Source: Lachnospiraceae bacterium | Lineage (GTDB): Bacteria; Bacillota; Clostridia; Lachnospirales; Lachnospiraceae | Reading direction: 5' to 3' | DNA: 64,000 nucleotides | Assembly (NCBI GenBank): GCA_015057555.1 | Contig: SVEC01000011.1 | Location: 1-64,000, forward strand | In this document: in pieces, positions 1 to 64,000 of the stretch | Layout of the letters: every line of letters starts with the position of its first letter | Position numbering within the stretch: the stretch's first letter is position 1 | Program-made: the position numbers and the translations under genes | The notes under the pieces: generated by a model | What the model was told of the DNA's origin: nothing | Seen by the model: the letters and a program-made list of their open reading frames with translations, nothing else | Database searches by the model: none

Positions 1-125
1 TTACTTGAAATCCATATACCATCATCAAAACAGAAGGTTAAAATGCCTTTTTCATACGTTGTATTCGTTGCGTGACAATCATGCAAACTTATATGTTCAT
101 CATTTATTTCACAATGCTTATACAT
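1..125 (-). CDS. Partial CDS (runs off window start); N-terminus MYKHCEINDEHISLHDCHATNTTYEKGILTFCFDDGIWISS, paralog of 2508-2963
   Basis: ATG at 125 on minus strand, open to window edge; near-identical to N-terminus of the 2508-2963 protein. Confidence 0.75.
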   Translation of the reverse strand, partial: MYKHCEINDEHISLHDCHATNTTYEKGILTFCFDDGIWISS

Positions 126-246
126 AACTAACGCCTCCGATTCTGCAAGGAATCCATTCTACCAGTTCTCCTTTTCCCTGTATCTGTTTTCAAAATCCTA
201 TATAGCTTCTCCCATATTGTTTATGTAGCAACAATTCATGTACCAA

Positions 247-1281
247 TTACATATCAATCATTCGAAAGATTTCCTGTATATCAATATCCCTGACTTCTTT
301 TCCATCAAGCTTTACACTTAATGACTCTTCTTTCCATTCATAAAAATCCACGTCATCCATTTCTTCATATTCTGGGTCCACTATCTTATGTATGCTGATT
401 AATCTAGGATTGAATCCCAGAGGATTTGTCAAATCACCTACCATAACATCAGATGTTCCTGCCCAGTAGCACCCCTCGTATGCCACTAAATTTGTATGGA
501 TATCATAGTATATTCCGGTTATAATAAACGACTCTCCACAATAACTATCATAGATACTGTCACGTCCTTTTGGAATATAATGAAACACCTCCAACGTATC
601 AATATCAATATAACTGATACCATATAAGTCTATATGATGGGGATAATATCTATGACCATTCTTATGATGGACTAATTTTTTATATGGATTATGGTGTCCA
701 TCAATAGATATATAACTATATATAATCTCTCCATCTTTTTTTACGTAATTTCTTGACATAGAAATATGTCTTATACCCTCCACATGAAGATACGTTTTCT
801 GTAGAAGAGAAATTCCATCCTCAATCTCAATTTCACATTCTTCATTACAATACTGTTCATCTTCCAGGTATAAATGTGCGTTTACAAACTCATTATACCT
901 ATGGCTCCCATAAACATTGGTATAATCTACACCTCTATACTTCAGATAACTAATGTGACAATTCTTACAGATAAAATTCAGTTCCAGTTCTTCCTCACAA
1001 TTAACAATGATCATATGTACATGAAATCCATCTTCTTCACTATCTTCTACGACAATATTCTTCAGTATTCCTTCCTGATGTTTATCAATTCTTTCAACTG
1101 GTATAGGGGATTTAATGCCTCCAATTAATATATCAAAATGCTTATACTCACAATTTTCATCATTTAGATTACCATGCAAATTTATACCTACAAATTCATG
1201 TTCGTGTACCACGTAACAATTAATATAATCATATGTGGTGCCAGCCAAATTGTAGCTTTTAAATTTCTCTATATCATTCAT
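247..1281 (-). CDS. Hypothetical protein (344 aa)
   Basis: Long ORF, no recognised domain. Confidence 0.8.
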   Translation of the reverse strand: MNDIEKFKSYNLAGTTYDYINCYVVHEHEFVGINLHGNLNDENCEYKHFDILIGGIKSPIPVERIDKHQEGILKNIVVEDSEEDGFHVHMIIVNCEEELELNFICKNCHISYLKYRGVDYTNVYGSHRYNEFVNAHLYLEDEQYCNEECEIEIEDGISLLQKTYLHVEGIRHISMSRNYVKKDGEIIYSYISIDGHHNPYKKLVHHKNGHRYYPHHIDLYGISYIDIDTLEVFHYIPKGRDSIYDSYCGESFIITGIYYDIHTNLVAYEGCYWAGTSDVMVGDLTNPLGFNPRLISIHKIVDPEYEEMDDVDFYEWKEESLSVKLDGKEVRDIDIQEIFRMIDM

Positions 1282-1317
1282 TTTTTAACCTCTCCTCACA
1301 GATTCAAATCCCTCACC

Positions 1318-1779
1318 CTATTCATTTCTATAAGGATTCTCACCATAATCCAATTCATGAATGCTCTTGTTTCGGTAATATACATCTTCCCTAACTGTAA
1401 ACTTCATTTTATCCCAGAATCCATTTCCAAGCTCATTCTTCTTAAATGCTAACAATGCTACTTTGTGGATTCCCTCTTCCTCTAGTGCATACATTGCTCT
1501 ATCCACCAAGGAAGAAGCAATTCCATACCTTCTATAATCTGGCAACACTGCAAGGTGTTGTATAAATCCTCTTCTGCCATCGTGACCTGCCAATATGGCT
1601 CCGACTATTTTTCCCTCAGCCAATGCAACAAAGCTTGTTGTGGGATTACGCTTTATGTATTTTTCAACACCTTCTCTGCTATCATCTGTAGTATTAATAC
1701 CCATGCCTGGTGTATTTGTCCATAGCTCATAGACGCCATCATAGTCAAGTGCAGTCATAACCTTATATTCTATGTTCAT
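1318..1779 (-). CDS. GNAT family N-acetyltransferase
   Basis: Acetyl-CoA binding motif region IQHLAVLPDYRRYGIASSLVDRAM. Confidence 0.92.
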   Translation of the reverse strand: MNIEYKVMTALDYDGVYELWTNTPGMGINTTDDSREGVEKYIKRNPTTSFVALAEGKIVGAILAGHDGRRGFIQHLAVLPDYRRYGIASSLVDRAMYALEEEGIHKVALLAFKKNELGNGFWDKMKFTVREDVYYRNKSIHELDYGENPYRNE

Positions 1780-1981
1780 AGCATCCTTCCTCCTTGAAAA
1801 TCCCTAATAGCATTTTCTCATTACAAATCAAAAAAGCCCAGCTAAAACAAGCAATAATCCAATATTCTTCTAATTCTGGAAATATCTCTTCTTCCACAAT
1901 ATCAAATATTTCATATATTGATTTATCAGATATACCTGCATCTATAACTTCGGGTTCAAATTGCCTCTTTGTATTAGTCCA
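1763..1981 (-). pseudogene. Open-frame remnant without start codon, in frame after the stop of the 1982 CDS
   Basis: 72 sense codons (WTNTKRQFEPEVIDAGISDKSIYEIFDIVEEEIFPELEEYWIIACFSWAFLICNEKMLLGIFKEEGCYEHRI*) following the TAA at 1982-1984. Confidence 0.4.
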
Positions 1982-2449
1982 TTAGGATTGTGATTTCAAT
2001 CTTCCACAAGTATATGATATTAGCGAAGTAATTGGTACCGGTAAATATATCATACAAACAACATCAATCATGTTAAACGAGCTGATGAAAAAACCTATTA
2101 TCAGACCAACAATCCCAATACATAATGTTATTACCCGAACATTTGACATTGTCTTATTTTGAATACTATTCCTTGTAATTCTTCTAATAATAAGTGTCAC
2201 AATAAGTGATACAGCCAGAGCCCATAGCATACCTGAAAATACTTGAACTGTTTTTGCAAAAGAATTAACACCCGATGCAAACAGAGATACAACAGGAGTA
2301 AAATCCTCACCATCAATATTTAATCCTCCTTCTGTTCCCATAAGAAAATCACCTGATATCAGTATTCCATAAAGCAGAATTAAAACAAAAGTGCTGACTG
2401 CTATCAAGCCAAGCATATAAAACATCGTTGCTTTATCAATTTTTTTCAT
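1982..2449 (-). CDS. Hypothetical integral membrane protein
   Basis: 155 aa with about four hydrophobic segments. Confidence 0.75.
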   Translation of the reverse strand: MKKIDKATMFYMLGLIAVSTFVLILLYGILISGDFLMGTEGGLNIDGEDFTPVVSLFASGVNSFAKTVQVFSGMLWALAVSLIVTLIIRRITRNSIQNKTMSNVRVITLCIGIVGLIIGFFISSFNMIDVVCMIYLPVPITSLISYTCGRLKSQS

Positions 2450-2507
2450 AAAAAAGTTCCTCTATCCTTAAACTCGTTACCTTTCATACAAAATAATTCC
2501 TTCCGAA

Positions 2508-2963
2508 TTACCACACTCTATCCTCACACAAATTATTCCAGCAATACTCAACCTTCTCTATTCGTAATTTTATTTGACATTCTTTATGAAAAGGTTTTCT
2601 ATCCGACCAAAGCCAACAATCAATGACTCTCGAATTATATCCCTTATATTGATACAAAAATTCAAGTGTGTACTTTTTACTATTTATAGATTCAAGCAAT
2701 CTAAAAATTTGCACTTCCTTACGAATGATCCTTTTATATTTCTTCTCGAAGACATATATATCTACATCACATTCTTCCCCTGTTTCTAAATAAAACTTTA
2801 CACACGACTTGTCCGTACGTACTGTTTTATTTATGGTATCACTGGAAATCCATATGCCTTCATCAAAAAAGAATGTTAAAGCACCATTTTCATACGTCAC
2901 ATTAGTTGCGTGACAATCATGCAAACTTATGTGTTCATCATTTATTTCACAATGCTTATACAT
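2508..2963 (-). CDS. Hypothetical protein; start MYKHCEIN preferred over the longer ORF start
   Basis: GGGGGAG ribosome-binding site before the internal ATG at 2963; paralog of the window-edge CDS. Confidence 0.8.
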   Translation of the reverse strand: MYKHCEINDEHISLHDCHATNVTYENGALTFFFDEGIWISSDTINKTVRTDKSCVKFYLETGEECDVDIYVFEKKYKRIIRKEVQIFRLLESINSKKYTLEFLYQYKGYNSRVIDCWLWSDRKPFHKECQIKLRIEKVEYCWNNLCEDRVW

Positions 2964-3450
2964 AAAACTCCCCCGTAACTTCACCTTTTTGCAAAATATG
3001 TCCCTCTGCCTTTTTCAAAAATGCTTTCTTCATAGTATTTGGCGACAAATCTAATTCACAGTCCAATGTATAGAGTGTAAATCTGTACAAATGCTTCTTC
3101 CCTTTTGGTGGCTTTGGTCCTGCATATCTATGCAAACCATAGGCTATTCCCTGTTTTGCGCCCTCATATAAATTCACTCTTTTTCCTACTGGAATTCCAT
3201 TTCTTATTATATTTGTTGCCGGTATATTCCATATAACCCAATGTGTGAAACCTTTTATCGGATGGCTCAAATCTTCCAAGGTAATTGCTATGGTTTTTGC
3301 ACTTGGCGGAAGATTCTCGATAATAAATTCTGGAGATATATCGTTACCATATCCTGTATATTCAGGAAGAAATTTTCCTTGGGCATCAATTCCGGCACAC
3401 TTAAATTTCAATATATCAATTACCAATTCAACATCCTCCTCGTCTATCAT
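2956..3450 (-). CDS. YbhB/YbcL family (PEBP-like) protein
   Basis: Motifs DLSHPIKGFTHWVIWNIP and YAGPKPPKGKKHLYRFTLYTLD. Confidence 0.92.
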   Translation of the reverse strand: MIDEEDVELVIDILKFKCAGIDAQGKFLPEYTGYGNDISPEFIIENLPPSAKTIAITLEDLSHPIKGFTHWVIWNIPATNIIRNGIPVGKRVNLYEGAKQGIAYGLHRYAGPKPPKGKKHLYRFTLYTLDCELDLSPNTMKKAFLKKAEGHILQKGEVTGEFYV

Positions 3451-3467
3451 ACATCAGCCTATAAGCT

Positions 3468-3833
3468 TCATTCGCCATAAGGATGATAATGCTCCGCTTT
3501 TGATTGAAATTCTTTCAGTTCACATATCTTACGGTTTTCATCAAACTTCGCTATAGTCACTCCGTCAAAGCCATCTATATTACCCTCATAATCACACTTA
3601 AAATACCATTCAACAACCACAGTATTGTCTTGTTCTATGTACTGTTTTATATCCCATTGCAAAACAGTTCCTTTTTCATTCCAGTCCTTAAACCATTTTA
3701 CAATTTGATTTATACCTATATATTCCGGACCGTAGCACTCACTGTACACCACATCATTAGAAAATATGTCCGTTAATTTACTTCCATCTTTTCTTAGCCA
3801 ACAGTCGAAATACATTTTAATTATTTCTATCAT
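3468..3833 (-). CDS. SnoaL/NTF2-like fold protein
   Basis: MIEIIKMYFDCWLRKDGSKLTDIFSNDVVYSE...GINQIVKWFKDWN pattern. Confidence 0.75.
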   Translation of the reverse strand: MIEIIKMYFDCWLRKDGSKLTDIFSNDVVYSECYGPEYIGINQIVKWFKDWNEKGTVLQWDIKQYIEQDNTVVVEWYFKCDYEGNIDGFDGVTIAKFDENRKICELKEFQSKAEHYHPYGE

Positions 3834-3916
3834 ACGAAATCCCTTTCCTCGTATTTTATCCGAGCATCTATTACCATTGTATATATCTTTATATTTCCAA
3901 AAACCTAGCGTGTATA

Positions 3917-4201
3917 TTACATATCGCCTTCATTATACTCCCCGTACCACTTACAAAATCGCGCTTTATTAAATATAATCATCTTATACTCTTCGCCTTT
4001 TACCATATGAAATGTTGCAACTGGAAATATAATCCACTTCCATGTGATTTCTCTGATTTCATTCATTGGCAATACCAGATTTCTAAACTTTTTATCCACT
4101 GTCAGCTTATTCGTTCTGTAGGTAACTGATTGTGGTTCTAAATATAATCCGCCACCAAGTATTCCTTTATGGCATAAACTACACATAAATGCTTTTCTCA
4201 T
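3917..4201 (-). CDS. Hypothetical small protein with CxxC near the N-terminus
   Basis: 94 aa ORF. Confidence 0.6.
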   Translation of the reverse strand: MRKAFMCSLCHKGILGGGLYLEPQSVTYRTNKLTVDKKFRNLVLPMNEIREITWKWIIFPVATFHMVKGEEYKMIIFNKARFCKWYGEYNEGDM

Positions 4202-4278
4202 TGTTTTTTCTCCCTGTAGTGTTATACAAACTAATATAAAGCTCTGTCAGACTGAAAGTTTTCTCACACTTTACAACA

Positions 4279-4668
4279 CTATTTTTCAATTTCTTCCAAA
4301 CTGTAAATATATCTAAATTCAATCTTATCTGAAGAATCATTTGCTTGTCCTTCTAATTCTTCTTTTAACGAATTGTTTTCATCGATTATAAAATAAATAC
4401 ATTTACATCCATACTCTACTGCTGTAGGCATAAAATATTCTGCTACCCATTGAGTATCTTCAGGAATATTTTCAAACCCGCTTCTTGTATCCGCTACATA
4501 ATCACAGTTTTCATGTTCCCTAATAATATCTAATGCATATTCTAACGGTTTCCTGTAATCTTGATTACAACAAAACTTTTTCCATTTTACTAAAACCACA
4601 TTATACTTTTCTTCATAATCAACTTCACAATACTCTGATATATACATTTCAACCATCCTCTCTATCAT
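4279..4668 (-). CDS. Hypothetical protein (possible STAS-like fold)
   Basis: 129 aa ORF; fold guess only from pattern. Confidence 0.6.
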   Translation of the reverse strand: MIERMVEMYISEYCEVDYEEKYNVVLVKWKKFCCNQDYRKPLEYALDIIREHENCDYVADTRSGFENIPEDTQWVAEYFMPTAVEYGCKCIYFIIDENNSLKEELEGQANDSSDKIEFRYIYSLEEIEK

Positions 4669-4694
4669 AAAACCTCAAAGCTTCACATACTTTT

Positions 4695-4889
4695 CTACAA
4701 CAATTTCTCAACCTCTTTAACAGCAAGCTTCTGAACCAGCCCACAGTTTTTACAACAATAACAAACCACAGAACTTCTCTTAGGTTTTAGCTTATTTATC
4801 TCCCCTTCAGGATAGAAAAACATCCCATGCATACCTGCCATTTGTCCTTTTATTAATTCTCCACCACAATTTTCACATTTTATTTCCAT
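4695..4889 (-). CDS. Small zinc-ribbon protein
   Basis: CENCGGE...CYCCKNCG; start MEIKCENCGG preceded by GGAGGAG. Confidence 0.75.
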   Translation of the reverse strand: MEIKCENCGGELIKGQMAGMHGMFFYPEGEINKLKPKRSSVVCYCCKNCGLVQKLAVKEVEKLL

Positions 4890-4953
4890 TATAACTCCTC
4901 CATATCCTGTTTGTTTCTTAGCCAATTGATTATAATTCAGGCATATCAATTTA

Positions 4954-5466
4954 TCACATTATGATAAACGCAATTGTATTCAGAATCATTGCCACAAAAA
5001 ACAAACTGCCTGTAATATAATCTGTTTTAACTTTTCCCTCTTTTGCTTTACTGATAAATGTAGCACCGTTATATGCACAAAGCATACTAACCAATGGAGC
5101 TGGTGTGAGCTCCTTATATGAAGAAATTATTACTAATATAATAAAAACTATAGCCATCACTATAATTCCTTTACGCATAGCCTTTAAATTAAGCACTTCA
5201 TTATAGCTTGCAACCTTCTCTAATGTATCCTTCACTTCTTCATTCATATTCTCACTTTTCCTTCCACCATCAATAATTTCCCTAACATCTACATCATAGT
5301 ATTCTGCCAGTGCAACTAACATACTCAAATCCGGCATAGTACTTCCAGTCTCCCAGCGTGATACAGAACGATTAGAAATATTTAATTGCTCTGCCAGCTG
5401 CTCCTGTGTAATTCCTTTTTCTTTTCTTAATTCTTTTAGAAAAGAACCTATCTTCATTTGATCCAT
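4954..5466 (-). CDS. XRE-family HTH regulator with C-terminal membrane segments
   Basis: LRKEKGITQEQLAEQLNISNRSVSRWETGSTMPDLSMLVALAEYYDV; start MDQMKIG preceded by AAGGAGG. Confidence 0.92.
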   Translation of the reverse strand: MDQMKIGSFLKELRKEKGITQEQLAEQLNISNRSVSRWETGSTMPDLSMLVALAEYYDVDVREIIDGGRKSENMNEEVKDTLEKVASYNEVLNLKAMRKGIIVMAIVFIILVIISSYKELTPAPLVSMLCAYNGATFISKAKEGKVKTDYITGSLFFVAMILNTIAFIIM

Positions 5467-5573
5467 CTCGAATCCTCCTTTCACAGCCAGAATATACTAC
5501 GACCTTTCTTATTTACACGACACAAAGTGAGAAATGCCGCATTTATAAGGATTAGACAAGGGTGTCTAATTTC

Positions 5574-5674
5574 CAATAAAATATCTTCTCTACATAAGAC
5601 CTGTTATCATGTGTATATAATTCCCGTGTTTGCAAAAGCTTAACAGCATATATCATTAATTCTTCAGAAGTTAT
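5574..5674 (-). pseudogene. Fragment of a paralog of the 6725-7180 gene N-terminus
   Basis: ITSEELMIYAVKLLQTRELYTHDNRSYVEKIF aligns with MNAEEIMIEADKLLQKWELYSLNNRSYIEDIF; ATA at the start position and early stop. Confidence 0.65.
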
Positions 5675-5676
5675 AC

Positions 5677-6027
5677 TCACAACTTCTCATGTCCATAAAA
5701 CTCTTGTATCTTAAGACTTGTTCCACAATATGGGCATTGTGGTATATTCCATGGGTCAGAGCGACCTATAAATTTGTTACAATGCGGGCAACGAATTTTA
5801 TTAGCACCTACAATGCACCACACAAAAAATATAACAATTATAACTATAAGTACAACTGTTCCTATCTTCACAGCAATCTTTGAGTAGGTTAATGTATAAA
5901 GTGTAAGGGCACCTAAAAGCATCACTCCCACAAATACCCATAAACCAATATAATAAGTTTTTAATCTTTTATGAAATGCTTTGTTCTTATTATTTCGTTC
6001 TTTTACAACTTCGTAGCTTTCGTTCAT
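5677..6027 (-). CDS. Membrane protein with C-terminal zinc ribbon
   Basis: Two TM segments; IRCPHCNKFIG...PQCPYCG. Confidence 0.75.
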   Translation of the reverse strand: MNESYEVVKERNNKNKAFHKRLKTYYIGLWVFVGVMLLGALTLYTLTYSKIAVKIGTVVLIVIIVIFFVWCIVGANKIRCPHCNKFIGRSDPWNIPQCPYCGTSLKIQEFYGHEKL

Positions 6028-6077
6028 TATTATTTCTTCCCCCAATAACACTTAGTTAAAAAATTTCAAGACATAAA

Positions 6078-6692
6078 TCAACTCTTATGTTTTTCCTTCA
6101 ATAAAGGTTTTAACTTTTTATAGATTGCACTAGTTCTCTTGCTATCTTTAAAATACTTTGACATACCATTACATATTGCCTGTTTTGTTTTATATTGATT
6201 AAATATGTTTAAAACCACATCTGGCTCATCCTTATCTGATAGCAGATTCGTAATTTCTTCAAGAGATGCTATATCACTTTCTTCAACCTTACTTTTCTTC
6301 TTTGTTTCTTTTTTATCAGATGTCTTACCTTGTGATTCCTTTCCCTTAAATGTAATTCTTTCTACAGTAATATTTTGTTTAGACCAATATTCACATAAGC
6401 AATCGTAACCCTTATCATTTGAAACTATATAGTATTTTGCTTCCTTATCTTTTCCAATCAGATACCCAAGATGAGATGATAGTTGAAAGTCAAGGGCATT
6501 TTTTACACCTGTAGTAACCTTGCAAAAGCTAAACTTAATATTTCTTTGCACCATTCTATCCATAATATCAAGAGTGATATTCTTACATTGTTCAGAATAA
6601 AATAAAATTACTGCATCCTCAGCCTTTACTCCTGTTAAATCCTTTAATCCATCTGTTTTTACATTTTCATAATCCACCAAATAATACTTCAT
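6078..6692 (-). CDS. PIN/NYN-like domain protein
   Basis: MKYYLVDYENVK...NALDFQLSSHLGYLIG...YYIVSNDKGYDCLCEYW acidic pattern. Confidence 0.82.
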   Translation of the reverse strand: MKYYLVDYENVKTDGLKDLTGVKAEDAVILFYSEQCKNITLDIMDRMVQRNIKFSFCKVTTGVKNALDFQLSSHLGYLIGKDKEAKYYIVSNDKGYDCLCEYWSKQNITVERITFKGKESQGKTSDKKETKKKSKVEESDIASLEEITNLLSDKDEPDVVLNIFNQYKTKQAICNGMSKYFKDSKRTSAIYKKLKPLLKEKHKS

Positions 6693-6724
6693 ATACTTTT
6701 CCCTCCTTCAACAATTCAAACACC

Positions 6725-7180
6725 CTACAAACTGTTATACGGAAACTCCTTAAAATGCTTATCAAAATTCCATATAGTTATCCCCATCTTATTCCACTCA
6801 TTATAGGGTTCACCTATTACAGAAAACGCTTCATCAACGATTTGTTTTCTGTACTCTGTTGAATTTTCCACAAACCGTAGATGTCCTTTTTTATCAGTTT
6901 TAGAATTTGGAATAAACTTATTAGATATTCCCACAACTACATCACGTATAACAGCATATATTATTACCTGTTGATTCTCGGTTCTGTATTCATATATTTT
7001 TGCGCCTCGCTCCAACATATAAATTTTTGCCTGTTTTTGAAGCACATCTACATTAAGCATCATGTCATATCTATTCTTACCGTTAAATATGTCTTCGATA
7101 TAAGACCTGTTATTAAGAGAATACAATTCCCATTTTTGCAGTAGCTTATCAGCCTCTATCATTATTTCTTCTGCATTCAT
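6725..7180 (-). CDS. Hypothetical protein
   Basis: 151 aa ORF; N-terminal paralog fragment at 5574-5674. Confidence 0.75.
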   Translation of the reverse strand: MNAEEIMIEADKLLQKWELYSLNNRSYIEDIFNGKNRYDMMLNVDVLQKQAKIYMLERGAKIYEYRTENQQVIIYAVIRDVVVGISNKFIPNSKTDKKGHLRFVENSTEYRKQIVDEAFSVIGEPYNEWNKMGITIWNFDKHFKEFPYNSL

Positions 7181-7202
7181 ATAATCACCTTTATGTTTTC
7201 AC

Positions 7203-9293
7203 CTAATCCTCAAAAGCCCTATTAAGCTCCTCAGTTCCCTCAAGCACAAACCTACCATCTTTAATAATAGCAACTCTCGCTCCATCTGGATGCACACTGT
7301 AAATTGCACCAATTTCCTCATAAGGTATGGTTATGTCTGTATGACAGTTAAAGTAAGCCTTCTCCTGTTCCTTTTCATCCTGAGACTTTCTAAGCAATGA
7401 GCACTCATTTTCCTTAGCTATTATCTCCTTGCCATCAGGGTTATATAGCACTGCCTCCTCACTGTAGCTGTAGCAGGTATCACCCACTGCAAAATGTGGT
7501 CCCATCTTCTCCACTATAAGGATAGGAAGCTTGTAGACGATGTCACGCTTCTTGGCCATTACATAGGCTGTTGTGTTTGTTCCTATAGCGAATTCTCCTA
7601 TAGGCAGGGTTTCGTGGTTAAACATAAGATTTTCCTTGATAAACTTCTTGTTCTCCTCCTCAGAGTCGAAATTATCACAGGTGTAATCTGCTATCTTACC
7701 ATCCTTAAACATAATATTAAGATTTACATACTTAAGCTCGTTAAGGTAAACCTGGCTTACATTTAACACACCATTAGTACCGGTTAAAACAGGTGATGTA
7801 AATACCTCTCCTACAGGAATATTTACATCTGCTAAGCAATTCTCAAAGTTGGTTTCCTTCTCAGGATTTCCTAGTTTATGAAGCATAACCTTAATGTCTG
7901 TCTTATTTTCACCCTTGCCTAATACCTGCACGTACTCTGCCTTATCAAGCTCATCGATTATAGACTGCTGGATATTCTTGTACAGCTCATTATCTAAGGT
8001 GTTAACCTTTACTATCTCTGCAAATATTTCCTCAAAGTCCTCACCTATCTCTGGAATTGGGTATGCTATGATTGTGAAGCTATACTTATCCCTTGGGATG
8101 TATTTGTTGGTTATAGCTGCATTTCTGCCAGCGTAAGAAACACTCATCTCCTGCTGCTTCTTAGATAGCTTAATAACATTTTCCTTTATCTCTGGCTTAA
8201 ATGGTAGCTCGCCGAAGGTTTCTATAACCGCAGGACCTGCGTAAACTGCTGCCATATCCTTGTACTTCTCGTAGGTATCCTCTATAACGCTAAGCTTTCT
8301 CTCCACATAGGCCTTGTTGAAGAATAAAGCCTCGTCCATTCTATGATCGTATTCATACTGCTTGTTAGCAGGTGTTCCCATATATCCTGTTCTTACAGTA
8401 AGCTTTCTATTACAGCGTGATACCGCATATCTAAATATGATAGGCTTTAAGCCCTGCTCCTCAAAAAGCTTTATGGCTTCTCTAACCATTCTCTCCTGAC
8501 CGATAGAATATCTTATGTTGACCGATTTCTTAGGCTTCAAATCTATTCTCATAGTTTCAAAGCCCTTTACAAAGCCGTCAACATAGGTCTTTGCCATAGC
8601 CTTAATATCTTCTTCTGGAAGCTTATTTAAGAACTCTGCGGTCTTAAGCTCATTGTCCCCTATATACTCACCATACTTGTACAGGTATCTTACATCTGAC
8701 AAATCAGATTTCATAACTATATCTGTGGCAAATGTATATCCAGGGTCAATGGTTTCTCTAACCCTATCTGCCACTAGCACATCTGCATAGTCAAACATAT
8801 GATAACAAACGGCTTCCTTAATATACTTAGCCTGTGGAAGCATTTCCTCACAGCTAGAAAACATGCTATAAATCTCTAAAAACAACTCCACAGTTGCTGT
8901 AAATTCTAATTCTCTTTTCTCATATGCATAAGCTATCAGCGTTCTTATCTCAGCATATAAAAAGCTTAAAAGCCTTCCGTAATCCTTGCCAAATGCATCC
9001 ACTGCTACATCAGGATTTGCAAAGCTCTTTCCATAATTTTCAGGAAGTATTTCACTGTACAAATTATAATTAATTGTCTTCAAGTCTTCTATAGAGTAAT
9101 TATCGTAAATATAATCTTCATACGTCATTAGAATTTCATAACACATAGTTATAAAACGTGATATATCAATAAAATAACGCTTAAAGTCATCTGTGATTAC
9201 ATTACTTTTGCATTTTGACATTTCATCTTTTATTTCACCAACTCGATATACGCAGAGCAAAAGCCTCTCTCTAATTTCTTCCTGACTATTCAT
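7203..9293 (-). CDS. M29-type aminopeptidase with long N-terminal extension
   Basis: C-terminal GEFAIGTNTTAYVMAKK...MGPHFAVGDTCYSYSEE and GEVFTSPVLTGTNGVLNVSQVYLN typical of thermophilic metalloprotease (M29) family. Confidence 0.82.
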   Translation of the reverse strand: MNSQEEIRERLLLCVYRVGEIKDEMSKCKSNVITDDFKRYFIDISRFITMCYEILMTYEDYIYDNYSIEDLKTINYNLYSEILPENYGKSFANPDVAVDAFGKDYGRLLSFLYAEIRTLIAYAYEKRELEFTATVELFLEIYSMFSSCEEMLPQAKYIKEAVCYHMFDYADVLVADRVRETIDPGYTFATDIVMKSDLSDVRYLYKYGEYIGDNELKTAEFLNKLPEEDIKAMAKTYVDGFVKGFETMRIDLKPKKSVNIRYSIGQERMVREAIKLFEEQGLKPIIFRYAVSRCNRKLTVRTGYMGTPANKQYEYDHRMDEALFFNKAYVERKLSVIEDTYEKYKDMAAVYAGPAVIETFGELPFKPEIKENVIKLSKKQQEMSVSYAGRNAAITNKYIPRDKYSFTIIAYPIPEIGEDFEEIFAEIVKVNTLDNELYKNIQQSIIDELDKAEYVQVLGKGENKTDIKVMLHKLGNPEKETNFENCLADVNIPVGEVFTSPVLTGTNGVLNVSQVYLNELKYVNLNIMFKDGKIADYTCDNFDSEEENKKFIKENLMFNHETLPIGEFAIGTNTTAYVMAKKRDIVYKLPILIVEKMGPHFAVGDTCYSYSEEAVLYNPDGKEIIAKENECSLLRKSQDEKEQEKAYFNCHTDITIPYEEIGAIYSVHPDGARVAIIKDGRFVLEGTEELNRAFED

Positions 9294-9339
9294 GTAAGAC
9301 CTCCAAGTCTAATTAATATTTTCTTATTTATTCACATAA

Positions 9340-9389
9340 GGCTTAGACCAGTGTCATGGGTAAATCCCCACCTGACCCTGTTCTAAGCC
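9340..9389. other. ~50-nt imperfect hairpin
   Basis: Outer stem GGCTTAGA/TCTAAGCC; inner pairings CAG/CTG, GTCA/TGAC, TGGG/CCCA; no T-tract. Confidence 0.55.
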
Positions 9390-9397
9390 ATTATCAT

Positions 9398-9727
9398 CTA
9401 GATTAATCCTGATATAAATGTTGCTATAGGTATTATCATAGCAACCAGATTAAGTATTATGGACATTCTTTTGGCACTAACTCCACCCTCTTGGGCTCTG
9501 TGACCAAATATTCCGAACAACATACCTGTGATAGATAAGATTATGGCACACAGATATAATGTCCCGAAAATCTCAGGCACATTCCCTTTGGTTATTATAG
9601 ATGCTACAAATCCAACCACCTCTACCCCTAGACATAAACCCGCAATAATAAATGCAATGATTGTGTCAGAGGCTGTTGCACCATCTGTATAATAATATTT
9701 TCTTTTCCTAATTAAGCTACGTCTCAT
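9398..9727 (-). CDS. Small integral membrane protein (DUF6142-like)
   Basis: Three hydrophobic segments; GIFGHRAQEGGVSAKR motif. Confidence 0.7.
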   Translation of the reverse strand: MRRSLIRKRKYYYTDGATASDTIIAFIIAGLCLGVEVVGFVASIITKGNVPEIFGTLYLCAIILSITGMLFGIFGHRAQEGGVSAKRMSIILNLVAMIIPIATFISGLI

Positions 9728-10629
9728 TACTTAACACATCCGATTAATTCATTAATATCCTCTACATTGTTACGCTTCATATAATCCTCAATACCCTTAA
9801 TTATCTCCACTGTAGCATAAGGATTATGGAAGTTAGCTGTACCAACTGCTACAGCTGATGCTCCAGCCATAATAAACTCCAAAGCATCCTCTGCAGTCAT
9901 AACGCCACCCATTCCGATGATAGGAAGCTTAACTGCATTTGCCACCTGGTATACCATACGAACTGCTATAGGCTTAATGGCAGGTCCTGAAACTCCTGCT
10001 GTCTTGTTAGCAACTGCAAATGTACGTCTATTTACATCTATCTTCATACCTGTAAGGGTATTGATAAGTGAAAGTGCATCTGTACCAGCTGCCTCTGCCG
10101 CCTTAGCCATCTCAGTAATATCAGTAACATTTGGACTAAGCTTCATGATAATAGGCTGCTTAGCCTTAGCCTTAATAGCCTTAGTTATGTCGTAAAGTGC
10201 CTTAGGGTCCTGACCAAAGGCTATACCGCCCTCTTTAACATTAGGACAGGAAACATTAATCTCCATAAGGTCTATATCAGTATCTGCAAGACGCTCAACC
10301 ACCTCTAAATAATCCTCAGTACTCTTACCACATACATTTACAATAATCTTAGTATCCTTAGTCTTAAGAAATGGTATGTCTCTCTCAACAAATGTATCGA
10401 TTCCCGGATTCTGAAGTCCAATGGCATTCATCATTCCACCGTAGGTCTCTGCTATACGTGGAGTTGGGTTACCTGGCCAAGGAATATTAGCCACACCCTT
10501 AGTAGTAACTGCACCAAGAAGGTTAAGGTCTACAAACTCATCGTACTCCATACCTGAGCCAAAGGTTCCTGAAGCTACAGTTATAGGATTCTTTAATTCT
10601 ACACCAGCAATATTTACCTTAGTATTCAT
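9727..10629 (-). CDS. pyrD: Dihydroorotate dehydrogenase B catalytic subunit
   Basis: NPITVASGTFGSG, INVSCPNVKEGG, GMGGVMTAEDALEFIMAGASAVAVGTANF; clustered with pyrK/F/C. Confidence 0.96.
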   Translation of the reverse strand: MNTKVNIAGVELKNPITVASGTFGSGMEYDEFVDLNLLGAVTTKGVANIPWPGNPTPRIAETYGGMMNAIGLQNPGIDTFVERDIPFLKTKDTKIIVNVCGKSTEDYLEVVERLADTDIDLMEINVSCPNVKEGGIAFGQDPKALYDITKAIKAKAKQPIIMKLSPNVTDITEMAKAAEAAGTDALSLINTLTGMKIDVNRRTFAVANKTAGVSGPAIKPIAVRMVYQVANAVKLPIIGMGGVMTAEDALEFIMAGASAVAVGTANFHNPYATVEIIKGIEDYMKRNNVEDINELIGCVK

Positions 10630-11393
10630 TATAGCTCCACCTCCTCAGCGTAAAATACAGGACCATCCTTACATACTCTCTTATTGTTAACATTTGAGTG
10701 GTGGTCAACTTCTTTAGACTTACATACGCAGGCAAGACATGCACCAACGCCACAAGCCATTCTCTCCTCAAGTGAAAGCTGAGCTCTGATACCATTAGAA
10801 AGTGCATACTGCTGGATAGCTCTAAGCATAGGTGTTGGTCCACATGCGTAAATGTGTGTACCCTCTATACCGTACTCCTTAATTGCATCCATAACAGTAC
10901 CCTTAACTCCTATGGCACCATTATCACTTGACTTAAAAACCTGACCATAAGGAGCAAACTCCTCTGATAAAAACTCCTCATCTCTATATCCAAGCACTAT
11001 AGACTTCTCACACTTAAGCTCCTTAGCAAGCTGAAGCATAGGTGGTATACCGATACCTCCACCTATAAGAATAGCCTTGCCATCCTCTAGGTTAAAGCCG
11101 TTACCAAGTGGTCCTAACACATCTATAGTGTGACCTGCTGTAAGCTTTGAAAACTCAGCCGTACCCTTACCTGCAATTCTATATACAAGTCTAAGTGTTC
11201 CAGCCTCTCTGTCTATCTCGCATAAGCTGATAGGTCTAGGAAGAAGCTTGCTTCCATCTGCACTATATAAATCTACAAACTGTCCAGGCTTAGCCTGTAC
11301 TGCAATTTCCTTTGCCTCGATAACCATGGAGTAAATGTCTGTACCAATCATCTCCTGTCTGATTACGTTGGCGGTCATCTTTATCTTACCCAT
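10629..11393 (-). CDS. pyrK: Dihydroorotate dehydrogenase electron transfer subunit
   Basis: LPRPISLCEID, GGGIGIPPMLQLAKEL, C-terminal MACGVGACLACVCK 2Fe-2S motif. Confidence 0.96.
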   Translation of the reverse strand: MGKIKMTANVIRQEMIGTDIYSMVIEAKEIAVQAKPGQFVDLYSADGSKLLPRPISLCEIDREAGTLRLVYRIAGKGTAEFSKLTAGHTIDVLGPLGNGFNLEDGKAILIGGGIGIPPMLQLAKELKCEKSIVLGYRDEEFLSEEFAPYGQVFKSSDNGAIGVKGTVMDAIKEYGIEGTHIYACGPTPMLRAIQQYALSNGIRAQLSLEERMACGVGACLACVCKSKEVDHHSNVNNKRVCKDGPVFYAEEVEL

Positions 11394-11409
11394 AGTGGTT
11401 CCTCGTTTC

Positions 11410-12336
11410 TTACTTATTTGCTAACGCGCTATTTATGTCTTCAATCATATCAATTACAGCCTGTCTACTTGCCTCAGCATATCTCTCCTCACCAAACTCA
11501 GCATATTTCTCCTGCTTGTATGCAGCGATAATACCTCTTGATGAGTTAACGATTGCTCCAAGTCCGTCCTCGTTGAAGTAGTGAACTAAGTCCTCAGCCT
11601 TACCGCCCTGTGCACCGTAGCCTGGCACAAGGATGTAAGTGTTAGGCATAAGCTTACGAAGCACCTTACCCATCTCTGGATATGTAGCACCTACTACACA
11701 GCCTACATTGCTGTACTTGTCGCCCATACACTCATTACCCCACTCAACTACCTTCTCTGCTACAAGCTCATAAAGTGGTCTGCCGTCTACAAGCTGATCC
11801 TGGAACTCACCTGATGAAGGATTTGAAGTCTTAACTAATACGAAGATACCCTTGTTTTCTTCCTTACATACATCTACGAATGGCTTAACGCCATCAGTAC
11901 CAAGATATGGGTTAACAGTTACGAAATCCTCACTGAAGCCTGAGTACTTCTTAGAACCAACCTGAACCTGTCCTAAGTGACCAACTGCATATGCTGTTGA
12001 AGTTGAACCGATATCACCTCTCTTAATATCTCCGATTACAACTAAGCCTTTGCTCTTAGCATACTGGCAGGTTCTTTCAAATGCTATAAGTCCCTCGATA
12101 CCGAACTGCTCATACATAGCTATCTGTGGCTTAACCGCTGGAATCAAATCATAAGTAGCGTCGATAATACCCTTGTTGTACTCCCAGATTGCCTCAGCAG
12201 CACCCTTAAGTGTCTCTCCATACTCTGCAAATGCTTTCTCTTGAATATACTTTGGAATGTAATTCATCATAGGGTCTAAGCCTACTACTATTGGTGCATT
12301 TGTCTCTTGAATCTTCTTAATCAATGTGTTAATCAT
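11410..12336 (-). CDS. pyrF: Orotidine 5'-phosphate decarboxylase
   Basis: VVIGDIKRGDIGSTSTAYA, VGLDPMM, VPGYGAQGG. Confidence 0.96.
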   Translation of the reverse strand: MINTLIKKIQETNAPIVVGLDPMMNYIPKYIQEKAFAEYGETLKGAAEAIWEYNKGIIDATYDLIPAVKPQIAMYEQFGIEGLIAFERTCQYAKSKGLVVIGDIKRGDIGSTSTAYAVGHLGQVQVGSKKYSGFSEDFVTVNPYLGTDGVKPFVDVCKEENKGIFVLVKTSNPSSGEFQDQLVDGRPLYELVAEKVVEWGNECMGDKYSNVGCVVGATYPEMGKVLRKLMPNTYILVPGYGAQGGKAEDLVHYFNEDGLGAIVNSSRGIIAAYKQEKYAEFGEERYAEASRQAVIDMIEDINSALANK

Positions 12337-12412
12337 GTTTTAAATCCTCCGTTTTATCTTTACTCCACTAACATCATACCTACGGCGTACGTGGAGATAT
12401 TATTTATCATAT

Positions 12413-13696
12413 TTACAGCTCATACACAAGCTTACCGTCCACAATTGTATGTGTAACTCTTCCCTTAAGAACTTTACCTATATATGGTGTATTGCTGGCC
12501 TTAGAAGCAAACTCCTCTTCCTTAACCTCCCACTCAGCCTCCGGGTCAAATATTGCTATATCCGCCACAGCGCCCTCTGAGATATGGCCAAAGCTATCAT
12601 CTATATCTAATACCTTGGCCGGATTGTAGCTCATCTTCCTAGCCATCTCCACAATATCCATAAGACCTGTATCTACTAAAGCTGTGTAGGTAAGCGCTGC
12701 CGAGGTCTCAAGACCGGTTATACCGAATGGCGCCTCAGTAAAGAACTTTTCCTTTTCCTCCTTGCCATGTGGAGCATGGTCTGTAGATATACAATCCATG
12801 GTTCCATCCACCAGACCTTCTATGAGAGCCTTAACATCTTCCTCTGTTCTAAGTGGTGGGTTCATCTTGTAGTTGCTATCAGCCTCGGTTATATCTGCAT
12901 CAGTAAGTGTAAAATGATGCGGACACACCTCTGCAGTTACCCTAAAGCCCATGCGCTTTCCCATTCTCATAAGCTCAACAGTTCCCTTAGTTGAACAGTG
13001 ACATATGTGAAGTCTGGCTCCAAGCTCTCCCGCAAGGAACATATCTCTGGCAGTTATAACATCCTCTACAGAATTAGGTATTCCCGGCACACCGTACTTC
13101 TCTGAGGCAACACCCTCATTAAGCACTCCCTTGCCTACCAAATCCTTATCCTCGCAGTGAGCCATAACCAGGGCATCCATAGCAGCTACTTTCTTAAGAG
13201 CCTCTCTGTAAAGGTTAATGTCCATTACACTCTTTCCATCCTCTGAAAATGCAACAGCTCCGGCGTCATTCATAGCCTCCATATCAACCAGCTCCTTGCC
13301 CTCCATATTCATGGTAAATGCTGAAAGCTGTTTAACACGAACCTTAGCCTCCTTAGCTGCCTTATCATGAACATAATTTAAGGTCTCAACTGTATCCACC
13401 ACAGGCCTAGTATTCGGCATGGCACAGATAGTTGTAACACCACCCTTTGCAGCTGCCGCAGTGCCTGTAGCTATGTCCTCCTTGTAAGTAAGACCCGGAT
13501 CTCTTAAATGTACATGCAAATCAATAAAGCCAGGCATAATATATTTCCCTGTGGCATCTATTACCTCTTCTTCAGGTAAGCTAATATCGCCAGCTTCAGG
13601 ATATATATTTTTAATTAAATTATCTTCAATCCTAAGGGTACCCTTTGTAATTGTACCTGACTTTGGATCTACTATCGAGCCATTCTTAATTAACAA
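12413..13696 (-). CDS. pyrC: Dihydroorotase
   Basis: MPGFIDLHVHLRDPG, STDHAPHGKEEK. Confidence 0.97.
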   Translation of the reverse strand: MLIKNGSIVDPKSGTITKGTLRIEDNLIKNIYPEAGDISLPEEEVIDATGKYIMPGFIDLHVHLRDPGLTYKEDIATGTAAAAKGGVTTICAMPNTRPVVDTVETLNYVHDKAAKEAKVRVKQLSAFTMNMEGKELVDMEAMNDAGAVAFSEDGKSVMDINLYREALKKVAAMDALVMAHCEDKDLVGKGVLNEGVASEKYGVPGIPNSVEDVITARDMFLAGELGARLHICHCSTKGTVELMRMGKRMGFRVTAEVCPHHFTLTDADITEADSNYKMNPPLRTEEDVKALIEGLVDGTMDCISTDHAPHGKEEKEKFFTEAPFGITGLETSAALTYTALVDTGLMDIVEMARKMSYNPAKVLDIDDSFGHISEGAVADIAIFDPEAEWEVKEEEFASKASNTPYIGKVLKGRVTHTIVDGKLVYEL

Positions 13697-13722
13697 GCTT
13701 ATCCCTCCTAATCACATAAATT

Positions 13723-14244
13723 TTATAGGGTTTCCTCACCCAACATATAAGCTAGCACCATTGCCTCCCTGATGCATCTCTCATTATCCTCAACGTCTAA
13801 TACAGCATGAACCATACCAGACTCATCCACATTAAGCTTCTTTATATGCAGACTAGTGTCTGCTATTACAGATAAAACATCATTCACATTTAAGCCATCT
13901 GTAGACATATCGTCTGCTTTTAGCTTAAGCTCTAAAAAGCCCTTATCTAAGATGTCTGCCTTTACATCCCTCAATTCTTCTGATACAGAAGCTACCCTGT
14001 CAAGAAAAATACCATACTGTCTTCTACGACTAATTTGCATAACCTTTTTGATAAACGTAAGGTACTCCTTATCATCAGCAAAACGCTCGGCTATTTCTTT
14101 TTCTCTCAATGGTTTAAAAACCTTATCATCTTCAGCAATCTTAACCTTCGCAACCTGATTAGAGCATTCCATCCTCTCATCAAACAATTGCTTCATATTA
14201 TCGTCCACTGAATTAATCTTACATCTAACTTTACTTAAACTCAT
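13723..14244 (-). CDS. Chorismate mutase-like domain protein
   Basis: KINSVDDNMKQLFDERMECSNQVAKVK...PLREKEIAERF; AGGAG before internal ATG at 14244. Confidence 0.65.
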   Translation of the reverse strand: MSLSKVRCKINSVDDNMKQLFDERMECSNQVAKVKIAEDDKVFKPLREKEIAERFADDKEYLTFIKKVMQISRRRQYGIFLDRVASVSEELRDVKADILDKGFLELKLKADDMSTDGLNVNDVLSVIADTSLHIKKLNVDESGMVHAVLDVEDNERCIREAMVLAYMLGEETL

Positions 14245-14408
14245 AGCAAGTCTCCTAAAGCTTGTATTTTTTACGTTATAATCCAAGCTAAAGTATACCA
14301 CAAAGTACCATAAAATTAAACTTATTTTTATGCTTATTATTTAATATATAAATATTTTCTCAAAATATAGAAATACTAATAAAAATCATATGAAAAGGAT
14401 TTGAAGCC

Positions 14409-15050
14409 ATGAAAGAAAATACACTTTACATCGCATTAGAGCAAAGCGTACTTGTAAATAACCCATGCATTACAATCGGTGATATTTCTTCAATTTTTTG
14501 TAAAGATAAAGATATAGATAATCGCGTAAGAGAACTACAGGTGACTCATCTTCCTGGCAATGAAAAATCTCAAATAGTTATTACTGTTATGAAATTAATT
14601 GAAATAATAAATGGAGAATTTGAAAATTTAGATGTGGAAGCCATTGGTAATTCCGAAACTATTGTATACTATGACAGCGGTCGAAAAAATAGGACCATGA
14701 TGCAAAAAGTGAAAGTGGGTGTTTTAATGCTACTAGCATTCTTTGGAACTGCTTTTTCCATAATGTCCTACAACGAAGATTCCGGCACCTTAGGTCTACT
14801 TGAGGAGTTATATATTCTCTTTACAGGAGAGGCTACCGAAGTTTTAACGCCAGCTTTGGCAATCGGCATAACCAGCTACTGTGTCGGACTTGCTATCGGA
14901 ATGATTATATTCTTCAACCATGGAATAAATAAAAAATTCGGTGATGACCCTACACCCCTTCAGGTCCAAATGCGTCTTTACGAGCAGGATGTTAACAAAT
15001 GCATCGTAATAGATAGCTCCAGAACCAAGAAAACATTAGATGTTAATTAA
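14409..15050 (+). CDS. spoVAA: Stage V sporulation protein AA
   Basis: Position at head of spoVA operon; size and C-terminal TM architecture. Confidence 0.9.
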   Translation: MKENTLYIALEQSVLVNNPCITIGDISSIFCKDKDIDNRVRELQVTHLPGNEKSQIVITVMKLIEIINGEFENLDVEAIGNSETIVYYDSGRKNRTMMQKVKVGVLMLLAFFGTAFSIMSYNEDSGTLGLLEELYILFTGEATEVLTPALAIGITSYCVGLAIGMIIFFNHGINKKFGDDPTPLQVQMRLYEQDVNKCIVIDSSRTKKTLDVN

Positions 15051-15456
15051 GCACATTGCATTTTGTATATTCTGCTTGGTTGCTGGGGGTGCAATTTCTG
15101 CAGGATATGTAGCGTTTATTACACTTTTAGGCGTGTTCGAAAAACTTGGTGAAAAATATAAGGCACTAGACAAAAGAATGGCCTTGGAAACTCTAATCAT
15201 TCTAGGCGTCACATTTGGAAATGCTGTTGATTTATTCAAAATCCCTCTTCCATTAGGTACTTTAGGTCTTGCCTTTTACAACCTATGGGGAGGTATTTTC
15301 ACAGGCTGTCTGGCAGGTGCCTTAGCAGAAACCTTATCTATATTCCCTATCCTATCCAGGCGTCTCGCCTTACGAGATTATTTGCCATATGTGCTTGTTG
15401 CAGTGGCTCTCGGTAGAGCAATAGGATCTCTGGCACAATTTTTCTATCTTCCATAA
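15040..15456 (+). CDS. spoVAB: Stage V sporulation protein AB
   Basis: Membrane protein; GLAFYNLWGGIFTGCLAGALAE; operon context. Confidence 0.92.
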   Translation: MLIKHIAFCIFCLVAGGAISAGYVAFITLLGVFEKLGEKYKALDKRMALETLIILGVTFGNAVDLFKIPLPLGTLGLAFYNLWGGIFTGCLAGALAETLSIFPILSRRLALRDYLPYVLVAVALGRAIGSLAQFFYLP

Positions 15457-15502
15457 TTTTTGACCATCAGAACCTTATTCATCAACTAGAAAGGAGTTTT
15501 AT

Positions 15503-15964
15503 ATGAAAGCAAAACAAACAAACCAGGAATACAACCAATATGTTGAGGCCATTACACCCAAACATAGTTGCTTCAAAAATTGTGTAAATGCCTTTATAGT
15601 GGGCGGAATTATATGTACTTTAGGCCAGTTCATAAACAACCTTCTTATGTCAAACTTTGATGTATCTAAGGAGGATGCTTCGGCGTGGACTTCTGCAATT
15701 TTAGTATTAATAAGTGTTATTCTAACCGGTTTTAATCTATACAAAAAATTAGCAAAATTCGGCGGTGCTGGAGCCTTAGTTCCCATAACAGGCTTCGCCA
15801 ATTCCGTTGCCGCACCTACCATTGAATACCAAAAGGAAGGTGAAGTATTTGGAAAGGGTGTAAAAATATTCACCATAGCAGGTCCCGTTATATTATTTGG
15901 TATATTAACCGGTTGGTGTGTAGGACTTATATACTGGATTTTAACTGTAACAGGAATATTATAG
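15503..15964 (+). CDS. spoVAC: Stage V sporulation protein AC
   Basis: FNLYKKLAKFGGAGALVPITGFANSVAAPTIEYQKEGEVFGKGVKIF. Confidence 0.96.
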   Translation: MKAKQTNQEYNQYVEAITPKHSCFKNCVNAFIVGGIICTLGQFINNLLMSNFDVSKEDASAWTSAILVLISVILTGFNLYKKLAKFGGAGALVPITGFANSVAAPTIEYQKEGEVFGKGVKIFTIAGPVILFGILTGWCVGLIYWILTVTGIL

Positions 15965-15973
15965 GAGGCTAAT

Positions 15974-17059
15974 ATGAGAAATGATAATTCGAAAGCTATA
16001 GAACAAAATAATTCTGACATATGCCAGCACAGGAATCAAGCCATAGGAAAACAAACAGTAAAATTCGAACATCCCCCTGCCATTGTCAGCCGTGCAAGCA
16101 TCGTAGGACAGATGGAGGGTGAAGGACCTCTATCCTCATTTTATGATCAAATCGAAAATGACCCTACCTTCGGTATGAATAATTGGGAGGAAGGAGAATC
16201 CGAGATGGTTCGTCGTGCAATTCAAACCGCCATCTCAAAGTCTGGCCTAACAAAGGATGACATTAGATATCTTTTAGGTGGTGACTTACTGGGACAGCTC
16301 ATAGGAACAACATTTGGAGTTAAAAGCTTCAATATTCCTCTCTTCGGTCTTTATGGTGCCTGCTCCACCTGTGGTGAAAGCTTATCCCTAGCGGCAATGC
16401 TAGTTGCTGCCGGCTACGCTGATAATGCTATAGCAGTTACCAGCAGTCACTACGGAAGTGCCGAAAAACAGTTTAGATTTCCTCTAGAATATGGAAACCA
16501 ACGACCACTTAGTGCTACCTGGACAGTTACAGGAAGCGGTGCATTTGTAGTAAGCAGCACTAACAACAAAAATTTGATGAACAGCTACCCAAAAATCACC
16601 GCAGTAACTACTGGAAAAATTGTAGATTATGGCGTGGTGGACAATATGAACATGGGTGCAATCATGGCACCTGCAGCTGCTGATTTAATATATCAGTGTT
16701 TAGAGGATCTTTCTCTAAAACCTGAGAATTTTGACAAGATAATTACTGGTGATTTGGGCAAGGTTGGAAGTGAAATTTTAATCAAGCTACTGAGAGATCA
16801 TAATATCGAAATAGCAGAAAAACACATGGATTGTGGTGTAGAAATATATGACTGTGAGAAACAGGACACCCACAGTGGTGGTAGCGGATGCGGTTGTAGT
16901 GCAGTTACTTTAGCCGGATATATTCTTCATAATATGGAAAAGGGTACCTGGAAAAAAATATTATTTGTCCCTACCGGCGCACTTCTATCCACTGTAAGCT
17001 ACAACGAAGGTCAAACTATACCAGGAATTGCTCACGGATTAATAATTGAACAGGAATAA
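15974..17059 (+). CDS. spoVAD: Stage V sporulation protein AD
   Basis: Thiolase-like fold, GACSTCGESLSLAAMLVAAGYAD, SHYGSAEKQFRFPLEYG. Confidence 0.97.
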   Translation: MRNDNSKAIEQNNSDICQHRNQAIGKQTVKFEHPPAIVSRASIVGQMEGEGPLSSFYDQIENDPTFGMNNWEEGESEMVRRAIQTAISKSGLTKDDIRYLLGGDLLGQLIGTTFGVKSFNIPLFGLYGACSTCGESLSLAAMLVAAGYADNAIAVTSSHYGSAEKQFRFPLEYGNQRPLSATWTVTGSGAFVVSSTNNKNLMNSYPKITAVTTGKIVDYGVVDNMNMGAIMAPAAADLIYQCLEDLSLKPENFDKIITGDLGKVGSEILIKLLRDHNIEIAEKHMDCGVEIYDCEKQDTHSGGSGCGCSAVTLAGYILHNMEKGTWKKILFVPTGALLSTVSYNEGQTIPGIAHGLIIEQE

Positions 17060-17071
17060 AGGAGTCTAATT

Positions 17072-17431
17072 ATGGATTATATAAAAGCATTTGTCATAGG
17101 AGGCATAATCTGTGTTTTAGCACAAATTTTAATGGACAACACAAAGCTTATGCCAGGACGTGTAATGGTACTTTTAGTTATAACAGGAGTAATATTAGGT
17201 GCAATAGGTATATATGAGCCCTTTGCTGAATTTGCTGGTGCTGGTGCTTCAGTTCCTCTTACCGGCTTTGGATATAATATATGGAAGGGTATGCGTGATG
17301 CGGTGGATGAAAGTGGTTTATTAGGACTATTTAAAGGTGGATTTACCGCTGCGGCAGTAGGAAGCTCCGCTGCACTTGTATTCTCATATATTGCATCACT
17401 AATCTTCTCACCGAAGATGACAAAAAACTAA
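17072..17431 (+). CDS. spoVAE: Stage V sporulation protein AE
   Basis: GGIICVLAQILMD...EFAGAGASVPLTGFGYNIWKGM. Confidence 0.96.
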   Translation: MDYIKAFVIGGIICVLAQILMDNTKLMPGRVMVLLVITGVILGAIGIYEPFAEFAGAGASVPLTGFGYNIWKGMRDAVDESGLLGLFKGGFTAAAVGSSAALVFSYIASLIFSPKMTKN

Positions 17432-17458
17432 GCGATACTGCGAATGAACTGCGAATGC

Positions 17459-17518
17459 AGAAAAACAAAAATAAGCACAATCTTGCTTTCAAGAAATTGT
17501 GCTTATTTTTGTTTTTCT
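17459..17518 (+). terminator. Rho-independent terminator of spoVA operon
   Basis: Perfect 23-bp inverted repeat AGAAAAACAAAAATAAGCACAAT/ATTGTGCTTATTTTTGTTTTTCT, 14-nt loop. Confidence 0.85.
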
Positions 17519-17596
17519 ATATGAGTGTAAACGCTGCTTGTGGATGTAACCCATCCGCAAGACATGTTCGCAGTGTATAACTACAAACCAAAATTA

Positions 17597-20572
17597 TCAA
17601 CCACCACTATCCTGTTCACTTTGATTATCCATGCTCTCTTCTTCTGGCGGGTTATCTACGGGCGCCTCTGTAGGTGCCTCTGTAGGTGCCTCCGTAGGTG
17701 CCTCTGTTGGTGCCTGAGTTGTTGTTGGCGCCTGGGTTGTAGTCGGAGCTTGTGTAGTTGTCGGTGCCTGTGTAGTTGTCGGCTCTGGCGTTATGCTTCC
17801 ACCACCAATAGGTTCGAATATTGCATGTATAGAATGGTTAGTCTGTACATTGTTAAATTTGTAACTAGTTACTGGTCCAACACTCTGTCCATCTACTAAT
17901 ACATCCTTAATAGTATAACCATTATAAGGTGCTATATAAATTATAGTGTTCTCACCCTTCTTAAGCTTAGTAGTTTGAGTTATAGAACCTCCACTAGTGC
18001 AAGATGTAGATATGGTAAGTTTGCCCTTATCCTTATCCTCTGGATGTAAATCACAGGTATCCTTGGTGTAAGCATAATCATCAGCTGTCTTACCTGTTCC
18101 TACCAATACTTCCTTATGAGTTACTGGGTCCATCTCAACAACAAGCTCTATCGTTTCCTTACATTCCTTTGTAGCAATCTTCTTAGATTCCTTACATAAT
18201 TTTATAAATGTATGTCCAGTACATTTTCCTCCTGGTACAGAATCAACTGCACAGTAATCACCTAATGTTGGACACTTCTCAGTAGGATACTTTCCAGATA
18301 TCTTACATACTGTAGCATAAGTTATACCCTCTGGTCTCTCAAAGTCAACTGAAGGATCATGTCCTTCAAGTATAGCTACCTGATCCATAATATCTCTCCA
18401 CATATACTTATGTGCATTTGAATCATAAAGGGTAATATTGTAATCATAGCCCATCCATATAGATGCTGTGTAATATGGTGACATACCACAGAACCATAGG
18501 TCATATGAGCTTGAGGTTGTACCTGTCTTACCTGCGCAGGTAATGCCTGTAGTCATTCTAGCTGCACCACCAGTACCTGCATTTACAACTGACTTCATAC
18601 CTTCTATAAGCTGCCAAGCAGTAGTCGGCTTCATAGCAACGTGTGTAGTTGGTACAGTATTATCTATAATAACATTTCCATCATAATCAACAACCTTTGA
18701 ATAAAGCACTGGCTTGGTATATATTCCACCATTTGCTATGGCTGCGTAGGCAGCTGTCATCTCATGAGTTGTAACACCGTAGGTAAGACCACCTAATGCT
18801 GTAGACTGAGTGATATCTGAATATATACCACCATCTGCACCTACCTCCTGCTCTACAAGGGTTGTAAAACCGAGCTTCATAAGATACTCGAAGGCAACAT
18901 CTGGGGTAACATCTGTTATGGCCTTAACTGCTATAACGTTCATAGACTGAGCTATACCCTCTCTACAGTTTACATAACCTCTGTAGCTTCCACCCCACCA
19001 GTTATGAACCATACCACCATTATAGTAATAGAACGGCTCATCCTTGTAGGTCTTTGCTAATGAACCCATTCCTGTATCAAAGAGTGGCAAATATGCCGCA
19101 ACAATCTTAAATGTAGAACCCGGCTGTCTCTCCGCTTCAGTAGCTCTGTTAAAGGAAAGGTCACTTGTCTTATCACCCTTACCACCTACCATAGCCTTGA
19201 CATAGCCAGTCTTCTGATCCATAATTGTAAACGCAAACTGTGGCTGTGGAGAGGTTTCATAGGTTTCTGCTATAAAGGTACCATCGGTTTCTATAAGCAT
19301 AGCTTCCATAAAGGTATCAGCAGCCGCTCTAGCCTCATCCTCATTGTTATATATAGGACTATACTTATCATTACCCGTTGCTTCAACAAAGTAATTTACC
19401 AAATGTCCTATCATATAATTATGCTCTGTTACTCCATCACCATCTAATATGGTAAGCTTGTAATCAAGACCCACCTTAGCTGCACTATATACATAGTCAT
19501 CATTATTAATTACATCATCACAGATTTTCTGAATCTCCTTATCCTGAACAGAATATATAGAAAATCCCTCTGTGTATATCATCATAGATGCCTGTTCCTC
19601 AGTACATCCATATATCTCCATCAAATCATTTTTAAGCTGAATAAGAATAGCATCCTCATAATATGTGTAGGTAGAATCTGATGCCTGCTGATTATCGTAC
19701 TCAATCTTGATTCTAGCATATACATCATCCGCCATAGCAACCTGATACTGACCATCTGTTATATAACCAAGTTCAAGCATCTTATCAAGAACGTCCTCAC
19801 GTCTGTAAGAATTTTCCTCTGGGAAAATAACTGGGTCAAATTGGCTAGGGTTCTTAGTAATACCTGCAATAACAGCTATCTCTGAAATAGTAAGCTCATC
19901 CATTGACTTTCCAAAGTAAAGCTCTGATGCCGCCTGAATACCATGAGCACCTCTTCCAAGGTAGATTGTATTAAGATAATACTCAACTATCTGCTCCTTA
20001 GTATACTTTTTCTCAAGCTCAAGAGCCAGATACTGCTCCTGGAATTTTCTCTCCAGCTTATCTAAAAAGGTTGTCTCATCCATACCAACATTAAACACGT
20101 GATTCTTAATAAGCTGCTGAGTTATGGTAGATGCACCCTCATCAAAATTACCTGAAGCAATACCCTTAACACCAGCTCTAAGAATACCCTTAACATCAAT
20201 ACCATTATGAGACCAAAATCTTTCATCCTCAATGGCTACAAAGGCATTGACATACATCTCAGGAATATCCTCATAGTAAACATACTCTCTGTTAGAACCA
20301 TAGGTAGAAAGTTCCTTCTCGACATTGCCATCAGCGTCATACAGATATGACTTAAAGCCCTTAGGAATAATGCTTATCTCGTTAATATCCGGTGCATTAT
20401 CAAGGACACCCTTAAGCATACCAAAGCCTGCTCCTGCACAGGCGATTACCAAAGTAACCAAGCCTACCAGCAAAACCTTAAATATGCTTACCAACAACTT
20501 TCTACTATTTCTCTGTGTTTTTGAGACCAGCTTTCTCTGTTTTTTTACTGTCTCGTGTTTTGAATAGCTCAC
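17597..20572 (-). CDS. Class A penicillin-binding protein (PBP1A-type) with C-terminal extracellular repeat domain and Thr/Pro-rich tail
   Basis: Transglycosylase EDERFWSHNGID, STITQQL; transpeptidase RQPGSTFKI, SMN, KTGTT; GTG start at 20572 behind GGGAGG. Confidence 0.95.
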   Translation of the reverse strand: MSYSKHETVKKQRKLVSKTQRNSRKLLVSIFKVLLVGLVTLVIACAGAGFGMLKGVLDNAPDINEISIIPKGFKSYLYDADGNVEKELSTYGSNREYVYYEDIPEMYVNAFVAIEDERFWSHNGIDVKGILRAGVKGIASGNFDEGASTITQQLIKNHVFNVGMDETTFLDKLERKFQEQYLALELEKKYTKEQIVEYYLNTIYLGRGAHGIQAASELYFGKSMDELTISEIAVIAGITKNPSQFDPVIFPEENSYRREDVLDKMLELGYITDGQYQVAMADDVYARIKIEYDNQQASDSTYTYYEDAILIQLKNDLMEIYGCTEEQASMMIYTEGFSIYSVQDKEIQKICDDVINNDDYVYSAAKVGLDYKLTILDGDGVTEHNYMIGHLVNYFVEATGNDKYSPIYNNEDEARAAADTFMEAMLIETDGTFIAETYETSPQPQFAFTIMDQKTGYVKAMVGGKGDKTSDLSFNRATEAERQPGSTFKIVAAYLPLFDTGMGSLAKTYKDEPFYYYNGGMVHNWWGGSYRGYVNCREGIAQSMNVIAVKAITDVTPDVAFEYLMKLGFTTLVEQEVGADGGIYSDITQSTALGGLTYGVTTHEMTAAYAAIANGGIYTKPVLYSKVVDYDGNVIIDNTVPTTHVAMKPTTAWQLIEGMKSVVNAGTGGAARMTTGITCAGKTGTTSSSYDLWFCGMSPYYTASIWMGYDYNITLYDSNAHKYMWRDIMDQVAILEGHDPSVDFERPEGITYATVCKISGKYPTEKCPTLGDYCAVDSVPGGKCTGHTFIKLCKESKKIATKECKETIELVVEMDPVTHKEVLVGTGKTADDYAYTKDTCDLHPEDKDKGKLTISTSCTSGGSITQTTKLKKGENTIIYIAPYNGYTIKDVLVDGQSVGPVTSYKFNNVQTNHSIHAIFEPIGGGSITPEPTTTQAPTTTQAPTTTQAPTTTQAPTEAPTEAPTEAPTEAPVDNPPEEESMDNQSEQDSGG
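17661..17784 (-). repeat. Short tandem repeats encoding (TTTQAP)n and (TEAP)n
   Basis: 12-bp units GTAGGTGCCTCT and 18-bp variants; protein TTTQAPTTTQAPTTTQAPTTTQAPTEAPTEAPTEAPTEAP. Confidence 0.9.
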
Positions 20573-20669
20573 AGTGCTACCTCCCTTTTTATCGGATAAA
20601 TCCAAAATTCAATTATTAACATTTCTCCAAAAAAATATTATACCACTGAATTCCAATATTTACAAGCCT

Positions 20670-22217
20670 TTACACAAGCTTAGAAAACTCCTCCAAATTC
20701 CAAACCTTGTCAACCAAGCCTTCATAAAAATCTGGCTCATGGCAAACTATAAGTACAGCACCCTTGTACTCCTTAAGTGCTCTTTTTAGTTCTTCCTTTG
20801 CGTCCACATCTAAGTGGTTGGTAGGCTCGTCCAATAGGAGAATATTAGTTTCTCTATTTATAAGCTTACAAAGTCTAACCTTAGCCTGTTCTCCCCCCGA
20901 AAGCACTTTAACTAAGCTTTCTATATGCTTAGTGGTAAGTCCACATTTTGCCAAAGCACTTCTAACCTCGTACTGGCTATATGAAGGGAACTCCTGCCAT
21001 ATCTCTTCTATACAGGTGTTATTTGTGCCCTCTAGCTCCTGCTCAAAATATCCTATAGAAAGATAATCCCCTAGCTGAGCCTTGCCGGATACCGGCGGAA
21101 TAAGTCCTAACACACTCTTAAGAAATGTTGTCTTTCCGATACCATTTGTACCGACTATGGCAATCTTCTCTCCTCTTTCCATACGAAGATTAATAGGCTT
21201 TGAAAGCACCTTGTCTCCATATCCAAGCACCAAATCAGTTGTCTCAAATACAACCTTGCCGGTAGCTCTGGCATTTATGAAGTTAAATTCTGGCTTTGGC
21301 TTATCCTTAGCCAGCTCTATAACCTCCATCTTATCCAACTTCTTTTGTCTGGACATAGCCATGTTTCTAGTAGCTACACGAGCCTTATTTCTAGCTACGA
21401 AATCTTTAAGATCTTCTATTTCCTTTTGTTGCTTCTTATAAGCTGCCTCTAGCTGTTGCTTCTTCATCTCGTGAACCTCAAGGAACTTATCATAATCTCC
21501 TACATAACGATTAAGCTCCTGGTTTTCCACGTGATATATAAGATTAACAACACTATTTAGGAAAGGAATATCATGAGAAATAAGAATAAATGCATTCTCA
21601 TAATCCTGAAGATATCTCTTAAGCCATTCTATATGGTTGGCATCAAGATAGTTTGTTGGCTCATCTAAAAGTAAAATATCTGGTTTCTCAAGAAGTAACT
21701 TCGCAAGAAGAATTTTAGTTCTCTGGCCACCACTTAACAAAGTAACATCTGTATCCAGTCCCAATGGAAGAATCTCAAATGCTCTGGCAACCTCCTCCAC
21801 TTTAGAATCTATGATATAAAAATCATTGCTGTTAAGAAGGTCCTGTAGAGTCCCCAGTTCCTCCATAAGAGCATCCATATCATCTCCTGCTTCTCCAAGC
21901 ATATCACATATCTCATTAATTCTTGCCTCTATAGCAAATAAATATTCAAAAGCAGATCTTAAAACATCTCCTATAGTCATACCTTCCTTAAGTACAGTAT
22001 GCTGGTCTAAATAACCTACTCTAACATTCTTAGCCCACTCCACGTTACCTTCATCAGGCATAAGCTTTCCGGTAACAATATTCATAAAGGTAGATTTACC
22101 CTCACCATTGGCTCCCACAAAGCCAATATGCTCTCCCTTTAGAAGTCTGAAGGACACATCCTTAAATATAGCTCTATCTCCAAATCCGTGACTTAAATTC
22201 GATACATTTAAAATCAT
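20670..22217 (-). CDS. ABC-F family ATP-binding protein
   Basis: Two ABC domains (GANGEGKST/LSGGQRTKILLAKLLLEKPDILLLDEPTNYLD; GTNGIGKTT/LSGGEQAKVRLCKL), no TM. Confidence 0.95.
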   Translation of the reverse strand: MILNVSNLSHGFGDRAIFKDVSFRLLKGEHIGFVGANGEGKSTFMNIVTGKLMPDEGNVEWAKNVRVGYLDQHTVLKEGMTIGDVLRSAFEYLFAIEARINEICDMLGEAGDDMDALMEELGTLQDLLNSNDFYIIDSKVEEVARAFEILPLGLDTDVTLLSGGQRTKILLAKLLLEKPDILLLDEPTNYLDANHIEWLKRYLQDYENAFILISHDIPFLNSVVNLIYHVENQELNRYVGDYDKFLEVHEMKKQQLEAAYKKQQKEIEDLKDFVARNKARVATRNMAMSRQKKLDKMEVIELAKDKPKPEFNFINARATGKVVFETTDLVLGYGDKVLSKPINLRMERGEKIAIVGTNGIGKTTFLKSVLGLIPPVSGKAQLGDYLSIGYFEQELEGTNNTCIEEIWQEFPSYSQYEVRSALAKCGLTTKHIESLVKVLSGGEQAKVRLCKLINRETNILLLDEPTNHLDVDAKEELKRALKEYKGAVLIVCHEPDFYEGLVDKVWNLEEFSKLV

Positions 22218-22384
22218 TTTAATCTCTCTCCTAAGTAATGTTTTACTGATACGTAATCATAACACAAGAAAATTAATATTTCTATAAAAATAGTAGAAAA
22301 ATAGTGCGATTTTTTGTGTCAATTTTTCTTATATTATGTTATACTTCTTATAAGTATGAAATTTCTACCAAGGAGGTTCAATAT

Positions 22385-23473
22385 ATGCGTGGTTTCATTG
22401 GCACAAGCCAGTCTGACAATATAAGTGAAGCTGTAGAACAGGCAACCAAGGGAATAAAAAAAGCTGACCTGCTTATTCTTATAGCTCCATTCATAAAAGC
22501 CGAGAAATCTGCAGAATATCTAGCAGAAAAATACCCTGGCACTCCTATAATAGGCACCACCAGTGCCTCATATACTGCAAAGGGCATAGATGATTCAAGC
22601 ATTATGGTTATAGCCTTTGCTGGTGTAACAGTTGCCACAGGAGTTATCACTAATACTCGTAAGACACCTGTTACCTCCATATTAGAATTTGAGGAAACCC
22701 TAAACTCCATAGAGCCAGAAGCAGAGAACACTGTATGCTTGGAGTTTAATACCGGTAACGAGGAAAAACTTTTAGCCACTATTAATTCAGTGCTTAAACG
22801 ATATGATATTAGTCTAGCCGGCTCTTCAGCCTATGGAACTCCTTTAGGAGATAAAAATCAGATTATATATAACGGTAAGCTTATGGCTGACACTGCAGTT
22901 TATGCATTTGTAAAGAACAATGCCGGCAGAATTATAGTGGGCAAAGAAAACATTTATAAACGACTTAGTGAAAAGCCACATTTCGCAACTCTAGTAGATA
23001 GAAACACAAAAACCTTGTTCCAGCTAGATGATATTCCTGCCCACGAGATATACACTGCAGAAACCGGTGTAGAAAAGGAAGGCATCGTAGAGAATATGTT
23101 GGTTAATCCTTTGGGACGAGCTGCAGGTGAAGACACATTTATTACCGCTACTAGTTCTCTTGATATGAACGGTGTTATGTTTAATGGCAAGGCAGTATTT
23201 GAGAATGAAACCATATACATTATGGAGCCGGATGATATTGGTGAAATAAGCATGTCCACAATAGAAGACATTATGGACAATCTTAACAGTACATCTTTTA
23301 CACTTTGCTTTGATAGTGTTAATAGATTTAGATACATAGCAGGTATAGGTTACTTAGACCAATACCTTACTAACTTATCACAGCTTGGTACCTACGCAGG
23401 AATTATGGGTGTTGGTGAGCAGATTAATAACCAGCACGTCAACCAGACACTTGTATATGTTACATTCGAATAA
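22385..23473 (+). CDS. FIST domain (FIST_N/FIST_C) signal transduction protein
   Basis: [35 protein letters not shown]...; AAGGAGG before ATG at 22385. Confidence 0.85.
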
Positions 23474-23484
23474 AGGAGGCAATT

Positions 23485-24465
23485 ATGGCTATTATAGAAT
23501 TTAACTTCAGAAAAAAAGATGAGACCCACGCAGTACCTCTAGAGACAGTAAGTGGTAATGCTATCAAGGAAAGCTTAGCACCAGTAAGCTATATCACCAA
23601 GTCTCTCCGCGAGAATAGAAAATCACTTATCGACCATGACATAAGCACTCACGAGCAGCTTGAAGGTATTCAGGGTTCTTTTGAAACCATATTAGAACAG
23701 TCAGACCAGATAGTTGAAAGTATGGATACCATCAAATCCAAGGTTAATAATATCGTGGACGTATCCTCTCAGATTGAGGGCAGCGTTAACGAGGTTCTTG
23801 ATACAACAGCTCAGGCCAGTGAAAATGTAGACAGTATCCAAGAAAGCTCAGCTGAGGTTATTAAGGACTTCGAAAAGGTTGGTGATGTTCTTAATAAGTT
23901 CCAAAGCAGTTTCCATGAGATACAGGAAACCATGTCAGGTATCATAGGTATTGCCAACCAAACTAATATGCTCTCTCTTAACGCTTCAATCGAGGCTGCC
24001 AGAGCCGGTGAGCACGGCTTAGGTTTTTCAGTTGTAGCAACTGAGGTTAGCGACCTTGCTTCACAGATCAAGAAGCTAGTGGATGCTGTTAACAGTAATA
24101 TGAGCTTGCTTCAGTCAGATGTTAAGGCTCTTCACGAGTCTATGGCAACAGCTACTAAGATGCTTGAGAAGGAGCAGGAACAGGTTGCTCAGACCACTGT
24201 TCTCTTCAACAACATCAAGGAATCCGTAAGTGGTGTTATAGAGGTTCAGAGAGCCATCGCAGAGTGTGTAGATGATTGTAACGTAGCTGCAGATGCTATC
24301 CAGGCAGATATCATAAGCGCAAAAGATAATTACGTAGAGGTTGCCGGCAACGTAGACCAAATCTCTACAGACATCTCTAACAGAAGTCAGATATATGAGG
24401 AGATGGCAAATCTTCTTGACCAGGCAGATCCTATAATTGATGAGGTTATAGCGAATAACAGATAA
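23485..24465 (+). CDS. Soluble methyl-accepting chemotaxis-type protein
   Basis: Signalling hairpin [40 protein letters not shown]; no TM segment. Confidence 0.93.
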
Positions 24466-24476
24466 ACACAACGCAT

Positions 24477-24520
24477 AAAGAGCTTTCCCCTACACCAACG
24501 GTGTAAATGGAAAGCTCTTT
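24477..24520. terminator. Bidirectional terminator
   Basis: AAAGAGCTTTCC/GGAAAGCTCTTT stem with inner TACACC/GGTGTA between convergent genes. Confidence 0.85.
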
Positions 24521-24521
24521 T

Positions 24522-25208
24522 TTATATTATCTCACACACATCACGAACAACCTTATCCATCAATGTATATATGTGCTCTAATTCAAAGACCTTTAAATTC
24601 TTCTTTATGATACTATCTCTACTATCATAAAGCTTATTCATCTTTTCTATCATCTCTGACAAACGCTTTGCTACCTGTTCCTTATCTATCTCCTCCACGG
24701 TTACACAGGACAAGTCGCATTCACCTATTTTTATAAATGGATATCTATCAAATATATAAGGATATATTCTGTCATAATCTCCATAGTACATATCTTCTGA
24801 CAAAAATGTCTCTCGGTCATATATCTGATTATCCCTTTTCAACTTTATAAACTTTACCTTATCATATCCATTCTCCTGCTGCATATCCTGGTCTAGCAAT
24901 ATAAAGTTATTTTGCCAGTACTCCTTTACAAACAAGTTATCCAGCAATAGATGTGTGTAATATCCTAATACAAATGGATCATTTAGTCTATCACCATATT
25001 TCTTAAGAAAATCATCTACATTAGGTATTCTATTCAGGTTCTTGTATGTTTCATCATCCCAGAAATGGCTCTCCTTCTTTGCTGTTCTAGCCATAGCATC
25101 TGGAATAATATTTCCTAGGAGAAAGGCATCTTTAAAGGAGGACTCAGATATGCCTTTCTCCCCTATTACTCTAGAACCAACTGCCATATGAATTACATAA
25201 CCTGGCAT
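24522..25208 (-). CDS. Zinc-dependent phospholipase C family-like protein
   Basis: MPGYVIHMAVGSRV...LLGNIIPDAM...FVLGYYTHLLLDNLF. Confidence 0.75.
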   Translation of the reverse strand: MPGYVIHMAVGSRVIGEKGISESSFKDAFLLGNIIPDAMARTAKKESHFWDDETYKNLNRIPNVDDFLKKYGDRLNDPFVLGYYTHLLLDNLFVKEYWQNNFILLDQDMQQENGYDKVKFIKLKRDNQIYDRETFLSEDMYYGDYDRIYPYIFDRYPFIKIGECDLSCVTVEEIDKEQVAKRLSEMIEKMNKLYDSRDSIIKKNLKVFELEHIYTLMDKVVRDVCEII

Positions 25209-25948
25209 ATTTTAACTCCTCTAAATACATCATCATCCAAATAGATATTACTTAAGCTAATCTTCCTACCTCTGCTTGAGGTATATGCTTCGATAGGGAT
25301 AATATTACTCTTATGTGATTTAGTCTCTTCGTAGTATCTATCATCTTCATCAAGCCTTTCCATAGCATTTATACTATCTAAGGTATGGAATAACAAGCCT
25401 GACAAAACGTGTTTGATATACTTAATCTTATCAGTCTCACCTCTAAGATTCTCCTCTGTGCTACCATGCACTCTCTTTCTATCTATACATCTAACGAATA
25501 TATCTGACTTACAGCCTAAGCTCTTCTTGCTAAACACTCTCTCAAACTGTTCTAAAAGCTTAACTCTGTCATAGATTGTATAATCCACATCTCCTGACAG
25601 TGTTTCTCCTATAGCAACAGCGTATACATAGGTTCCTGACTTGATTCTAAGATGTGATAAGAATGTAAGTACCGCCAATGATATACCCCATCTATGTGCA
25701 GGAAAAACTATACCTACACTATCTGCATTAATAAGCTCTCCACTATATTCTGTGTACTTCATAACCTTGCAGCCAGGTACACTCCTCTTAATATGATCTA
25801 CTATTTCTATACCAGCATCCATCTTATTAAAATGTCCTTTAAGTGGAGTATCCTCTAACTCTGACACATAAAATATATAATTATTGTACTTTCTATCTAA
25901 TATTTGTCCTTTGTCTCCCATTACCTTACCTCCTGACAAGCGATTCAT
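25193..25948 (-). CDS. Flavodoxin-like domain protein
   Basis: IEIVDHIKRSVPGC...VGIVFPAHRWGISLAVLTFLSHL pattern. Confidence 0.55.
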   Translation of the reverse strand: MNRLSGGKVMGDKGQILDRKYNNYIFYVSELEDTPLKGHFNKMDAGIEIVDHIKRSVPGCKVMKYTEYSGELINADSVGIVFPAHRWGISLAVLTFLSHLRIKSGTYVYAVAIGETLSGDVDYTIYDRVKLLEQFERVFSKKSLGCKSDIFVRCIDRKRVHGSTEENLRGETDKIKYIKHVLSGLLFHTLDSINAMERLDEDDRYYEETKSHKSNIIPIEAYTSSRGRKISLSNIYLDDDVFRGVKICQVM

Positions 25949-26552
25949 AAAATGTTCTAAATGAATATCTAAGATATTCCTTCTTGTTCATATTCAGACT
26001 TTCATCTAGTTCATCTTTTCTTCGCTCTGCCACCTGAATAATTCCACTTATAGCTGACCATACATAAAGTACTGTTGGCTGCAAATCAATATCTGCCCTG
26101 ATCTTTCTAGTAGCCATTCCCTTTTCGAGAAATTCCTTGATAAGACCTGTAAGCTCTCTACCAACCTTATCATCCCTTAAGATAGGCTTTTTTCTACTAT
26201 TAGTAGTTTTCTCCTCTCCCATAAGACTGGCATAATACTTAGGATACTTCTCTTCAAAATTCACTAGACAGTCACACATCTTATAGTAACTATCCTCAAA
26301 ATCAGAAGAATCTTGAATACACATCTCCAGCTCTCCTATAAGGATACCTGTGTAGTCCTCAACTATTGAATTGTAGATTTCTTCCTTGCTCTTGAAGTAT
26401 ACATAAATCGTAGACTTACTATAATCTGCATACTTAGCTATATCATCCATAGTTGTCTGTTCTACCCCCTTGGTTTCAAACAACTCCTTTGCTGCAGATA
26501 TAATATTGTCACGATTAAACTGCTCCAGAGCTTCCTTTTTTCTTGCGCCCAT
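25926..26552 (-). CDS. TetR/AcrR family transcriptional regulator
   Basis: NIISAAKELFETKGVEQTTMDDIAKYADYSKSTIYVYFKSKEEIYNSIV. Confidence 0.95.
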   Translation of the reverse strand: MGARKKEALEQFNRDNIISAAKELFETKGVEQTTMDDIAKYADYSKSTIYVYFKSKEEIYNSIVEDYTGILIGELEMCIQDSSDFEDSYYKMCDCLVNFEEKYPKYYASLMGEEKTTNSRKKPILRDDKVGRELTGLIKEFLEKGMATRKIRADIDLQPTVLYVWSAISGIIQVAERRKDELDESLNMNKKEYLRYSFRTFYESLVRR

Positions 26553-26566
26553 TAGAACCCCTAAAC

Positions 26567-26700
26567 AATCAAACTAATAGTTCGATTATCATACTACAAT
26601 CATACTCGCAGTATATATATCGTACTTTTAGTTTGATAATTTTACATATATTTTTCTTTTTGTACTAACATATTTTAAATTGTACTCCTAGTTCGATTAA
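26567..26700. promoter_or_regulatory. Candidate TetR operator region with three TAGTTYGAT motifs
   Basis: Palindrome AATCAAACTA-A-TAGTTCGATT (26567-26587), TAGTTTGAT (26629-26637), TAGTTCGATTAA (26689-26700). Confidence 0.55.
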
Positions 26701-27422
26701 ATGTCAATAATTTTTCTCATATTTGTTAATAATCTTTTCTCCATACGACTTACCTGAACTTGACTTATGCCCATTTCCTTAGCTACCTGAGTCTGTGTCT
26801 TATCCTGGAAGTATCTCATCTCTATCAGCTTTTTCTCCCTTTCATCCAAACTATCCAACACCTGTTCAACCAGCATCCGGTTAATTACTTCCTCTGATTC
26901 CACTCCATTTTTTTCCTCATCCACGTATTTATCCACTAGATACATCTCGCTTCCCTCACTGGAATATGCAGTTTGATATATGGACTCTATTTCTCTATTT
27001 GCCTCTGTGGCCATAACTATTTCCTCTATAGTTAGTCCTGTCATCTGAGCTATTTCCTCTATAGTCGCTTCTCTACAGAACCTTGTATTTAGTTCCTCCC
27101 TAGCCTTACTAATTTTGTATCCATTTTGCTTTAGTATTCTTGACACCTTAATCATGCCATTATCTCTCAAGAATCTCTTAATCTCACCTGATATTAGGGG
27201 TACCGCATAGGTTGAAAATTGAACCTGAAAATTGGCATCGAACCTATCTATCGCTTTTAAAAGTCCTATGCAGCCTATCTGAAATATTTCTTCTAGGTCG
27301 TATCCACGACCCATAAAACGTCTGGCTATACTCCAAACTAATCCCTCATTATCTGAAACTATCTTTTCCTTAGCTGACTTATCCCCACTTTTTGCTAGTT
27401 CAAATAGCTTCAATTCATTCAT
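26697..27422 (-). CDS. sigF: Sporulation sigma factor SigF
   Basis: Sigma-70 regions 2-4 (FQIGCIGLLKAIDRFD, TQTQVAKEMGISQVQVSRMEKR); spoIIA operon context. Confidence 0.95.
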   Translation of the reverse strand: MNELKLFELAKSGDKSAKEKIVSDNEGLVWSIARRFMGRGYDLEEIFQIGCIGLLKAIDRFDANFQVQFSTYAVPLISGEIKRFLRDNGMIKVSRILKQNGYKISKAREELNTRFCREATIEEIAQMTGLTIEEIVMATEANREIESIYQTAYSSEGSEMYLVDKYVDEEKNGVESEEVINRMLVEQVLDSLDEREKKLIEMRYFQDKTQTQVAKEMGISQVQVSRMEKRLLTNMRKIIDI

Positions 27423-27866
27423 CTATTCAAAATGATGCTTAACTACACCAATCTCCTTCCACATTTTTACCACTGTTCCAAGCCCTACTGTAGACTGTAC
27501 CTCCAGCTTGTCCATGAAAGCTTCCATAAAAGAAAATCCCATACCACTGCGATCCTCCTTGGGTCTTGTGGTATACATTGGTTCCATAGCTTTCTTGACA
27601 TCTGGTATTCCACATCCATCATCTCGAATTTCTATGTATACACTTTTTCCTTCCACCTTAGCTAGAATTGTTATCCTTCCATCCCCACCCTCGTATCCGT
27701 GAATTATAGAATTAGTCACTGCCTCAGAAACAGCTGTTTTAACATCTGACACCTCCTCTAATGTAGGATTAGTACTGGCTATAAATGCAGCCACCACCAT
27801 CCTGGCAAAGGACTCGTTCATGGCCACACTTTTAAATTCCACAATCATTTCGTTAGTATTATTCAT
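27423..27866 (-). CDS. spoIIAB: Anti-sigma F factor SpoIIAB
   Basis: TAVSEAVTNSIIHGYEG, RDDGCGIPDVKKAMEPMYTT, GMGFSFMEAFMD. Confidence 0.96.
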   Translation of the reverse strand: MNNTNEMIVEFKSVAMNESFARMVVAAFIASTNPTLEEVSDVKTAVSEAVTNSIIHGYEGGDGRITILAKVEGKSVYIEIRDDGCGIPDVKKAMEPMYTTRPKEDRSGMGFSFMEAFMDKLEVQSTVGLGTVVKMWKEIGVVKHHFE

Positions 27867-28209
27867 AGTATCCTCCCTTAACCATTTCCTTTATTATGTC
27901 CTCCTTTGTATTCTTCTTTTTAATAATGGTATATATACCGGAAAGCTTTAACAGCTTGTCTATGGTTGGACTTACATTTACCACAAAGGTTTCTCCGCCC
28001 TTATCGTGAATCCTTCTGAACCTCCCTGTTATAAGTCCTATACCTGAGCTATCCATAAATTTTGTATTTGAAAAATCAAATATTAAATAATTTATCTGTT
28101 CCTTTGAAAAAGTGTTTTCCGTTTTCCTCTTTAGCTTGTCCGCATAGTAATGATCTAACTCCTGTGGTAAATAGTAGATAAATACACCGTTTTTGTATTG
28201 ATAATCCAT
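27859..28209 (-). CDS. spoIIAA: Anti-sigma F factor antagonist SpoIIAA
   Basis: STAS domain; FDFSNTKFMDSSGIGLITGRFR. Confidence 0.95.
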   Translation of the reverse strand: MDYQYKNGVFIYYLPQELDHYYADKLKRKTENTFSKEQINYLIFDFSNTKFMDSSGIGLITGRFRRIHDKGGETFVVNVSPTIDKLLKLSGIYTIIKKKNTKEDIIKEMVKGGYYE

Positions 28210-28241
28210 AAGCTCACTCCTTGATTTTTTTGCATAAAAAA

Positions 28242-28279
28242 ACGAAAGAAAGTGATATTATTTAATCACTTTCTTTCGT
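28242..28279 (-). terminator. Rho-independent terminator downstream of 28323 CDS
   Basis: ACGAAAGAAAGTGAT/ATCACTTTCTTTCGT then T-run on minus strand. Confidence 0.85.
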
Positions 28280-28322
28280 CCTTTAATCCTATTCGATTTT
28301 ATCAAATGGTATATTATGTTAA

Positions 28323-29471
28323 CTATTCATTATTAATCATATTCTGTATGTCTTCGTCTGTCATACCATTAGTAATATAGCTGTAATCCGGTAATGGATT
28401 AACTTCATCTGAGTTATCCGCCTCAAGTCTGGCAATCTGTCTGTTTAAGTCACTTACCTGAGCATCCAAGTTGGTTATGGTAGTTTCCTTAGCAGCAATC
28501 TCTTCACTGTAGGTCTTGATAATCTTTTCATTCTCAGTCCTCATAGTTTTCTTCACAGCTGGAATAAATACAAACCCCAATATAAGGGCACCTAATGCCA
28601 TACCAACTAATACATATACACCTGAATATTTTGCAAAGCCTATATCTCCCACAACCTTCTTTTTAAAGAGGGTGTTCTTACACTTCTCATAGAAGTCCTT
28701 AATAAAATTGCTCTTCTTTTCAGTTGGATCCTCATCCATAAGAGATGTGTTCCTTCTTATAGTGTTCTCTTCAATGTACTCCTCGTCTAAGAGACCATCG
28801 TCATCCACAGACTCATCATCTCTCATCTGGATGATATCTGTATCTGTAGTTCCCATCTCATGAAGGTAATGTATAGCCATAGGATTTGCCTTATCAATCT
28901 TAAGAACTCTCCTAAGAGTTACTCTTGCCTTCTCATAATTACCAAAGTAAATATATAACAATGCTAAAAGCAAATATCCCTTTACAAAATGTCCATTAGT
29001 TGACAATACATTCTTAAGCTGTATAATCGCCAAATCTACATCATCCCTCTTAGCATAGTTAAGAGCCATATTGTACTTAATTGCAATCTGATCTGCATCT
29101 GCTAAGGTTGTAGGATTTGATCTTAGTTCCTTAAGGTACTTGGTTGCCAGGTTACCTGTAGACTTATAGTTTACACTCATAACCCAATGACTAAGAGCCA
29201 TAACAACCTCACCCATCTCATAATATATAAGACCCAAAAGGTTTCTAGACATTATATTCTTCTTGTTGTATCTAAGAGACATATTAAGAGACTCTATAGC
29301 ACCTGACAAATCTCTGGCAACTGCCTTATCATAACCAATATTATAATAATAGTTTGATGTATTATACGCCTTTTTTATAATATCAACATGCATATAACAG
29401 GCTGAACAATATCCACTTTTCTTTATCTGGGCGCCACATATAGGGCATACCACTGGTTTACTTGATGACAT
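28323..29471 (-). CDS. TPR-repeat membrane protein with N-terminal zinc ribbon
   Basis: CPICGAQIKKSGYCSAC; TPR-like helices; TM AALILGFVFIPAV near C-term coiled coil. Confidence 0.8.
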   Translation of the reverse strand: MSSSKPVVCPICGAQIKKSGYCSACYMHVDIIKKAYNTSNYYYNIGYDKAVARDLSGAIESLNMSLRYNKKNIMSRNLLGLIYYEMGEVVMALSHWVMSVNYKSTGNLATKYLKELRSNPTTLADADQIAIKYNMALNYAKRDDVDLAIIQLKNVLSTNGHFVKGYLLLALLYIYFGNYEKARVTLRRVLKIDKANPMAIHYLHEMGTTDTDIIQMRDDESVDDDGLLDEEYIEENTIRRNTSLMDEDPTEKKSNFIKDFYEKCKNTLFKKKVVGDIGFAKYSGVYVLVGMALGALILGFVFIPAVKKTMRTENEKIIKTYSEEIAAKETTITNLDAQVSDLNRQIARLEADNSDEVNPLPDYSYITNGMTDEDIQNMINNE

Positions 29472-29472
29472 A

Positions 29473-29652
29473 TTATCCTATCCTTCCTGCTAAAGGGTTA
29501 GCTGCACCTGCAGCCTGACTTTTCATCTCTGCCGTAACTACCATTACGATATCTGAGATATCCTTAAGGTCATTCTTATAGATAGCCTCCTCTGCCTGAT
29601 TAACTTCAGGGATAGGCTGAAATCTCTTTAATTCTTCTTCAAAATTTATCAT
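29473..29652 (-). CDS. Small hypothetical protein
   Basis: Start MINFEEELKRFQPIPEVNQ behind GGAGG; overlaps folC 3' end. Confidence 0.65.
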   Translation of the reverse strand: MINFEEELKRFQPIPEVNQAEEAIYKNDLKDISDIVMVVTAEMKSQAAGAANPLAGRIG

Positions 29653-31009
29653 TCTTGTATTCCTCCATGTATAGCTCCTTGATAGCACCTATCAAATACA
29701 AGGAGCCTACGCAAAACAACATATCATTTGTCTCTCTCGACCTATTATAAGCCATAGAGAAGGTCTTCTTCAAGTCATTATTATAGTAAATGTTAGTTTT
29801 TATTGAATCACCTAAACTTTCTATAAAGATTTCTGCAACCTCTTTAGACGAAACTCTTCTGTCTGACTGAATAGAGGTAACATATATGCTATCTAACTCA
29901 AGGTTGTTACAGAGATATTCTATCATATCTCTATAATTCTTGTCATCTGCAACTGCAAATAAAATGTTAATTGGCTTGTCTCCACAAAGAGACTTAACAC
30001 TTTTTGTAAATGGTATTATTGCATCTAAGTTGTGGGCACCATCCAGAACCAAACTCTCCTCTAGCTTTTCCATACGCCCTTGCCAATAAAATTTACCACA
30101 TGCAGTCTTTATTATGTTTTCTGATATAGGTGACTCAACACCTGGCAGATTATTACAAAGCTCTATAGCTGTAAGTGCATTATGAAGCTGATACACACCT
30201 GGTGAGCTAAGCTTTATATTCTGGTATCTATAATAACTATTACCACAGGAAAAATCAATGCCTGAAAAGGCAAAATCATTTGTTATATAATCTGTTTTTG
30301 CGACATTATATGCTGGGGCACTAACACCCTTTGCCTGCTTCTCTATAACCTTATCAGCCTGTTCATTCCCAGTATTATATACAATTGGTACGCATGGCTT
30401 TATAATACCAGCCTTTTCAGCAGCTATGGCATCTATTGTATCACCCAAAAGCTTCACATGGTCCAAGCCTATGGAGGTTATAGCTGTAATCTCCGGTTTT
30501 AATATATTTGTGGCATCTAATCTGCCTCCTAAACCGGTCTCATATATACAGTAATCAAGCTCCTTGGTTGCAAAATACACTGCTGCAATAGCAAATACAT
30601 ACTCAAAAAATGTCAGGCTTGGCAAGCTATCTACCTTTACACTCTCATAGGCCTTCTCCACTTTATTAAAGGCTTCCAGAAAGTCATCATCACTAATATA
30701 GGTATTTTGTAGCGGTGTTTCCAAGCTATCCCACACACTGATTCTTTCATTAATCTTAATCAAATGTGGTGACACAAAGCATCCCACCTTATATCCAGCT
30801 TCTACAAGTATGTTTTTTACGAGCTGTACCGTGGAACCCTTGCCATTGGTTCCTGCCACATGTATAGTTTTAGCTTTAAGGTGCGGATTGTCCAACTTAT
30901 CCATAAGAGCAAGCAATGTGACATTTGCCTTGTGATTACCATCTATATACTTGTTAAAGCGGGGAACATTTATAATGTAGTCTACCGCCTGACTGTAGGT
31001 CATACTCAT
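29639..31009 (-). CDS. folC: Folylpolyglutamate synthase/dihydrofolate synthase
   Basis: HVAGTNGKGSTVQLV, YCIYETGLGGRLDATN, LDGAHNLDAI. Confidence 0.96.
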   Translation of the reverse strand: MSMTYSQAVDYIINVPRFNKYIDGNHKANVTLLALMDKLDNPHLKAKTIHVAGTNGKGSTVQLVKNILVEAGYKVGCFVSPHLIKINERISVWDSLETPLQNTYISDDDFLEAFNKVEKAYESVKVDSLPSLTFFEYVFAIAAVYFATKELDYCIYETGLGGRLDATNILKPEITAITSIGLDHVKLLGDTIDAIAAEKAGIIKPCVPIVYNTGNEQADKVIEKQAKGVSAPAYNVAKTDYITNDFAFSGIDFSCGNSYYRYQNIKLSSPGVYQLHNALTAIELCNNLPGVESPISENIIKTACGKFYWQGRMEKLEESLVLDGAHNLDAIIPFTKSVKSLCGDKPINILFAVADDKNYRDMIEYLCNNLELDSIYVTSIQSDRRVSSKEVAEIFIESLGDSIKTNIYYNNDLKKTFSMAYNRSRETNDMLFCVGSLYLIGAIKELYMEEYKNDKF

Positions 31010-31018
31010 AGCTATTTC

Positions 31019-31513
31019 CTATCTATTATCTACCTTTTCTGGGTACATATCATGATTAACTAATCTGTCAAAGGCAACCTTTTCCCACTTAGTGTTTGGT
31101 CTTCCGTAATTACAGTATGGGTCAATGGAAATACCTCCACGTGGGGTAAACTTTCCCCACACCTCTATATACTTTGGATCCATAAGCTTAATCAGGTCCT
31201 TCATAATAATATTTACACAGTCCTCATGGAAGTCACCATGATTTCTAAAACTAAAAAGATATAGCTTTAAGGACTTGCTCTCCACCATAAGCTTATCTGG
31301 AATATATGATATATAAATAGTTGCGAAATCCGGCTGACCAGTTATAGGACAAAGACTTGTAAACTCTGGACAGTTAAATTTCACAAAATAATCATTATCC
31401 GGATGCTTATTTACGAATGCTTCTAATATATCTGCTGAGTAATCACTTGGGTATGAAACCTTCTGGTTGCCAAGTAGAGTTACACCATTTGTTTCTTCTG
31501 TTGTTCTAGACAT
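31019..31513 (-). CDS. queF: NADPH-dependent 7-cyano-7-deazaguanine reductase
   Basis: [45 protein letters not shown]. Confidence 0.96.
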
Positions 31514-31585
31514 AAACATTCCTCCAAATCTATAATATACACTTTCATCATTATAATTTATTAACCCAAATATATCAAGAAAAAA

Positions 31586-31612
31586 GAAGGCTTCCTTTAC
31601 AGGGAAACCTCC
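31586..31612 (-). terminator. Probable terminator overlapping addA 3' end
   Basis: GGAGGTTTCC-loop-GGAAGCCTTC followed by T6 on minus strand. Confidence 0.55.
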
Positions 31613-34600
31613 TTTTCCATGCCAAATGAATACATTATCATTTCCTTTACAGGCAAACCTCTAAGCTGTGACAAGGTATCACCATAGTACTTCAGCTGTG
31701 CCTTGTATCTGCCTATCAAGGTCTCTTCATCACAGGCATCGGTTTTATAATCCATAACGACTATAGCTCCATCCTCCACAAAGTATCCATCCACGATGCC
31801 TTGAACAATTATTGTATCATCCAAGTCATACATATCATCAAGGTCGAATACTTTAGTTGCGGCAAATCCTATAGAGAATTGCTGTTCTTTGAACAATTCA
31901 CCTCTAATAGCAGCCTTTATCATACGCTGTCCCAAATTACTCTTAAGCATATTTGCCACTTTTTTGCAGTTGATAGCTCTAAGCTCAGCATCATCAAAGA
32001 TTCCTCGCTCCTTAAGAGCTTTTTTATGAGCCACCGCAAACTTATACAGATTAGTTTCTCCCTCCAAGGAGGCAAAATCTATAAGCTCCATGCATTTGTG
32101 AACTACAGTACCTCGCATAGCACCTGTAAGCTTTCCAGAGGTAGAATTGGCTTTTTGTTCTTCTTGGATCTCTGTAGGCTTAGCTACTTCCTTCTCGGAC
32201 TGAGTATCCTCTCCCTCGGAATCATCCTGAAATTTCTCATATTCCAGTGCCTTGCAGGCAAATTCACTATCATCATAGCCTGTCCCATCAAAGGCCTTCA
32301 TCTTCTTAATATCTGATACTGACAGCTTACTCTTAAGTTGAGTGATTTTCTGATATGAATAATCACGCTTAAAGCTCTTTAATATCTCTTCAGTTGTTTC
32401 TGAATTTACCTGACTTTCAAGCTGTTCTAAAAGCCGTTCTACCTTCTGCACTCTATCCTCTATGGATCTCTTGGTACTTACCGCCAGCATAGACTTATCA
32501 AAAACCTTAATATTCAGTTTATCAGCAACCTCATAAGTGTCCTTAAGCCTATCAAATCTGGCCATTGTTTGAACTAACAAATCAATAAAGGAATCCGCTT
32601 TCTTACGATTAGTATAAGGAAGTAACATATCCGAATGTTTCATAAGTTTCTCACACTTATTCATAAGTTCTGTATACTTTTTTACATAACCTGTAATAAC
32701 AAGTTTTTCCTTTGCTCTAGTCAAGGCAACATATAATACTCTTAACTCCTCAGCTAAGCCCTCACTTATATTTATATCCTTAAAGGCCTCCCTAACTAAG
32801 GTATCCTTTGAATATCTCTTATTTCTATTCATATATTTCATAGAGAGATAATAATCATTGTTAATGATTAAATTCTTTTTATTATCTTCTCTATTAAAAT
32901 ATTTCCCCAGAGCGCTAACAAATACAATCGGATACTCCAATCCCTTGCTAGAGTGCATAGTCATAATTCTTACAACATCCTCGTCCTCGTTTACAACTGC
33001 TGCCTCTCCAAAATCCACTTGATTAACCTTAAGCTTGTCAACATATCTAAGAAAATTAAATAGTCCTTTGTAATAACCATTTTCATATACCTCTGCCTTA
33101 TCCAAAAGCATATCCAAGTTAGCCTTTCTTCTATGCCCCATAGGCATAGCTGAAACATAGGTATAATATCCTGTTACCTCAAGAGCCTCCCATATAAGCT
33201 GTGATATTGAAAGCTTATTTTTATTATCCTTTAAGTTTTCTAGCAGTTCAAAAAAGGTTTTTAACTTTTTAGTAATTTCATCCTCTATCTCAAGCATATA
33301 CAACTGACACTTATCGTATAAATACTGAAGTTTCTTCTCCTTGGTGTAATCACATATTACGGCTATATCAGACTCATCCAGTCTTGCCATAGGAGACATC
33401 AACACTGCCGCAAGAGGTATATCCTGCTTAGAATTATCTACCACAGAAAGAAGGGACATAACAACTCTTACCTCCACTGCATCAAAGTATCCTTTAGGAT
33501 CAGATAAATATGATGGTATTCCATGAGCCGACAGCACATTGTAAAATACCTCTCCTACACCTTTCATACTTCTTATCAGTATTACTATATCCTTATAAGA
33601 TGCCTTTCTGTAAATCTTTTGTTCCTGTCCATCAACCTCTATCTCCTCACAGACAAGCATACCATTATCCTTATCTAAAAGCTCCTTGATTCTTCCTGCA
33701 ATCATGTGAGCCTCCAACTCTAGATTGGCCAAGTTTTCCATATCATCCTCAGCATCCTCCTGCTCAGGTCTTGCAGTATCCTCTATATCCTCTAGGTTAA
33801 GTACCATAATCTCTGTGTTATGGCTTACAAGAGGTGCTTCTTCTTCATTAGGCTGTGGAAACAAAGCCGAAGGAACTAAGCTTGCAGAAGCATCATATAC
33901 TATTCCTCCTAGTTCCTTACCCATAAGCTGATAGAAGAAATAATTTACAGGAAGTAACACCTCTGCTCTTGAACGGAAATTGTTATTAAGCAAAATCTTT
34001 ACATTATCTCCAGTGTCCTTGAAGGTGTCATACTTACCTATAAACAAATCAGGCCTAGCCATTCTAAAGCGATAGATGCTCTGCTTTACATCACCAACCA
34101 TAAACATATTTGGACAATCTCTGTAATTTCCAGATACACAGTAAAGAATCTCCTCCTGCAAGAAATTACTGTCCTGATATTCATCAATGTATATCTCCTC
34201 TATGCCCATAGATATATTCTTAGCAAGCTCTGTAGGAATAGGCTTACCGTCCACATCATAGGCGCTACATACTAAACTGTGAGCCATATGAGCTATATCA
34301 GAAAACTCAAACATACGTCTAAGCTTCTTTTCCTTCATATATTCCTCTTCAAATCTCTCAGTAAGCTTTATCAATGGAATTACATAGCTAGCTAAATGCT
34401 CCTGTTCCTCCACTACCTGCTGGTAGGTTTTCGTAGGAATCAGCATACCAACCCTTTTTTTATATTTATTTCTAAGTTTTTGTGCCTTGTCCTTTATGTC
34501 CTCGTCACAGTCACCTTTTTTCATTCGAGGAAGGCCTGTCCAGCCATCGGCCAATGCAATCCTTAAATCTTCATAGGTAGTAGCCTCAGCAATACGCTCC

Positions 34601-35388
34601 ACTAATGCTCTGTCAGCCTCTAATGTCTCAACATATACCGCTGGACCATCTGGTAGGTTACACACAGCCTCTACCTCATCTATCTCTCTCCTTATATCCG
34701 CAATCTCCGCCTTAACAGAATTAACGTAGTATTCCACCCACTTAAGATTATTAAAAACATCTTCGCTCTTAATATCAAAGCTGGATTTAGCATTGGAATA
34801 CCAAGCCATAGGTATAGGGTAGCTCGATGCCTTGCTATATACATTAGCAACAGCCTTTCTAAGCTCTTCCTCATTATTCTTGAGTCCAAATATATCTACT
34901 AGTACCTTGAACTCCTTATCGCCCTTATCATATAGCTCCTCAAAAAGATTATCCATAACTTCGGACTTTACCATTTCCATAACGCCCGCGTCACCTATAG
35001 TAAAGCTTGAATCTATATCAAGCATATTGAAATTCTCTTTTACCAGCTTAAGACAAAAGCTATCAATAGTACAAATATCAGCTCTATTAACCAAAAGCTG
35101 TTGACGACACAAATGCTCATCAGAAGGATTTTTGCTTAAGGCTTTTTGTAGTTTACCTCTAATCTTATCTCTCATCTGAGCTGCTGCCGCATTGGTAAAT
35201 GTAACAACCAAAAACTGATCCACATTAACTGGATTATCTTTATCTGTTACTTTACTCACTATTCTATCAACTAGGACCTTAGTCTTACCCGAACCAGCAG
35301 CTGCAGCTACCAAAACATTGGCATCCCTAACTTCTATTGCCATCTGCTGACCTGGTGTTAGAGTAATAACCTCACTACTATTTGGCAT
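31597..35388 (-). CDS. addA: ATP-dependent helicase/nuclease subunit A
   Basis: UvrD-like motifs [51 protein letters not shown]; start MPNSSEV behind AGGAGG. Confidence 0.96.
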
Positions 35389-38300
35389 CTGCATCCACCT
35401 CCTTCTTATTAATTCCAAGCTCCTCTTCCATACAATTTATAATTCCTGGCGTATCCATAACCCTGTCACCATACTTTAGGAACTTATAAGAGTTGCCACC
35501 ATATTTTTCATCAAATCTACAGCATGCTGAATACGGGCAATAGGTACATGCTGTATTCCTTGATTCATTAAGAGGTGTCTTTGCTATATTCCCATTCAAA
35601 ATCTCCATGGCCAAATCCTTTGCCTTCTTATCCGCATACTGAATTACTGTATCAAAAGCGCTGTTTTTATTCTCAAGACCATAGAGCTTTAACTTCTTAG
35701 CTCTCTCCTTATCCACATCAGCCTCATTCTTTACATTAATATAAGGGTCCTCCATACCATAATAATACATACCCTCTGGAATTATCTTAGTATTCTCGGT
35801 TACTCCCTCAAGACCTGTCTTTGCATTAAGAATATCCTTCATAATTCCAGTGTAAATAGCCAGCTGAAGTTGCACACCATCATAAATTTTATTTAGCTTA
35901 ATATCCTGGTTACTTGACTTGTAATCTACAACCCTGTATCTCAAGGAATCCTGCTCCGAAGAATACAAGACATCTGTTCTGTCAATCTTACCTCTAAGCT
36001 GCATTGACTTATCCTCGTCTAGAGCAACTAACACATTAAACTTCTCCTCAAAAAGCTCTGGTCTAAGATAATTTCCTTCCTTCATACCACTTAATACAGC
36101 TATTGTTCTCTTTCCTATACGATATAGTTCTTCCTTTAGCGTATCATATCTCCCACCCTCAAGCTCTCTTCCTCCAAGTTCCTTTTCCCAGGCCACATCA
36201 ATATGAGCTTGCAACAGCTTATCTCTATCCTGTTCAGATATTGCATCCCAGTTGTTATCCAGTCTAGCACGAACATAGCTAAACATACTCTCCATTGCTG
36301 TGTGAAGAATATTTCCAGTATCCCTGTCATCTACCTTATACAGTTCTCTTTCATCAATTCCTAGAGTATATCTCAGAAAATATGAATACGGACACTTTGC
36401 ATACTGCTCTAGCTTAGATACTGATTGTTTCATCATACTCTCCATTATCAAATCAGTAACCTGTGAGCGAAGCTTTTCTGGCACATTAGAATATGCTAGA
36501 GCATTATGTATCTCAGCTATAGTTCTATCACCATACTCACCCTTATATGCCTCATATAATGACGCAAGCTTAGATATATCCTTAAAATCCTCTAATATAA
36601 GCTGTTTTTGAAGTTCATCCACAAGATATTCCCTAGTTGCTTTAGCAGTTGTAACTCCTAGTTCCTTTATTGTCTCAACTCTTAGCTTAGTAAATAGTCC
36701 TGTTAATCTATCTACTACATAAGATGGAGCAATAGGCTTATTGTCACTATTCATATTAGTATAGGATATATATAGCTTATCTGAAGGGGCCGTCATATTA
36801 GAATACAAGTACAACTGCTCCACAAAGGAATTAACCTTATCTGTAGGAGCCAGCTCCACTCCAAGCTCCTGTAGCTTCTCCTTTTCCTTCTCCGTAATAA
36901 TTCCTGTAGAGGATGGATTTGATGGAATAACTCCCTCATTTGCATCAATAATAAACAACACCTTAACATTGTCCAATCTAGTTCTAGTAATATCGCCCAC
37001 TAAAACCATATCAAGCTTACTTGGTATCATACCAAGATTAAGTTCCTTTAGACCCACCTCCAAGATATCTATAAACTCTCTTATATCAAGGCAGTCTTCA
37101 CCCATAATATTCTCTAGCTTATCTAATACATCTAAAAGCTTTTCATATAGTCCTTTATTTTCCTTTAGCTTATCAGCAAACTCCAAGGTTTCCATCAGTT
37201 TTCTAATGGCCTTAGTATAGTTTCCAACCTCTGCTTTCTTTGTTGCAACAGCCTTTTTAAATGGTTTGATTACATCAAGAAAACTATCCTTAGCCTCAAA
37301 GTTGATTTCTTCACCTGCGATTTTCCACACTCTGTTCCAACGATTGTAACCCTTTATTCCCTTCGCTAAAACATAGTTTTCCAACTCTTCTACATCCTCA
37401 TAGGAAATATCCTGGACAACTCCTGATTTGAGAAACGAGAATACACTATCATAAGAAAAATCATCCTCTAATATCCTTAAAACATGACCTATGCTGTCTA
37501 TACAAGCATTATTCTTAATTGGTGGTGTGTAATCCAAGAAATAAGGAATATCATATAGTGGAAATATTTGGCTAACCGCTGAAACATTCTTTTCAAAATT
37601 ACCAGAAACTATGGCTATATCCTTATATCTATGTTTCCCAGCTTTAACTAAGCTGAAAATAACCTCAGCAACACCCTTGAGCTGTGTTCTAGGGGTCTGA
37701 TATGCATTTAAAGTTATATTTTCTACGGATTCGTTATATATGTCATATGGATATCTAAATATGTTCTTCTCTAGATGAAGCAAATCCCTCTTATCTTCAG
37801 ACCATCGTTTAGGCTCATAAAAGCCTACACAAATATCAGCCTCAAGAGGTACCTGTTTTTCTCTGGCAAGCTGCTTAAGGGAATTGAGAGTTTTATCGGT
37901 GAGATAAAATAACTCATGTTCAGATAACCCTCCCTTAAATGTCTTCTTATATGAAGGTTCATCAATGGTGTGAACACTATATACCTTTACGGCATTACAA
38001 ATAAGGGTTCCTATAAGCTTTAGCTGTATAGGAGTAAAGCCTGTAAACCCATCCATGACAATAACACTATTTTTTATAAGCTCTGAACTACTGGCAAAAT
38101 CCCTTAAAAGCTCAGTAAGCTGTTCTGCAACAATATACTCCGAAGCGATTTTCTCCTGAAAAGCAGTAACTATAATCTCCATATCCTGAAGCTTGTCTAA
38201 TAGAACGCTTTGGTCTTCATTAGTTTTCATATCAGCAATTACCTTTCTTAGTTCCTCCACAGAAAAGTCATACTGATAGAACTCAGACATGAGAGATTTT

Positions 38301-38665
38301 ACCTCATCCACAAATCCTTTCTTATTGAGGCAGTTTTTGTACACCTTAAGCTGCTCCTTAACTTCACCTGCAACTCTTCTTACAAGCATAGATTTTCCAA
38401 AATCCTCTAAAACCTTATTTGTCTTAATATTAAGCTCATCAAACACTCTATAAGCCAAACGGTTAAAGCCTATAACATCGATATTTAAGGTTCCACCGTT
38501 TGGATGAAGCAAAACCATCTTTCTCTGAAGTGCAAGGGAATACTGTTCTGGCACAAGAAGAATGTAATTCAATTCTGGATGCTCCATAGATTCTTTAATT
38601 ATTTTCTCATAAATATAATGGGACTTTCCGCCACCGGAAGGTCCCAATACAAATTGAAGTGACAT
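35378..38665 (-). CDS. addB: ATP-dependent helicase/nuclease subunit B
   Basis: GPSGGGKSHYIYEKI; C-terminal Fe-S cysteines (C..CPYSACC); adjacent addA. Confidence 0.95.
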   Translation of the reverse strand: MSLQFVLGPSGGGKSHYIYEKIIKESMEHPELNYILLVPEQYSLALQRKMVLLHPNGGTLNIDVIGFNRLAYRVFDELNIKTNKVLEDFGKSMLVRRVAGEVKEQLKVYKNCLNKKGFVDEVKSLMSEFYQYDFSVEELRKVIADMKTNEDQSVLLDKLQDMEIIVTAFQEKIASEYIVAEQLTELLRDFASSSELIKNSVIVMDGFTGFTPIQLKLIGTLICNAVKVYSVHTIDEPSYKKTFKGGLSEHELFYLTDKTLNSLKQLAREKQVPLEADICVGFYEPKRWSEDKRDLLHLEKNIFRYPYDIYNESVENITLNAYQTPRTQLKGVAEVIFSLVKAGKHRYKDIAIVSGNFEKNVSAVSQIFPLYDIPYFLDYTPPIKNNACIDSIGHVLRILEDDFSYDSVFSFLKSGVVQDISYEDVEELENYVLAKGIKGYNRWNRVWKIAGEEINFEAKDSFLDVIKPFKKAVATKKAEVGNYTKAIRKLMETLEFADKLKENKGLYEKLLDVLDKLENIMGEDCLDIREFIDILEVGLKELNLGMIPSKLDMVLVGDITRTRLDNVKVLFIIDANEGVIPSNPSSTGIITEKEKEKLQELGVELAPTDKVNSFVEQLYLYSNMTAPSDKLYISYTNMNSDNKPIAPSYVVDRLTGLFTKLRVETIKELGVTTAKATREYLVDELQKQLILEDFKDISKLASLYEAYKGEYGDRTIAEIHNALAYSNVPEKLRSQVTDLIMESMMKQSVSKLEQYAKCPYSYFLRYTLGIDERELYKVDDRDTGNILHTAMESMFSYVRARLDNNWDAISEQDRDKLLQAHIDVAWEKELGGRELEGGRYDTLKEELYRIGKRTIAVLSGMKEGNYLRPELFEEKFNVLVALDEDKSMQLRGKIDRTDVLYSSEQDSLRYRVVDYKSSNQDIKLNKIYDGVQLQLAIYTGIMKDILNAKTGLEGVTENTKIIPEGMYYYGMEDPYINVKNEADVDKERAKKLKLYGLENKNSAFDTVIQYADKKAKDLAMEILNGNIAKTPLNESRNTACTYCPYSACCRFDEKYGGNSYKFLKYGDRVMDTPGIINCMEEELGINKKEVDADAK

Positions 38666-38701
38666 GTTTCTCTCCTTAATCTGTAATACTAACGTGAATA
38701 C

Positions 38702-39778
38702 TTACCCCTGATACTCCACAGCTATCTTCTTAAGCTTATCTTGGCTTACTTTAAAACACTGTATAAGTTTAGGTGAAAATGTACCACACTCACCCTCAAC
38801 TATCATCTCACAGGCTCTGTCAAAACCAACAGCCTTTCTATACACTGTGTCGCACATCAAAGCATCAAAGGCCTCCGTAACTGAAACTATCTGAGCTGAT
38901 ATAGGAATCTCATCCCCAGTCAAACCTTCCGGATATCCAGAACCATCATATCTCTCATGATGATATCTGCATATCTCGTAGCTATAACGATAATAAACCT
39001 CCTCCTGATAACGGGAAACCGCCTCAAGCATCTCACAGCCCTTAGTAGTATGAGACTTTATAATATCAAATTCATCAGCTGTCAGTTTTCCTGCCTTAAG
39101 AACAATACTGTCCGGTATTAGAAGCTTTCCAATATCATGCATACTTGATGCGGATGCAATATAATTAACCTGTTCACTATCAAGCTGATATTCCTTGAAA
39201 AATGTAGCAACAGCCTCACCAAGTATAAGAGTGTATTCCTTAACTCTTCTAATATGATTATTATCCTCTATACCTCTAAACTCAATAATAGTACCTATCA
39301 TATCAAGAATATTATCATTAAGCTTCCTAAGCATATCTGCCTGATATGTAAGCTCACGATTCTGCTGGATTACCTTCTTCTCTAGCCACTTTCTCTCTGC
39401 ATATGTATTAACCACATTATCCACCTTAGCCTTAGCCGACCTAGTGTTATATGGTGGTCTTAAGAACGCAGCAGCACCCTTATCATAATACATCTTAGTA
39501 AGTTCACTGGTTCTATCCGCCATAACAAGTACAGGAACATACTTAGTAATCTTCTTGTTTCGAAGAGCATCCATAACCTTCTCTGCTGATATCTTAGGAA
39601 TATCTGCATCAAGAATTATAGCCGAAAGTCTCTTAAAATAATCTGCAACCTTCTTAAGAAGCTGCTCACCATCAGACACCATAATCACATTATATGCACC
39701 TGTGAGCAAGGTTTGAAGCTCCTGGGCTCTAGTTTCATTACTATCTGCAATTATAATATTTCTCTTCTTACCATCCAT
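38702..39778 (-). CDS. Response regulator with HD-GYP-type output domain
   Basis: Receiver IILDADIP; HDIGKLLIPDSIV, YHHERYDGSGYPEGL. Confidence 0.92.
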   Translation of the reverse strand: MDGKKRNIIIADSNETRAQELQTLLTGAYNVIMVSDGEQLLKKVADYFKRLSAIILDADIPKISAEKVMDALRNKKITKYVPVLVMADRTSELTKMYYDKGAAAFLRPPYNTRSAKAKVDNVVNTYAERKWLEKKVIQQNRELTYQADMLRKLNDNILDMIGTIIEFRGIEDNNHIRRVKEYTLILGEAVATFFKEYQLDSEQVNYIASASSMHDIGKLLIPDSIVLKAGKLTADEFDIIKSHTTKGCEMLEAVSRYQEEVYYRYSYEICRYHHERYDGSGYPEGLTGDEIPISAQIVSVTEAFDALMCDTVYRKAVGFDRACEMIVEGECGTFSPKLIQCFKVSQDKLKKIAVEYQG

Positions 39779-39841
39779 AATATACCTCCATAAGTCCTAT
39801 AAAACGCCCTTGCTATGTATATTCTATCCGTATTATGTAAA

Positions 39842-42247
39842 CTATTTTGCAGTGTATTCTTCATCATCCAGAGAGAACATCATAAGCTTATTATTTTGTC
39901 TTCTAAAGAATACCTCACAAACTATATCCGTCAAAGCTAAGCTTCTATCATCAACCTTTATTATTACTCCCGGATAAGCATAATTTTTAACTCTAACACC
40001 AATACTTGTTACTGCTCGTTCCTTTTTCTTAGTATACTCGTTCAGCTCTGCCTTGAGGATTTCCAGGTCATGAAGCTTACCCACCAAAGACGCCTGAACA
40101 TTTTGAAATAAAGTCAAACTCTTAAGCTCATCTGAAGTCCTGCTACCTATAAGTCTTTCCATCTCTTGCTTAAGGACTAAAGCCTTCTTAGATGCTTCCT
40201 CAATCTCTGCATCCATGTCTTTAATCCTCTGCTTATAAAATTTATTAGCTCCTATCTCGAATACTGTCTTAATCTCCGCCTGATTACCAATTACAGAAGC
40301 ATTAATACCATAGATTGCATAGGTTACACCACCTACTATAGCACCCTTTTCACCAGATACATTAATCTGATTCATAGCTATGCTCTCGCAGTTAAGTATA
40401 TAATTACTCTCAATGTTATTGTCAGCACGAAGAATAATATTCTCAAAATATTTACCGTAAATATTTCTACCAGCCTTAATCATACCCTCATCCCTACCAG
40501 ATACACCTGAACGAATAAGTACATCATTGCCAGCTTTAATCACTGCAGCTTCAACATTACCATCTATAATTATGTTTCCATCAGCCTCTATAGTAACTCC
40601 ACTACCCACGAAGCCACTTACGTGAACATCTCCATTAAATCTGATATTACCAGAGGAGGCCGTAACATCTCCCTTCACATGATAAAGATTTGATATCTTA
40701 ATAGTGTAATTATTATAAGAGATACTTCCACTTAAGGCAGCCACATAGGTAATGCCATCATCTAGTAATCTAAATCCACTTCCTGAAATTCTAGGTGGAT
40801 TCTTGCCCTTTATTGGGGTTATAAGCTTACCCTTTACTGTAAAACCATAGTTACCACTAGTTGCCGGATAGAACACTGCAATCTTCTGTCCCTCCTCAAC
40901 TAATTCAAACAAATCCACATTCTTATAATCCACAGAGCCATCACTCTTTACCTTAGGCATAGTAGGTAGCTCTGTTTTAAACATAAAGTAGTAATAACCA
41001 TCCTTGCCGTGAACAGCAGGGGTACCCTCTGCCACCACAACTCTACCACTTTCTGGCACAAAACCTGTAGCAAGTCTCTCTATAACCTGTTCCTTTATAC
41101 CTTGCTTAATACCATTTGACTCAAATAATCTCTCTATCTTAGCTCTGGTAACTATAAGCTGACCAGTAGTCTTAGGAAATACAAGCTCTGCCACCATCTC
41201 ATCGCTAGTAAGTTCTATGAATATGTCAACACCTGTTATATCTTCATTATTAAATATTTGAGGCATGTCATTCTTAAATAAATCCTCATCCACAAATCCC
41301 TCATCTACCATCGGCTGATTATCCTTAGTGTCATTTGCCTCCGGCTGAACAAGTCCTACAGCTGCTGCCTTTCTTGCCTCACGCTCTCGTCTTGCATTTT
41401 CTTCCGCTGCTTCCCTATCCACTATTAGCTGTTCTCTCTTTCTTCGCATATCAACAGCACTCCACAATTGAGAAGCATAGGAAAATACATCTAGCTTATC
41501 CTCTAGACCTAATCTAATCTCTCTCATCTGCTTTGCATTAAAATTAGCATTAGAATACCAGAAGATATCTACACCGTTCATGATACCCAGTCGTATCTCC
41601 TGCATCTGCATCCAATTATAGGTTATATCATTGTAAGCACTAATATCGATTCCCGCCCTAAGACCATAGCGTATTTCACGCATCTGGGCGCCTGAAAGTA
41701 GAGGATTCTCGTACTCCGTTATATTTAGATTATATTTGATACCTTTTCTAAGTTCGTCAAGCTGATAACTATCATAGCCCTGATCTACAAAGCTATCTAG
41801 ATTAACCTTATCTAGCTTTGCCTTTCGAACAACCTGAAGAATAGATCTGTTTAGTCCTCTCTTCACATAAGGCATAAGGTTAATATTATCCATAAGTCCT
41901 TTTCGGATCTCACGCATAATAAGATGATTGATATCTCTATCTCTGTAGATAGACACATCCACCTTCTCCTCTAAGCCTCGTCTAATTTCTCTCATCTGGA
42001 ACCAGTCAAAGAACACATCGGAATAAAGACTTATGTCAACCTTTGAAATAAGTCCCTTTCTAAGCTCTGCCATCTGGAAAAAAATATATCTTCTCTTAGC
42101 GTACTGCCTAACATCTACTCCTGCCTTAAGACCAAGCTCAATCTCAGCCAGCTGAAATGCATCAAAACCTTGGCATTCATATTCTTCCATACGCTCCTTT
42201 ACAGAAAAGCTTGATTCACTTTTGAACATATTTTCCTTATCCCCCAT
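39842..42247 (-). CDS. FapA/DUF342 family protein with N-terminal repeat array
   Basis: C-terminal polymer-forming beta-helix region VKGDVTASSGNIRFNGDVHVSGFVGSGVTIEADGNIIIDGNVEAAVIKAGNDVLI; N-terminal QMREIRxGLE repeats. Confidence 0.85.
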   Translation of the reverse strand: MGDKENMFKSESSFSVKERMEEYECQGFDAFQLAEIELGLKAGVDVRQYAKRRYIFFQMAELRKGLISKVDISLYSDVFFDWFQMREIRRGLEEKVDVSIYRDRDINHLIMREIRKGLMDNINLMPYVKRGLNRSILQVVRKAKLDKVNLDSFVDQGYDSYQLDELRKGIKYNLNITEYENPLLSGAQMREIRYGLRAGIDISAYNDITYNWMQMQEIRLGIMNGVDIFWYSNANFNAKQMREIRLGLEDKLDVFSYASQLWSAVDMRRKREQLIVDREAAEENARREREARKAAAVGLVQPEANDTKDNQPMVDEGFVDEDLFKNDMPQIFNNEDITGVDIFIELTSDEMVAELVFPKTTGQLIVTRAKIERLFESNGIKQGIKEQVIERLATGFVPESGRVVVAEGTPAVHGKDGYYYFMFKTELPTMPKVKSDGSVDYKNVDLFELVEEGQKIAVFYPATSGNYGFTVKGKLITPIKGKNPPRISGSGFRLLDDGITYVAALSGSISYNNYTIKISNLYHVKGDVTASSGNIRFNGDVHVSGFVGSGVTIEADGNIIIDGNVEAAVIKAGNDVLIRSGVSGRDEGMIKAGRNIYGKYFENIILRADNNIESNYILNCESIAMNQINVSGEKGAIVGGVTYAIYGINASVIGNQAEIKTVFEIGANKFYKQRIKDMDAEIEEASKKALVLKQEMERLIGSRTSDELKSLTLFQNVQASLVGKLHDLEILKAELNEYTKKKERAVTSIGVRVKNYAYPGVIIKVDDRSLALTDIVCEVFFRRQNNKLMMFSLDDEEYTAK

Positions 42248-42467
42248 ACATGATTCCTCCAAAAGTTAAATCCCGTGTTCTATTCCCATAATATCCTATA
42301 TATTAATTATATTATGTAAATGAAATCTTTTCAATAAAATATGTTTACATACACTATATATTTCGACATGTTTTACTGTTTTCAATATATTTTTTCTTTC
42401 ATGGTTTATGCATTATTTAAATATCGTGAGAATATAAATATAATAATCTATATGAGAGGTAAAGACT

Positions 42468-42941
42468 ATGTCATCAAAAACTAAAATTGTTGTATTGAAG
42501 TCCAAGGAACTAATCTATACCGGTATATTTATCCTCTTGGGAATTCTGCTTATAGTTTTACTTATCTACATGTTCTCCCCTAAGAAGGATACAAAAAACA
42601 AACAGATTATAACCACAGAGACAGCTACTACTACCGAGAGCCTAGAAACCTTCTCTGGCTATACCCCGGGAGTATATACCTCAGAGCTTAACCTAGGTGG
42701 CTCAACGCTTCTACTCTCAGTATCTGTAGACGGCGACCGTGTAACAGGTGTTGCCATCGACAATATGGACGAAACTCTAACTGCAATGTATCCTCTGGTT
42801 CAGCCTTCCCTAGACGAGATAAACAACCAGATTGGTATGGTTTCATCCATAAAGGACATTACATATTCTTCTGACAACAAATACACCACAATTCTTATAC
42901 TGGATGCCATTGATGACGCCCTTAAAGATGCAAGTAGATAG
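42468..42941 (+). CDS. Membrane-anchored protein, FMN-binding-domain-like
   Basis: N-terminal TM; GYTPGVYTSELNLGGSTLLLSVSVDGDRVTGVAIDNMDET. Confidence 0.55.
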   Translation: MSSKTKIVVLKSKELIYTGIFILLGILLIVLLIYMFSPKKDTKNKQIITTETATTTESLETFSGYTPGVYTSELNLGGSTLLLSVSVDGDRVTGVAIDNMDETLTAMYPLVQPSLDEINNQIGMVSSIKDITYSSDNKYTTILILDAIDDALKDASR

Positions 42942-42942
42942 T

Positions 42943-42974
42943 AAAAAAGCATAGGCTTTCGCCTATGCTTTTTT
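42943..42974. terminator. Bidirectional terminator
   Basis: AAAAAAGCATAGGC-TTTC-GCCTATGCTTTTTT between convergent genes. Confidence 0.92.
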
Positions 42975-43646
42975 CACGATTTCTCCACCAGTCTTATAAA
43001 TACTATTCTCTGGCACTATTCCTCTAACTGGTGACAGTGGATAAATATTTGAATTCTTACCAATAACTGTTCCCGGATTAAGAACTGAGTTACAGCCCAC
43101 CTCTACACAGTCACCCAGCATTGCTCCAAACTTTTTACGACCAGTATCTAAATCAACGGTCTTATCCTGTGATTTGACGTGAACCAAAGTCTTGTCACTC
43201 TTAACATTTGAAGTGATAGAGCCTGCCCCCATATGAGACCTGTATCCTAATATAGAATCACCTACATAGTTGTAATGTGGCACCTGAACATTATTAAATA
43301 TAATAACATTCTTAAGCTCCGTCGAATTACCTACCACACAGTTTTCTCCCACCAAAGCACTACCTCTTACGAACGCACACTGTCTAACCTCGGTATTAGC
43401 CCCGATTATACATGGACCACCGATATATGCAGTAGCAAACACATTTGCAGTCTTATGTATCCACACATCCTCACTTGGATGGTCATAATCCTCCAAGCTA
43501 AGAGTCTTACCGTACTCTAATATAAAGTCTGATATATCTCCTAATGCCTCCCATGGATACTCATACTTTTCAAGCATTGGCTTAGCCACCGTATGCTCTA
43601 AGCTGTACATATTTTTTATCTTTATTTGCTCTAAAATCTCACTCAT
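42963..43646 (-). CDS. Left-handed beta-helix (hexapeptide repeat) nucleotidyltransferase/acyltransferase-like protein
   Basis: Hexapeptide repeats IGGPCIIGANTEVRQCAFVRGSALVGENCVVGNSTELKNVIIF. Confidence 0.82.
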   Translation of the reverse strand: MSEILEQIKIKNMYSLEHTVAKPMLEKYEYPWEALGDISDFILEYGKTLSLEDYDHPSEDVWIHKTANVFATAYIGGPCIIGANTEVRQCAFVRGSALVGENCVVGNSTELKNVIIFNNVQVPHYNYVGDSILGYRSHMGAGSITSNVKSDKTLVHVKSQDKTVDLDTGRKKFGAMLGDCVEVGCNSVLNPGTVIGKNSNIYPLSPVRGIVPENSIYKTGGEIVKKA

Positions 43647-43652
43647 AATCTA

Positions 43653-45671
43653 TCAGGCCTTTTTGCCTGCTCCCTTCTGGTAATATGGTTTGGTCTTATC
43701 AAATATATATGTAATATTATTCTGATTATTAAGTCCCTTTACCAAATTAGTATTATTGATAACAAAGGCTGTCATCTTGTTAGTGTAGTCCTCCTTGGTT
43801 ATGCTACCATCAGCCACACCTGTAAGTCCCTTCTCCCAGCTTGCAGTCATCTCAGCTCGAAGCAGACTGTTAATAGAATAATATACTACATCATAGATAA
43901 TCTCTCCTAAAAATGTAGGGGTTACTATCTGTGTCTTCTTGTTCAGGGCAATATATTTGTTGGTTACCAACTTGGTAATAATACTATCTCTGGTTGCTGA
44001 TGTACCTATGCCACTACCCTTAATCTGGCTACGCAACTCCTCGTCCTCGATAAGCTGTCCCGCATTCTCCATAGCAAGAATAAGAGTACCTGATGAATAT
44101 CTCTTAGGAGGTGTGGTCTCTCCCTCTTTGATATCCAAGCTACTTACAGGAAGCTTCTGTCCCTTCTTGAGAGCAGCCAATTCCTCTAAACGCTCTGGCG
44201 TAAGCTTATCCTCCTCACCCTTCTTTTCAGCTGGAATCCCAACGATATTGAGATATCCTGGTTTCTTAAGACGCTTGAAATTAGCATAAAAGCTTTCAGT
44301 CTTAGAATCTCCACCCTTAGTGACATCTCTGGTAAGAGTAAGGGAAACCTTCTCGTACTCTGCTGCAGGAAAGAATATACTCATAAATCTTTTTGCAATT
44401 ATATCATATACCTTCTTGCCTATATCTGACATACTTCCCAATGCTCCGAAGCCCTGTCCTGTAGGAATTATGGCATAGTGGTCAGTAATCTGCTTATCAT
44501 TTACATACTTTGATTTAGCAAGTCCCTTATACGCTTCCTTAGTCATAATGAGGTCTGCATATCCTGAGAGTGGACCGTAGTTTCTAAGTCCACCAACATT
44601 CTTGTGGATTTCCTTGGCTACTGCAGTAGATAATACTCTGGCATCTGTTCTCGGATATGTCACAAGCTTCTTCTCATAGAGCTCCTGAACTATAGCAAGA
44701 GTCTCTGATGGACTTATCTTAAACATTCTAGAGCAATCATTCTGAAGCTCTGCTAGATTATAAAGCATAGGTGGTGCCTTCTTCTCCACCTTCTTCTCCA
44801 CCTTAGCAACTGTAAGTTCCACCGGTGAATTCTGCTCCAAAAGATTTATCAGCTCCTCTGCAGTTTCCTTCTTCTTAAAGCCATTTTCCTTATAAAGAAG
44901 TGGCGACTCGTGGTATAACGAGCCCTCCACAGCCTTCCACTCTGCCTCAAATCCTTCTAGGGATGCCAATACCCTGTAAAATGGTGTAGGAACAAATTCA
45001 CGTATCTCCCTCTCCCTCTTAACAATCATACCCAGCACGCAGGTCATAACTCGACCAACCGCAATAACACATCTGTCTAAGCCCAGATACTGCCTCACAG
45101 TGTAACTATATTTTAGTGACAAAGCTCTAGAGAAATTAATACCCATAAGGTAATCCTCCTGAGCTCTAAGGTAGGCAGAATCACTAAGATTATCATACTC
45201 TGACAAATCCTTAGCTTCCTTTATACCTCTTAGTATTTCTTCCTCAGTTTGGGAATCAATCCACACTCTCTTCTTCTGCTTGTTCGGGCCAACCTCAGCC
45301 ATCATATCAACCAAGCGATATATGTACTCTCCCTCACGTCCCGAGTCGGTACATACATAGATGCAACCAACATCAGCACGCTTAAGCAGCTTCTTCACAA
45401 CATTAAACTGCTTAGAAGCACTAGGGATAATCTCATATTTGTAATTGTCTGGCACAAATGGGATGGTAGCCATAGCCCATTTCTTAAGATTTGGGTCATA
45501 AACCTCAGGATAACTCATAACCACCAGATGACCTACACACCAAGTAATAATAGAATCTCCTGACTCTATAAAACCCTCCTTGCTGCCTGCATTTGCGGGT
45601 CCATTTATTCCAAGCGCCTTAGCAAATTCCCTTGCCACACTTGGCTTCTCCGCGATATATAAATTCTTCAA
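43653..45671 (-). CDS. topB: DNA topoisomerase III
   Basis: LYIAEKPSVAREFAKALG, active-site QELYEKKLVTYPRTDARVL; likely TTG start at 45671 behind GGAGG. Confidence 0.93.
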   Translation of the reverse strand: MKNLYIAEKPSVAREFAKALGINGPANAGSKEGFIESGDSIITWCVGHLVVMSYPEVYDPNLKKWAMATIPFVPDNYKYEIIPSASKQFNVVKKLLKRADVGCIYVCTDSGREGEYIYRLVDMMAEVGPNKQKKRVWIDSQTEEEILRGIKEAKDLSEYDNLSDSAYLRAQEDYLMGINFSRALSLKYSYTVRQYLGLDRCVIAVGRVMTCVLGMIVKREREIREFVPTPFYRVLASLEGFEAEWKAVEGSLYHESPLLYKENGFKKKETAEELINLLEQNSPVELTVAKVEKKVEKKAPPMLYNLAELQNDCSRMFKISPSETLAIVQELYEKKLVTYPRTDARVLSTAVAKEIHKNVGGLRNYGPLSGYADLIMTKEAYKGLAKSKYVNDKQITDHYAIIPTGQGFGALGSMSDIGKKVYDIIAKRFMSIFFPAAEYEKVSLTLTRDVTKGGDSKTESFYANFKRLKKPGYLNIVGIPAEKKGEEDKLTPERLEELAALKKGQKLPVSSLDIKEGETTPPKRYSSGTLILAMENAGQLIEDEELRSQIKGSGIGTSATRDSIITKLVTNKYIALNKKTQIVTPTFLGEIIYDVVYYSINSLLRAEMTASWEKGLTGVADGSITKEDYTNKMTAFVINNTNLVKGLNNQNNITYIFDKTKPYYQKGAGKKA

Positions 45672-45710
45672 ATCATTTCCTCCAATGTACAACTAGTAAT
45701 AATTCAACCT

Positions 45711-46742
45711 CTATGGAAGAACAACATTTGGTGAACCCTCTGAGCTATCCATATTTTCTGCATTCTCTAAGGTCACCTCTGCTATAGACATCATAGCTTC
45801 CTTAGTAAAGAATGCCTGGTGTGAGGTTAATATAACATTTCTATAGGATGTAAGTCTTATAAGGTCTGCATCAGAAATATTCTCATCAGATCTATCCTCG
45901 AAGAAATATTCCTCTTCCTCCTCGTATACATCAAGACCAACACCTGCAAACTTATCCTGGGCTAAGCCATCAAGAAGGTCTGTCGTGTTAATAAGACCAC
46001 CTCTTGAGGTATTTACAAGAATAACTCCATCCTTCATCTTGGCGATGGAATCTTTATTAATCATATATTCTGTGTCCTTGGTAAGTGGACAATGTAATGT
46101 AATTACATCTGACTCTTTAAATAATGTATCTAAATCCACATAGGTAAGATTCTTACCAAACTGCTCAATAGCCTCCGGGGTCTTATCAAGGATTGGCTTG
46201 TAAGGATATGGGTCATAAAGAAGAACTCTCATATCAAGGCCTCTGATAACAGAAAGCATAGCTTGTCCAATCTTACCAGTACCAATAACTCCGATGGTCT
46301 TGCCCACAAGGTCCACACCCATAAGGCCATTGATACTGTAATTAAAATCTCTAGTCCTAACATAAGCTCTGTGAAGCTTTCTGTTAACTGCAAGTAAAAG
46401 TCCTAATGCATACTCTGCAACTGCTCTTGGAGAGTAGCTTGGCACTCTAAGACATACTATACCAGCCTCCTGGGCAGCTTTAACATCCACATTATTAAAG
46501 CCGGCACAACGAAGAAGAATAGCCTTAACACCATTTTCCTTCAATCGCTTAATAGTCTCCTTCTTAGTAGCATCGTCATTAACAAATATACATACAGCAT
46601 CGCAATCCTTTGCAAATGCAGCTGTATGCTTATTAAGCTTCTCCTCTAAAAATAAAATCTCAATATTTTTCTCCTTTGCCATAGGTTCAAACCAAATCCT
46701 ATCATATGGCTTAGTATCATAAAATGCGATTTTCATATCCAA
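45711..46742 (-). CDS. D-isomer 2-hydroxyacid dehydrogenase (D-lactate dehydrogenase-like)
   Basis: GKTIGVIGTGKIGQAML, VDLDTLFKESDVITLHCPLT, LTSHQAFFT. Confidence 0.92.
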   Translation of the reverse strand: MDMKIAFYDTKPYDRIWFEPMAKEKNIEILFLEEKLNKHTAAFAKDCDAVCIFVNDDATKKETIKRLKENGVKAILLRCAGFNNVDVKAAQEAGIVCLRVPSYSPRAVAEYALGLLLAVNRKLHRAYVRTRDFNYSINGLMGVDLVGKTIGVIGTGKIGQAMLSVIRGLDMRVLLYDPYPYKPILDKTPEAIEQFGKNLTYVDLDTLFKESDVITLHCPLTKDTEYMINKDSIAKMKDGVILVNTSRGGLINTTDLLDGLAQDKFAGVGLDVYEEEEEYFFEDRSDENISDADLIRLTSYRNVILTSHQAFFTKEAMMSIAEVTLENAENMDSSEGSPNVVLP

Positions 46743-46813
46743 CCTCCCACATTATGTTGACTTAATATATTATAATTGCATAGTTCTTTTAGTATGTTCA
46801 CCTATACGAGAAA

Positions 46814-48256
46814 TTATCCACGTATTCCATTTCTCACATCCATATAATGGTTAGCATACTCATCGGTAATAAGCTTGTTCTTAGTCATAAGATTAAGAGT
46901 ATCCTTAAACTCATTATAGCTTAAGCTTGAATGAGCCATATCATCCAATATCCTTGTTATGCTATCTGCGTAGCCATTTGCATCCAGTATATTATCTCTA
47001 AGCTTGATATTTGCTTTGTAGGCTTCCTTAAAGTATATATTTACCTTATTAGAGGTTGTAACCTTATCCTCCACATAAAAGTCTACTCCTAAAAGGTCAA
47101 ATAAATTCTTGGCAGAATTATTTGTAAAGTAAATACCTTGAGTTATACCATACAGATTCTTATAGGATGTAAGGTCTGTGGTCTTGTTACTTTGATTGTA
47201 ATCTGGCAGATAAGGTCTAAAGCTTTCTGTAAGTATGGTGCTTTTCTTAAATATGCTGTAATCCTTATCTGGTTCTGCAGGTTGCTTCTTAAGGTAACTA
47301 ATCTCAGTTATCCTAAATATAGGAACCATAAGAAGTCTTGGTTCCTCCTCAATCAAAAGAATATGGAACTGGTTGTCCTGCACCCAAACGTAGGCTGGCG
47401 TCTGGTAGATGTGATACTTGTCACTTCGGTCAACTAAAACCATTCTATGATCCTTAATTACCTTATACTTGTGAAGAGTCTTCTTGATTTTCTTCTTAGT
47501 ATATGTAGCTGCAGTATCTGCAGTAATTACCTTGAATTTTTTGTTGATGTGGTTATATTCTGCATCATCCTCGTCATCCTGCTCTGTGTTATCTGTGTTC
47601 TGCTCATAAGCCATCTGACTATTTGCAGGAGGTGCCGACTGATTAAGAAGATTTGCCATATCAAGCTCACCTTGGAGCTCTGTAGACTGTATCTCCTCAG
47701 TTTCTGTACCCGGAGCTTGGTTCTTGGACGTCTTTACCTTCTTGTTTTTTTCTTTCTTTACTCTTTTCTTTTTTGCCTTCTTTACTTTAGTTTCTGTAAT
47801 TTCCTCAGTATCATACTCTAGCAAACTATCTGGCTGCGCTTTAACATTATCTTTCTCATCCTGAGAATATGTATTCTGTAATACTTCATCTGTTTGGCTG
47901 ACCTTGGTGGACATTTTCTCAGTTTTTTTATTCTTAGGATTTTTCTTACTTCTCTTTGAAATATTAACAGAATCCGAATCATTGGAACTTAAATCCATAT
48001 GAGCAAATGAATCAGTACCAACGTCACTAAAAGGTTTGACCACCGTAGGATTTTCCCCCTCCGCAATCATAAAGGTCTGAATAAGAGAAATTGTCACAAA
48101 ACCAGCAACTATAGCAACAAAAAAGCAAAGCATATTTGCTAGCACTAAAGCCAACCCTGCAAAGGCTACAGTTACCACGCCTGAAAGTATGGCTAAGGCC
48201 AAGGAACGCTTAACCTTTTTCTCTCCATATTTGAATGTATTTATTATCTTTTTCAT
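46814..48256 (-). CDS. Hypothetical membrane protein with Lys-rich linker
   Basis: Two N-terminal TM segments, KKAKKKRVKKEKNKKVK linker; AAGGAG before ATG at 48256. Confidence 0.75.
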   Translation of the reverse strand: MKKIINTFKYGEKKVKRSLALAILSGVVTVAFAGLALVLANMLCFFVAIVAGFVTISLIQTFMIAEGENPTVVKPFSDVGTDSFAHMDLSSNDSDSVNISKRSKKNPKNKKTEKMSTKVSQTDEVLQNTYSQDEKDNVKAQPDSLLEYDTEEITETKVKKAKKKRVKKEKNKKVKTSKNQAPGTETEEIQSTELQGELDMANLLNQSAPPANSQMAYEQNTDNTEQDDEDDAEYNHINKKFKVITADTAATYTKKKIKKTLHKYKVIKDHRMVLVDRSDKYHIYQTPAYVWVQDNQFHILLIEEEPRLLMVPIFRITEISYLKKQPAEPDKDYSIFKKSTILTESFRPYLPDYNQSNKTTDLTSYKNLYGITQGIYFTNNSAKNLFDLLGVDFYVEDKVTTSNKVNIYFKEAYKANIKLRDNILDANGYADSITRILDDMAHSSLSYNEFKDTLNLMTKNKLITDEYANHYMDVRNGIRG

Positions 48257-48416
48257 AGGCAGCTTCTCCTTAATTATCATTGGGAATTTGCACAAAATTA
48301 TACATCTATAGTATAGCTTTTTATAGGCGTAAAATCAATATTAGAACACATTAAGGAAGCATTTTATTTAATATCTAAACATAGAATATAATAACTGTCA
48401 TCTTAAGGAATTCAAT

Positions 48417-49211
48417 ATGCCAAAAGAACAATTCTCCCAGCTTGTAAACCCCCACATAAAACGCTTCAAATTACTTATTGCACTGGCACTTACTCTGGCA
48501 GTAAGTATATTTATATTTGAGAACAAAACCGCAGTACTGGCCTTTGTAGGAGCAAGTGCAAATGAGCTTCCAATATACTCAGTAGAAACCAAAGAAAAGG
48601 TTGTAAGCATAACCTTCGATTCCGCATGGGGTACTGAGGATTTAGATACTATCCTTGAAATTCTGGCAAAACACAACTGCGTGGCAACCTTCTTTGTAGA
48701 GGGAAATTGGGCGACAAATTATCCTGATGCGATACAAAAAATTGCAGATGGTGGACACCTAATTGGAAACCACGGAGCAAATCACAAGCATATGACCAAG
48801 CTAAACGAAGCGGAGATGCTAGCAGAAATCCAAGGCTGTCACGATATAATCAAAGAGCAAACTGGCATAGATATGACCTTATTTAGGGCACCATATGGAG
48901 ACTACAACGAAACTGTAGTAGAAAGTGCCAAGTCCTTAGGCTACAGCACCATTCAGTGGGACGTGGACTCCTTAGACTGGAAGGACTACGGGGTAGAAGC
49001 AATAATTGACACAGTCTGCAACCACCAAAACCTAAAAAACGGCTCCATTATCCTACTACATAATGGTTCAAAATACACCGCACAGGCCCTAGACCAAGCG
49101 CTTACAAATCTAGAAAGTCAGGGATATAGCTTCATAGCATTAGATAAACTAATTATGACTGAGAATTACGAGATTGATCATACGGGAAGGCAGTCGCCTT
49201 CATCGCCATAG
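48417..49211 (+). CDS. Polysaccharide deacetylase (PdaB-like)
   Basis: VVSITFDSAWGTEDLDTIL, GNHGANHKHM, LFRAPYGDYN, IILLHNG. Confidence 0.92.
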   Translation: MPKEQFSQLVNPHIKRFKLLIALALTLAVSIFIFENKTAVLAFVGASANELPIYSVETKEKVVSITFDSAWGTEDLDTILEILAKHNCVATFFVEGNWATNYPDAIQKIADGGHLIGNHGANHKHMTKLNEAEMLAEIQGCHDIIKEQTGIDMTLFRAPYGDYNETVVESAKSLGYSTIQWDVDSLDWKDYGVEAIIDTVCNHQNLKNGSIILLHNGSKYTAQALDQALTNLESQGYSFIALDKLIMTENYEIDHTGRQSPSSP

Positions 49212-49216
49212 GCGAT

Positions 49217-49271
49217 GGTGAAAGTTGTTTGACCGGCACATAAGCTATGCACCGGTCAAACAACTTTCACC
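49217..49271. terminator. Large inverted repeat / probable bidirectional terminator between convergent genes
   Basis: Perfect 20-bp arms GGTGAAAGTTGTTTGACCGG/CCGGTCAAACAACTTTCACC, 15-nt loop; no T-tract. Confidence 0.6.
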
Positions 49272-49276
49272 CTAAA

Positions 49277-50500
49277 CTAGGCAATGAAGTTAATCTTTCT
49301 AAAGTTCTTCTTACCACGCTTAATAATAATTTCTCCTGCAAGGTCAGAAGCTGTATAAGTAGTTCCAATATCTGTAACCTTCTCATCATTTACAGATACA
49401 CCACCCTGCTCAATACCACGTCTACCCTCATTTCTTGAAACAACAAGACCTGACTTAACAAGAAGTGAGATAATATCAATAGCGCCATCCTTAAGGTCCT
49501 CTGAGCTAATATCGGCAGTTGGCATATTTGCAGCATTACCGCTAGTAAAAAGTGCACGTGCAGCCTCAAGAGCCTTCTTACCCTCTTCCTCACCGTGAAC
49601 AAGAGTTGTAAGCTCGTAAGCAAGTACCTCCTTAGCCTTATTAAGCTCACTACCCTCATACTTCTCCATCTCCTGAATCTGCTCAAGAGGAAGGAAGGTA
49701 AGCATCTTAAGACACTTGATAACATCTGCATCAGCTACATTTCTCCAGTACTGGAAGAACTCGAATGGTGTAGTCTTGTTAGGATCAAGCCATACAGCTC
49801 CCTTCTGAGTCTTACCCATCTTCTTACCCTCTGAGTTAAGAAGAAGTGTAATAGTCATAGCGTGAGCATCCTTACCAAGCTTACGTCTGATAAGCTCTGT
49901 ACCGCCAAGCATATTTGACCACTGGTCATCTCCACCAAACTGAAGATTACAGCCATACTTCTGGTAAAGTGCGTAGAAGTCGTAGCTCTGCATAATCATA
50001 TAGTTAAACTCAAGGAATGAAAGGCCCTTCTCCATTCTCTGCTTGTAGCACTCAGCTGTAAGCATACGATTAACGCTAAAATGAGCTCCAACCTCTCTAA
50101 GAACGTCTACGTAGTTAAGGTCAAGGAGCCAGTCAGCGTTATTTACAAGCATAGCCTTGTCCTCTGAGAAGTCGATAAATCTACTCATCTGCTTCTTAAA
50201 GCACTCAACGTTATGCTGAATAGTCTCCTCTGTCATCATCTGTCTCATATCAGTTCTACCAGATGGGTCACCAATCATAGCTGTACCGCCACCGATAAGA
50301 GCGATAGGCTTATTTCCACCCATCTGAAGTCTCTTCATAAGGCAAAGAGCCATAAAGTGACCTACATGTAAGCTGTCTGCTGTAGGGTCAAAGCCGATGT
50401 AAAATGTAGCCTTTCCCTCGTTAATTAAGTTGCTGATTTCCTCTTCATTTGTAACCTGGGCGATAAGACCTCTGGCTACAAGCTCGTCGTAAAGCTTCAT
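49277..50500 (-). CDS. tyrS: Tyrosyl-tRNA synthetase
   Basis: [25 protein letters not shown] (KMSKS-like), C-terminal S4-like domain. Confidence 0.97.
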
Positions 50501-50587
50501 ATTCTACCTCCAAATATATATAAATATATAATCTCTCATAAATTACCAAGGGTAATTATAAACGAAAACTCCGTAATCATCAAGACA

Positions 50588-51754
50588 CTAATAGTAATTC
50601 TTCTCAAAGGTTATTACCGTATAATACCTCTTTTCTCTCAAAAGAAGCTTCTCATCAATAGCTTCCTTAATCTGTCTGTCATTAAGCTTACAGCCGTGAG
50701 GCACTACCACATCAAATATAAGATTAGTATGACTAGGTCCAGCTACCATTCTAAAGTCATGAAAATGAAGTTCATTATCAATCTCCTGAAGAATAACCTT
50801 TATCATATCCTTGCAAAGCTTTAGATTCTCATTATCGGTTTCAACAGGATCCATATGAATAGTCATACGAATACCTAGCTCATCGTAAATATTTCTCTCT
50901 AGCTCATCTATAGCATCGTGGATATCCATAATATTTTCCTTACCATCCACCTCAATATGTACGCTTCCAATCAGATTTCCCGGGCCATAGCTATGGATAA
51001 TCAAATCGTGCATACCAAGGGAATAATGACACTCATCCACTATCTCCTTTAGACTCTCCACCACCTCTGGTGAAGCTGGCTGCCCTAAAAGCTCATCCAC
51101 AGTTTCCTTAACAATTCCAAAACCGGATAAAAGAATCATAACAGATACAACTATACCCATAATTCCGTCTAAAGGCGCATCAGTAAATATTGAAGCCACT
51201 AAGGCTACCAATGTGGCTGCGGTGGCTAATACATCATTGAAGCTATCCTTTGAGGTTGCAAGCATGACTGAGCTATCTATAGTCTTTCCCAGCTTCCTAT
51301 TAAACATTCCCATCCATAGCTTTATTAATATAGATAGTACAAGTACCACCAGTGCTACTACCGAAAATTTCACAGTATCCGGATGTATCACTTTGTCTAC
51401 GGAACCTGTAAAAAGCTCCACACCAACCACCATAATAACCACAGCTATCAATAATGAGGTTAGATGCTCCATACGACCATGTCCAAAGGGATGGTCCTTA
51501 TCTGCAGGCTTTGCTGCCATCTTGTATCCAAACATTGTAACTATGCAGGAAGCACAATCAGATAAATTATTAAAGCCATCTGAGATAATAGCTATGGAAT
51601 TAGCCAATGTACCTATTACAAACTTAGCTATAAAAAGCAATATATTGCAGGCGATTCCCACCCAGGAGCTTAGAACTCCGTAGGCCTCTCTCACCTTCTG
51701 ATTTTTAACATCCTCATTGTTCTTCACAAATTTACTCACTAGTAATCTGGTCAT
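50588..51754 (-). CDS. Cation diffusion facilitator family transporter
   Basis: NSIAIISDGFNNLSDCASCIV, DKDHPFGHGRMEHLTSL; AAGGAGG before ATG at 51754. Confidence 0.95.
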   Translation of the reverse strand: MTRLLVSKFVKNNEDVKNQKVREAYGVLSSWVGIACNILLFIAKFVIGTLANSIAIISDGFNNLSDCASCIVTMFGYKMAAKPADKDHPFGHGRMEHLTSLLIAVVIMVVGVELFTGSVDKVIHPDTVKFSVVALVVLVLSILIKLWMGMFNRKLGKTIDSSVMLATSKDSFNDVLATAATLVALVASIFTDAPLDGIMGIVVSVMILLSGFGIVKETVDELLGQPASPEVVESLKEIVDECHYSLGMHDLIIHSYGPGNLIGSVHIEVDGKENIMDIHDAIDELERNIYDELGIRMTIHMDPVETDNENLKLCKDMIKVILQEIDNELHFHDFRMVAGPSHTNLIFDVVVPHGCKLNDRQIKEAIDEKLLLREKRYYTVITFEKNYY

Positions 51755-53339
51755 AATCGACCTCCTTTTTCCGTAGATATGTGGTGTAACCCACACCTAA
51801 AGCCATAATCACAAAATAAAGTGGTGTGGTTATAGGCTGGTTAATATTTATAAGTGCCTGAACAAAATATCCCACCGATGCCGCTAAAAAGGCATACACA
51901 AGGTAATTATTCTTACCATATCTAAGCATATAAACAATGCTTGCTACAAACACTCCCACATAAGCAACTAGACCAACAATACCAAGTGTTAACAGGTACT
52001 GGAGTAGCTCATTGTGAGCATTATCATATATCTTACCTACAATATTCACCATATCATCATAGTAGTAAGCCTTCATGTATATACCAAAGCTTTCATTACC
52101 ATAACCAAACAGTTTATTTACAAGTGGTGCATCACAGAATATTTTCCAAGCTCTGCTCCACACAAAGCCACGGTAGGTACCCCACTTATCATCAAAGGTA
52201 AATATACCTACTCCCATAAGATTACCCACTATAACTGTTATTACACCTGTCACGGCAGTTACCACAAAAATCACCTTAGTCACCAGTTTCTTGTTAAGCT
52301 TTTCCAGCTTATCACTATGATTTACCGCCAGATAATGTACTACCAAGAGAACCATAACTAAAGCCAAAATCAATATAAAGGCCAAATCCATCCTATCAAG
52401 AGCTTGAGCAAAGCCGCCTCGCTTATCGTACTCTCCCACCGCAAAGTTGTTCATAAGAACCACCAGCAGATTTCCACAGGCAAGTAAAATTAAGGATATA
52501 ATAAAGGTTCTCACCTTTCCCTGATTATAGCTTATAAGCATCAATACAAACAAAGCTCCCACTACGCCGATATAACCTGAATCCGAATTAGCAATCATAA
52601 GAGACGCTCCACCTAAAACAACAACCGTTCCGGATATAAGCTTCATATAATTGATACCGGTAAATATAAACACACCTAAGAATAAGCAAAGGCTGATAAC
52701 GATAAAGCTTGAGAAAATGTTAATATTTCCGAAGGTGGACATATAAATATCAAACTGGTCACTGCTTAGGCGATCCCTGTAATGCATAAACTCAAAGATA
52801 GACTTCTTTCCAGTCTCCCAAAATGCAACATCCAGCTCCAAGTGCTGAACTATTCCTATAATATATGTATACACAGCTACTACTGCAAGAGCTATGACAG
52901 CCACCTTGCTAATGAAACTATACGTAGCAATCATAATAAACACTACTGCTATAATAAGGTACATCATAAGGCCCATGCGTCTGGCAGTGTCACCAGTCAT
53001 CGCACTTTTGCTACAATCAGTCATATACCATGCCACAACATTTGCCAGAGCAAAAAGCTCCATCCAAAATACCGGCTTAGTATAAAATCCGGCATTATCC
53101 TCCACATATATCCTCTCATCTAGCTCAAAATATTTATGTACAATTATGTCCAACACAAAAGCCACCACAAAGCATACCGCAAAAATTATAGAAGCCTTCT
53201 GAAAATAATTAGTTTTAGTTAATGTAATATTAAAATAAGCGTCATCCACAGTTATAGGATATACAACAAATATAGCTAAAGTGTAAATAAACACAACTGC
53301 GCGCTTACAAATATTGTTAGGTTCTAAATTCATAACCAT
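51732..53339 (-). CDS. O-antigen ligase-like polytopic membrane protein
   Basis: About 12 TM segments; LVNKLFGYGNESFGIYMKAYYYDDMVNIVGKIYDNAHNELLQYLLTLGIVGL. Confidence 0.8.
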   Translation of the reverse strand: MVMNLEPNNICKRAVVFIYTLAIFVVYPITVDDAYFNITLTKTNYFQKASIIFAVCFVVAFVLDIIVHKYFELDERIYVEDNAGFYTKPVFWMELFALANVVAWYMTDCSKSAMTGDTARRMGLMMYLIIAVVFIMIATYSFISKVAVIALAVVAVYTYIIGIVQHLELDVAFWETGKKSIFEFMHYRDRLSSDQFDIYMSTFGNINIFSSFIVISLCLFLGVFIFTGINYMKLISGTVVVLGGASLMIANSDSGYIGVVGALFVLMLISYNQGKVRTFIISLILLACGNLLVVLMNNFAVGEYDKRGGFAQALDRMDLAFILILALVMVLLVVHYLAVNHSDKLEKLNKKLVTKVIFVVTAVTGVITVIVGNLMGVGIFTFDDKWGTYRGFVWSRAWKIFCDAPLVNKLFGYGNESFGIYMKAYYYDDMVNIVGKIYDNAHNELLQYLLTLGIVGLVAYVGVFVASIVYMLRYGKNNYLVYAFLAASVGYFVQALININQPITTPLYFVIMALGVGYTTYLRKKEVDYDQITSE

Positions 53340-53386
53340 AATTACCTTTCTTAGATAATATAAGGGATATACCTATCATATAAAAA

Positions 53387-53422
53387 ATCCCCACTTGGTA
53401 TATTATACTACAAAGTGGGGAT
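53387..53422 (-). terminator. Rho-independent terminator
   Basis: ATCCCCACTT/AAGTGGGGAT followed by T-run on minus strand. Confidence 0.82.
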
Positions 53423-53440
53423 ATATGAATACATATTTTG

Positions 53441-55240
53441 TTATTTTATATTCTTAATAGGAGTAAGGTACTGGGCTCTACGATTCTCCTGCTCAGCTAA
53501 ATAGGACTGGTCACTTGAAGCGTGAAGCTCCTGCATATACAGATGATGATTTTGAGCAATCTCATCATTATTCTTACCAAGTAACAGCATAGCGATTGTA
53601 GAACACTGGTCAGCAGTACGCTCTAAATATGTAAGAACATCCATGAAGATAAGTCCACCATTGATAGAACATACTCCATTACAAAGACGGTCTGTGTGAC
53701 GATTCTTAAGAAGCACTACTACGTCATCGATAACTTCCTCTAAAGGCTCGATACGTCTAGCCACATAATCATTCTCATCAGTCATAGCCTCAATAGTAAG
53801 ACGTATAATCTCATTTACCGCATCACTGATAATCGCAAATTCCTTTCTAGCGTTCTTAGAGAATTTCACCTCTGTATCCGCCTTCTTCTTAGCAATCTCA
53901 TCAAAATTAGATGCATAGTCACCGATTCTCTCGATGTCACGGATACACTGCATAAGCATATTGTGCTGACGCTTGTCACTGTTATTCATAATATGATTAG
54001 AAAGCTCTATAAGATAATTGTCAGCCTTATCTGTAAAGCAATCCAGCTTATCCTCAGAAGCATTAATTTGCTTAGATATCTCTGGATCAAACTCCTTAAA
54101 CTGCTGTAAGCTTAATGATACATTCTCCTGAGCGATCTTAGCCATATTTACTGCAAACTTAGTAACCTCAGCAAGAGCAACCGGAGGTGTCATCATAAGC
54201 TTTGAATCTAAGGCTGCAAGCTCTGGATACTCAATCTCTGGTTCTGGCTCATCATCTGTCACTATAGCACAAGCAATCTTAACAAGAAGTCCGGTAAATG
54301 GAAGAAGCACAATTGCTGTAATCAGGTTGAAAATAGTCTGGAAGTTAGCGATAACACCACTATCTACCACGCTCTCCCACAGATTTGACATAAATCCCAT
54401 ATTATGAAGTACAGTCATACCAATCATAAATAATATGGTACCAATAGTATTAAAGACGATATGTACGATACCAGTTCTCTTAGCATCCTTAGATGAACCT
54501 ATAGAACAAACCAAGGCTGTAGTAACACAGGTACCCAGGTTAATACCCATAATAATAGGGTACACAAGTGAAAATGTCATAGCACCTGTAGAAGAAAGAG
54601 CCTGAAGAATACCAACCATAGCTGATGAGCTCTGCACTATAACTGTAAGCACAAGACCGGTAAGGATACCAAGTAAAGGCATATCTGAGAATTTTCCAAG
54701 AATATCAGTAAATGTTTGTGAGCTAGAAAGTGGCTCCACCGCATCAGTCATACTAAGAAGACCCATGAAAAGTACACCAAAGCCTAGGGCAATCATTCCC
54801 ACATTCTTACTTTTATCAGTCTTGATAAACATAATACATATAATACCGATAACAAGCGCAATCGGTGCCAATGTATCCGGCTTAAAAAACGCAAGAATAT
54901 TATTACCTGATGAATCAATATCCATAAGACGAATAATCTGAGCAGTTACAGTAGTACCAATATTAGCACCAAGGACAATACTAACTGCCTGACGAAGGTT
55001 AAGTATACCTGCACCAATCAAACCAACTGTAAGTACGATAGTAGCTGTAGAACTCTGAATTACCGCTGTTACAAGAGCACCTGTTATAACTCCAAGTAAA
55101 GCATTCTGAGTCAACTTACCTAGTACATTCTTCAGGGTATTACCAGAACCCTGCTTAAGTCCATCTCCCATAATCTCCATACCATAAAGGAACATGGCAA
55201 GACCACCGAGAAGCTTAATAATCATTAAAACCGTATCCAT
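53441..55240 (-). CDS. Na/Pi cotransporter family protein with C-terminal PhoU-like domain
   Basis: LGGLAMFLYGMEIMGDGLKQ, VIQSSTATIVLTVGLIGAG, SSSAMVGILQALSSTG; PhoU-like helices at C-terminus. Confidence 0.95.
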   Translation of the reverse strand: MDTVLMIIKLLGGLAMFLYGMEIMGDGLKQGSGNTLKNVLGKLTQNALLGVITGALVTAVIQSSTATIVLTVGLIGAGILNLRQAVSIVLGANIGTTVTAQIIRLMDIDSSGNNILAFFKPDTLAPIALVIGIICIMFIKTDKSKNVGMIALGFGVLFMGLLSMTDAVEPLSSSQTFTDILGKFSDMPLLGILTGLVLTVIVQSSSAMVGILQALSSTGAMTFSLVYPIIMGINLGTCVTTALVCSIGSSKDAKRTGIVHIVFNTIGTILFMIGMTVLHNMGFMSNLWESVVDSGVIANFQTIFNLITAIVLLPFTGLLVKIACAIVTDDEPEPEIEYPELAALDSKLMMTPPVALAEVTKFAVNMAKIAQENVSLSLQQFKEFDPEISKQINASEDKLDCFTDKADNYLIELSNHIMNNSDKRQHNMLMQCIRDIERIGDYASNFDEIAKKKADTEVKFSKNARKEFAIISDAVNEIIRLTIEAMTDENDYVARRIEPLEEVIDDVVVLLKNRHTDRLCNGVCSINGGLIFMDVLTYLERTADQCSTIAMLLLGKNNDEIAQNHHLYMQELHASSDQSYLAEQENRRAQYLTPIKNIK

Positions 55241-55272
55241 ACTTTAATCCTCTTACCCTCTTTATAAAATAA

Positions 55273-55306
55273 AATGTAGCGTGACCAAATTTGGCCCCGC
55301 TACATT
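55273..55306. promoter_or_regulatory. Symmetric palindrome in leader of Na/Pi transporter
   Basis: AATGTAGCG-TGA-CCAAATTTGG-CCC-CGCTACATT. Confidence 0.5.
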
Positions 55307-55341
55307 ATAATACTTTATTTGACAGAAAGTAACAAGATGGA

Positions 55342-55380
55342 TTTACATAAATTTTACAGGAAATTAACCTGATATTAACA
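55342..55380 (+). promoter_or_regulatory. Pho-box-like direct repeats
   Basis: TTTACA-N5-TTTACA-N5-TTAACC-N5-TTAACA, exactly 11-bp spacing. Confidence 0.65.
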
Positions 55381-55597
55381 AAGTTTGTATTTTACACATT
55401 TATAGAGAGTTTTGCAATTGATTTTACACATTTTTTGATATTTTATAGAAAAGTCGCTGGAGGGCGACTTACTATATGATTATTACGTCACCCATATGCT
55501 TGTTCTCCGTTTCTTTTTTCTGTTCTTCATTTAGATATAACCTCTGATGTTATATCTTATTCTATAGACATACGAGCACTATAATCCGGACACAAAA

Positions 55598-55625
55598 AGC
55601 CAGAACAGCTTTTACTGTTCTGGCT
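55598..55625 (-). terminator. Rho-independent terminator downstream of 55632 CDS
   Basis: AGCCAGAACAG/CTGTTCTGGCT with T-run on minus strand. Confidence 0.88.
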
Positions 55626-55631
55626 CTTAAT

Positions 55632-57497
55632 CTACTGATATATCACCTTATCCTTTAAATACTCTATCAACATCTCATCTAGAGCTTTTGGTATAACCGG
55701 CTTTGATATAAAATCGTCGAAGCCCTCCTCTAGGTACATTTCTCGGTTTCCTGCTATTGCATTTGCAGTGAGCATGATAACTGGCGTTCCCACAGCAAGT
55801 CTCTCTTCCTTTATGCGATAAAGGGTCTCTATACCATCCATCTCCGGCATCATATGATCTAAGAAGATAATGTCATAGCGATTATCTCTTAGAAGCTCCA
55901 AGCATTTTGCTCCACTATCAGCATCTGTAACCTGAGCCTCTATATGACTTATCAGCCTAGTAAATACTTTAAGATTCATAAAGTTATCATCTACCACAAG
56001 TATCTTTGCTTCTGGCGCTATGAACCTTATGCTGTCCGCCTCCTTGCCTGCAGATTTTTCTATGCTGTCCTTAAAACTACCTATAGGCTCATTATCCATA
56101 ATCTTTTGCTCTACAATGAAAGAAAACTCACTTCCCTTTTCGTATTCACTTTCAATCTTAAGCTCACTTCCCATAAGCTTAAGAAGAGACTGAACGATGT
56201 TCATACCAAGACCTGAACCCTCCACATTTCTATTTCTGGATAGGTCAAATCTCTTGAATTCACCGTAAATATGCTCTATATCCTCAGGTTTAAAGCCGAT
56301 TCCCGTATCCCTTACTGTATAGTGAAGCAAAGCTGTCCCCCCCTGGATAGTTCCACTTAGAGAAAGTATAACCTTTCCCGTATTAGTATACTTAACTGCA
56401 TTAGTAAGCAGGTTTGTAACTACCTGTCTAATACATTTGTCATCTCCAAAATATTCACTAGGAAGCTTAGGGTCTATATCGAATTCCATAGTCAACCCCT
56501 TGTTAACTGCCCTTAGATTAATCATGTTATATAAATCGTTAAGGAGTGTATCAAGCTTGTATCTAACAGGCGCTAGCTCCATCATACCGGACTCTATCTT
56601 AGATGAGTCAAGGATATCGTTGACTATGTTAAGGAGTACATTTGAAGAATCCTTAACATCGGAAGCGTACTTTCTAATATTCTCCTCTTCGCTTTCCCTT
56701 ATTATCATCTCATTCATACCTATAACAGCGTTGATAGGTGTTCTAATCTCGTGAGACATCCTAGCCAGGAATCTTGTCTTTGCCTGATTGGCTTTATCAG
56801 CCTCCTCCTTAGCCTTTGCCAGCTCGTCAGCAAGCTTAGCACGTTCTATACTCTCACTAACTATGGTAAAAATATTATTGCATATAAACACATAGGCTAT
56901 GTAGATAAGACATCTAGGCAATACAAAGAACAAAAACAGCGTAAGCAGTGGATTCTCATTAACCTGACTCAATGTAAACTGTCCATCCAGCACATAATCC
57001 TGAAGTCTGTCTGTAGTAAGCAATGCCATATTTGCATCGCAAAGACCAACATAATAGCCTAGGTAAACCACCAAAAATGTGCTTATAACAGTCAATACAT
57101 ATACATAATTCAGCACTCTCTTAGATGAATAAATGGATGCATATAGAAATGGCAACAAGGATATCAGCACAGCGTGATAGGTCAGAGATACACCTATAAT
57201 GGCAAATATAATCACTATATTAAATAATATATAGTACTTAGTACTTTCATTAACCAAGGTCAGCTTCTTCAGCACTAAAAGCATACTTATATATATCACC
57301 AAGCATATCACATATCCACTAATCATGACATTTTGATTAACTGTAAATATACCTAGTAAATTAAGTATAAGTACAATTGTATAAATATACATAGTTATAG
57401 CAAAGCTCTTAATAACATACTTGTTAGCTATGTATTCCTTATCGTTGATGTATTCATTTATATCAGGATTTTCCTTTATCTTCGGCACTTTTATCAT
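55632..57497 (-). CDS. Hybrid sensor histidine kinase/response regulator
   Basis: HisKA FLARMSHEIRTPINAVIGM, HATPase DTGIGFKPEDIEHIYGEF, REC DIIFLDHMMPEMDG; multi-TM N-terminus. Confidence 0.96.
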   Translation of the reverse strand: MIKVPKIKENPDINEYINDKEYIANKYVIKSFAITMYIYTIVLILNLLGIFTVNQNVMISGYVICLVIYISMLLVLKKLTLVNESTKYYILFNIVIIFAIIGVSLTYHAVLISLLPFLYASIYSSKRVLNYVYVLTVISTFLVVYLGYYVGLCDANMALLTTDRLQDYVLDGQFTLSQVNENPLLTLFLFFVLPRCLIYIAYVFICNNIFTIVSESIERAKLADELAKAKEEADKANQAKTRFLARMSHEIRTPINAVIGMNEMIIRESEEENIRKYASDVKDSSNVLLNIVNDILDSSKIESGMMELAPVRYKLDTLLNDLYNMINLRAVNKGLTMEFDIDPKLPSEYFGDDKCIRQVVTNLLTNAVKYTNTGKVILSLSGTIQGGTALLHYTVRDTGIGFKPEDIEHIYGEFKRFDLSRNRNVEGSGLGMNIVQSLLKLMGSELKIESEYEKGSEFSFIVEQKIMDNEPIGSFKDSIEKSAGKEADSIRFIAPEAKILVVDDNFMNLKVFTRLISHIEAQVTDADSGAKCLELLRDNRYDIIFLDHMMPEMDGIETLYRIKEERLAVGTPVIMLTANAIAGNREMYLEEGFDDFISKPVIPKALDEMLIEYLKDKVIYQ

Positions 57498-57606
57498 AAC
57501 CTTTCTATCGATAAATTACAGTTACAATAATTTTATCATATAGCGCGAAATATTACTAAACTTTTTTCTTAAACATTTCAAAATATTTGAACTACTAAGC
57601 CAATCT

Positions 57607-57624
57607 ATGCAAGCGGGAGATGGG
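57607..57624. repeat. Near-copy of the tRNA-Leu 3' end
   Basis: ATGCAAGCGGGAGATGGG vs ATGCATGCGGGAGATGGG at 57697-57714 (17/18). Confidence 0.6.
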
Positions 57625-57658
57625 GGGGAAGACGGATTAAAGACTCCTCGTCATAAAT

Positions 57659-57691
57659 AAAAATAGCAGGTCATAACGACCTGCTATTTTT
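57659..57691. terminator. Terminator downstream of tRNA-Leu
   Basis: AAAAATAGCAGGTC-ATAAC-GACCTGCTATTTTT. Confidence 0.9.
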
Positions 57692-57701
57692 GTTTCATGC
57701 A

Positions 57702-57785
57702 TGCGGGAGATGGGACTTGAACCCACACGACGTTACCATCACTAGATCCTTAGTCTAGCCTGTCTGCCAATTCCAGCACTCCCGC
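57702..57785 (-). tRNA. tRNA-Leu, anticodon AAG (57749-57751), CCA not encoded
   Basis: GCGGGAG/CTCCCGC acceptor, CTAGA-CTAAGGA-TCTAG anticodon arm, long variable arm, GTTCAAGTC T-loop. Confidence 0.92.
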
Positions 57786-57900
57786 ATTTGTATTGAGTTG
57801 TTCTCAACGCAAGTAATATAATACCAAATTGTAGTTGGGTTGTCAACCATTTATTTTTAAAATCAATACTTTTTCTCTAAATTTCTATAACCACAGCAAA

Positions 57901-58266
57901 CTATCCCAACCGAATTTCATTACTAGGCGTACCTATAACTATTCTAGTACCTGGTTGTAAAATTTTACTTTCACCCTTGGCTATTTCCTCCCCATCAGCT
58001 ATTACATCACCATCAGAAAGGTTACATACAACATAATTCTTATCCACCTGCACATACTTTATGGAACAATGTTTTGCCTCAACGTTATCAGAATCGATAA
58101 CAACCTCAGACTCACTAGAGTCCCTTCCTACAACATATTCTACTTCTCCATCCATGCGAATAATTCTACCTAATAATGCACCTTTGACACCAACTATAGC
58201 ACCTGTCTCCTTGCCATTCATAGCAAGACTTTTTGTCACTCTAACTTCCCTTTTAAATAATGCCAT
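57901..58266 (-). CDS. Small FHA-domain protein
   Basis: EYVVGRDSSESEVVIDSDNVEAKHCSIKY; start MALFKRE behind GGAGG. Confidence 0.75.
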   Translation of the reverse strand: MALFKREVRVTKSLAMNGKETGAIVGVKGALLGRIIRMDGEVEYVVGRDSSESEVVIDSDNVEAKHCSIKYVQVDKNYVVCNLSDGDVIADGEEIAKGESKILQPGTRIVIGTPSNEIRLG

Positions 58267-58286
58267 TAAATCATCCTCCTGATCCA

Positions 58287-58958
58287 CTATAACTTTGAAG
58301 CATACTTTCTACTTACTGGCAAAACTAAATCTCCTATATACACCGATGTTTTAGTATACTTTGTTACTGCATTTTCTTTAACCATATAACTTTGATGTAT
58401 TCGCATAAAGCCCTTATTATCAAGCATTTCTTCCATCTCCGAAAGCTTGCCATAAAAACTGACAACATCATTCTTGAGGTGAAGCAATAGCTTTCTAGCA
58501 TCACTTTCAATATATAATATTCTAGAAATTGGAATTCTCTTAACCGCTCCTTCAGAGGTAATATTAAGATACTCCTCCGCAGTTGAAATTTCTTTCATAT
58601 ATCTAAGTGTTATGTCTGGCAGCTTACTATCCATAGAATCCTTTAAAATGTATGCAAATGCCTTATACAAATACCCTTCATATACATGTTCAACTGAATT
58701 GGTTACAAAAATTATATCCACATCCACATCATTTCCTCTTATGTATTCAGCAACCTTCATACCGTCAACTGGATCCATAAAAATATCTAAATATAATAAT
58801 TCACATTTAAATGTACCTTTTTCGATATCCCAAATTATATCTTTACCATTGGTGTAGCTAACAATACTAATATCCTCAACATCAAAAAGCGTATTAGATA
58901 TAATATTTCTAAGCCTAGATAAATCTTTATTATTATCATCACATATTCCTATGTACAC
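58287..58958 (-). CDS. LytTR family response regulator (canonical receiver)
   Basis: ICDDN, LLYLDIFMDPVDG; LytTR RILYIESDARKLLLHL...FMRIHQSYMV. Confidence 0.92.
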   Translation of the reverse strand: MYIGICDDNNKDLSRLRNIISNTLFDVEDISIVSYTNGKDIIWDIEKGTFKCELLYLDIFMDPVDGMKVAEYIRGNDVDVDIIFVTNSVEHVYEGYLYKAFAYILKDSMDSKLPDITLRYMKEISTAEEYLNITSEGAVKRIPISRILYIESDARKLLLHLKNDVVSFYGKLSEMEEMLDNKGFMRIHQSYMVKENAVTKYTKTSVYIGDLVLPVSRKYASKL

Positions 58959-58987
58959 TATCCCGTCTCCTCTGTATATTATATAAT

Positions 58988-59028
58988 AAAAGATGGTATA
59001 ACCATACGTTAGAATTATACCATCTTTT
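58988..59028 (-). terminator. Rho-independent terminator
   Basis: AAAAGATGGTATAA/TTATACCATCTTTT stem; flanks 59036 CDS 3' end. Confidence 0.8.
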
Positions 59029-59035
59029 TCACATA

Positions 59036-59761
59036 TTAACCACTATCTTTTTCCCAAAAATTATAATATGCTTCTTTAGTTGTCTTTAAAAATGTTCTTC
59101 CCACTGGGAACTTCTTACTTATCCCCTTATGGGATAACTCTATGGTGCCCTTTCCCAGATATGTAATATATTTTAGATTTAAAACAGAGCCCCCATTGAC
59201 TTGTACCATAGTATCAGTGAGCTTTTTCCTAATCTCCTTAATAGATTCATAACAGTAATAATATCCATTTGTTGTCGCTATCAAAATACGTCTTCCGTCT
59301 CTCTCAATATATATTATTTCGTCTTTATTAATGTACTTTCTATTACCTGAACTTTTTATTTCAAGAACATCCTTGTGTAATGTATAAGACAACGATTGTA
59401 TTGCCTTATCTAACGCTTTATCCATCTTGTTGATAACGTACTCTCTTGGCAGAAGATAAATATGTTTTGTATCATATACATCGTCAATGTAATTATTATC
59501 TGTTATATATATGACCTGACATCTCGGAAATTTCGAATTAATACTTTTAATCAAATCTATTCCCTTATTATAGTCATTACCATATAATCCAATGCTAAAA
59601 ATAATAATATCACTATCAAAAAAACCTTCTTCTACATCTAAAAGAAGTTCTTGTATATTGTAGCAATGTATTTTTACACCTACTAGCTCATTTCTAGAAC
59701 TATTCCTTATAGCTTGTTTTACAGTATTCTCGTTACCACATACACCTATTTTCATATACAA
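59036..59761 (-). CDS. LytTR regulator with degenerate receiver (Ser at phosphoacceptor position)
   Basis: VCGNEN, DIIIFSIGLYG; LytTR EIIYIERDGRRILIAT...MVQVNGGSVLNLKYI. Confidence 0.85.
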   Translation of the reverse strand: MYMKIGVCGNENTVKQAIRNSSRNELVGVKIHCYNIQELLLDVEEGFFDSDIIIFSIGLYGNDYNKGIDLIKSINSKFPRCQVIYITDNNYIDDVYDTKHIYLLPREYVINKMDKALDKAIQSLSYTLHKDVLEIKSSGNRKYINKDEIIYIERDGRRILIATTNGYYYCYESIKEIRKKLTDTMVQVNGGSVLNLKYITYLGKGTIELSHKGISKKFPVGRTFLKTTKEAYYNFWEKDSG

Positions 59762-59893
59762 TCACCTTTAACCAATAATCTCTTTCTATGATTGCATAAT
59801 AATACTTATGGATAACAAATTACGGAAAATGTAATTTTTGCATAAATTATTGTAAAAATTAACACACAATATACAAATTATTATTCACAGTTT

Positions 59894-60604
59894 TTACTCT
59901 TCTTCAAAAAATCTTATGTATTTATTCATGAAATCATTACAAAACCGCTTTCCTATAGGAATACTACTACCATCTTTTAAATGCACCTCGCCCGGTTCCA
60001 TACTAGCAACATACATCAAGTTAACAATATATCCACCATGGCATCTAACAAAACTTTCCATCAAACGTTCCTCTACCTTACGAAGAGAACTATAGCAAGG
60101 ATAATCTCTCCTCAATGTATGAATGTTAAGCAATCTATCATTACGTTCCAAATAAACTATCTCACTTTGAGATATAAACACCTTATGACCATTGCTTAAA
60201 AAATCTATAATATTATTCTCTGTTTTATTCTTATAGACTTCTGCACCTTTTTTGACAGCCTTTACTATCATTTCTTCAGTACTGTCCTTTAACAAATAAT
60301 AGCAATGTTTAGTTTCATACACTAAGCTTGCATAAGTATATTCATTTGTTAGATATATAATCTGACAGGCTGGCATCTTTTCATTTATCATTCCTGCTAG
60401 TTTAATACCATCGTATGATTTATCCATAAAGTTTATCTCTGTAATAAATATATCACACTTAAATAAATCTTCTTCGACAGCTACATATACATCCTCTGGT
60501 GTTTTGATTCTAATTTCGCATTTTTTATCTATAATATGTCGTCTTAGAATATCTTGAATCCTCTCTGACTCTTCAATGTTATCATCACAAATAACAATAA
60601 TCAT
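59894..60604 (-). CDS. LytTR regulator with Glu at receiver phosphoacceptor position
   Basis: ICDDN, CDIFITEINFMDKSYDG; LytTR EIVYLERNDRLLNIHT...FVRCHGGYIVNLMYV. Confidence 0.88.
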   Translation of the reverse strand: MIIVICDDNIEESERIQDILRRHIIDKKCEIRIKTPEDVYVAVEEDLFKCDIFITEINFMDKSYDGIKLAGMINEKMPACQIIYLTNEYTYASLVYETKHCYYLLKDSTEEMIVKAVKKGAEVYKNKTENNIIDFLSNGHKVFISQSEIVYLERNDRLLNIHTLRRDYPCYSSLRKVEERLMESFVRCHGGYIVNLMYVASMEPGEVHLKDGSSIPIGKRFCNDFMNKYIRFFEEE

Positions 60605-60727
60605 CCTAAACCCTCCACAAACAAAATGTCGAATCTTTTCTCATATTTCGACGCTATATTATATTACAACAAAAAATATGCTATTTTTTTAATATTGCAT
60701 TTTATGCACTTTTTTTTGCATAAAAAA

Positions 60728-60755
60728 ATCCACCATCTTTTCTAGGATGGCGGAT
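60728..60755 (-). terminator. Terminator downstream of FHA-ChW gene
   Basis: ATCCACCATC/GATGGCGGAT stem with T7 on minus strand. Confidence 0.78.
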
Positions 60756-60780
60756 AATTGAATTATTGAAATATTTTTAT

Positions 60781-62601
60781 TTAATTACCAATGATTTTTT
60801 CTATATTTTCCCTTGTAAAACTGTGCTGCGTAACAGAAATAACATTATTAGGATTTATAAAAGAGAATATTTTATCTCCCTCTGCCTGTGTGACTTCTCT
60901 TATCAATACAAAATCACTTCCTGGAAAGCCGTTAATTTGCATATTAGTACCATCACTGGTATAATTTATAGGATAATAACACTCCTTGTATGTTCCAGTT
61001 GGGTCATTAGCATCATTCATAATCCCTAAATCATATAGATAAGACGCTCTGATACCAACAAAGCTAAATGGACCTTCACCAATCCCTATCATTCCGTTAT
61101 TATAGAAAGTAAACATTCCTGGAATATCAAATTTGTTATCTCCACTTATTTCAACAACCTCTCCATACTTCGAATCATATTCATAGATTCTATATCCTTG
61201 ATCAAAATCATCATCTGTTCCATCTGGCTTTATAAACTTGTCTTCATAGTATATTAACATTTCATTTTTACCGTTATTATCCATATCTGCAATGATATAA
61301 AACCAAACATACTGTCTACAATTCTCAGATTCCCTAAAGCTCATCTTGTGATTAAGGTAAATTCCACCATCAACTCTTCCACTGGCATTTGACTCAATAT
61401 CAGACAAAAACTTATAATAGGCGTATTCTTCTTCACTGATGACTCTCTCAACATACGGCTCATCATATACTGTAGTTACATTACAATAATCGTCTGCCGG
61501 AATTTCACCCTTCTCAACCAATGCAAGTTGTATGCTCTCAATGCTCTTTGAATAATTAACCGTTCCAGCCGGACTACCATTACAGCACCATGCCATCCAT
61601 CCATATGACTGCACATGAACCCTATAGTATATGTCAAACTTATCAGCCAATTCACCAGTTAATGATATACACACAGCTTCAACTCTCTTAGCCTGCTCTG
61701 TGGTTCCGCTTGTTTCGCCGTTCTTCTTCCATGTCGATATATCACTAGGTTTACCCTGCCATCCACTGCCTTGAACATAGGTTATGTAATTTATTTCTCC
61801 TTCGTAAGATGATTCTGTAAGCCTGATATCCAATGCCTCAAGACGCTTAGACTCTCCTACCGTTCCTGATATTTCTCCATTCTTACACCAGTTTTTCCAT
61901 CCATAGGATTGAACATATGCTCTATATTCTAACTCTGGTGGTATTAACTCCTCAGTGGTAACCTCTGTAGTTTTCTCTTCAGTTGTCTTAATCTCTGTGG
62001 TTGTTTCTGTTTTTTTATCTGCAATCTGATTTGAATCATTATTAGATTTCTTATCATTACCTATAGTTTTTACAGCAAATACAACGCCTAATATTAATAG
62101 TATGGTTGCGACTATAGATACACCAATCTTTAATCCCAAAGATTTCTTAGATTTCTTTTGTTTACCACTGTCTGGCCTTTTCAATTCCCAAGGTTGACCA
62201 AAATCTGGTATCATTTCCTCCATATTCTCACTATACATAACAGTGTTTACATCGTCCGGAATGACTTGATTATCAACAACATCCATCCTACTAACGCCAC
62301 TTATATCTATCCTAACACCCTCTGCTTCATTACCTGGTGAAAATATGGTTATCACATCTCCGACACCTATTGGACTTTGTGCTACCTTCTTATTATTTAG
62401 ATATATACCAAAGGTACTCTCCATATCCTGTACATACCACTGCTTACCATCATAGTAAAAGCATCCATGTACTCGCGATACAAATTCCTTGTCGATACGA
62501 ATATCACATTCTGGATGACGACCAAAACTAATAATTTCCTTGCCAAACATGGTCAAATCTAATTGTCTACTACTATCTTTTTCATAAATTGTTATTTTCA
62601 T
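60781..62601 (-). CDS. FHA domain - TM - ChW repeat protein
   Basis: N-term ISFGRHPECDIRIDKEFVSRVHGCFYYDG; TM LKIGVSIVATILLILGVVFAV; three ChW-type units (VQSYGWKNWCKNGEISGTVGESKRLEALDIRL etc.). Confidence 0.85.
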   Translation of the reverse strand: MKITIYEKDSSRQLDLTMFGKEIISFGRHPECDIRIDKEFVSRVHGCFYYDGKQWYVQDMESTFGIYLNNKKVAQSPIGVGDVITIFSPGNEAEGVRIDISGVSRMDVVDNQVIPDDVNTVMYSENMEEMIPDFGQPWELKRPDSGKQKKSKKSLGLKIGVSIVATILLILGVVFAVKTIGNDKKSNNDSNQIADKKTETTTEIKTTEEKTTEVTTEELIPPELEYRAYVQSYGWKNWCKNGEISGTVGESKRLEALDIRLTESSYEGEINYITYVQGSGWQGKPSDISTWKKNGETSGTTEQAKRVEAVCISLTGELADKFDIYYRVHVQSYGWMAWCCNGSPAGTVNYSKSIESIQLALVEKGEIPADDYCNVTTVYDEPYVERVISEEEYAYYKFLSDIESNASGRVDGGIYLNHKMSFRESENCRQYVWFYIIADMDNNGKNEMLIYYEDKFIKPDGTDDDFDQGYRIYEYDSKYGEVVEISGDNKFDIPGMFTFYNNGMIGIGEGPFSFVGIRASYLYDLGIMNDANDPTGTYKECYYPINYTSDGTNMQINGFPGSDFVLIREVTQAEGDKIFSFINPNNVISVTQHSFTRENIEKIIGN

Positions 62602-62603
62602 AA

Positions 62604-64000
62604 CTACTTCTCCTTAAAGTTGAAGTTATTATCTTCTGCATATTCCTCAGCTAAGGAACCTTTGGAACCTATTATTGTACAGTTCTTGGATTTCTTATTT
62701 TCTCCATCAATAATACTATATCCTATAGCTTTTTCACTTAGAAATTCCAAGCTATCTGGCAATTCTACAGTAAGGTCATCATTTCCTCCAAATGCATAGA
62801 GATCAATTCTTTTAACCCCCTCCGGTATTATCACATTTTCTAAGCTATGACATGCGTTAAATGCTTCAATTCCAATTATTTCAACGCTACATGGTATACT
62901 TATTGAGGTTAACTTGCCACATCCATAAAATGCCTCATCATAAATATACTTAACACCTTCTGGTATTTTAACTTTCTCCACATACTCACAATTTATTTCA
63001 CCGATACCTATAACACTATATCCACCTAGTGTCTCTGGTATTATAATCTCAGTCTGTGGACCATCATAATCCGAAATTGTAGCTGTTTCATTATCATAAA
63101 CAACGATATCCCAAGCACCATATGTACCATACTTTTCATCAGATTCATAAAATGATTCCAACTCATCTATCTTGTCTATATTTTTATAAACTGCATAATC
63201 CTCAACGTCATCTCTATTCTTATCAGCTATTACCTCAACATCAAATTCATATAGTTTGACATCAAGCACCTCTGCATCGAACTCAAAAATTTCTTTATAC
63301 TCTGTCTCAGTTAAAGTAGTCATTTCATCCCACTCATCTATCCATACATAGTACGCTAGGTTACCACTGTAGTCTTCCTCGCACTCCACGCAAATAGCTC
63401 CATCGTAGGAATTATATGTTTCTCCTCTAGCTCCATCTAAAGGAAGAAGCCCAATATCCTCTAAATATCCATCATGAACACCTGCGTAGTATACCTCGTT
63501 ATCAAATTCGTAACTGCTCATCTTTACTACGCCATTATCATAGAAAGTAAATGGATATTCATCACTTCCCATCTCATATCCACTTTCAAACTTTACCTCA
63601 CCATCTACATACTCATAGAATTCAGCTTCAGAATCTTTAGAAAAACCATAATCGATATCTTTTAATATGAATAGCTCATCCTTCTTGTCACCATCAAAAT
63701 CTGCAATGGCATAAAAATTATAATATATAGTTTCTTCCTTATTTACAGATACTATATTAACCTCTGATGCATCATCCGCATCCTCAACTAATTCAGCTAA
63801 GTACTTATAATAAGCCTTCTCCTCCTTGGACATCCAGTTAATATTAACTAATATCGCAACTACTGCAATTAATGCAGCTGCTGCTACAACACCGATTATT
63901 ATATTACGCTTTTTGTTACTCTTCCTTGGCTCATCAGATAATGCAGCGTTTTCTGTATTCACATCATTTCCATCAGTTACATTAACTGGCTGAATCTGCT
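62604..64000 (-). CDS. TM protein with C-terminal BspA-like leucine-rich repeats; partial, open through window end
   Basis: TM NIIIGVVAAAALIAVVAILVNI; LRR VKIPEGVKYIYDEAFYGCGKLTSISIPCSVEIIGIEAFNACHSLENVIIPEGVKRI; frame reads QIQPVNVTDGND upstream of the listed GTG with no stop. Confidence 0.82.
   Translation of the reverse strand, partial: QIQPVNVTDGNDVNTENAALSDEPRKSNKKRNIIIGVVAAAALIAVVAILVNINWMSKEEKAYYKYLAELVEDADDASEVNIVSVNKEETIYYNFYAIADFDGDKKDELFILKDIDYGFSKDSEAEFYEYVDGEVKFESGYEMGSDEYPFTFYDNGVVKMSSYEFDNEVYYAGVHDGYLEDIGLLPLDGARGETYNSYDGAICVECEEDYSGNLAYYVWIDEWDEMTTLTETEYKEIFEFDAEVLDVKLYEFDVEVIADKNRDDVEDYAVYKNIDKIDELESFYESDEKYGTYGAWDIVVYDNETATISDYDGPQTEIIIPETLGGYSVIGIGEINCEYVEKVKIPEGVKYIYDEAFYGCGKLTSISIPCSVEIIGIEAFNACHSLENVIIPEGVKRIDLYAFGGNDDLTVELPDSLEFLSEKAIGYSIIDGENKKSKNCTIIGSKGSLAEEYAEDNNFNFKEK

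Follow-up and report, generated by a model that had tools for sequence, protein, structure and literature searches.

Two LytTR regulators with pseudo-receivers that probably regulate themselves and a neighbouring Ser/Thr-kinase operon in a Lachnospiraceae bacterium

We investigated three adjacent LytTR-type regulator genes in the window, a 64,000-nucleotide stretch of DNA from a Lachnospiraceae bacterium (positions 1 to 64,000 of contig SVEC01000011.1), and found that they differ in ancestry and lie at the end of an operon of Ser/Thr kinases, phosphatases and FHA proteins. We call the regulators E, S and D after the residue (Glu, Ser or Asp) at the phosphoacceptor position of their receivers. 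E and S carry pseudo-receivers, seem no longer to be under histidine-kinase control, and probably govern their own genes and the neighbouring operon; D alone would still be able to take a phosphoryl group. Of the explanations considered, this is the best, and we hold it as a whole with moderate confidence.

Receiver residues of the three regulators

The E, S and D open reading frames are all intact and lie on the minus strand, with transcription running from E through S and D to a gene for a protein with only an FHA domain (Table 1). For S, the listed frame starts at a TTG at 59761 (to 59036) and encodes 241 residues; the ATG at 59755, giving 239 residues, is the likelier start. LytTR domains scored above the Pfam cut-off of 22.6 bits in all three proteins (D, 63.8; S, 47.7; E, 67.3 bits). 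The Pfam receiver model matched D at 39 bits, matched E weakly (25.6 bits, below the cut-off) and gave no match in S. The receiver assignment of S comes from an AlphaFold2 model, in which a receiver and a LytTR domain are confidently predicted (mean pLDDT 91), and from Foldseek, whose best match to this model was full-length ComE (4cbv, E 1e-12). With a LytTR domain and an N-terminal receiver fold, D, E and S all class as AgrA/ComE-type LytTR response regulators. E and S, which keep a receiver fold and lack the acceptor Asp or other catalytic residues, are in addition pseudo-receivers; D is not.

The acceptor codons read GAT in D (Asp58), GAG in E (Glu56) and AGC in S (residue 56 from the TTG, 54 from the ATG), and an alignment of five receiver positions gave DD-D-T-K for D, DD-E-T-K for E and GN-S-T-R for S. 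The initial annotation had placed Asp, Ser and Glu at one receiver position and had read the acidic pocket as CDD in D and E and CGN in S, and both the codons and the alignment bear this out; a Lys-to-Arg replacement in S had escaped it. Because AGC and GAT differ by two base changes, a single base-call error is no explanation for the Ser. Judged from these residues, ordinary phosphorylation is ruled out for S, as is phosphorylation on Asp for E. The three proteins are 21-29% identical in pairwise comparison. Their own genome encodes 12 LytTR domains, 3 of them in short frames too small for a receiver, and among its 9 receiver-LytTR proteins only E and S, which adjoin each other, lack the Asp. 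Pseudo-receivers make up ~4-13% of receivers, and Glu is the commonest replacement in Asp-less ones (PMC12632262).

Table 1. Positions of the regulators, candidate DNA elements and neighbouring genes.
Feature	Position	Strand	Description
Hybrid histidine kinase	55632-57497		HisKA-HATPase-REC; beyond tRNA-Leu
tRNA-Leu (AAG)	57701-57786		Between FHA-only gene and hybrid kinase
FHA-only partner of D	57901-58266	minus	ATG 58266 behind AGGAGG, same start in G005
D regulator	58287-58958	minus	223 aa; GTG start, same in G005; canonical receiver and LytTR; Asp58 codon 58785-58787
Stem-loop with T-run	58989-59027	minus	AAAGATGGTATAA...TTATACCATCTTT, between S and D; read from sequence
S regulator	59036-59755	minus	Pseudo-receiver and LytTR; Gly-Asn pocket, Ser codon 59594-59596, Lys to Arg
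S-box (putative)	59828-59855	minus	TTACAATAATTTATGCAAAAATTACATT; TTACA-N16-TTACA, 21-bp period, upstream of S
E regulator	59894-60604	minus	236 aa; receiver and LytTR; Glu56 codon 60437-60439; DD, Thr, Lys pocket intact
E-box (putative)	60693-60721	minus	ATGCAAAA-N13-ATGCAATA direct repeat, 21-bp period, third TGCA between
Intrinsic-terminator-like hairpin	60728-60755	minus	Ends kinase/FHA operon before E
FHA-ChW protein	60781-62601	minus	Last operon gene
FHA-LRR_5 protein	62604-63998	minus	Cut by window edge; 592 aa in contig (62604-64382)
Kinase/PP2C/FHA operon	C4:60781-89360 (G000; L060, L187)	one direction, 89360 to 60781	20 closely spaced genes, 28.6 kb

Ancestry, histidine-kinase neighbours and conservation

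The three genes had been described as paralogues. In a tree of 56 proteins, computed with the acceptor and pocket columns masked, they fell into three separate lineages, and we therefore rejected a tandem triplication of one regulator. E and its ortholog in a related genome (G005) form the sister group (100/100) of five regulators that have Asp and lie next to GHKL histidine kinases, a set that includes a paralogue in the window's own genome (at C10). S nests in a seven-row clade composed entirely of orphans, with no histidine-kinase neighbour (98/95), whose acceptors are E, S, G, N, N, D and S. As this position drifts among E, S, G, N and D, the idea that the acceptor Ser is a new target of a Ser/Thr kinase found no support. 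D falls in a ten-row clade (98/98) from islands of Ser/Thr kinases, PP2C phosphatases and FHA proteins.

We then compared the chromosomal locus among relatives. In G010, G013 and G015, one Asp-bearing LytTR regulator, the E ortholog, and GHKL histidine-kinase genes occupy the site before a tRNA-Leu, a hybrid kinase and an NaPi transporter, and in the window and G005 the same locus is occupied by E, S, D and the FHA-only gene. On the explanation that we favour, the GHKL kinases would have been lost here and the resident E would have become an Asp-less receiver with Glu, which probably forms an active-like dimer without phosphorylation. E had been described as phosphomimetic-looking, and that description is supported: DD, Thr and Lys are kept, Glu is present in both species, and the same configuration is activating in engineered ComE, where D58E dimerises and binds DNA with a Kd of 21 nM versus 371 nM (PMC6010298). 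By this analogy the Glu is plausibly a phosphomimic, a type of role that has been disproved in some pseudo-receivers (PMC12632262). S would have come from a clade already freed of histidine-kinase control, found mostly in kinase/FHA islands, and, its pocket being dead, may act through its amount and DNA binding alone.

The statement that the cluster holds no dedicated histidine kinase was correct: we found no GHKL or HisKA gene inside it, and no histidine kinase gene adjoins a regulator as in a two-component system. The nearest is the hybrid kinase to which the initial annotation had pointed, and which does lie past the tRNA. However, in G005, G010, G013 and G015 the same series of tRNA-Leu(AAG), hybrid kinase and NaPi transporter comes next, whatever precedes it, and we rejected this kinase as a dedicated partner because it is fixed chromosomal context, present also beside GHKL kinases. 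The regulators could still be ordinary orphans, with D and perhaps the others taking phosphate from a histidine kinase that is distant or, like this one, hybrid, and with only a positional link to the Ser/Thr kinases. Typical receivers are found in most orphan regulators (PMC12632262), and D, which had been judged phosphorylatable, indeed has the full DD-D-T-K set, kept across most of its clade without an adjacent histidine kinase. We nevertheless consider this unlikely, given the residues of E and S, the fixed context of the hybrid kinase, and the surroundings of the D-clade loci above ~140 bits: all have an adjacent or fused FHA domain and nearby Ser/Thr kinases, except the terminal copies in the window and G005, for which the island kinases lie farther off in the same stretch.

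Asp was retained in 25 of 25 GHKL-linked receivers versus 15 of 31 orphans (Fisher 1e-5, the rows not being independent), the remaining 16 orphan receivers having lost it. Nine Asp losses were reconstructed on the tree, all on orphan branches, which make up 44% of its length (P 6e-4); an independent-pairs test, which is underpowered, gave 3-4 of 4 pairs (p at least 0.125). The orphan state alone does not dictate loss, since one orphan (L190) has a canonical full receiver with its Asp, and Asp persists in most of the D clade, whose members have no histidine kinase next to them. Using a relaxed kinase profile, which also matches ~400-aa relatives that have no Pfam ATPase domain, we found no match at the Asp-less orphans L047, L058 and L059 or at the Asp-bearing orphan L190; L061 had one only at a distance of 8 kb.

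Two further observations concern the E lineage. In its GHKL operons (L050:7886-9127, 9965-11260, 11274-11930; L192:7076-9047), a ~220-aa protein with a clear GHKL ATPase domain stands beside one or two ~400-aa relatives with no Pfam ATPase domain, a possible pairing of true and degenerate kinases. An orphan E-lineage regulator with Glu (G008; L058:9685-12484) has as neighbours two proteins containing RHS repeats and DUF5648 domains.

A search of the proteins of 37 genomes of the genus and of 397 genomes sampled across the family identified one orthologous cluster, that of G005 (its contig is also present as Lachnospiraceae bacterium SIG302), in which E is 76%, S 59% and D 79% identical to the window proteins. 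No relative of S above 35% identity was found outside the genus in the 397 family genomes, and a peptide-pattern scan of genome contigs for S gave no match. Conservation of the Asp/Ser/Glu pattern in orthologous clusters, a check that the initial annotation had called for, failed: the acceptors in G005 are Glu in E and Asp in both S and D, the 397 family genomes held no further cluster, and we rejected a conserved triad. The Glu of E is encoded by GAG in both species. The S ortholog combines its Asp with the same dead CGN pocket and Arg, so the Ser of the window looks like drift after pocket loss. The two clusters agree in the class to which each regulator belongs, namely a canonical D, an E with Glu in an otherwise intact pocket, and an S with a dead pocket, and not in the Ser itself.

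All four open reading frames (E, S, D and FHA) are intact in both genomes, and comparison of the two indicated purifying selection on each (dN/dS 0.05-0.14, about 0.08 for S, with dS saturated); the S receiver is the fastest-changing part, at 52% identity. S had been called inert. This holds for ordinary phosphorylation and goes too far otherwise, given the purifying selection, the good predicted fold and a conserved box at both S and the operon.

Candidate DNA sites, the kinase operon and the FHA partner of D

LytTR sites are 9-bp direct repeats with spacers of 11-13 bp, 12 bp in a known site (PMC2714321, PMC6193735). The putative E-box is the only perfect match to its pattern in its own genome and is kept in G005, and 0 of 1000 shuffles were as good. 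Matches with one mismatch lie on either side of the GHKL-linked paralogue at C10, and repeats of this type, also with a 21-bp period, precede the regulators of G010, G013 and G015. The putative S-box has a second perfect copy in its own genome at C4:89587-89614, outside the window and upstream of the kinase operon. Scanned against the 37 genomes of the genus, its 28-base pattern matched perfectly at five sites, which are confined to the two S-bearing genomes. Each of these has one site upstream of S and another 230-254 bp ahead of the operon's leading PP2C gene; the fifth precedes a ChW gene in G005 and had not been used in making the pattern. The reversed pattern, as a control, gave 0 matches in the same 37 genomes. 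In both genomes the operon promoter also contains a three-part E-box, 111-127 bp ahead of the gene (0 of 2000 shuffles), whose pattern was drawn partly after seeing these sites. For the two-repeat E core in this promoter, 402 and 143 of 1000 shuffles did as well, so that it is not significant, and no D-box was recognised upstream of D.

The pairing of E and S with their boxes is suggested by adjacency and by co-occurrence in two related genomes. LytTR-type repeats upstream of E and of S suggest that each is autoregulated, and, since repeats of the same kinds stand in the promoter of the kinase operon, E and S would also set the operon's expression; we infer their binding to the boxes, and the direction of regulation, from sequence. 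The stem-loop between S and D, ~30 bases before the D start codon and kept in G005 with its T-tract, could be a terminator or attenuator between S and the D-FHA pair.

The three regulators might instead, as the initial annotation suggested, form a graded, cooperating set in which D is phosphorylatable, E constitutively on and S off, perhaps forming heterodimers at shared sites. The residue classes fit such a set, engineered D58E activates ComE, and an adjacent LytTR pair with opposite effects at the same repeats exists (the activator PlnC and the repressor PlnD). However, the E-box is of the ATGCA type and the S-box of the TTACA type, which argues against shared sites and heterodimers, the Ser is not kept (Asp in G005), and the three proteins come from separate lineages; we regard such a set as improbable.

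The kinase operon, like the FHA partner of D, was absent from the initial annotation; it lies mostly beyond the window and reaches in at 60781-64000. It begins with genes for a PP2C phosphatase, an FHA protein, three Ser/Thr kinases (one with PASTA repeats by Pfam), a D-type LytTR regulator, an FHA protein and a CHAP protein, and continues with FHA, VWA-FHA, kinase-FHA, PP2C, FHA, FHA-ABC transporter, more FHA, FHA-LRR and FHA-ChW proteins. Its FHA proteins number about ten, the FHA-ABC transporter among them, alongside two PP2C phosphatases and several Ser/Thr kinases. A terminator-like hairpin closes the operon ahead of E, and G005 likewise has a hairpin with a T-run. We rejected a reading of the operon as a defence system, as the PADLOC matches are those that any protein kinase or ABC ATPase would give.

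The FHA gene next to D begins at its ATG as in G005, and an apparent overlap with the D frame through a GTG was a start-codon artefact. D-clade regulators stand directly 5' of an FHA-only gene in islands of six genomes (G000, G005, G017, G019, G020 and G076), in G374 and in seven more records from a collection scan (L262, L263, L265-L269), and are fused to FHA in one protein in G025, G002, G321 and L264. Ser/Thr kinases are close by at each such locus, and pairing or fusion of LytTR with FHA in Ser/Thr-kinase islands amounts to about 20 loci. In FHA partners inside the islands, and in the G025 and G002 fusions, the phosphothreonine site is complete, with its Arg, Ser and Asn. In the window FHA the binding Ser and Asn are replaced (VEAKH, SDGDVIA), so that it lacks the full set of a Ser/Thr-kinase FHA partner, and the G005 copy has lost the Arg too. 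D and its partner thus appear to be a copy of the operon-internal LytTR-FHA pair in which the FHA domain has decayed, and D or its FHA protein may be in contact with the Ser/Thr kinases. Single proteins that combine a receiver, a LytTR domain and a C-terminal FHA domain occur at L044:8431-9567, L045:9741-10805, L182:9524-10570 and L264:8385-9509, two of the four with a Glu acceptor.

That the cluster consists of degenerating leftovers, with receivers decaying under selection relaxed by kinase loss and no organised role, would account for the acceptor and pocket losses, the FHA beside D without phosphothreonine-binding residues in both genomes and the fast-changing S receiver, but is very unlikely in view of four intact frames under purifying selection, an identical Glu in both E proteins, boxes that are kept (S-boxes being tied to S) and a confidently predicted S fold.

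Relation to known systems and meaning

The individual parts are already known: LytTR regulators, pseudo-receivers, crosstalk between a Ser/Thr kinase and a LytTR regulator, and direct-repeat autoregulation. Neither their combination nor the LytTR-FHA pairing was found in the literature searched, no paper of which mentioned both LytTR and forkhead-associated domains. ComE of Streptococcus pneumoniae shares the receiver-LytTR fold and is the best structural match of S; extracts of the ComE study describe activation by the Asp-to-Glu change at the acceptor and control by the Ser/Thr kinase StkP at Thr128, and mention neither a partner FHA protein nor a kinase operon beside comE (PMC6010298). LytTR Regulatory Systems (HdrRM, BrsRM) likewise have no histidine kinase and are autoregulated through direct repeats with 11-13 bp spacers, but pair with a membrane protein (PMC6193735); here E and S keep a receiver fold and we found no co-transcribed membrane partner, the cluster neighbours being regulators and an FHA-only protein. 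PlnC and PlnD of Lactobacillus plantarum are neighbouring autoregulated LytTR regulators with 9-bp repeats and a 12-bp spacer (PMC2714321), but are 59% identical, co-transcribed and share common repeats, whereas E, S and D are far more divergent, with separate upstream boxes and acceptor losses. ComE differs further in having an Asp and a cognate histidine kinase, and the Glu that was engineered there is natural in E. RitR, which is of the OmpR/PhoB rather than the LytTR type, stands alone, whereas the pseudo-receiver genes E and S lie beside that of a canonical LytTR regulator and a kinase/FHA operon. RitR resembles E and S in being an orphan regulator without the acceptor Asp, and it is linked to a Ser/Thr kinase (a reference in PMC4395418).

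How bacterial pseudo-receivers work is an open question (PMC12632262). The related genomes form a natural series, from kinase present and Asp kept to kinase gone and Asp lost, with one locus where the switch happened in place, its 'before' and 'after' in the same genus, together with candidate DNA sites. Pairing and fusion of LytTR with FHA in Ser/Thr-kinase islands suggest a route from Ser/Thr phosphorylation to transcription. We raise tentatively, as a possibility that we do not expect to hold in full, that certain LytTR regulators of Lachnospiraceae and related clostridia have, as a class, exchanged histidine-kinase control for control by Ser/Thr kinases. In the D clade this would run through a paired or fused FHA protein reading the phosphorylation of threonine, whereas members of the E and S clades, as pseudo-receivers, would set the expression of the kinase operon.
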